Shown piece after piece: positions 1-31,250 of a stretch of DNA of 31,250 nt (its first letter is position 1; each line of letters opens with the position of its first letter). The notes under the pieces are model-generated. The model had not been told where the DNA came from and did no database searches. It saw only the letters and a list, made by a program, of their open reading frames with translations. The stretch covers positions 1 to 31,250 of the IMG/VR virus record IMGVR_UViG_3300033149_001690; one strand, written 5' to 3'. A program made the translations under genes and the position numbers. The stretch is from a virus.

Positions 1-1116
1 TATTTTCCTGATACCACTGATTTGTATGGATGGCATATTAATGGAGTGGGAAATTACGATGATGGGGATTGGATAGGTAGTAAAGCATTAGCTAATAATA
101 ATGTTTTGACGGTATCAACGAATCATTTAGGACAGACAGTATATTCTCATTTTAATGGGTTTGATGATTATTTAAGCAGTTCAGACCCTGTTTTTACTAA
201 TAATACTAATTCATTTACAGTAGCTGCATGGATAAAACCAGATACACTTACAAACGGTGCTGTAATATTATCAAAATATGATTCAAGTGGGTCTTTTAGG
301 TCTTGGAGGATATATTTTACAGCAACAGCAGCTAGGTTTAGTATATCTACTACGGCACAAGCTGGTGGTGGGGCAACGGATACAGAATTTCCGACTGATG
401 GTTTAGATGATGGGAGATATCACCATATTGCAGGTGTTTATGATAAAGATGCAACTTCTATAATGGTTATGGTTGATGGTAAAATTGTAGCTTACGCAGT
501 TAATGCAGCTTTTTCAGGGATACATGATGATGGTCTTGCTGATTTTATGGTTGGTGCATCAACTGGTGGTAGTGGTGTAACTGGTTTTTTTACTGGTGAT
601 ATAACAGATGTTATTTATAAAAAAGATGCCCTTACTTATGATGAACTTCTTAAAATGTATGCTGCTGGTAGTAAGAAGTTTGTTAGCATAGATGGGAACT
701 CTAAGGTATCAATATTAGATGGGCGTTGTAATCTTGGTTCATATCGAATTAAACCTGCGGATAAGACGTTATCAGTTTCAAAAATAACAGAAACAAGTTT
801 ATATATTCCTGCAGATGGAATTTATAAATATATATTTAATGCAAGAGTTCGCGTTGTAGATACAGATGCTTCTGGAGATGCAAATATTCAGTTTAAAATA
901 TATGATAATACAAATGATGTAGATTTAACGGAAACAAAGGTTCCGGGCTTTTCGGGGGCAACAGCCAGTGAGGGACAACAAACAATAGGGCACATTGAAA
1001 CGCCGCCAATGTATTTTACTAAAGATACACAGATTTTAATGAATGTCACTGCAATTACTGGGACTGATACTGGATATTTTAGTGATATGGACATTTGGTG
1101 GGAAAAACTAGACTAG
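1..1116 (+). CDS. LamG-domain fibre/adhesin-like protein (5' end outside window)
   Basis: The frame is open through base 1, so the gene almost certainly starts upstream; the first in-window start-like codon, TTG at 22, has no ribosome site. Counting from that TTG, residues about 45-220 form a LamG/concanavalin-like beta-sandwich: AAWIKP strand, YHHIAGVYD, MVDGKIV, and a closing helix ending in MYAAGSKKF. Residues 220-364 are a separate beta-rich C-terminal domain that I do not recognise. LamG domains bind glycans and occur in phage fibres. The next gene is a tandem relative: its LFGW and YARGSRRY segments align with LYGW and YAAGSKKF here, which implies that roughly 85-90 residues lie upstream of the window. 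Probable role: host or surface binding. The family call is good; virion location is inferred. Confidence 0.75.
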   Translation, partial: YFPDTTDLYGWHINGVGNYDDGDWIGSKALANNNVLTVSTNHLGQTVYSHFNGFDDYLSSSDPVFTNNTNSFTVAAWIKPDTLTNGAVILSKYDSSGSFRSWRIYFTATAARFSISTTAQAGGGATDTEFPTDGLDDGRYHHIAGVYDKDATSIMVMVDGKIVAYAVNAAFSGIHDDGLADFMVGASTGGSGVTGFFTGDITDVIYKKDALTYDELLKMYAAGSKKFVSIDGNSKVSILDGRCNLGSYRIKPADKTLSVSKITETSLYIPADGIYKYIFNARVRVVDTDASGDANIQFKIYDNTNDVDLTETKVPGFSGATASEGQQTIGHIETPPMYFTKDTQILMNVTAITGTDTGYFSDMDIWWEKLD

Positions 1117-1130
1117 AATAGGAGAATTCA

Positions 1131-2405
1131 ATGAAAAAGTTATTCATCCTTTTAACATTTTTAATCCCTCTTCTTGCATGGTCTTTGACCATCAAAGAGA
1201 CAAGGAATAATACAAACATTGAGTTCTATACCAAGGATTCAGGTGTTTCTTCTCAAGTTGGAATAATTGATTATACTGGTGAGTGGCAAATAGGTACTTC
1301 TGTTATATCAACTCTTAACGGAGTTATTACTTTAAATACTAAAACTCAATTGCAATCTACAGATTTTCCAGATTCTGTTAATCATAATGGAAACTTATTT
1401 GGTTGGAGAGCGGATGATTCTGAATATTTTTTAAATGTTTTTGGGTCTTTAGAACTTGATTTTGGTTTTGCCCCAACAAAAGTATTTAACCATTTAGATG
1501 AAAATGTTAACTGTTATTATAATGGTAGTAATACTTGGCAATCTACTAATGGTGATTCTTTTGGAATAACGGGGGATTTATCCTTCTCAATTTGGGTTTA
1601 TAGAGATGATTGGTCTACTAATTTTTCTACAATTAGAGCGATAGCTTCAAGAAGTGGTGTGGAAAATGGTTGGAAATTATATGGATTAAATGCAGCTACT
1701 GATATAGCTTTTCAAGTTGAGAGTGGTGGCGTAGCGTATGATGATGTTTTGATAAATGCTGATGTTTTATCTTCGGGTTGGCATCATTTTGCAGTTGCTA
1801 GGGATAATGGGTCTTTTACAAGTATGTATATAGATGGTCTTCTTTTAGGCAAAACAACAAGTACAAATACTATTACTGCTGACGGTGATATTGAAATAGG
1901 ATCATTTAATCAAGGGGCTGGTAAATGGGAAGCAGGTAGATTAGATGAGTTTTGGGTTCAAGGAAATACTGTTTGGACAAATGAGCAGGTAAAGACAATT
2001 TATGCTAGAGGTAGTAGAAGGTATGCTACACAATTAGCAGATGGAAATATCGATATAACTTTACCTTTAGAGGGTAAATGGTTTGATTGGATCCCAACAT
2101 ATACTAATTATGGAACAGTTACAACACACGAAGGAAAATACAACGTTATAGGCGATATGGTTACTATAGCTTTAAGATCTTCTGGTACTCCGACTGGAAC
2201 TACTGATATTCTTGCCACTATGCCTTTAGTTATGGAGAGTGCTAATCTAAAAACTGCTGGTTACGGATATGATAGTGCTCCAAAACCATGTATAATTTAT
2301 GCTAATGATACCAGTACATTAGTATGGAAAAAATATGATAATGCTATATGGACTGTTGCTGGGGGTAAAGAAATAGGAGCATCTTTATCGTATGTATTAC
2401 GATAA
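1131..2405 (+). CDS. Secreted LamG protein with phage-fibre C-terminal domain
   Basis: A 424-residue protein. Residues 1-18 look like a Sec signal peptide (MKKLF then a long Leu/Ile/Phe stretch ending LAWS). A LamG domain spans about 118-298 (FSIWVYRD, WHHFAVARD, MYIDGLLLG, RLDEFWV). The C-terminal part from about 315 (WIPTYTNYG, GKYNVIGDMVTI, then DILATMPL) resembles the terminal domain of many phage tail fibres. The start has a good ribosome site (GGAG about 7 nt upstream). It is a divergent tandem copy of the preceding gene. A signal peptide on a fibre-like protein is odd, because fibres assemble in the cytoplasm; it may be displayed or secreted by the infected cell, or the N-terminus may be a hydrophobic anchor. 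Confidence 0.75.
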   Translation: MKKLFILLTFLIPLLAWSLTIKETRNNTNIEFYTKDSGVSSQVGIIDYTGEWQIGTSVISTLNGVITLNTKTQLQSTDFPDSVNHNGNLFGWRADDSEYFLNVFGSLELDFGFAPTKVFNHLDENVNCYYNGSNTWQSTNGDSFGITGDLSFSIWVYRDDWSTNFSTIRAIASRSGVENGWKLYGLNAATDIAFQVESGGVAYDDVLINADVLSSGWHHFAVARDNGSFTSMYIDGLLLGKTTSTNTITADGDIEIGSFNQGAGKWEAGRLDEFWVQGNTVWTNEQVKTIYARGSRRYATQLADGNIDITLPLEGKWFDWIPTYTNYGTVTTHEGKYNVIGDMVTIALRSSGTPTGTTDILATMPLVMESANLKTAGYGYDSAPKPCIIYANDTSTLVWKKYDNAIWTVAGGKEIGASLSYVLR

Positions 2406-2413
2406 GAGGTAAT

Positions 2414-3307
2414 ATGATAAAATTTTTATTAATACTTTTACTATTTATATCCTGCTCTACCACAATACCAAACCCTACTCCAGAAATCTCTAAAGAACAA
2501 GCTTTAGTCTTAAAACAAGACATCATAGATAGAGGACTTTGGTTAGGATACGGAGTCAATCAACTTTATGCATATGGCAATACAATATATGCATGGTACA
2601 AACATGATATCCTAACATTCGATGATGTACAAACGTATTGTGAACGCCTAGATGCTGCTAAACTTCCTGATGGTAGGCTTGGGTATTACTCTGAACCAGA
2701 AAAGGTTCCTAACAGCCGTGTAGCGACTCGTGATGACTATTTCTGGATACATACAGGATGTCATTTTGGTAACAAGGTAAATTCTTGTTGCCAAGCACAT
2801 CTTGATTATATGTATTATGCAATGATAGATAAGGAATACCCTATCCCCCCAGAGATCCTATCTACAGTTCAAGCAAATGTAATTTCAGGTGCTTTCTCAT
2901 CAAAGGATTTTATTAAGAAGATCATTGATTTGTATAAAATAGCGGTCATTGATGGGTTGGAACTTGAGTTCGATGTTTGGAGTCCTGTTCACCAATTAGT
3001 TTTCAGAAGAGCACACGATGAAGATTATATATGGTATTGGTTCTGGGATATGGTAGGTCATTACGGACAAACGATGCCTATTGCAGGAACTCCTCCAGAT
3101 AACACTTCGGATAAACTTTTGCTCATGAGCATGATCCTTATAAATCGTGAAAAACATCCTACGGCTTGGTCGATGAAGTCAGATGTATATTTAAGAGATA
3201 AAGTAGATTACAATCATACGGTTAAAGTATATTGGATCAATCCATTCCATAGTAGAACACAAATTCAAATTTCACTAGGTCATTCATTATTAGATCTATT
3301 TTATTGA
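2414..3307 (+). CDS. Predicted lipoprotein, unknown function
   Basis: A 297-residue protein starting with a lipoprotein signal: MIKF, then LLILLLFIS and Cys14, the likely lipidated residue, followed by Ser/Thr/Pro-rich linker. The mature part is rich in Tyr, Trp and His (for example YIWYWFWDMVGHYG around 205-218) and holds further cysteines at 76, 116, 125 and 126. I do not recognise the family. Its stop TGA (3305-3307) lies inside the -35 box of the next promoter. It sits between a secreted LamG protein and another small gene, so it may belong to a set of genes that alter the host envelope. Lipidation is inferred from the signal only; localisation to inner or outer membrane cannot be read here. 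Confidence 0.7.
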   Translation: MIKFLLILLLFISCSTTIPNPTPEISKEQALVLKQDIIDRGLWLGYGVNQLYAYGNTIYAWYKHDILTFDDVQTYCERLDAAKLPDGRLGYYSEPEKVPNSRVATRDDYFWIHTGCHFGNKVNSCCQAHLDYMYYAMIDKEYPIPPEILSTVQANVISGAFSSKDFIKKIIDLYKIAVIDGLELEFDVWSPVHQLVFRRAHDEDYIWYWFWDMVGHYGQTMPIAGTPPDNTSDKLLLMSMILINREKHPTAWSMKSDVYLRDKVDYNHTVKVYWINPFHSRTQIQISLGHSLLDLFY

Positions 3308-3332
3308 CACATATAAATTTATAGTATATTGT
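3304..3332 (+). promoter_or_regulatory. Sigma70-like promoter for the 3371 gene
   Basis: TTGACA at 3304-3309 is a perfect -35. A -10 could be TATTGT at 3327-3332 (17-nt spacer) or TATATT at 3325-3330 (15-nt spacer). The -35 contains the stop codon of the upstream lipoprotein gene. About 40 nt of leader follow before the strong ribosome site of the next gene. Confidence 0.55.
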
Positions 3333-3370
3333 CATTTTAGTAATGCTTAAACACATAATAGGAGGAATTT

Positions 3371-3676
3371 ATGGCAGTAGAATTTGTAGAAGTAACTGAG
3401 AAATACCCGAAAGAATTTTATGAAATTCTTGATGCTTGTTTTGAGATTGTTAAAAACTCAAAAGAGGCTCTAGCAGATGGATTTTCTTTAGGAGAGGATG
3501 TGACAGCTATCATTGGTGGAAGTATGGGAAAACTTATGACAGCTATTGATGGTACTCAAAAAGTAGGGGAAGAATTCAAGCAGGAGCTTGCTGGTTGTAT
3601 TAAAGCAGGTGGTGCCTTTGGTGCTAATGTTGCTGAATTGTTTATGACAAAAGAAGAGGAAGTTACTCCAGAATAA
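3371..3676 (+). CDS. Small acidic helical protein, unknown function
   Basis: A 101-residue protein with no signal peptide. Sequence suggests helices (YPKEFYEILDACFEIVKN, EEFKQELAGCIKAG) and Gly-rich turns, with an acidic tail (KEEEVTPE). It has a very strong ribosome site, AGGAGG, about 5 nt before ATG. The gene has its own near-consensus promoter (3304-3332) and a strong terminator right after it (3683-3716), so it forms a single-gene unit inside a long plus-strand array. That suggests high or differently timed expression. No family recognised; no membrane segment is clear. Confidence 0.7.
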   Translation: MAVEFVEVTEKYPKEFYEILDACFEIVKNSKEALADGFSLGEDVTAIIGGSMGKLMTAIDGTQKVGEEFKQELAGCIKAGGAFGANVAELFMTKEEEVTPE

Positions 3677-3682
3677 ATTTTT

Positions 3683-3716
3683 AAAGGGTTCGGAGAGAAA
3701 TCTTCGAACCCTTTTT
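3683..3716 (+). terminator. Rho-independent terminator
   Basis: A 14-bp stem with one G-U pair (3683-3696 with 3701-3714) closed by a GAAA tetraloop (3697-3700), with the T run at 3712-3716. It lies 7 nt after the stop of the 3371 gene and 11 nt before the next ATG. Confidence 0.9.
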
Positions 3717-3727
3717 AAGGACACACA

Positions 3728-4771
3728 ATGAAAATATTAATGTTATTATTTATTCTTTTTGTGGTTAGTTGTTCTCATTTACAAGAAGATATAGGTCCCT
3801 CCCCAGCAGATCATAACTACCGTAGGATGGAATTTACGACAAATTTGGATGGAAAGAGGATCAAAGAAGTAGGGACATCTAATATTTCTATTAAAGAAGG
3901 AGAATCAATAGATAATTATGGAGTGACTATTCATGCTTATAATACAGGAAAATTAATAATTAGTTCTAGGGGATGCTTGTTCTCAGAACTATTTACTCGT
4001 TATGAAGGTAATACATATATCCCACTATCTTCTATAATACCAGAATCATCTGTAGAGTTCCGATGCTTGTTCGATTTAGTAATTTCGCCTGATCAGGTAA
4101 GTGAGGATGAAGATAAAGCACACAATATAAAGATGATAGGAAGAATACTAGTAAACTTTATTCCTAAACACTACAAGAAAGCAGGAGTAGAGTATATCCA
4201 AGCAAACTCTTCAAATAACGGATCTTATCTTAAACACTATAAATATGATGGACAAGGTTCCATACAGTTACTAGAAGGTAAGGTATCTAAATATATAGGT
4301 TTTAATCTTATTCTTCCCAGTCAAAAAGGTGAATATATCCTTACAGGATGTGGTTTTTCTAAACCTACGATATTCCCCTATACTTCTAATATAACAAATA
4401 TAACATTTAAAAAAGTGTTTGGAAAAGAGGAGATCAAGACTACTGATTCTTGCCTACTGGAAATAAATGTTGTACCTGAAGATGTGGGTTCTGGTTTCAT
4501 GGCTCGTTTTGATTTGAATGTATATGGGAAAGCTATAATTCGTCTGGAGGAACCGAAAATATATATTGATGAAGGGACTTTTGGAGATGATCTAGTTGTA
4601 AAATCAATGCCTTATGTTATAGTGCAAAGCATTAATGATAAGGTTTGTACAGATACAACTTGTGAAGTTGATTATGAGAGACATAAAGAGTACTGGATCA
4701 GAACCATTACTAAGAACGGAAGATATCGTGTTTTATCGTTTAAAAACGGTAGGATACATTGGAGGGAATGA
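3728..4771 (+). CDS. Predicted lipoprotein with two repeated Cys-paired domains
   Basis: A 347-residue protein with a canonical lipoprotein signal: MKILMLLFILFVVS then Cys15 (VVSC lipobox). The mature part appears to hold two related beta-rich units: unit 1 has GCLFS (Cys83) and RCLFDLVISPD (Cys113); unit 2 has GCGFS (Cys208) and SCLLEINVVPED (Cys242). The 30- and 34-residue spacings suggest one disulfide in each unit; a third close pair is Cys307/Cys312. This fits an exported, disulfide-bonded, membrane-anchored protein. Its ATG follows the terminator by 11 nt, with AAGGAC as a modest ribosome site. The stop overlaps the next start (ATGA). Function unknown: surface receptor, exclusion factor or o-spanin-like roles are guesses only. 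Confidence 0.75.
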   Translation: MKILMLLFILFVVSCSHLQEDIGPSPADHNYRRMEFTTNLDGKRIKEVGTSNISIKEGESIDNYGVTIHAYNTGKLIISSRGCLFSELFTRYEGNTYIPLSSIIPESSVEFRCLFDLVISPDQVSEDEDKAHNIKMIGRILVNFIPKHYKKAGVEYIQANSSNNGSYLKHYKYDGQGSIQLLEGKVSKYIGFNLILPSQKGEYILTGCGFSKPTIFPYTSNITNITFKKVFGKEEIKTTDSCLLEINVVPEDVGSGFMARFDLNVYGKAIIRLEEPKIYIDEGTFGDDLVVKSMPYVIVQSINDKVCTDTTCEVDYERHKEYWIRTITKNGRYRVLSFKNGRIHWRE

Positions 4772-5175
4772 TGCCTTGGGCTTTAATCATAGAAATCGTA
4801 TGGGCTATAGTAAAGTGGGTTTCTTCCATGGTAGTTGGATGGAACAAGTTTTCAGATGAAGAGAAGGAAGCTAAGAAGAAACATTTGAAGGAGCTTATAG
4901 GAACAGTCAAGAAGTTATCTAAGAAGAATGCAGAAGATGTTATTAAAAATGAGAAGGATTTTGAAGCAAGTTTAGCTGCTGCGATGAAGCTTAGATATGC
5001 TAAGTATAAGAAATATATAAAGAAAGCTTTAGATGGTAATCGTTCTGTATATGATATACAAGAAATGGCGATTGGAGAATATTTAAGAGGGAATGTAGAA
5101 GCAAGAACTATTTTAGTTTCTAGTAAATCTAATGAACAACAATCCATAGATCTTTCTCGATTGATACTTTTTTAA
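4768..5175 (+). CDS. Small protein with N-terminal membrane segment and charged helix; lysis-module candidate
   Basis: About 135 residues. The N-terminus (PWALIIEIVWAIVKW, SSMVVGW) is hydrophobic and could insert in a membrane; the rest is a Lys/Glu-rich helix (EEKEAKKKHLKEL, LRYAKYKKYIKKAL). ATG at 4768 overlaps the upstream stop as ATGA, pointing to translational coupling; ATG at 4771 is equally usable and is better spaced from GGAGG at 4761-4765. The location directly before two small membrane proteins and a lytic transglycosylase suggests a part in lysis, for example as an antiholin or accessory factor, but this is inference. A promoter lies within its 3' end. Confidence 0.65.
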   Translation: MMPWALIIEIVWAIVKWVSSMVVGWNKFSDEEKEAKKKHLKELIGTVKKLSKKNAEDVIKNEKDFEASLAAAMKLRYAKYKKYIKKALDGNRSVYDIQEMAIGEYLRGNVEARTILVSSKSNEQQSIDLSRLILF

Positions 5176-5189
5176 TAATCTAGTATAAT
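5161..5189 (+). promoter_or_regulatory. Strong sigma70-like promoter before the holin genes
   Basis: TTGATA (5161-5166), 17-nt spacer, perfect TATAAT (5184-5189). The -35 lies in the last codons of the upstream gene. It would drive the lysis genes starting at 5218. Confidence 0.75.
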
Positions 5190-5217
5190 TAAGCATATTC
5201 TAATTAGTAGGTAAAAA

Positions 5218-5442
5218 ATGTCAAATGCTCAAAACGTATCAGATAGAGAATTACTTATACGGATCGATGAAAGAGTCAAACATATTTGGAGTAAATCCAA
5301 ACAACATGAAGAAAAGATAGATATCTTAGAAAAAGAGAAGATAAGTAAAGGCTCTATATCTTATATAATCGCTTTAGTAGGAGGATCTGTAGGGATCATT
5401 GCAATGATCGTTACAATTATATATCGTCTTCAGGGAATGTAA
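5218..5442 (+). CDS. XhlA-like holin-associated protein
   Basis: A 74-residue protein with the XhlA-type layout: a charged N-terminal coiled coil (RELLIRIDERVKHIW, KIDILEKEK) followed by one C-terminal membrane helix at about 48-70 (IIALVGGSVGIIAMIVTII) and a short tail. XhlA-family proteins are small membrane partners of holins in phage lysis. It is the first gene after a strong promoter and overlaps the next small membrane protein by 1 nt (TAATG). Ribosome site is weak (TAGG). Family call rests on architecture and size rather than a diagnostic motif. Confidence 0.7.
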   Translation: MSNAQNVSDRELLIRIDERVKHIWSKSKQHEEKIDILEKEKISKGSISYIIALVGGSVGIIAMIVTIIYRLQGM

Positions 5443-5627
5443 TGTCCTTTTTTTTTAAATCTAAAAAGCTTTTTGTTGTTTTAGTTGGTATATTGTCAGT
5501 ATTGGTTCTTGCAATATTAAGTGGAGATGCTGCTACTTCAAATATAGCAATTCCAATCATTGGAACAATGGTTGCGGGTTATGGTGTAGGACAAGGAATC
5601 ATTGATAAGTCTCAGAAATCTAAGTAA
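5442..5627 (+). CDS. Putative holin (two membrane segments)
   Basis: A 61-residue protein with a basic start (FFFKSKK), two hydrophobic segments (about 9-26, LFVVLVGILSVLVLAIL; and about 35-53, IAIPIIGTMVAGYGVGQG) joined by a short loop, and a basic tail (KSQKSK). Small size, two helices, a charged C-terminus and a place between an XhlA-like protein and a lytic transglycosylase fit a class II-type holin, which would permeabilise the inner membrane. Starts on TAATG overlapping the upstream stop. No sequence motif proves the assignment. Confidence 0.65.
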   Translation: MSFFFKSKKLFVVLVGILSVLVLAILSGDAATSNIAIPIIGTMVAGYGVGQGIIDKSQKSK

Positions 5628-5690
5628 TTCTTCTTTAATTTATCCCTATAAAATGCTAAAATATGTAATGTTATAATATTGGAGAAGTGT

Positions 5691-6131
5691 ATGAAAACTT
5701 ATGACGAATATAAAATGGCGTTGTGGATGAGGGAATCTAATAATAACCCTAAAGCAGTAAATACATATGGTTATCTAGGGCTTTTACAATTAGGCACTGA
5801 TGCTTTGATTACAATGGGTTTAAAATGCCATCACTGCAAGAGCTGGATCTTGGGCTGGAACACAAAGAAGTTTCTTGAGGACAGGGCTTTTCAAGAAGAG
5901 CTTACAGATAAGTGGTTAAGATTCGTGAAGAAGAAATGCTTGCAATGGGACTTTTCTGAATTTTATGGAGATAGGATAGATTTAAGTGGTACTATGGCCG
6001 GTTGTCATTTAATGTGGTATGGGGGTCTAAAGGATTATTTTAAAAAAGGGATTGATAGGAAAGATGGATATGGTACCCCAATATCTGAGTATATAATCAA
6101 GTTTTCAGGGTATGATGTTGGTGATTTGTAA
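5691..6131 (+). CDS. SLT-like lytic transglycosylase / endolysin
   Basis: A 146-residue protein with the soluble-lytic-transglycosylase signature near the N-terminus: RESNNNPKAVN (catalytic Glu15 followed by Ser) then GYLGLLQLG (Gly27, Gly30, Gln33). Such enzymes cleave the MurNAc-GlcNAc bond of peptidoglycan. There is no signal peptide, so access to the cell wall would depend on the holin encoded just upstream. The start is ATG at 5691, 6 nt after GGAG; an in-frame TTG at 5679 would put the ribosome site inside the gene and is rejected. A CHHC motif at 46-49 is unusual for this fold and might bind metal. Best reading: the phage endolysin. Confidence 0.8.
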   Translation: MKTYDEYKMALWMRESNNNPKAVNTYGYLGLLQLGTDALITMGLKCHHCKSWILGWNTKKFLEDRAFQEELTDKWLRFVKKKCLQWDFSEFYGDRIDLSGTMAGCHLMWYGGLKDYFKKGIDRKDGYGTPISEYIIKFSGYDVGDL

Positions 6132-6734
6132 ATGGCTAACAAGTTCCTTATTCCATCCCTAGCTATTTATGATCCCACTTTTACACAACTTACTCAAGCG
6201 GGTTGTGTAATATTAAGAACTGATGACTGGGCGCAATTACTGGTTCAAACAAATGCTTTACTAGGAAGTTCTAATCTTATATATGGTTATGATTCTATTG
6301 GAGATTCTATATATAGGGTTTCTGTAGATAATCGTGGATATCTAAATGTTAATGCTGTATTAGATACAACTCAAGGAGTACAAAGAGGGTTATGTACTGA
6401 TGCTAATGGTACTGGATTTCTAGATCAAAATGATGATAATTATCATATATTAGATTCTATATCATTATCACAAGGAGATACGATAGAAGTTAGTGGGTTC
6501 TTTGCTTCATCAAATATAGATGCAAATGTTGAACTTGTAACAAAAATAGACACTACTTATCATTATGAGTTAGTAGGAATTATAAATGGTTCTCCACCCC
6601 ATCTTAACCCAGTATTTGGGGTACCAATTGAAATACTAGGAGATGTCGCAAAAGATTTGATATTACGTATTAAACGATTAGATGCTTGTGATAATATCAC
6701 GGCTTCTGGTAGAATATTTGCAAGGAAGGTTTAA
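6132..6734 (+). CDS. Probable virion/appendage protein, unknown
   Basis: A 200-residue, beta-rich, acidic protein with no signal peptide. It begins MANKFLIPS and contains a segment around residues 51-73 with the pattern YG-D-x-G...VSVDNRGYLNV that recurs in the gene at 7014 (YG...LSIDDEGNLRV); both also begin with an xFLI motif. This suggests an old duplication or a shared fold. C-terminal half includes GDTIEVSGFFAS and a closing GRIFARKV strand. It starts directly after the upstream stop. The context among fibre-like genes suggests a structural role; I do not recognise the family. Confidence 0.65.
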   Translation: MANKFLIPSLAIYDPTFTQLTQAGCVILRTDDWAQLLVQTNALLGSSNLIYGYDSIGDSIYRVSVDNRGYLNVNAVLDTTQGVQRGLCTDANGTGFLDQNDDNYHILDSISLSQGDTIEVSGFFASSNIDANVELVTKIDTTYHYELVGIINGSPPHLNPVFGVPIEILGDVAKDLILRIKRLDACDNITASGRIFARKV

Positions 6735-6968
6735 ATGATTATTTGGATTAATGAAGATACATTGCAGTTAGAAATACGAGTAGGAGCAACTGAGAAGTAT
6801 ATTCCTACAGAAGAAATGTTAGAGTTGGATTCTAAGGTTGAGAAGATAAAGAAACTATATACTGATTTTTTAGATGAAGAATATAACCCGAAAGTTAAAT
6901 CTATTTTAACTATAATAGATAGAATAAATAGAAAGAATAATCCAGAATTGAATAAGAAGAGGAAATGA
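6735..6968 (+). CDS. Small charged helical protein, unknown
   Basis: A 77-residue protein, begun by ATG straight after the previous stop, with AAGGAAGG about 6 nt upstream. N-terminus is a short strand pair (MIIWINEDTLQLEIRVG) and the remainder a charged helix (SKVEKIKKLYTDFLDEE) with a Lys/Arg-rich tail. No signal peptide or membrane segment. Co-directional and tightly linked with the neighbouring structural candidates, so it may be a chaperone or minor virion protein; no function can be read. Confidence 0.6.
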   Translation: MIIWINEDTLQLEIRVGATEKYIPTEEMLELDSKVEKIKKLYTDFLDEEYNPKVKSILTIIDRINRKNNPELNKKRK

Positions 6969-6981
6969 CGCAGGATATTGT

Positions 6982-7006
6982 CCTTATAAGAAAACTTATA
7001 AGGAGG
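6982..7006 (+). promoter_or_regulatory. Hairpin overlapping the ribosome site of the 7014 gene
   Basis: Perfect 9-bp inverted repeat, CCTTATAAG (6982-6990) and CTTATAAGG (6995-7003), with an AAAA loop. The right arm contains the first four bases of the very strong ribosome site AAGGAGG (7000-7006). The hairpin could partly hide the site or protect the 5' end of a processed message. Confidence 0.6.
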
Positions 7007-7013
7007 AAAGAAC

Positions 7014-7676
7014 ATGAATCCAAGTAGATTTTTAATTGCAGAGTACAATGCTACTCTGCCAACAATTACAAATGGTTGTTCAAGGAGACTTCAGTTAACT
7101 GCAAAAGGGATCCTTTTAACTACCATTAAAGATGATGACGGTTCCGATGTAATCGTTAGTGGTGGTGAAGATGTTTCATCTAATACTGATAGAGGTTTTA
7201 TTGCTTATGGTATAAATGATAATGACCAAGCACAAGCTCTCTCTATAGATGATGAAGGGAACTTACGTGTAACTTCTGAGGGTGGAGTCAACAAAGATGT
7301 AGGTACTGATGAGGCTGGTAACGAGACTCTTAAAGGTGTTATTGATGGTATAGCAGGGACTCCTGTAGTAATTGCTAAAATGCAAATCACTAGTGGTAGC
7401 ACATTTGGTATCGAAGCTTTTGATGGCACCTGTGATAAAGACGGTATGTTTCAGCTTGTTATCGGTGATTCAGGAAGTGGAATTACTAAATACATTCGTA
7501 CAATGAAGGTTCCAGAAACAGTTGGTTTTAATCAGCTTTTATTTCCAAAGGCAAGAAAAGAATCTGCAACAAATGATGACACTTGGATTAAACTGCTTGT
7601 CAACGATTTAGATAGCGGTTGTGGAGTTACAATGAATGCAGCAGGTGGAATCAATGCTTACGAGATAGATGCCTAA
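7014..7676 (+). CDS. Probable virion/appendage protein, highly translated
   Basis: A 220-residue, acidic, Gly/Asp-rich beta protein, starting MNPSRFLIAE. A motif near 65-86 (YG...LSIDDEGNLRV) matches the 6132 gene product. The C-terminal half has long beta segments (MFQLVIGDSG, DTWIKLLVNDLDSGCGV, GGINAYEIDA). The ribosome site AAGGAGG is a full match to the 16S rRNA tail, and a 9-bp hairpin overlaps it, pointing to abundant and possibly regulated synthesis. Abundance and position suggest a decoration, fibre or similar structural protein, but the family is not recognised. Confidence 0.65.
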   Translation: MNPSRFLIAEYNATLPTITNGCSRRLQLTAKGILLTTIKDDDGSDVIVSGGEDVSSNTDRGFIAYGINDNDQAQALSIDDEGNLRVTSEGGVNKDVGTDEAGNETLKGVIDGIAGTPVVIAKMQITSGSTFGIEAFDGTCDKDGMFQLVIGDSGSGITKYIRTMKVPETVGFNQLLFPKARKESATNDDTWIKLLVNDLDSGCGVTMNAAGGINAYEIDA

Positions 7677-7685
7677 GAGGTTTAA

Positions 7686-8018
7686 ATGAATAAAAGTCAA
7701 GTTGAGATAGTTGATAAGTTAAAATGTGAACATAAGTGTGGATTTATCATCACTGGGAGTTATATTACTATAACTTCCAGTGGTGTTATACGTGCTATAG
7801 AAGTATATAATCCTGCTAAATGGGATGGACCTTACGCTAATGATGATAAAAAAACATATATCCAATTCAGTTTAGATAGTGGATCTAAGTGGAGGACAAT
7901 TGCTAACGGAAGAAATTGGTCAGGTGATATAGGAGCATGTAATGATATTTTACTAAGAACAAATGCTTCTTCTGCGGGATATGAGATGACTTTAGGAGTG
8001 GAGAGTCATATACAATGA
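7686..8018 (+). CDS. Small beta-rich protein, probable appendage component
   Basis: A 110-residue protein with alternating beta segments (FIITGSYITITSSGVIRAIEVYN, YIQFSLDSGSKWRTIANG, YEMTLGVESHIQ) and two Cys in EHKCG-type context near the N-terminus (14 and 18). Ribosome site AGAGG. The stop overlaps the next start as ATGA, so it is probably co-translated with the 473-residue fibre-like protein that follows. The gene contains a strong RNA hairpin (7751-7782). It could be an adaptor or small fibre piece; the function is not known. Confidence 0.6.
   Translation: MNKSQVEIVDKLKCEHKCGFIITGSYITITSSGVIRAIEVYNPAKWDGPYANDDKKTYIQFSLDSGSKWRTIANGRNWSGDIGACNDILLRTNASSAGYEMTLGVESHIQ
7751..7782 (+). other. 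Strong intragenic RNA hairpin
   Basis: Inverted repeat inside the 7686 gene: 7751-7764 pairs with 7769-7782, 14 bp with a single G-U pair (7757/7776) and a 4-nt TTAC loop. No T run follows, so it is not a standard terminator. It encodes the segment TGSYITITSSG. Confidence 0.7.
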
Positions 8019-9436
8019 CCAAGTTCAGACAAGATGATTTTCAACGTGCATCTAATGTTCCTTTCGACAATGAGGACAATGATTTTGATAATGATGATGT
8101 GCAGGCTGCTATTGAAGAGATAGATTTTCGTCAGATAATCAAAGAACCCACAGGATTTATGACTTGTTGTTCCTCCACCATTAGTTTTGATAATGGTACT
8201 AGAACTTTCACAATAACTCCTGTTATGAGTTCTTTTATTTATTATATTAGAGGGCACAAACATGTTGTTGAATCTGCTAAGTCCATACAAATAGATGATA
8301 CAGAAGGTACATGGTATATTCATTTTGATCATGACCAAGTTTTAGTTGCTTCTCAAACCCCATGGGCTTTTGAATCTCCTATAGCATTCGTAGTGGTAAT
8401 ATATTGGGATGCTACGAATAATAAGTATATCTTTTTAGCAGATGAGAGACATGGACTTTCTATGTCTTGGGCTACACATAAACGTCTGCATTTAGTTGAA
8501 GGTACTAAAGTAGAAAATGGTGGTTTTTTGCCCCAAGATTATATATTAGAAGCAGATGGAAGTTTAGATACCCATGCACAAATTGGATTTTCTGATGCTT
8601 ATGTACATGATGAAGATTTAATATTTAATGTAGTTAATAGTGCAACTCCTACTAATCCATTTGAACAGACAATACGTACAATAGGAAAATTACCTGTTTA
8701 TTATAGGGATGGGGTTAATGGATATTGGAGAAAAATAGATGCTGATAATTTCTCATTAGCTGATAATTCTCCTAATACAATTTATTATAATCAATATAGT
8801 GGGGGTACATGGTCACTACAAAATGCTACTAATGAATATCACGTAGTTTCATGGGTTGCTGCTACAAATAATATAGAAGAACCTTTAGTGGTGATCTTAG
8901 GACAACGTGAGGATATCACTTTAATATTATCGGCAGCAAATAATCCTGTAAGGGATTTAGTTGATTTACCTATACCAGAAATGTTATTTTTGTATAGGCT
9001 AATTTTTCAAACAGATACAAACTATACAAATAACCCAAATGCTAGATTACGTGCCATCACTGCTGTAGAAGATATAGTAGAGTCTAATGATAGGTACGCT
9101 GTTATGGCTTGGTATACTGGTAATGCAGGTAAAGGGAAATACCTAGATTTCTTTTCTGGGAATTCTTCTGATGATTCTCCCTTCGTTTTTCCAGAAGAAT
9201 CCTTTATAAAAACTTTAGTTATTTCTACTACACAATTAAGTACAGTGGATATAGGTTTTTTTGATACAACAGATTTGGTAAATCCATTTTATACGTTATC
9301 CTTAATTAACGAAGATTTTAAAAATATAGAAGTATCTATTTTAAAATCAAAGAATGATAAAATAGCTATTCGCATATTAAATGGTTCTTTAAATAATCCT
9401 ACATTAGAAATGGTAATACAAACTACTTTGGTATAG
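8015..9436 (+). CDS. Tail fibre / appendage-like structural protein
   Basis: A 473-residue protein. Near the N-terminus, ASNVPFDNEDNDFDNDDVQ followed by AAIEEI matches the VPYDN...ATNVQAAIDE attachment motif that is common in phage fibre and neck-appendage proteins. The remainder is beta-rich: a GHKHVVES/GTWYIHFD region resembling phage fibre shaft domains, a central region (about 225-300) with YYRDGVNGYWRK and NTIYYNQYSGG, and a C-terminal beta domain from about 365. Starts on an ATGA overlap with the gene before; the next gene follows after 8 nt. Virion role is well supported by the motif; exact position in the particle is not. Confidence 0.7.
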   Translation: MTKFRQDDFQRASNVPFDNEDNDFDNDDVQAAIEEIDFRQIIKEPTGFMTCCSSTISFDNGTRTFTITPVMSSFIYYIRGHKHVVESAKSIQIDDTEGTWYIHFDHDQVLVASQTPWAFESPIAFVVVIYWDATNNKYIFLADERHGLSMSWATHKRLHLVEGTKVENGGFLPQDYILEADGSLDTHAQIGFSDAYVHDEDLIFNVVNSATPTNPFEQTIRTIGKLPVYYRDGVNGYWRKIDADNFSLADNSPNTIYYNQYSGGTWSLQNATNEYHVVSWVAATNNIEEPLVVILGQREDITLILSAANNPVRDLVDLPIPEMLFLYRLIFQTDTNYTNNPNARLRAITAVEDIVESNDRYAVMAWYTGNAGKGKYLDFFSGNSSDDSPFVFPEESFIKTLVISTTQLSTVDIGFFDTTDLVNPFYTLSLINEDFKNIEVSILKSKNDKIAIRILNGSLNNPTLEMVIQTTLV

Positions 9437-9444
9437 AGGTAACG

Positions 9445-10662
9445 ATGAATAGAATTGTTAAAATTAAAAATTTACAAACTGGATCAGATACATATGTAGG
9501 TACACTAATAGAATCAGGTAGTTATTATACTATTGAGAATGCTTTAGAGTTGAGTAGATTTGCTGAAAATGATAAAGTTAATCAACATATTTGGAGTATT
9601 CCTTCTAAAATATCTATAAGTGATGGTGAACAGGATTTTGGGCAATACGATAGTGATAAGTGGTTAAAAGGTAATCTTCCTGAGAGTGTAAAACCCATCA
9701 ATACCCCCTACTTAGCTTGGGAATGTATAAAAAACATGTTTGATACTTTTGAAACTAGTGGTGCTAGAATGTACTACGTAGAATGCCCTATAAGTTATTA
9801 TATAATAGTTAAATTTCATGACATCAACATGTGTCTTCCTATTTTAGAAAAAGATACTGAGGATGCAACTGATTTTGAAACTAACTACAAAAGTGCCAAA
9901 TGTAACATAAATGAAGCTCCACGAGTACGTACAACAACAAATAAAAGGGGTCGTAGATTACATCAAAGATATGTAACTTTCTTTACTTCCTCACAAGATG
10001 AATATGATAATACTGATTGGGAAGAAAATTCTTATGGTGATTTAACTTATTTCATGATTGGATATGATGGAAGTGTAACTCAGGATTCAGATAAATGTAA
10101 AGAAACGTGGATTGATTGGGAACCTGAATATGACTACGAAATTAGTGGTGGTGCTATATACGTTCCAAATGAATTAGAAAGTAGATCATTAAACATTACA
10201 TCTATAACAAAATCAGGAAGTTATGCAATCGTAGTTTCTTCAGGGTCACATCAATTAAAAGTTAATTCAATGCTTAATATTTTAGATGCAAATGAGGAAA
10301 ATTATAATGGCATTAAAAAAATAACCCACGTTTTAAATAACACTGAGGCTAAATATGCTCTTCCTTCAGGAGCATCATCTCAAGCTACTGGAGACTATAG
10401 TGTAGTAGAAGCAGATGACGCTTGGGAGATACATGTTGTTGCAGCCCCAGATGTACCTGCTTCCTATGGAGGTAATATACACCTAATTGCTAATCCTCGT
10501 TTAAAATGGTTGAAGGGGATGTACATGGTAGTGGATTCAAGTGTTAACCCCGCAGAAATGCTTTATAATGCAACATATCATACAAATAAAATTAGGTTTG
10601 TTGTTAAACATCCTGTTGGGGCAAAAACAGAATTTCAATTAAGGCTACAGTTATACAAATGA
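9445..10662 (+). CDS. Probable structural (appendage) protein
   Basis: A 405-residue protein without signal peptide, beginning MNRIVKIKNLQTG. Aromatic-rich beta segments dominate (YYVECPISYYIIVKFHD, YFMIGYDGSV, FRLQLYK-like end). A region near 250-305 (RSLNITSITKSGSYAIVVSS then HQLKVNSMLNILDANEENY) looks like a small insert domain of the kind seen in virion proteins. GAGGTAAC precedes the ATG. The stop overlaps the next start (ATGA). It follows a fibre-like gene and is similar in size and style, so a virion role is likely, but no family is recognised. Confidence 0.6.
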   Translation: MNRIVKIKNLQTGSDTYVGTLIESGSYYTIENALELSRFAENDKVNQHIWSIPSKISISDGEQDFGQYDSDKWLKGNLPESVKPINTPYLAWECIKNMFDTFETSGARMYYVECPISYYIIVKFHDINMCLPILEKDTEDATDFETNYKSAKCNINEAPRVRTTTNKRGRRLHQRYVTFFTSSQDEYDNTDWEENSYGDLTYFMIGYDGSVTQDSDKCKETWIDWEPEYDYEISGGAIYVPNELESRSLNITSITKSGSYAIVVSSGSHQLKVNSMLNILDANEENYNGIKKITHVLNNTEAKYALPSGASSQATGDYSVVEADDAWEIHVVAAPDVPASYGGNIHLIANPRLKWLKGMYMVVDSSVNPAEMLYNATYHTNKIRFVVKHPVGAKTEFQLRLQLYK

Positions 10663-11180
10663 AAATTTATCTATCTTCAGGAACAGGTTTGATATCTTGG
10701 GCGATTAAAAAGTTTACTAACTCTGATGTTAGTCATTTAATGCTTTCTGATTATGAAGACGACCGAGAGGTTGTTCTTCATGCAACTGCAAAGGGTTTAC
10801 ACTATAGTCCAAAAGAATATATCTTAGAGCATTATGATGTCAGGTATATCTTTGATTTTAAATTAAAGGGACATATACCTAAAAAGAATTTCATTCGTCT
10901 TCTGCAATATATAGGATCAGAATATGATTATAAATCAATCTTTGGATTTGCTTTAATGTTGATTCTTAGAAGTGTTGGTTTCAAGAAAGCACGGAATTGG
11001 TTTGGGAACAAGAATTTATTCTTTTGTAGTGAGGTCTTTGCTGTTTTATTTAAATGGAATCATGAAGATGCTTTATGCCCTGATTTTATTGGTGGGTTTG
11101 GTAGAGAAGAATTTAGTCCAGAAAATGCAAAACAAATAATGTTAGGAAACCCTAGTTATTTTACACCATGCAAAAAATAA
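10659..11180 (+). CDS. YiiX-like permuted NlpC/P60 (papain-fold) hydrolase
   Basis: A 173-residue protein with the permuted order of the NlpC/P60 superfamily: His first (DVSHLML, His26), a YDYKSIFG segment (Tyr89-Asp90), then the nucleophile Cys123 in FFCSEVFA. The N-terminal GTGLISWAIKKFTNSDVSH and HATAKGLHY strands fit YiiX-type proteins. Members act on peptide, amide or ester bonds, often at the cell envelope or in lipid modification. No signal peptide. It overlaps the fibre-like gene by 4 nt and the phosphoesterase by 13 nt, so these are probably translated together. Substrate unknown: peptidoglycan peptides or lipids are both plausible. Confidence 0.75.
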   Translation: MKIYLSSGTGLISWAIKKFTNSDVSHLMLSDYEDDREVVLHATAKGLHYSPKEYILEHYDVRYIFDFKLKGHIPKKNFIRLLQYIGSEYDYKSIFGFALMLILRSVGFKKARNWFGNKNLFFCSEVFAVLFKWNHEDALCPDFIGGFGREEFSPENAKQIMLGNPSYFTPCKK

Positions 11181-11761
11181 TAGTAGTATCAGACATTCAT
11201 ATAAATTCATATGGAAGTGAAAAGAAAGCTTTCTTGGAATTCATTTCAACTTTGAAATGTGATCTTTTGGTCATTAATGGTGATTTGTTTGATTTATATC
11301 TGGGAAAGGTTGATCATGATCTACTTCGTAAGTTACCTACTTTTGTATATATTAAAGGGAATCATGATCAGGATATAGATAAATGTTTGGGAGCGAGAGA
11401 TAGTTATGAGATTGATGATATATTAATAATACATGGTCATCAATTTGATTGGATGATCAAGATTCCTAGATTTACAAAGACAGTTGTTAGGGCTAGATAT
11501 TATATCGAAAGTACTTTCAAGTTCAATATAAAAAAGTTTCTGATGCGTAATTTTAGTAGTATTGTTACGTACTTACTTTCTAGGGCACAAACGAAAGCTA
11601 AACTAGCTTTTAAAGGGAAACGTGTTATAATAGGGCACACACATCTTCCTATATGTGAAGATGGAATGTATAACTCAGGTGGATTTATAGATGGAATTAC
11701 AACGTATATGGAGTTGACAAAGATTAACAATAACTGGGAAATAGAGTTAAAATGCATGTAG
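11168..11761 (+). CDS. Calcineurin-like metallophosphoesterase, LpxH-like
   Basis: A 197-residue protein with the complete set of dimetal phosphoesterase motifs: SDIH (Asp9, His11), NGDLFD (Asp39), GNHD (Asn65, His66, Asp67), HGH (89-91) and GHTH (156-159). The HGHQFD and YNSGGF surroundings resemble the UDP-2,3-diacylglucosamine hydrolase (LpxH) group of lipid A synthesis. If it acts like LpxH, it would change lipopolysaccharide production in the host, but close relatives also hydrolyse other phosphoesters. The start lies within the end of the preceding gene with no clear ribosome site, which fits coupled translation. The next gene begins 10 nt before its stop. Confidence 0.85.
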   Translation: MQKIIVVSDIHINSYGSEKKAFLEFISTLKCDLLVINGDLFDLYLGKVDHDLLRKLPTFVYIKGNHDQDIDKCLGARDSYEIDDILIIHGHQFDWMIKIPRFTKTVVRARYYIESTFKFNIKKFLMRNFSSIVTYLLSRAQTKAKLAFKGKRVIIGHTHLPICEDGMYNSGGFIDGITTYMELTKINNNWEIELKCM

Positions 11762-12489
11762 AACGAATCTTTATACACGAAACAGGGATAAAGACACATC
11801 TTCCTGTAGAGGATGCTAAACGATATGCGAACCTTGCTCTACAGGTTTATGGGATGGGAGAGGGCGATAAGATTCGTATCTTTGGATCGATCATTGAAAA
11901 TGAAGAACAGAGATGGTTTCCTGTAAAGATCTGTAAAACAGGATATACTATAACGACAGATGGGATTTATGTAATTCCGTCTCAGCATGTATATTATAAA
12001 TTTGAGTTATTTGAAAGAGGAACTTCAAATTCCATAGATGCTTCTTTATATATGGTGCATCATGGTTCTTTTCCTCAGTGTATTGATTTTGAAGGGGTGA
12101 ACCTAGAGGTTACTATCCCAATTACAAAAGGGATTCAGGTATTTAAATCAGTTAAAGATAAGGTGTTAGCGGATACATTAACTGAGATAACTGAATTGCA
12201 ATTTGATCTATCTTCTGGGGATGATGTTTATATCTCTGACATGACTTTCTCAATCATAGGGTCAGCCGCAGATATACGGATTACATATACTCCCCAAGGA
12301 GGAGTAGAGACACAACTATTTGCTCATTCTCTAACAGCATTTCAACCCTCTATTCCAGATTCTAAGGCTGATCCTATAAAGGTAAGAACAAACATTAATA
12401 TTGCTGGTACTATTAAGGTAAAAGCTAAAAAATTTTGTAGATATGATACAGATTTAAATGGTAGTATAACTCTTTTAAAGGAGACATGA
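11752..12489 (+). CDS. Beta-rich protein, possible virion component
   Basis: A 245-residue protein without signal peptide. N-terminal half: VERIFIHETGIKTHLP and QRWFPVKICKTGYTITTDG. C-terminal half: long beta segments (VYISDMTFSIIGSAADI, IRITYTPQGGVETQLFAH, INIAGTIKVKAKKF). Its style (small domains, many strands) resembles the structural candidates at 6132-10662. Starts inside the phosphoesterase gene (ATG 11752). Family not recognised. The stop is followed 1 nt later by the next ATG. Confidence 0.6.
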   Translation: MHVERIFIHETGIKTHLPVEDAKRYANLALQVYGMGEGDKIRIFGSIIENEEQRWFPVKICKTGYTITTDGIYVIPSQHVYYKFELFERGTSNSIDASLYMVHHGSFPQCIDFEGVNLEVTIPITKGIQVFKSVKDKVLADTLTEITELQFDLSSGDDVYISDMTFSIIGSAADIRITYTPQGGVETQLFAHSLTAFQPSIPDSKADPIKVRTNINIAGTIKVKAKKFCRYDTDLNGSITLLKET

Positions 12490-12490
12490 C

Positions 12491-12685
12491 ATGGAAAAGT
12501 ATGGATGTAATCGTGAATTGGACATGAAATTAAGAATTGATGAGTTGACAAAAGATATGTCAACCAAAACAGCCTCAGATAAATTAGCTGCTACGAGTGA
12601 GTTAGCAGGTTTGTTACATGCTTATACTTCTCTAAAGGCTAAAAAAAAGTCAGATGAAAGAATGGCAAAGAAACTTAAAGGTTAA
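12491..12685 (+). CDS. Small charged helical protein
   Basis: A 64-residue protein with strong ribosome site AAAGGAGA 6 nt before ATG. It is mostly helical and charged (MKLRIDELTKDMSTK, SLKAKKKSDERMAKKLKG) with a basic end. It is the last gene of the 1-12685 plus-strand array and its 3' end overlaps the convergent resolvase gene by 11 nt. No family recognised; a scaffold, chaperone or nucleic-acid-binding role is possible but unsupported. Confidence 0.55.
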   Translation: MEKYGCNRELDMKLRIDELTKDMSTKTASDKLAATSELAGLLHAYTSLKAKKKSDERMAKKLKG

Positions 12686-13226
12686 ACTTCCTAGTATATT
12701 TTTTCTTTTTTTTCTTTTTTGTTCCTATTTTTAGATTATAAATAACTTGAGCCTCTTCTCTAAATTGGTGTTCATCTGAAACATATCTATGAGCCAGTAT
12801 TGCCAAACTATATGAATCCGCTTTGTTATCATTTTTAAATACATGGTGGTATTTACGTTCTATGGCTTTCATGACCGTTTCTTTACTAGCATCCCCCATT
12901 CCAGATATAAATTTCTTTAAAGTTTTTGGGGGGATTTCTAAGATATTAGAAACCCCCCAATCGAATAGAGAATTAATTAGTACTCCACTTAATTGTCCTA
13001 AGGAGAAGAGCCTACCTTCTGATTTATAGGATCCACCTTCTATACAAACAACTTCTGGTTTTTCTGATAAACCATCAAGAATGAACTTGAAGTTATCTCT
13101 GATATAGAAGAGTTTGTCGAAGATAGTCTTTCCTTTTCCTTTTATAGAGAAGATGTTATAATTGTCAGGAGTTATAAGAACTGTTATTGCAGTTTCTGAA
13201 TAGCTTTGATCAATGCCAATTTTCAC
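12675..13226 (-). CDS. RuvC-like Holliday junction resolvase
   Basis: A 183-residue RNase H-fold nuclease. Catalytic acidic residues are visible in order: GIDQSY (Asp6), CIEGG (Glu63), and DNKADSYSLA (Asp133/Asp137). The IPPKTLKKFISGMGDASKE block is the conserved RuvC substrate loop. It would cut branched DNA before packaging. The start is GTG at 13226, with GGAGG 8 nt upstream; a TTG at 13241 would swallow the ribosome site. The tail is Lys-rich (seven Lys in a row, A-rich codons) and contains two A-AAA-AAG heptamers. Minus strand, unlike its plus-strand neighbours; its transcript must begin opposite the 13241-13600 gene or further upstream. Confidence 0.85.
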   Translation of the reverse strand: MKIGIDQSYSETAITVLITPDNYNIFSIKGKGKTIFDKLFYIRDNFKFILDGLSEKPEVVCIEGGSYKSEGRLFSLGQLSGVLINSLFDWGVSNILEIPPKTLKKFISGMGDASKETVMKAIERKYHHVFKNDNKADSYSLAILAHRYVSDEHQFREEAQVIYNLKIGTKKKKKKKYTRKFNL

Positions 13227-13228
13227 AA

Positions 13229-13239
13229 AAGGAGCCTCC
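13229..13239. promoter_or_regulatory. Back-to-back ribosome binding sites of two divergent genes
   Basis: AAGGAG (13229-13234) serves the plus-strand ATG at 13241 and the complement of CCTCC (13235-13239) gives GGAGG for the minus-strand GTG at 13226. The entire 14-nt gap between the two start codons is filled by the two sites, so neither promoter can lie in it. Confidence 0.8.
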
Positions 13240-13240
13240 A

Positions 13241-13600
13241 ATGTCCGTTTCTGTAACCCTACAACAAGATCGAGAAACTGTCAATAATAAATATAAAGTA
13301 ACTAATACAATTACAACTTCTAGTGGGATGGAGAAGGAAATATTTGTAAAACTTACTGAATCTCTTTATTACGATCATGTAGCAACAGTATCGGATATGA
13401 AAAGTTTAGGGACAGATCCTGACGCTGTGGGTGCAGGATATTTTAGAGATCTTGAATTCTATATTGAATTTGATGATGTATCTGTAGCAGATACCCACGC
13501 TGATGGGATCAAAGAACGATTACAAACTCTTGTTGATGATTATAATGCAGCAGTCAATGACTTTGAAGGATCCGAAGAAACTACTTTTGTATCTGTTTAA
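13241..13600 (+). CDS. Unknown protein, 119 residues
   Basis: Starts at ATG 13241 (MSVSVTLQQDRETVNN) with AAGGAG 6 nt upstream; extensions of the open frame upstream to 13187 lie opposite the resolvase gene and are not supported. The protein is mostly beta in its first half (NKYKVTNTITTSSGMEKEI) with a helical C-terminus (GIKERLQTLVDDYNAAVND). Acidic, no signal peptide, no membrane segment. It is the only plus-strand gene between two minus-strand genes: its 5' end abuts the resolvase start and its 3' end overlaps the next minus gene by 20 nt. Family not recognised; a small virion protein is possible. Confidence 0.65.
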   Translation: MSVSVTLQQDRETVNNKYKVTNTITTSSGMEKEIFVKLTESLYYDHVATVSDMKSLGTDPDAVGAGYFRDLEFYIEFDDVSVADTHADGIKERLQTLVDDYNAAVNDFEGSEETTFVSV

Positions 13601-13976
13601 AGGTAGGGATTCCATCATATAAACCTTTTTTCTTATTTTCTTTAAACTCTTCGGAAGAGATTAATTTATTTGTTTTAGGACAACGAACTCTGCGTCTGAT
13701 TTTTTTAAATGTAGCTGTGGATAATGTTTCTCTGGTAGATACAACTTTAGGGGTTCTCTGTATTTTTATAGCAGTAGGGGTTTCATCTTTAGAGAATAGG
13801 AGAGGGATTTTTGATTTATGGACAGGCATACTTCCAGTTACTTTTTGACTTTTAGAAGAACCTGATATTTCAAATGAAACAGTAACGTAGTCACCGTCCA
13901 TGAATTCCATGCTATAGATGTTTACCATCTTTCTTTTATCTAATACATCCATGAATGTTCCTAAGCTTATCATCAT
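13581..13976 (-). CDS. Small basic protein, possible early regulator
   Basis: A 131-residue protein. N-terminal half is a small beta region (IYSMEFMDGDYVTVSFEISG); the C-terminal half is strongly basic (TFKKIRRRVRCPKTNKLISS, EEFKENKKKGLYDG). ATG at 13976 has AAAGGA 7 nt upstream and a near-consensus promoter begins 63 nt upstream (14011-14039). It could bind nucleic acid. Its transcript would run leftward opposite the 13241-13600 gene and into the resolvase, so these two minus-strand genes may share one message. Family not recognised. Confidence 0.65.
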   Translation of the reverse strand: MMISLGTFMDVLDKRKMVNIYSMEFMDGDYVTVSFEISGSSKSQKVTGSMPVHKSKIPLLFSKDETPTAIKIQRTPKVVSTRETLSTATFKKIRRRVRCPKTNKLISSEEFKENKKKGLYDGIPTFKQIQK

Positions 13977-14010
13977 TGGTTAATCCTTTCAAGCAAGTTT
14001 AAGTATTCTA

Positions 14011-14039
14011 CTTATATGTTATGGTATGTGTTAAGTCAA
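14011..14039 (-). promoter_or_regulatory. Sigma70-like promoter, leftward
   Basis: On the minus strand: TTGACT (14039-14034), 17-nt spacer, TATAAG (14016-14011). Preceded by AATTTTC, as at the 28238 promoter. It drives the 13976 gene and perhaps the resolvase beyond. Confidence 0.75.
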
Positions 14040-14074
14040 GAAAATTTTATATACACTGGGTTTTCTTTTAATTG

Positions 14075-14103
14075 TTGTTAATAAGCACCTCCTTTGTTAT
14101 AAT
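14075..14103 (+). promoter_or_regulatory. Sigma70-like promoter with extended -10, rightward
   Basis: TTGTTA (14075-14080), 17-nt spacer, TATAAT (14098-14103) preceded by TGT, the extended -10 element. It faces away from the 14011-14039 promoter and drives the 14141-17327 genes including terminase. The rest of the 164-nt gap (13977-14140) holds only AT-rich sequence and the ribosome site. Confidence 0.8.
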
Positions 14104-14140
14104 ATATATTGAATTTTATTAATATTTATGAGGTTATATT

Positions 14141-15142
14141 ATGCCGAATATATTAGATGTTTATGGAGATAAATCCTTAAGAGGATTAGTATCTATGCTC
14201 AGAGAAAATCCTGAGTATTATGACGTTTTAAAAGATGTTGAAGTTGATTATGATGAACAACAGACTTTACCAGCGTCATCTTTTGCATATCCAGAAGAGA
14301 GAGCATATCCTATCCATGATGATCGGATGGCTTTGTTGTCTTCAATGTATAAAGATTTCTTTCCGCCAGAGGATCTTCCTGAGTCAGTAAATGAGAACTT
14401 TAAAAAAGCAGAATACATGTACGACCTAAAGCTCCCTAAGAAGAAAGATCTTAAGACAGTAGTGAAGAAAGCTGCAATCAAAGAAGAAGATTACTTGATC
14501 CCTTCTCTAAAGAAGTTCCCTGTTAGGAATCAAAAGGAAGCTGATTTTGTACAGAAGATCCTTGTGAAGAATGCCCAAGCGATGGGTTATGATCACCTTG
14601 CAGAAGCCTGCAATAACCTCATCGAAAAGTATGCTTCTTTTGGTGCGGAATCTGAGGATGTTAATCCAATCGTCTATAAATACGCAGGGTTAACTTTAAG
14701 CAAACGAGATTTCTTGGATGCGTCAATCAACCGTAGGAAAGACTTTGTAGATACAAAATTCCACGAATCCTATGATAAGTTAGCAAAGATTGTAGATGAA
14801 ATGGATTTCAATCGGAACAATCTTTTGAAGGTTGCTTCTGCTTTAGAGGAAATGGATACTGAGTCTCAGGTTCGGCATTTATACGATAAGTATATCCCAA
14901 ATCCCATGGATTCTGTGTTCAATACAAATAAAATCTACAAGTCTGTAAAGACTGCTTCAGAAGAACTGTTTACACATAACCATGCGGAGATCGTTACAGA
15001 AGATCATATAAAGAACCTTTTAGGGGAAGATATTTTGAAGGAAGCTTCTGTAGATGGTAAATTGGATAAGCCTACTTTGGTAGATGTAATGAACTCTCTT
15101 CCCAGAGATCTAGTTACTGATTTTGTGGAAAGACTTGGATGA
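14141..15142 (+). CDS. Unknown protein upstream of terminase
   Basis: A 333-residue, mainly helical and charged protein, first gene after a strong promoter, with GAGG about 9 nt before ATG. Pro-rich segment at about 43-60 (LPASSFAYPEERAYP), Lys-rich segment near 96-112 (KLPKKKDLKTVVKKAA), then helices such as ADFVQKILVKNAQAMGYDHL. No signal peptide, membrane segment or catalytic motif seen. Being the first gene of the terminase operon it may take part in head assembly or packaging, but the family is not recognised. Confidence 0.65.
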   Translation: MPNILDVYGDKSLRGLVSMLRENPEYYDVLKDVEVDYDEQQTLPASSFAYPEERAYPIHDDRMALLSSMYKDFFPPEDLPESVNENFKKAEYMYDLKLPKKKDLKTVVKKAAIKEEDYLIPSLKKFPVRNQKEADFVQKILVKNAQAMGYDHLAEACNNLIEKYASFGAESEDVNPIVYKYAGLTLSKRDFLDASINRRKDFVDTKFHESYDKLAKIVDEMDFNRNNLLKVASALEEMDTESQVRHLYDKYIPNPMDSVFNTNKIYKSVKTASEELFTHNHAEIVTEDHIKNLLGEDILKEASVDGKLDKPTLVDVMNSLPRDLVTDFVERLG

Positions 15143-15145
15143 TGT

Positions 15146-15778
15146 ATGAAAGAGTATTTTAAAAATGAAGATGCGTTTGGCACAATTCTTTTCGATTTCT
15201 GTGAAAAGATATATGGTGATGAAATCCTTGATTGGGAAATGGATACTCTTGTAATTACATTAAAACAAGATTTAGACTGTCTAGATATAAACATAGATAA
15301 GATCTCCTCTATAATTGCCCTTGAGAATTCGTTGAAGGGGTCGTTATGCTTCTTTAACGATGTCAACTGCTTCAGACATACAATAAATGCTTTAAACTCC
15401 TTAGAGCCTGATTATGAGTTTTTAGGGGCTTTAATTCCTGAACATGTACATTGGGGAATATACGAAATCGCTCAGAAATATCCAGAGTACAAGTTGGATG
15501 AGGAACCTGCTAAGTTTTTAGGGTTGTCATACCATAAAGCAGGGTTGATGTTGGTGCCAGAAGAACTGGAAGAGTACCAAGAATTTTTAAATTTATATAA
15601 TAAAAACATTGCGTTAGTACCAAAATTACGAACTTTGTGGAAGAAATATAAGAACTCTACTGAAGATGACTTAGATGAAAATGATTTTGTACATGTTCAG
15701 ATGCTTGCTTTAAAAGCAGATGAGGCATATATGGGAATGAAAAGGGTACAATATTCAGGAGATTTAACACAGAGTTAG
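15146..15778 (+). CDS. Unknown helical protein next to terminase
   Basis: A 210-residue acidic, helical protein with several Cys in the first half (DFCEKIYG, DLDCLDIN, GSLCFFNDVNCF). The N-terminal half may be a compact alpha/beta domain and the C-terminal half a helical bundle (EELEEYQEFLNLYNKNIALV, FVHVQMLALKADEAYMGM). It sits 3 nt after one gene and 1 nt before terL. Small terminase subunits often occupy this position, but no helix-turn-helix or other TerS feature is clear, so that assignment is only a hypothesis. Confidence 0.6.
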   Translation: MKEYFKNEDAFGTILFDFCEKIYGDEILDWEMDTLVITLKQDLDCLDINIDKISSIIALENSLKGSLCFFNDVNCFRHTINALNSLEPDYEFLGALIPEHVHWGIYEIAQKYPEYKLDEEPAKFLGLSYHKAGLMLVPEELEEYQEFLNLYNKNIALVPKLRTLWKKYKNSTEDDLDENDFVHVQMLALKADEAYMGMKRVQYSGDLTQS

Positions 15779-15779
15779 T

Positions 15780-17327
15780 ATGTCTTATGTTATTGGTTCA
15801 TATCGAAAATCACATCTTGCGGAGCGTCTTTTAAAATTAGACGGAGAACAGTTTTCTTTACATAATGGATATGATCTCTATCAAGCGATATATGATGGGG
15901 ATTACTCCATGTTTCTTTTAAAGAATGCTCGTCAAACTGGTAAAACTATTACAATTTCTCATTTTATTGGGTTAGATTCTCTCATTACTCCTAGCCATAA
16001 ATCACTATATATTTCTCCCTCAGAAGGGCAAACAACTCGTTTTTCACATACAAAATTAGGAAAAACAATACAAGGATCTCCTATTTTAAGAAAATTATTT
16101 ACAGGAAGTGGTACCAATAATGTTTTTCTAAAGGTAGCAAAAAACGGATCAGAAATAACTCTTTCTTACTGTAATGCTGACCCAGACCGCATTAGGGGGG
16201 TCACAGCATCCACTATATTTTATGATGAATGCCAAGATATGTCTCTCTTAGAAACTATGACAGTTGCAGGAGCGTGTTCTGATGCTGCCCAAGATCCTCG
16301 CTGGGTAATGTCTGGCACTCCCAAGACACTGGAAAACGGATTGGAAGATTATTGGCAAAGATCTTCTCAAACAGAAGCTTTGATTCGTTGTGATGGGTGT
16401 AAGAAATGGAATAAACCTTCGATTAGGAATATTGGAAAACATGGGTTTATATGTGCTAACTGTGGAAAACTTTTAAACGTTAGGGAATTTCAGTGGATCG
16501 ATTTTAATCCTACCTCTAGAATTAAAGGATTTCATATTCCACAAATCATTATTCCTAATCATACAGAGAACCCTAAGAAATGGGATATTTTATTAGATAG
16601 ATTTGAGAGTTGGCCATCCAACAAGTTTAATAATGAAATCATGGCTTTATCAGATTCCGTTGGAACTAGGTTGATTGAAAGATCTGATTTAGAAAAGTTA
16701 TGTGGGCAGTATGATATATCACGCATCCCTGACAAAAAATTACTTAAGGATGTTGAATTTGTAGTTGCTGGAATTGATTGGAGTGGAGGTGGAAAAACAG
16801 GCATATCTCGTACCGTTGTATCTATCTTTGGCGTGATTCCAAATATGAAGGTTAAGCTTTTATATTATAAAGTATACCAAGTAGAAGATCCTACAACTAG
16901 TTTAGATGATATTGCTGATGTTTTGAGTGCTTATAATGTTCGTCTTGTTATGGGAGATCATGGGGAGGGTGCTTTAGCTAATGGAATGTTGATGCATAAG
17001 CTTGGTAGACACCGCGTAGGGCAATTTCAATACGGAAGTTTTAACAAACCTGTGAGAGTTGACCCTATATCAGGCATATATCAACTGGATAAAACTACAG
17101 TTATAGATAACTACTTTAAATTTATAAAAGATGAAGCCGTTATCTTTCCAAACGCAGTAGATTCTAAGGTAGCTTTTGATGATATTATGAATGAATTTTC
17201 AGAAGTTACTACCATGGGGAAGAAGATATGGCTCCATTCTCCTAGTGTTTCAGATGACTCACTTCATTCTCAAATTGGTGGGTGGATCGCGTATAAGGTA
17301 CTTAAAAAAGATTTAAGTTTTTTTTAA
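15780..17327 (+). CDS. terL: Terminase large subunit (lambda GpA-like)
   Basis: A 515-residue packaging motor. ATPase half: Walker A NARQTGKT (49-56), Walker B TIFYDE (Asp149, Glu150), coupling motif MSGTP (177-181). Between motor and nuclease, a zinc-binding insert CDGC...CANC (Cys204, 207, 225, 228) of the kind found in GpA-type terminases. Nuclease half, RNase H-fold: GIDWSGGG (Asp333), MGDHGEG (Asp393), SDDSLHS (Asp492/493). It uses ATP to pump DNA into the head and cuts genome units. Start is ATG 1 nt after the upstream stop with a distant AGGAG. Its last codons form half of an AT-rich hairpin shared with the convergent glycosyltransferase gene. Confidence 0.93.
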   Translation: MSYVIGSYRKSHLAERLLKLDGEQFSLHNGYDLYQAIYDGDYSMFLLKNARQTGKTITISHFIGLDSLITPSHKSLYISPSEGQTTRFSHTKLGKTIQGSPILRKLFTGSGTNNVFLKVAKNGSEITLSYCNADPDRIRGVTASTIFYDECQDMSLLETMTVAGACSDAAQDPRWVMSGTPKTLENGLEDYWQRSSQTEALIRCDGCKKWNKPSIRNIGKHGFICANCGKLLNVREFQWIDFNPTSRIKGFHIPQIIIPNHTENPKKWDILLDRFESWPSNKFNNEIMALSDSVGTRLIERSDLEKLCGQYDISRIPDKKLLKDVEFVVAGIDWSGGGKTGISRTVVSIFGVIPNMKVKLLYYKVYQVEDPTTSLDDIADVLSAYNVRLVMGDHGEGALANGMLMHKLGRHRVGQFQYGSFNKPVRVDPISGIYQLDKTTVIDNYFKFIKDEAVIFPNAVDSKVAFDDIMNEFSEVTTMGKKIWLHSPSVSDDSLHSQIGGWIAYKVLKKDLSFF

Positions 17328-17331
17328 ATCT
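17304..17331 (-). terminator. Possible leftward terminator within the 3' end of terL
   Basis: Inverted repeat AGATTTAA (17309-17316) and TTAAATCT (17324-17331), 7-nt loop. Read on the minus strand it is followed by a T run (17308-17304), fitting termination of the minus-strand replication block. All but one pair per arm are A-T, so it is weak; the other direction lacks a T run. Confidence 0.4.
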
Positions 17332-17338
17332 AAATACC

Positions 17339-18205
17339 CTATCTCTCCAATATTTTTTTAAATCGATCTTTTGCTGTATTTAACAGATCCATATCTTTTA
17401 TTAATTTATATTGCATATTAATATGTTTCCTTCTGTTTGAAGGATTCTTTAAGAAATACGTTACTAGATCCCTCAATTCACTTTTATCCCCATACGTAAT
17501 TCCTTTATATAGATCTTCTATCTCGGCATTCTTCTCGGAGATAACAAATGCTTTGCTAGTAAGGTAGTCTGTATATTGAGCATTAGTATACCCAGCCTTA
17601 TTCATCTCAGGACGACTTCCGTGGATTATAATAGAAGTTTTTGAGGCTAACGATGGAATGTATTCGTAGTTTATGGAGTGTCCTGCCCAACATCGTTTAG
17701 CAGCCTCAGACCCCGAATATAACTCAAAGAAGCGTCCAAAGATCTTAAAGTTTAAGTTCAAATCAGAAACAATAGGGAGAATGTCTTCAACAATTTTACT
17801 TTGTCTTATATCCCCTACATATACAATATCAAATTGTTTTTTAGGAGAAGCTCTTTTTACTGGTTTCAGAAGAGGAAAATGTGGTATTACTTCCGCATCA
17901 ACCCCCAGAGCTTTTCTACAATTTTCTGAAGGAACAATGATTTTATCAAATTTTTTCAAAGAGTTAGCATTGTTTATATGTGTTTTATCAATTACATAAG
18001 CTATATTATATTTAGAGGAGTCGTATGTAGGCATATCATCATAAGTGTCATCCAAAGAAAGTCCAAGGATATGAAAACGGATGTCTGCTTTGACCTCATA
18101 TTCATATCCCAATAAATCCATCAATACAGCTAAATTGTCTATCATGTTGGATTCGTACCAATACTCGTAATCGTAACTTGACCCTATGCAATATGTGTTA
18201 TTCAT
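17339..18205 (-). CDS. Glycosyltransferase, GT-B/CgeB-like
   Basis: A 288-residue protein. A Rossmann-type C-terminal half shows FDIVYVGDIRQSKI (126-138), FKIFGRF, YEYIPSLASKTSIIIHGSRP and a helix followed by SKAFVISEKN, the layout of Glyco_trans_1_2 (CgeB-type) domains in which a sugar nucleotide is bound between two Rossmann folds. The N-terminal half is shorter than in full GT-B enzymes. Overlaps the polymerase stop by 8 nt, with GAGGAGG as ribosome site, so it is translated with the polymerase. Last gene of the minus-strand block in this window. Acceptor unknown; DNA or a surface glycan are both possible. Confidence 0.7.
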   Translation of the reverse strand: MNNTYCIGSSYDYEYWYESNMIDNLAVLMDLLGYEYEVKADIRFHILGLSLDDTYDDMPTYDSSKYNIAYVIDKTHINNANSLKKFDKIIVPSENCRKALGVDAEVIPHFPLLKPVKRASPKKQFDIVYVGDIRQSKIVEDILPIVSDLNLNFKIFGRFFELYSGSEAAKRCWAGHSINYEYIPSLASKTSIIIHGSRPEMNKAGYTNAQYTDYLTSKAFVISEKNAEIEDLYKGITYGDKSELRDLVTYFLKNPSNRRKHINMQYKLIKDMDLLNTAKDRFKKILER

Positions 18206-21179
18206 AATCCTCCTCAGTAAGTTTAGTCATTTCACCGTAGTTATCGCCCCATTCAACATCATATTCAAAAGGAACAGGAAGCCACGTGTATTTCTGTGCT
18301 ACATCTTCTACGATCATCTTATTTAAGTAAGGTTTAATCAATTTCAAATTCTTCTTCGGGAGTGACATAAGGATAGAATCGTGAACAGTTAATACAAGCC
18401 TACCTCCCAATTCTTCCTTTATATTCTTACCCATCGCAGCTAAGATCCTAACAACTAAATCACTGGCAATGTTCTGAACTCCAAAATTGATTGCTTGGCG
18501 ATAGGATCCACCTCTGTTGATTGAGTATCTTGGAAACCTTCTTTTTCGTTTGGTTAGAGATTGAACTTCACGATGTTTTTCTAAGTGCCTTCTAGTATCA
18601 TTCATATACTTTTTGATCTTCGGAAAGGTCTTGAAATACATGTCGATGATTTGTTGAGCTTCAGTTTCCGAGCATCCTAGATCCCTTGCTAAACCATACT
18701 TAGTGATTCCGTAAACCAAACCAAATGTAACAGATTTTGTTCTTTTACGTAGTTTTACAAATGCCATCTGTAACTCAGTAGGAATCTTAACTTCATTTGC
18801 TTCAGAGATTAACTTAAACAATTCTTCTTCAGTGTACTGCGGGTATTGAGCTTTCCAGACTTTTGCTGCAACGTAAGCATGCATGTCAAAGTCTTTTAAG
18901 AGTGCGTCAATCAAACCTTCTTCTTGTGCATATGCTAACAAACATCTGATCTCAGCAGCCTTGATATCAACATTAACAAGAACATGATCCTCAAAATCAG
19001 CGATGATACATTTCTTTAAGTTCTTTCCACCACCAAACAAAGCGATGTTCTGGAGGTTTAAAGATGACGAGCTGAGTCGTCCAGTCTTAGTCCCGTTAAT
19101 ATGAAAATTTGATCTAAGTCTTCCATCAGGCTCAGAGAACCTCTTGAAGTTTTTGAGGGTGGTATTAAGAGCTTTATTAACATCCCTGAAAGTTAAAAGA
19201 ACACTGATGAACCCAAGAAGATTGTTCTCACGATATCCCCTCATGAAATCAATGATTTTCTTTTCGTCTTTAACGATGTCTGGTTTTATCTCTTCAATGA
19301 TATCTTTGGCGTATTTAATCAGGTTTTCCCTAGAGGTGCTGATTTGTTTATCTTCAGTTAAAACCCACTTATCTTTTGAAAGTCCATATTTGGAACAAAG
19401 GATATATGCAACTTGTTGTGGAGAACTAGCTTTAAAGTCCTTCTTCTCAGACATTGATACTAATTTATAATTCAATTCATTGAAGTCATTTTGTAATTCT
19501 GCAGTTATATTTTTTAGATATTCATGATCTAATTTTGCACCAACAAATTCAATTTCTGTTAAAGCTCTTGCTACAGGAATCTGTTGTAGACGCATGATAC
19601 TAAACATATCTGGGTCATCGTCATGAATATTCTTCTGTTGCGCTATAGCTATCCTACGAGTTATATCACTATCCATGCTATTATAAACTTCTAAATCTCT
19701 GGGATCGTAATCCTCGTAATCAGACTTAGAGGTTTCAATTTCAAATCCTGATAGATCTGGTTTCGTAGGTTTCTTAAATCCTTTTGTAGGACGTTTTGGT
19801 TTTGTTGATCTAACTTCTTTCGTAAGTTTAGTTCCCTTTGGATACTTTATAATCCAACGTTCAAGTTCTTGGTTATAAAGCCTTTTGTTTAATTCATAAT
19901 TTACATTCTTGTTATCATATACAGTAAGTTCTTCTTGGTGAGACATCATGGCATCTTGGTATGCTTGGTTATCAATTGTAGTTTTTTTTAAAACACTTTC
20001 GTCTTCCTCCTCTATATCATTAGATTGTAGATCATCTTTTTTAGAAAACTTTTTAAGAGCAAGTTTTTTATAATTCTCATATGCTGGGAAATACTTTCCT
20101 GCCAAAAACTCAAGATTATAAAAACCTTTCATGTTTTCATTTAGGATGTGTTCTCCAAACAAAGTATCCCAGCAGATGTTATTAACTTCAAAACCATACT
20201 TATATTTAAGCCATTTAAAATCAAAAGGAGTATTGTGTATAACCTTCTTTGCATTTGATCTTAAGACATCTGCTATTGCATCCTTTATATCTTCCCAAGC
20301 ATACGGAGAATGTCTGGATTCACACCAGATAGTACATGATTCTTCCTCTGCCCAAGAAAAAGCAATTGAAATCATCTTAACATCGGGATACCAAGCATAT
20401 TTACTATTCGTCTCAATATCCAACCCCAGTAGATCATTGTTCTCACCAGAGACTGCTGGGAGAATTTTGTTATAGATGATATCTTTAACTTCTTCTGCTG
20501 TCTTTGGAAAGATGTATTTTGAGATATTGATGTCTTGCGCTAATGAAGGTTCCATTTCAGTTTTAAAGATGTGTTGGATCGCGTTTTCTACTGCTAAAGA
20601 GCTGATATAATAATCATTATCATTCTTTTTTATCTTTTCAGTTTCCATGATTGGAAGAGTGTTATATATTTGATTACCTATTTTTACATTGATGCTACGA
20701 GCAACAACATGGGTATATCTTTGATACATTATATAAATAGATTTAGCGGCAGATGCCCCTACAGGGATTATAACTTTTGGTTTAAGCCTTTCAATGTTTG
20801 AAAACAATACATCATGGCACGTATACACCATCTTAGAACTTGGTTTAAATTTATTGTTTTGTGTTTTATAAAGGGAAGAAGGAACTTTCTCATCCACTAC
20901 ACAGGATACAGTATATATAAAGTCATATGTTATATCAAAGTTTACCTGAGAATAGATCCCTTTTAAGTGTTGTATATAATTAAACTTTGTCTCATCTATC
21001 ATTCTCCGCAGAGCATCTAAATCCTTATCAAAATAAGTATCTTGATGGTTCTTGGAATGGATTATAAATTCAGAAGGACTGTCTAATATAAAAAGAATGT
21101 CTACTGGTTTATAAGAAGGAACTTTATAACAACGATTAAATTCTTTTAAAGAACATTTTATACATGATGAATGGTTCAT
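18198..21179 (-). CDS. DNA polymerase, family A, with N-terminal UDG-like domain
   Basis: A 993-residue replicative polymerase. Residues 1-160 resemble a family 4 uracil-DNA glycosylase: Cys6-x2-Cys9, DILFILDSPS, Cys93, and Cys121 leading to RLKPKVIIPVGASAA; the four Cys match the Fe-S ligands, but the second catalytic motif lacks the usual His. Proofreading exonuclease about 250-345: GLDIETN and HNTPFDFKWL; its third motif (VYNSMDSDITRRI) is displaced to 498-510 by a charged insert of about 120 residues. Polymerase 540-985: motif A VDIKAAEIR (Asp738), motif B KSVTFGLVYG (815-824, Phe819 at the sugar-selectivity site), motif C VHDS (932-935) where Ser replaces the usual Glu. Start ATG with GGAGG. 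Flanked by glycosyltransferases. Confidence 0.95.
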   Translation of the reverse strand: MNHSSCIKCSLKEFNRCYKVPSYKPVDILFILDSPSEFIIHSKNHQDTYFDKDLDALRRMIDETKFNYIQHLKGIYSQVNFDITYDFIYTVSCVVDEKVPSSLYKTQNNKFKPSSKMVYTCHDVLFSNIERLKPKVIIPVGASAAKSIYIMYQRYTHVVARSINVKIGNQIYNTLPIMETEKIKKNDNDYYISSLAVENAIQHIFKTEMEPSLAQDINISKYIFPKTAEEVKDIIYNKILPAVSGENNDLLGLDIETNSKYAWYPDVKMISIAFSWAEEESCTIWCESRHSPYAWEDIKDAIADVLRSNAKKVIHNTPFDFKWLKYKYGFEVNNICWDTLFGEHILNENMKGFYNLEFLAGKYFPAYENYKKLALKKFSKKDDLQSNDIEEEDESVLKKTTIDNQAYQDAMMSHQEELTVYDNKNVNYELNKRLYNQELERWIIKYPKGTKLTKEVRSTKPKRPTKGFKKPTKPDLSGFEIETSKSDYEDYDPRDLEVYNSMDSDITRRIAIAQQKNIHDDDPDMFSIMRLQQIPVARALTEIEFVGAKLDHEYLKNITAELQNDFNELNYKLVSMSEKKDFKASSPQQVAYILCSKYGLSKDKWVLTEDKQISTSRENLIKYAKDIIEEIKPDIVKDEKKIIDFMRGYRENNLLGFISVLLTFRDVNKALNTTLKNFKRFSEPDGRLRSNFHINGTKTGRLSSSSLNLQNIALFGGGKNLKKCIIADFEDHVLVNVDIKAAEIRCLLAYAQEEGLIDALLKDFDMHAYVAAKVWKAQYPQYTEEELFKLISEANEVKIPTELQMAFVKLRKRTKSVTFGLVYGITKYGLARDLGCSETEAQQIIDMYFKTFPKIKKYMNDTRRHLEKHREVQSLTKRKRRFPRYSINRGGSYRQAINFGVQNIASDLVVRILAAMGKNIKEELGGRLVLTVHDSILMSLPKKNLKLIKPYLNKMIVEDVAQKYTWLPVPFEYDVEWGDNYGEMTKLTEEDYE

Positions 21180-21197
21180 TTAACCTCCAATAAATAT

Positions 21198-21226
21198 AAA
21201 GTAAAATAAATCTACTTAGATGTCAA
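21198..21226 (-). promoter_or_regulatory. Possible promoter for DNA polymerase
   Basis: Minus strand: perfect TTGACA (21226-21221) inside the last codons of the upstream glycosyltransferase, 17-nt spacer, weak -10 TACTTT (21203-21198). It lies 19 nt before the polymerase ATG. Confidence 0.35.
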
Positions 21227-22396
21227 GTTTTTATATTGATTATTATAAAATTTTACAGAAAAATCTAGTGTTGGGATGTCATCTCGATGTTCCAGTATTT
21301 TGGTATGAGCTTCTAAAATTGATTTAGGATTGTCCCTAAGTTCTTTGATCTTCAAAAGGATCTCATCTGTATTTGCATTTTCTGAATATAAAAATCCAAG
21401 ATTCTCAAGACGTTCTTTTAAAGCTCCTTTACTAGAGCTTAGTATTGGAATCCCCATGAAGAGAAATTCTGATGCTAGTATTGAAAAGGTTTCTCTACCA
21501 AGTGTAGGAAGCCATGCTAAATTTATCTTACCAATTTTTTCAGGAGATGTTTCAATGTTTTTAAATTTGGATAGATAATTCTTCAATTCATCTTCTAAGG
21601 TTTCTGTTAAAATATGGAATTTTACATCTGGTAATAACTCTTCACACGCTTTTAAAACACTCATGATTCGTAGCACACCTTTAATGTGCATGAAATAACT
21701 ACGTATTCCAATGTTAAGTCCTTCTACTTTGGATATATCTAAAGAAGGGGTAGGGGAAATTCCTATAGGAGCTATTTCTAATTTATCATTGAGTTCTGGA
21801 TATATCTTGAAATAATCGGTACGCAAGCTTTTTGAGGGAACGAATATCTTATCTATTGTTCTTAAAAGATGAGTCATCGCTTCTCTACGAAGAAAAACAT
21901 ATTCCCCTTTTATACCTGCTTTGTATTCTTGACACTTGATACATTCTTCTATTTGTTTTGGAACATTGCATGTCACATATTTATCTGTTTCAAGGAAGTG
22001 TTCTTGGCAAATGAAAAAATAATCATGTATGGTCAGAATTTGTTTGATCTTTTTTGATTTAGCAATGATAGTATATTCAATAGGATTATGGATTAGATGT
22101 TGATAATGCACGACATCAATTTTATATGTGTCTAGGAGTTCAGAGAAGGAAGACAACTTCTTGTATTTAGAAATGGCTGTAATCTTCTCAATCAATTCAT
22201 TCCTAAATTTATGAATCTTATGCAAATAGACTACATCACTATTTTTCATGTCAGGATATAAGATATAGCAGGTATGCTCGGTGCTTAAAGAATGGGATAG
22301 TTGGTATGTGAAGGCTTCGCATCCGCCAGAAATAACCTTGCTCTTACTCTCTGGAACATCATGTCCTAGATTATGTACAACATATAGGATATTCAT
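21212..22396 (-). CDS. Glycosyltransferase family 4-like
   Basis: A 394-residue GT-B enzyme. N-terminal Rossmann domain: MNILYVVHNLG, ISGGCEAFTYQLS (the GG loop), VVHYQHL, TIHDYFFIC (122-130) followed by a Cys cluster (Cys143, 152, 155) that recurs in GT4 enzymes with a CxxC finger. C-terminal domain: LNIGIRSYFMHIKGV and the donor-site segment LPTLGRETFSILASEF (Glu302), then MGIPILSSSKGALKE. Transfers a sugar from a nucleotide donor. Starts on a TAATG overlap with the preceding transferase, so it is co-translated with it. The acceptor cannot be read. Confidence 0.82.
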   Translation of the reverse strand: MNILYVVHNLGHDVPESKSKVISGGCEAFTYQLSHSLSTEHTCYILYPDMKNSDVVYLHKIHKFRNELIEKITAISKYKKLSSFSELLDTYKIDVVHYQHLIHNPIEYTIIAKSKKIKQILTIHDYFFICQEHFLETDKYVTCNVPKQIEECIKCQEYKAGIKGEYVFLRREAMTHLLRTIDKIFVPSKSLRTDYFKIYPELNDKLEIAPIGISPTPSLDISKVEGLNIGIRSYFMHIKGVLRIMSVLKACEELLPDVKFHILTETLEDELKNYLSKFKNIETSPEKIGKINLAWLPTLGRETFSILASEFLFMGIPILSSSKGALKERLENLGFLYSENANTDEILLKIKELRDNPKSILEAHTKILEHRDDIPTLDFSVKFYNNQYKNLTSK

Positions 22397-24111
22397 TATA
22401 ACTCTCCTTTTGCCTTCAGTTGTTTAAGAAATTCAGGAATCACTTTTGTGTAATGATAATTTTCTTTAAACTTATTATAAGCATTTATACCTAGTTTGAA
22501 GGTATCTTCATTGTATTTTTTTATCAAGGTTACAATTACAGGTAGTATGTTTTGATACTTAACCATGTAAAAATCTTCTGTAGATTTAAATACTTCTGGG
22601 TATTGTATGCTTTCAGATACAACAACTGCTTTATTCATAAATAAGTCATTAAACAATCTAGGTTTTTCAAAATACTCCATGTTACTGTAATGTACATTTA
22701 AACAGATTTTAGTTTTAGAAACCAAATCTGCTTTAACATCACTTTTAAAAGCATAAGGTAAAGGATTAGGTGTAATGACAAGTCCTTCATTCTTCAATGT
22801 TTGTAGAAGATGTTCTCGTCTATCATTACCACTTCCGTTGAACATTACATCATATGGTTTATCAAGAGTATGATTGATTCCGAAATCATTATTTGGATGA
22901 TACATGCAGTCAAGTTTTATAACCCTGAATCCTAGATTCTCTACATCCTTTATTTTACTATCGGATTCGCATACAACATAATCATAAAACATCCCATAAC
23001 GAGCTACTTGAGATATCCTCATAGATGACCAAGCAGAATTGTAATTTGTAATAGGAGTTTGTTCCAGATTATATGCTAGTAGCTTTGTACCATTTGTTAA
23101 TTTAGATATAAATGTATTTTGTTCTTGTTCTATATATGTATGTGGATTTATACATAAAATGTGAGTATATTCTCCCGAAGCAGCTACTTGATTTATTTCA
23201 TGAATTCCATACATCGCTCGTAAATCAGCTTGTACCCCACAATCATTTAAAGATTTAGCAATTGTCTGTGCTACGTCAACAACAGGTTGAAACAGAGTAC
23301 GTGAATAGGTAATACAAAACTTCCAATTCCTAGCAAAAAGTAATTCATCAGGTATTTCAGATTCTGGTAAATCAATTTTTGAAATGGTGTCATCCAAGAT
23401 CTTGTACATTTGTTGAACAATCTTAGGATCCTTTTTAGCTGTAAGATGATAACCATCATTTCTTCTAAGATATTTAAAAACCATTTTTTCTATATGTATA
23501 AATCTATACATATTTATTAAACGTAACTGCCATTCGAAATCAGCAGATACAACCATATCCTCTTTAAACATAGGAGTATCTTTTTCCAATGTAAAAATAA
23601 AAGAACCCATGGGAATGATCCCTTTACTTTTGATATGTCTTCTTTTTGAATATGGAGACATTCTAAAAGTTTTTCTTAGTTTCCATTCATCCCCTTCAGG
23701 GGAGAATAGAGAAGAATCTCCATATACAAAAGCGTATCGTTTATCTACAACTGCTCGATATAATTCAAGAACTGAGATATTATCATAGAACTCATCATCA
23801 TCATCTAAAAACATTACGTACTTACCTGTAACCATTTTTAACGCTTTGTTTCGTAAAGGGTAGGGTCCTGAAATATCATCCTTGTTATATACATAAACAA
23901 CTTTTATTTTATCATTTAAAGACATGTCGTCATTAATTCTTTTTATAGTAGGCGCAACAACCTTTTCATATATATCATCTTCTGATTTATCATCCATGAC
24001 AATTATTTCTATTTTAAAGTCTTCTGTTCTTTGTGATAATACTGAATCAAGAGCATTCTGCAATAAAGATGCTCTATCTTTTGTTGGAATGATGATGGAA
24101 ATAGTGTTCAT
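22396..24111 (-). CDS. Two-domain glycosyltransferase: GT2 (GT-A) fused to CgeB-like GT-B
   Basis: A 571-residue fusion. Residues 1-240 are a GT2 domain: SIIIPTKDRASLLQNALDS, EIIVMDDKSED, then MFLDDDDEF (metal-binding Asp103-106) and ADFEWQLRLI (191-200). Residues about 255-571 are a second, CgeB-type transferase domain: ILCINPHTYIE, VMFNGSGNDRREHLLQTL, ICLNVHYSNMEYFEKPRLF and NKAVVVSESIQYPEVF. One protein could add two sugars in sequence. It is joined to its neighbours by TAATG overlaps on both sides. Sits in the middle of the transferase trio between primase-helicase and polymerase. Confidence 0.85.
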   Translation of the reverse strand: MNTISIIIPTKDRASLLQNALDSVLSQRTEDFKIEIIVMDDKSEDDIYEKVVAPTIKRINDDMSLNDKIKVVYVYNKDDISGPYPLRNKALKMVTGKYVMFLDDDDEFYDNISVLELYRAVVDKRYAFVYGDSSLFSPEGDEWKLRKTFRMSPYSKRRHIKSKGIIPMGSFIFTLEKDTPMFKEDMVVSADFEWQLRLINMYRFIHIEKMVFKYLRRNDGYHLTAKKDPKIVQQMYKILDDTISKIDLPESEIPDELLFARNWKFCITYSRTLFQPVVDVAQTIAKSLNDCGVQADLRAMYGIHEINQVAASGEYTHILCINPHTYIEQEQNTFISKLTNGTKLLAYNLEQTPITNYNSAWSSMRISQVARYGMFYDYVVCESDSKIKDVENLGFRVIKLDCMYHPNNDFGINHTLDKPYDVMFNGSGNDRREHLLQTLKNEGLVITPNPLPYAFKSDVKADLVSKTKICLNVHYSNMEYFEKPRLFNDLFMNKAVVVSESIQYPEVFKSTEDFYMVKYQNILPVIVTLIKKYNEDTFKLGINAYNKFKENYHYTKVIPEFLKQLKAKGEL

Positions 24112-24770
24112 TATACGTTACTCCTTTCAAAGTCTTTAAGTCCATATCCATAAATTCCCAGATGTGTACATGTATGTTCTGTATCTACATACACCTTATA
24201 CCCCCTACTTTGTGCTTTATTTAAAAAATATACATCCTCACTTTGAAAAATATTATCATCATAAGAAGATATAAATTTAAAATAAGGTTCTTTCATCACT
24301 TCAAATACTTCCCGCTTAACCAATAGACAACCAGTTCCAGTTGCATCAACTTCTACAAGTCCCTTTCCCAAACCACCAACCCAGAAACCATTTTTCTTTT
24401 CTTCTTCTGGTGCATCGTGTTTCCATAAAATTGGTTCGTAAGGAGGACATTTCTTAGTACATAATAATCCTATAATAGACAAATCATAACTAACCATTAT
24501 ATCTAAGAAATTCTTATCATCTGGAATTACATCTGTATCTATAAACAAACAATGTGTAACAGCCGGATTCTTTAAAGATAATGATACTAGTTGAGTTCTA
24601 TTTTTATCAATTGGGAGGACATTACTTCTCATTAAAGTGTATGCATATTGACTCCTCAATCCCAAAAGAAAATCAACAAAATTAGAATTCATATACTCAA
24701 AAGTATGTGTTAGTAATATCGCAATATGGATTTTTGTTTGTTGTTGCACTTCTTTTATTTGATATTCCAT
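24111..24770 (-). CDS. GT-A-fold glycosyltransferase
   Basis: A 219-residue GT-A enzyme: FVDFLLGLRSQYAYTLMRS, DKNRTQLVSLSLKNP, HCLFIDTDVIPD (metal-binding Asp78-Thr-Asp80), VDATGTGCLLVKREVF, then QSEDVYFLNKAQSRGY (176-191) and a His203 in CTHLG that may complete the metal site. This compact pattern is common among phage-encoded transferases. Starts 4 nt after the primase-helicase stop with GAGGAG; ends on a TAATG overlap with the 571-residue fusion. Acceptor not known. Confidence 0.82.
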   Translation of the reverse strand: MEYQIKEVQQQTKIHIAILLTHTFEYMNSNFVDFLLGLRSQYAYTLMRSNVLPIDKNRTQLVSLSLKNPAVTHCLFIDTDVIPDDKNFLDIMVSYDLSIIGLLCTKKCPPYEPILWKHDAPEEEKKNGFWVGGLGKGLVEVDATGTGCLLVKREVFEVMKEPYFKFISSYDDNIFQSEDVYFLNKAQSRGYKVYVDTEHTCTHLGIYGYGLKDFERSNV

Positions 24771-24773
24771 CTC

Positions 24774-27700
24774 TTACTCCTCAAAAGTATTATACGAACT
24801 AGATGTATTACATACCTTGCTTTCATTTAAAATCTCCTCAACGAGTTCTTCTTCCCCATAACCAATATTACCGTCACGTACAATATCTGTTACTTCTATT
24901 ACAGTTAACTCATGGAATTTAAGATTTTCTCGTAATACATATCTCCAATTTTTAAAAGTTTTAATCTCCTTTTCCTTCAAAACTTTATCATCCCTCTCAG
25001 CTACTTCTTTTAATTTTGATACAGGGTACGTACAAAATTCGGACTTTCTTTTAAATAAATCCTTAGATTCTTCCCATGAAATGATTAGATAATATCTTCT
25101 CTTACTTATATTTTTATGACTGGTTTCATAAATCTTAACTCCATTAATGGAATAATCAACCAGTTGCTCCCGTAAAGTAGGATTTTGTAGAATTCCAATT
25201 AAATTATAGTCTCTTTGAAGTTTATCTTCTGAGGAGGATCTACCTAATTTGAAGACTTGAGAATGTAATAACTCTGTCCAAAGCTGGGGGGTATGCCCAA
25301 TAGAACTAATGATCTTTAACTCTTGCCCACGATCTTCAATATATCCTTTCATATAATCAATACCTGCCTCTAAGGAATTATGTACTGCTGATATAACCGC
25401 TGCTAAAGGAAATAATTGACTGAGTGTCCTATAAGGTACTCCCATATAAGTAGAGTCACCAGAACTTGTATGTTCTTTTATTTCTTTGTAATACTTCAAA
25501 ATCCTATGTGAATACTTAAACAAACCTATTGTAAGGGATTTCTTTAAATGCTTCACTTCTTTTTTTGTCATGATTTTACGTATCAACACCGAAGTATCTT
25601 GAAACCCTTGTTTCTTTTGTGTTGTGATATTTATAAATCTGTTTACATCCACAGGGTTTGTTAATGGACGAACCCCCGCAATTATGATTGGAATATCAAT
25701 TTCAAATTCTTTAGACTCACCACTAGGAGTACCTTTTATTACTTTAGTTCCCGTATCTGCACTTCGAATGGTTTTAAGAATAGTCTTAACAGTTCTTGTT
25801 TGGGGATCATTACCACCTGAATCCTCGAATTCATCTAAACAACATGCTAAATTATTCCCCTGAATGTTCTGTCTCATCCCTGCTTCTGTATAATCTTGAA
25901 TAGAAGTTACAGTGTCTATTAAGTGAATATTGGCATCTGTCTTTCCGCCAAAGATTCCAAAAGTATATCTGCTTTTACCACTACTTGTTTCCCCAGATAC
26001 ATTTAAAAATACATTCTTTTCAAAGATAGGGAATACAGGAGTATATAAACACATTGCCGCCGCAGTAAAATAATCTGCATTATATTTAAAATTAAAGCAG
26101 GTTTTCATTATGTTATACACACTATCCCACATTTGATCAATAGATAAAACATTACTATTCATATCCTTCTCAGACTGAGCACACGGCGTCCAATTATCTA
26201 TATTCCCTTTACCACTTAGTAGGAAATAATAATCATTATAAATAGGACGCTCTATTTGTGTCCATAGGATTTCCTCTTTATTATCAACGAATTGACCATA
26301 ATAAAGATTCTTACCATTTAATAGATACCACTCCTTCTTATCTTCATGTGGGTGTTTCAACCAAAAAATACCATTCTTTTTACCTTCGGAAACTTTAATT
26401 TCAACTTTACCTTTCATATCATCCCTCAATACTATATTAAAACATTTTTCTAAATCTTTCTCTATATCATAAACTGGTCGTTCTATTTCCAGATCACCTC
26501 TTACAAAGTATTGCATTTCATAGGGGACTCCAATAGAGTTATGAATCCAAGTATAAAAGGATCCTACTTCTTTACACATCACAGAAGCAGACTCCTTCAT
26601 CCTAGCAATACTTAATTTACTTTCTGATTTAACCGCTTTGTTCCACAAAACCAACTCAGCATCGCTACCCCTAGCATTGGTTAATGTCCCTAAAACGTCA
26701 TACTTCTTCTCAAACAATAGACTCAACTTTTTTAAAAATGTTTTATGGTCTTCGTGTTTAGGTTTTATTAAAGTTATAATATCATTCTTATCTAATTTAA
26801 ATTTATCACTAACCTTTGGAATTAAGGTTGAAGATAAAATTGTGTCTGTTATAGCTTGTATTTCCCCTGCGATATATCTAACTTTATCTGCATCTGGTAT
26901 TTTCCTCCCTTTATCCTCTTCTCTTTCAATTAAATTATTAATTTTTTTAAGGATAAACTCTTCTTCATTATAATAGTTAGAAATATCTGTAAAATGTTTA
27001 TATATATCTAAAAAAGAATCTTCGTTCTTATGAATAATATCATCGGGATCATCACCAATAAGATCTAATCCCCACTTATACACATAAGGTTTAACCACTC
27101 CTTCATTATTTTTTATAATTTTGTAAGCAAGAGCTTCACCTTTAGCTTCTGGCGAATCCATTAAGAGGTGTGCATATTTAATCCCAAGAGACTCTATTCC
27201 ATTTAAATTACAACTGGCTCCACCACCAATTGCTAAAAAAATATCTTTTGTTAAGCCTTCATTGATTTGATTTGTAACAATAGATGCCCAATCAAATTCA
27301 CCCTCAACAATATAAGCAACATCACTTTTACCCAACACATCTTTATAATAATCAAGACCAAACACAGCAGGATCTTCGTCATATGATTTTAAAAGAGGGT
27401 GGTGTAGGATCACAATTGTTTTATCTCGTTCTACACCTTCTACGAAATTGCCTTCTATATCCTTAATCTTACGGATTCTGAAATAAGCTACTCTATCAAT
27501 AGAGTACCGATATGTAAAAACAAGCTGTCCTATGTTTCTAACATCTTTGATGGGATCAAGTAACTTTACAACATCCAACCTGTCTTTAGGATCTGGTATA
27601 TACCTCTCTAAGATCCTTTCAGAAGGAACTACTCCCATTGGTAACGCATCAGGTATAAACGATATTTTCCGAACTTCTTCGATATATTTTACAGCAGGTT

Positions 27701-28172
27701 GGTATTCTTCAAAATCAGGGTCATCTTTATTATAATACGCATCTATTAATACAGAATGACAGGTGTTATGAAAAATTTCACATACTTTATTTGCTTCTAC
27801 TTTATCTTCGTATTCTTTGACATTTTCTTTATTAAATAATTTTAATTGTTTAGCCGAGTTTAATTCAAGAGCAGCTTTATAATAATTCTGTTTAGATAAT
27901 TTAGCATACAATGCTACGGGATCATTTTCATATTTATTACAACTTGCTCCGTAGCACTTGGCATATCTTTTATCAATATAAATGAAAAAAGAAGGAGAGT
28001 GATCATCTGTATGATATGGGCACATTCCTTTTATTGTATTACCAGAAGCCTCCCATCGATTCTCAGGGTAATGCATTGTACAATAATGCATCCAGTCATC
28101 GACTTGGAGGGCTTCCCAAACAATTTTTCTAATTCTTTTTTTATTTAATATCTTAGAAGTCTGTCTTGGCAT
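24774..28172 (-). CDS. Primase-helicase (CHC2 zinc finger, TOPRIM, ATPase)
   Basis: A 1132-residue replication protein. N-terminal zinc motif: Cys51, His54, Cys73, Cys78. TOPRIM region: YIVEGEFDWAS (Glu290) and LLMDSPEAKGE (Asp339), where the usual Asp-x-Asp is degenerate. Residues 400-690 are a long region I cannot assign. ATPase: Walker A SGETSSGKS (726-734) followed by FGIFGG, Walker B LACCLDEFED (Asp780, Glu781), NRFINIT near 844; this resembles DUF927-type phage ATPases more than DnaB. It would prime and unwind DNA at the fork. GGGGAGAAAC precedes the ATG. Followed 3 nt later by a glycosyltransferase. Confidence 0.88.
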   Translation of the reverse strand: MPRQTSKILNKKRIRKIVWEALQVDDWMHYCTMHYPENRWEASGNTIKGMCPYHTDDHSPSFFIYIDKRYAKCYGASCNKYENDPVALYAKLSKQNYYKAALELNSAKQLKLFNKENVKEYEDKVEANKVCEIFHNTCHSVLIDAYYNKDDPDFEEYQPAVKYIEEVRKISFIPDALPMGVVPSERILERYIPDPKDRLDVVKLLDPIKDVRNIGQLVFTYRYSIDRVAYFRIRKIKDIEGNFVEGVERDKTIVILHHPLLKSYDEDPAVFGLDYYKDVLGKSDVAYIVEGEFDWASIVTNQINEGLTKDIFLAIGGGASCNLNGIESLGIKYAHLLMDSPEAKGEALAYKIIKNNEGVVKPYVYKWGLDLIGDDPDDIIHKNEDSFLDIYKHFTDISNYYNEEEFILKKINNLIEREEDKGRKIPDADKVRYIAGEIQAITDTILSSTLIPKVSDKFKLDKNDIITLIKPKHEDHKTFLKKLSLLFEKKYDVLGTLTNARGSDAELVLWNKAVKSESKLSIARMKESASVMCKEVGSFYTWIHNSIGVPYEMQYFVRGDLEIERPVYDIEKDLEKCFNIVLRDDMKGKVEIKVSEGKKNGIFWLKHPHEDKKEWYLLNGKNLYYGQFVDNKEEILWTQIERPIYNDYYFLLSGKGNIDNWTPCAQSEKDMNSNVLSIDQMWDSVYNIMKTCFNFKYNADYFTAAAMCLYTPVFPIFEKNVFLNVSGETSSGKSRYTFGIFGGKTDANIHLIDTVTSIQDYTEAGMRQNIQGNNLACCLDEFEDSGGNDPQTRTVKTILKTIRSADTGTKVIKGTPSGESKEFEIDIPIIIAGVRPLTNPVDVNRFINITTQKKQGFQDTSVLIRKIMTKKEVKHLKKSLTIGLFKYSHRILKYYKEIKEHTSSGDSTYMGVPYRTLSQLFPLAAVISAVHNSLEAGIDYMKGYIEDRGQELKIISSIGHTPQLWTELLHSQVFKLGRSSSEDKLQRDYNLIGILQNPTLREQLVDYSINGVKIYETSHKNISKRRYYLIISWEESKDLFKRKSEFCTYPVSKLKEVAERDDKVLKEKEIKTFKNWRYVLRENLKFHELTVIEVTDIVRDGNIGYGEEELVEEILNESKVCNTSSSYNTFEE

Positions 28173-28212
28173 CTAGTTTCTCCCCATTAGGATAACAATT
28201 ACAAGTAGAAGT

Positions 28213-28238
28213 ATTATACTTTAAATAATAATTGTCAA
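28213..28238 (-). promoter_or_regulatory. Promoter region of primase-helicase
   Basis: Minus strand: TTGACA (28238-28233) and TATAAT (28218-28213), each perfect, but only 14 nt apart. AATTTTC precedes the -35. The pair may need an activator, or TAATAC (28216-28211, 16-nt spacer) may be the real -10. Confidence 0.5.
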
Positions 28239-28280
28239 GAAAATTATCCAATTTTACCACCATAACATTAATTTTTAAAT

Positions 28281-28313
28281 AAAAAAAAAAGGGGGGAGCA
28301 CAATGCTCCCCCC
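28281..28313 (-). terminator. Rho-independent terminator after the SSB-like gene
   Basis: Perfect 10-bp stem GGGGGGAGCA (28291-28300) with TGCTCCCCCC (28304-28313), 3-nt loop; on the minus strand the stem is followed by ten T (28290-28281). Ten nt after the stop of the gene at 28323. Confidence 0.95.
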
Positions 28314-28322
28314 TGAAAAAGA

Positions 28323-29387
28323 TTATTCTTCGTCCTCGACACCCCCGAAGTCCTTCTTCTTATGATCATCCGGTACTTCGGTTGTTTTTGCTTCGGCATC
28401 AACAACTTCTTTATAATCTACTACTTTAATCCTACTTTGAAAGTTATCGAGTTGATGAGAAATATATTTAATAGCCCATACTCTGAAGATCAGAGCATAT
28501 AATGCATCCAATTTAGTCAACATATCTTTGGTTTGATCTGCGAGAACAACTGCAGATACAATATCCCCATTTTTATTCTCAACTGGAGATCCCGATATCT
28601 TGAGCCAGCTACTCAAATATGCTGGATCAAAATGATATACGGATACATCAGGCATTGCTTCCATGGTTTCAAGTTTTGCATTTCGGTACATTTTACTAAA
28701 GGTTCTAAACCTCTGTCCTGTGTTAAATCGTGAATCTAGGTCAAATTTTTGTAATTGAATTTCATATAGTTTATTGAAGTCTGGTGTTACACACACAAAG
28801 TTTTGCATATCAGTACATAGAGGACGAGCATTCATGTTGGGGTCATATTCACCCTCACCGTTAAATCCTCTTTGGTTGAAGACACATCCGTTACATTCTC
28901 TAATTACTGGATCTGTATCAGCATCTTTTTTATAGATACCTCTAATACAATCAACAGTACTACAGAGTGAAAATTTCTTCTCTCCTGTATTAGATCCATA
29001 AGGTGGCCAATAAATTTTTGTTGCATAGTTTGCAATTGGTAGTAGGGTCATTTCTTCTGCTGGTTCTGCGTCCTCACCTTTTCTAAACAATCCAAGCAAG
29101 AACTTAGGTTCTTTTGGATTCATTTTACGAATGATTTGAAGACGTTCTGGACTCCATCTACTTCCTGCTTTCAATTCCATATAAGTGGCTTGGAAATACT
29201 CAACTATTTCCTTTGCTTTGTTTTTATCAGGAATTACCATCAAGAGTTTTCCTATATCAGGATTATCCTGAACAACCTCAAGCCCTTTAATTAGGTCTTC
29301 TTCAGATACAGGCTCACCAATCATTTCGCAAATTTTTGCTAGATCAACTTCTTCTTTTACTGCTACTTCTTTAGATTTTTCTGTCAT
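28323..29387 (-). CDS. Cys-rich protein with acidic tail, candidate single-stranded DNA-binding protein
   Basis: A 354-residue protein. The centre holds six Cys (142, 147, 165, 168, 191, 199), including CNGC, suggesting a zinc ribbon. The end is acidic (KKKDFGGVEDEE), the type of tail with which single-stranded DNA-binding proteins recruit partners. It lies between the recombination nuclease and the primase-helicase, has its own near-consensus promoter, the ribosome site AAAAGGAGAAAC, and a strong terminator, so it is made in quantity as a separate unit. This profile fits a phage SSB such as T4 gp32, which also uses zinc and an acidic tail, but sequence similarity is not visible, so the role is inferred. 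Confidence 0.65.
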   Translation of the reverse strand: MTEKSKEVAVKEEVDLAKICEMIGEPVSEEDLIKGLEVVQDNPDIGKLLMVIPDKNKAKEIVEYFQATYMELKAGSRWSPERLQIIRKMNPKEPKFLLGLFRKGEDAEPAEEMTLLPIANYATKIYWPPYGSNTGEKKFSLCSTVDCIRGIYKKDADTDPVIRECNGCVFNQRGFNGEGEYDPNMNARPLCTDMQNFVCVTPDFNKLYEIQLQKFDLDSRFNTGQRFRTFSKMYRNAKLETMEAMPDVSVYHFDPAYLSSWLKISGSPVENKNGDIVSAVVLADQTKDMLTKLDALYALIFRVWAIKYISHQLDNFQSRIKVVDYKEVVDAEAKTTEVPDDHKKKDFGGVEDEE

Positions 29388-29431
29388 AGTTTCTCCTTTT
29401 GTAATTAATATTTTAGGGTTTTAAGATCCAT

Positions 29432-29460
29432 AATATATAAACACTCTAGTAAATTGTCAA
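29432..29460 (-). promoter_or_regulatory. Near-consensus sigma70 promoter for the SSB-like gene
   Basis: Minus strand: TTGACA (29460-29455), 17-nt spacer, TATATT (29437-29432). The -35 includes the nuclease stop TGA (29459-29457) and is preceded by AATTATC. Confidence 0.8.
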
Positions 29461-30416
29461 GATAATTTCTTACCTCGGCAATATTTCCAATGCAAACAAT
29501 TTGACTCACTACATTTCCAATAACTTTCATGGCATCTTGGAAACACTCCTTTTGCAATTCCCAAGGCAACTGTTGAATATTGTTCAAGCATCATACTTAT
29601 TTGACTATCCTTTACAGTATTATGTAAAACAGAATAGGAAGGGAGTACTGCATCTTTTCGCAAGGTACCATCTTTTTTATAACCCATTTTACTTTTAACA
29701 ATATTATCAATTCGTGTTTCTTTTATCCCTGTTGCATAAGAATAGAATGGTAATTGAAGATCATTATTGAAGAAGGTAGCGTCTTTACGTGCTCCTGTCT
29801 TATAATCACCTACTTGCACATCTTTCTTGTTAGAAAATAATTCATCTTCGTAGTGAGCTGTTTTTATCATAGTAGCTTTAGTTTTACTCTTAGATCGAAT
29901 AAAATCTATATATCCTACGAAAGAAACTTCTCCTAATAACTCTTTACGAACAATCTTCTTCTTTAAATCACCAATGAAATCAACGTATTGTTCATAAATA
30001 GGGATTGGTTTAGAAACTTCAATTTCCTTTGCTATTACATTTAACTTGGGAAGAACGTCTTTGCAGTACAATTTTAAACTGGGAAGGATTTTATCCTTGG
30101 CATCAATGAACTCTACCATCTTTTCTTTTGTTTTTAAATTGGTAGGAACATCTTGCATCTCCTTCTCAAAGATCATTTTAAAATTCTCTTCGAGTTCCAC
30201 TGCATCAAACTCATAATTATTAAATTCTGAGAAGATTTCTAATATGTTATGAGCAGCTCTTCCTGTAATTAGAAAAGGGTTAGGAGGCTCCTTTAGTCCA
30301 TCTACATACGAGAATTTATAACTCATTGGGCATAGAACGTAAGTTGTGATCTGTGAATTTGACAAGTATTTCGATGGAAATTTTAGTCCGGTTGTGTTCA
30401 CTAGTTTATCAATCAT
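29457..30416 (-). CDS. RecB/Cas4-like PD-(D/E)xK nuclease with Fe-S cluster motif
   Basis: A 319-residue nuclease. QITTYVLCPMSYKF (Cys29) and GRAAHNI (His56) at the N-terminus, VGYIDFI (Asp171), VGDYKTG (Asp204, Lys206) and LQLPFYSYA (Gln221) form the active site. The C-terminus has KCSESNC and KYC (Cys302, 307, 313), which with Cys29 give the four-Cys Fe-S cluster of Cas4/AddB-type nucleases. It probably resects DNA ends for recombination. GAGGAGAAAC is the ribosome site; its start overlaps the DUF3310 gene by 8 nt. No CRISPR array or other cas gene is present. Confidence 0.87.
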   Translation of the reverse strand: MIDKLVNTTGLKFPSKYLSNSQITTYVLCPMSYKFSYVDGLKEPPNPFLITGRAAHNILEIFSEFNNYEFDAVELEENFKMIFEKEMQDVPTNLKTKEKMVEFIDAKDKILPSLKLYCKDVLPKLNVIAKEIEVSKPIPIYEQYVDFIGDLKKKIVRKELLGEVSFVGYIDFIRSKSKTKATMIKTAHYEDELFSNKKDVQVGDYKTGARKDATFFNNDLQLPFYSYATGIKETRIDNIVKSKMGYKKDGTLRKDAVLPSYSVLHNTVKDSQISMMLEQYSTVALGIAKGVFPRCHESYWKCSESNCLHWKYCRGKKLS

Positions 30417-30633
30417 CTTGTTTCTCCTCGTACTCCAATTGTATTAACAAATCAATACAGTGTTTTGCTTTTTTTAAATCCTCAATTCCATTTTTAGTTT
30501 TATATCTACAGATATATTTAATTATATTGCTTTGGCAGATATTGAGATTGTTCTTGAAACAAAACTCTATTGGTTGGATCGTCATGCTTTTGTAATGGCT
30601 TCCTCCGACTTGTACATCTAAGGGTTTGCTCAT
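30409..30633 (-). CDS. DUF3310 (SaV-like) protein
   Basis: A 74-residue protein matching the DUF3310 pattern: VGGSHYKSMTIQPIEF, SNIIKYICRYKTKNG, then EDLKKAKHCIDLLIQLE. This family is widespread in phages, sometimes annotated as nucleotide kinase, but its biochemical role is not firmly established. Ribosome site AAGGAGAAAC. Overlaps both neighbours (4 nt upstream, 8 nt downstream), showing tight co-translation with the nuclease. Confidence 0.85.
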   Translation of the reverse strand: MSKPLDVQVGGSHYKSMTIQPIEFCFKNNLNICQSNIIKYICRYKTKNGIEDLKKAKHCIDLLIQLEYEEKQDD

Positions 30634-30947
30634 TGTTTCTCCTTGTATTGTTTGTAGGTATCTTGGTTATATTCAAACATATTATGAGAAGGTGGTATGA
30701 TAAGAGTTGCTACTATGGATATAGGAACAAATTTACCAACAGCATCCCATATAAGTTCAGTAACTCTCTTCGAAAAACGCTCTTCACCTTCTTTATTATT
30801 TAAATAATCTTCTCCTGTAGCTACTACTTCATTTTTATGATAATAAATATCCCAATCCCATTGACCGGATATGGCTTCTATTATTTTATCATAATCTTCT
30901 ACTTGTACATTGATTACTGTTATCTCCATCTGATATAAACTATCCAT
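30630..30947 (-). CDS. Unknown protein, 105 residues
   Basis: I place the start at ATG 30947 (MDSLYQMEITVINV), which overlaps the stop of the upstream zinc-finger gene by 8 nt; a longer frame from GTG 30998 would lie deep inside that gene. The protein mixes beta (VVATGEDYL) and helical segments (YDKIIEAISGQWDWDIYY, FSKRVTELIWDAVGKF) and ends with a polar tail. No ribosome site of note, so translation is probably coupled. No family recognised. Confidence 0.6.
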   Translation of the reverse strand: MDSLYQMEITVINVQVEDYDKIIEAISGQWDWDIYYHKNEVVATGEDYLNNKEGEERFSKRVTELIWDAVGKFVPISIVATLIIPPSHNMFEYNQDTYKQYKEKQ

Positions 30948-31119
30948 AAGTATCACCACTACTTTCCATTTCCTCACATAACCAACAAATCCTTTCACCC
31001 CCTATACTTGTCATGGATGTGCCCGTACAATCTTGACAGATCAATACTCCACAAAAAGTACACTCTTGAGCATGATCCATAGCATGTATCTCCTGCTGAC
31101 AGTACTCGCAGATTTCCAT
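30940..31119 (-). CDS. Small zinc-finger-like protein with four CxxC motifs
   Basis: A 59-residue protein, so short that standard length cut-offs miss it. Four CxxC pairs: Cys4/7, Cys20/23, Cys28/31 and Cys45/48, plus His12 and His16; enough for two zinc ions, in a treble-clef or RING-like layout. ATG 31119 has GGAGG 4 nt upstream. Its stop overlaps the next ATG (ATGGATAG), and its ribosome site overlaps the stop of the preceding gene, which supports a real gene in the operon. Could be a transcription or replication accessory protein; binding partner unknown. Confidence 0.75.
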   Translation of the reverse strand: MEICEYCQQEIHAMDHAQECTFCGVLICQDCTGTSMTSIGGERICWLCEEMESSGDTYG

Positions 31120-31127
31120 ATATCCTC

Positions 31128-31250
31128 CTAATGCTTTTTAAATATTATTTCTTCTGTTTTAGAATCAATGCAGATCTTACAATCTAGCATACATTTTATT
31201 TTTTTAGATGCTGGACATGTGTTTTCATTATTTGAAACATAGGCGATCTT
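31128..31250 (-). CDS. Small Cys-rich protein, partial (5' end beyond window)
   Basis: An open frame enters from the right edge and ends at TAG 31130-31128: 40 codons with four Cys (NTCPASKKIKC, LDCKIC) and a Lys-rich end (IIFKKH). The stop abuts the GGAGG of the next gene, the pattern seen throughout this block. Another possible small metal-binding protein. Too short to judge further. Confidence 0.5.
   Translation of the reverse strand, partial: KIAYVSNNENTCPASKKIKCMLDCKICIDSKTEEIIFKKH

Follow-up and report, generated by a model that had tools for sequence, protein, structure and literature searches.

Related systems

UDG-like domains of the same kind as the one described here are known from the DNA polymerases of phages SPO1 and Shbh1 (Herelleviridae), for which the fusion has been published and a suggested role in processivity is cited (PMC5135824); the preliminary description of this locus had named an SPO1-type precedent, and that precedent is sound. 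In these phages, as in the polymerase reported here, a UDG-like domain, an exonuclease and a family A polymerase share one chain, and the uracil-binding Asn is lost. However, the Herelleviridae members SBSphiC and those of Enterococcus and Staphylococcus retain few or none of the cysteines that are kept here, and they differ in lineage and synteny. Because the cysteines are mostly lost in the SPO1-type polymerases examined, these offer no close match for the Fe-S feature.

The polymerases of phages BSP7, Youna2 and LysYB1 carry a fused domain that has all four cysteines, as does the one reported here. Among isolates, residues 1-207 find their best match in BSP7 (E = 4e-6); the N-termini of Bacillus phage BSP7 and its relatives span E values of 4e-6 to 4e-5, and that of Weizmannia phage Youna2 matches at 1e-3. 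In contrast to our locus, BSP7, Youna2 and LysYB1 retain HPQ or HPD at the His motif, and BSP7 and Youna2 have 7-deazaguanine (que) genes and a polymerase encoded in two ORFs. In both phages the two polA ORFs (BSP7, L010 3971-6874; Youna2, L011 3986-7255) are several hundred bases apart, representing either an intron or a split enzyme.

Among glycosylases, the family 4 UDGs (Sulfolobus tokodaii, 4zbx/4zby; Thermus UDGa, 1ui0) share the whole-domain fold, the four Cys columns and the order of motifs with the domain described here. They differ in that our domain is fused to a polymerase, has replacements at the motif 1 Glu-Gly, the Asn and the His, and scores far under the family cut-offs. UdgX of Mycobacterium smegmatis likewise has the fold (VIA Z about 18) and the Fe-S cysteines in common with it, whereas the KRRIH loop, GEQPG and HPS of UdgX are missing. 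The PDB entry 9qhs, a putative DNA-directed DNA polymerase I of 1142 aa, has an N-terminal UDG-like region by sequence profile, the match beginning at residue 9, past the position of the CxxC pair.

A precedent for a UDG acting as a processivity partner is D4 of vaccinia virus (D4/A20; PMC11142717). The E9-A20-D4 polymerase holoenzyme offers an analogy: its D4 is a UDG that has been taken over for viral replication, where it belongs to a processivity factor. Unlike our domain, D4 belongs to family 1, has no Fe-S cluster, forms a separate subunit and works with a family B polymerase. Both the fusion of SPO1 type and the idea of a role in processivity have been published; the new elements here are how large the lineage is, the uncoupling of the cysteines from the catalytic residues, and the coexistence of the fused domain with an intact UDG.

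Architecture of the polymerase gene

The DNA analysed (hereafter the window) is a virus record of 31,250 bases from IMG/VR. Its polA gene occupies the ORF noted earlier, and lies on the minus strand with its ATG at 21179. The gene and its domains are as follows.

18198..21179, minus strand: polA, UDG-like domain, 3'-5' exonuclease and family A DNA polymerase, 993 aa (PF00476, PF01612, AF2)
21184..21188, minus strand: Shine-Dalgarno sequence GGAGG, 5' of the polA ATG
20553..21179, minus strand: family 4 UDG-like, Fe-S-type domain, residues 1-209 (AF2, Foldseek, VIA)
20058..20441, minus strand: 3'-5' exonuclease domain, residues 247-374, with D254, E256 and D320 kept (PF01612)
18231..19523, minus strand: family A polymerase domain, residues 553-983, with D738 and D934 kept (PF00476)

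Both downstream domains score over their Pfam cut-offs (PF00476, E = 7.7e-69, 232.9 bits; PF01612, E = 6.8e-10, 39.5 bits), and all five catalytic acids are invariant in an alignment of 62 relatives. The full-length model (AF2; pLDDT 87.4, pTM 0.83) matches Bacillus Pol I with a VIA Z of 36, and only Klenow-type entries appear among the best 50 matches listed in a full-length structure search. The product is thus a family A DNA polymerase with a 3'-5' exonuclease, and its three domains in one chain follow the SPO1-type UDG-exo-PolA architecture.

Fold of the N-terminal domain

The predicted structure of the N-terminal domain (AF2; pLDDT 87.2, pTM 0.79) has a UDG fold, to which family 4 UDG and UdgX come closest among solved structures. 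The best solved match is the family 4 enzyme 4zby (Foldseek E = 1.6e-9; VIA Z 18.5 over 178 aligned residues at 2.8 A), while other UDG classes give VIA Z values of 14.1 (family 5) and about 13 (TDG). The RLKPKVIIPVGASAA strand-helix pointed out previously is present, as a predicted strand at residues 136-140 and a helix at 142-147. Existing profiles recognise the domain weakly. PF03167 matches with an E value of 5e-5, just under its cut-off, the family 4 profile TIGR00758 matches with an E value of 6.5e-5 and 22.7 bits against a cut-off of 125.3, and the UdgX profile TIGR03914 reaches 17.4 bits against 189.95; the KRRIH R-loop of UdgX was not found in the window polA protein. A profile built from 75 related N-termini finds the solved family 4 UDGs with an E value of 3.7e-44 and 9qhs with 7.6e-17. 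Taken together, the UDG profile, family-profile and fold matches indicate a resemblance beyond chance.

The preliminary description had proposed a replicative polymerase with a family 4 UDG-like, Fe-S-type N-terminal domain, to be checked by structure prediction and a profile search. The proposal is borne out by the fold, which is closest to family 4, and by the Cys columns described below. In the profile search, PF03167 and TIGR00758 are both matched, with scores under their cut-offs.

Cysteines and catalytic pocket

Four cysteines, listed earlier as residues 6, 9, 93 and 121, are found at exactly these positions.

21153..21164, minus strand: C6 and C9, CxxC pair of predicted Fe-S ligands (Cys in 47/47 and 47/48 of the window clade)
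20901..20903, minus strand: C93, third predicted Fe-S ligand (Cys in 41/48 of the window clade)
20817..20819, minus strand: C121, fourth predicted Fe-S ligand (Cys in 47/48 of the window clade)

All four fall in the Fe-S ligand columns of family 4, as positions in the sequence alignment. Judging from the known ligands with which they align, they would be expected to cluster in space, and a [4Fe-4S]-type cluster is predicted for the window polymerase. Among the 48 window-clade members with usable N-termini the median pairwise identity of the domain is 23%, and conservation reaches 90% or more in just 6 of its 175 columns, three of which are those of C6, C9 and C121. C93 has been lost in one sublineage. 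This loss, together with that in the Herelleviridae, indicates that some polymerases of this type can do without the cluster.

The pocket shows a different pattern. In Tth UDGa it is formed by E41, G42, E47, F54, N80 and H155; the N80A substitution reduces k2/Km over 40-fold, and with H155S k2 falls to 7.2e-5 per s, against 2.3e-1 per s before (PMC5387724). The aligned window residues are D33, S34, I39, Y49, Y89 and E179, of which I39 and Y49 (the E47 and F54 equivalents) are less sure since they depend on alignment within a loop. Three replacements concern defining motifs.

21075..21083, minus strand: D33-S34-P35, replaces motif 1 E41-G42-P (alignment; Tth roles from PMC5387724)
20913..20915, minus strand: Y89, replaces Tth UDGa N80, the Asn that binds uracil (42/48 clade members have Tyr)
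20637..20645, minus strand: E179-T180-E181, found where Tth UDGa has the catalytic HPS motif with H155 (alignment)

Where family 4 has GE(A/G)PG at motif 1, the window has L-D33-S34-P35-S36, and the HPS-type segment has no His, so that both the DSP loop and the missing His reported from the first reading are confirmed. The N80 column, occupied by Y89 in the window, holds Asn in all intact domains. From these replacements, catalytic loss in the fused domain is very likely. The accompanying suggestion of a domain that may bind bases without excising them probably describes its actual state. The replacements are also regular: in the window clade the H155 column is Ser in 38/48 members and His in one, the F54 column is F or W in 42/48, and the E41 column is E or D in 39/48. 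The stacking aromatic and the acidic positions are thus largely kept, and a repurposed pocket would also fit this pattern.

Distribution among phage polymerases

Relatives came from alignment-based searches, a scan with the single sequence having given none. A set of 91 non-redundant N-termini from phage polymerases includes 70 with all four cysteines. In 48 of these 70 the Asn is missing together with the His, while 15 retain the motif 1 Glu or Gln together with Asn and His (16 if motif 1 is waived). The Cys-poor sequences L063, L101, L119 and L143 end at contig ends and provide no evidence of loss. A quick tree built on the polymerase domain places the window in a starred group of 50 sequences, none of which is intact, although the nature of this tree and the long window branch leave the exact sister of the window polymerase unsure. 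By alignment, a domain with its cysteines kept and its catalytic residues lost is the rule in a large phage lineage, and no quirk of the window contig.

When 25 large contigs of relatives were searched for UDGs, seven proved to carry separate UDG genes of 188-219 aa. Five of these (L193-L197) are family 4 enzymes with four Cys and the motif 1 Glu, Asn and His all present; the other two (L198 and L199) are degenerate but keep the cysteines. In the contigs that bear an intact standalone UDG, the fused domain is without the Asn/His set. It is therefore unlikely that the fused domain is the uracil-repair enzyme of those phages.

Gene neighbourhood

Two neighbouring genes are conserved in position.

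24774..28172, minus strand: primase-helicase, upstream replication gene (CHC2 zinc finger, phrog primase, synteny)
15780..17327, plus strand: large terminase subunit, converging on polA from downstream (69/69 relatives keep it)

The terminase gene is convergent with polA and less than 3 kb away in 69/69 relatives, and the primase-helicase directly adjoins polA, with no insert, in 68/69. This gene order (primase-helicase, polA, convergent terminase) is the mark of a large lineage of environmental phages (window 15780-28172; L013-L019, L093-L158), one member contig of which lies within an Archaeoglobales MAG (L165). In the window, three glycosyltransferase genes (21212-24770) lie between the primase-helicase and polA and one (17339-18205) follows polA. 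These genes are without homologues at the loci of the relatives, and a search of viral contigs gave no relative of the GT2 gene. In the 25 large relative contigs, where records may be incomplete, neither the GT2 and GT4 families (positive controls worked) nor QueD were found. Thymidylate-synthase homologues occur in just 3 of 50 relatives, with the same reservation as to completeness, and no hydroxymethylase was seen in the window. Since the relatives have no such glycosyltransferases and the gap is closed there, those of the window are a local insertion, and the UDG-like domain is independent of them. A bacterial-type beta clamp was likewise not found in the 25 contigs (83-191 kb; controls positive, records possibly incomplete).

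The only other large insertion at the primase-helicase/polA site is in the relative L102 (5534-9501), and consists of an 871-aa unknown ORF with Prok-JAB and ThiF (E1-like) genes, possibly a ubiquitin-like conjugation cassette. Elsewhere in the window, positions 28323-29387 encode a replication-operon protein of 354 aa that matches nothing in Pfam or PHROG. Positions 12675-13241 (minus strand) weakly resemble a RuvC-like resolvase (E = 0.008), and eight of the relative loci carry homologues.

Possible functions of the fused domain

The reading that we favour, with a probability of roughly 0.55, is that the fused domain is a built-in DNA-binding or processivity module that does not excise bases and is braced by an Fe-S cluster. 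The cluster-braced fold would keep DNA, either duplex or template, close to the sites of the polymerase and the exonuclease, a role similar to that of vaccinia D4, which serves its polymerase within a processivity factor. With the excision residues lost and the cysteines kept, the domain probably helps to hold DNA, not to repair it, and near-invariant cysteines in a domain of ~23% identity, alongside separate intact UDGs, suggest a structural or DNA-binding (processivity) role. The fold, the Cys conservation, the catalytic loss and the intact exonuclease and polymerase motifs all count in favour of such a module, as do the precedents of D4/A20 and SPO1/Shbh1. The lack of a bacterial-type beta clamp in the 25 contigs also counts for it; however, a clamp of another, unknown family could exist, and a beta clamp adjoins the polymerase of Vibrio phage MAR10, so that a domain of this type can coexist with one. 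The conserved Tyr and Ser swaps in the pocket also count against the module, and would suit a repurposed base reader as well. Such a non-excising pocket would accept a flipped base from the template in front of the polymerase, be it uracil, a modified base or a lesion, and would signal a pause, much as archaeal family B polymerases pause at template uracil. That the pocket has been exchanged in a conserved manner, without erosion, and that the whole catalytic set survives in some polymerase-fused relatives (15-16/91) both speak for a reader. Yet the Asn and His that contact uracil are gone, the Tyr at the Asn position should fill the pocket, modification genes do not co-occur, and E179 and Y49 of the window differ from the clade consensus, so that we regard this reading as rather unlikely.

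Other roles seem less probable still. Redox tuning has been argued for other Fe-S replication proteins, and a cluster whose oxidation state tunes the DNA affinity of the polymerase would agree with the cysteines being the most conserved feature of a fast-changing domain; but conservation of this kind is equally expected if the cluster is purely structural, one sublineage does without C93, and a redox switch is accordingly considered improbable. The preliminary description had linked the domain to modified template bases through the neighbouring glycosyltransferases, and four such genes do flank polA in the same operon. A domain adapted to glycosylated bases is nevertheless very improbable, and the link is rejected by synteny and family searches: the genes are specific to this contig, whereas the domain is present in nearly all relatives, including large contigs without GT2, GT4 or QueD, and the window has no visible hydroxymethylase. 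Least probable of all is an active uracil-DNA glycosylase that repairs the template ahead of synthesis. The UDG fold, the Fe-S cysteines and the fused relatives with an intact catalytic set would permit it, but the window has none of the key residues, falls about 100 bits short of the TIGR00758 cut-off, and would block its own fork by excising template bases during synthesis; moreover, relatives with a dead fused domain also have a separate intact UDG.

A more elaborate picture, which we put forward as tentative and on balance doubtful, would combine several of these elements. In a large environmental phage lineage, a decommissioned Fe-S glycosylase may have become a permanent part of the replicative polymerase. 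Its pocket, remodelled with E/D, F/W, Tyr and Ser where Glu, Phe, Asn and His once stood, would recognise a base or hold on to DNA, perhaps with redox control, and repair of the same genome would fall to a separate, active UDG.

Significance

The UDG-like domains of phage polymerases are present in annotation without explanation. A lineage in which the cysteines are kept and the chemistry is lost makes the question of why replicases carry repair domains testable, with one truncation and Cys mutants. If it serves as a DNA-binding or processivity module, the fused domain would add an independently arisen case parallel to that of vaccinia D4.
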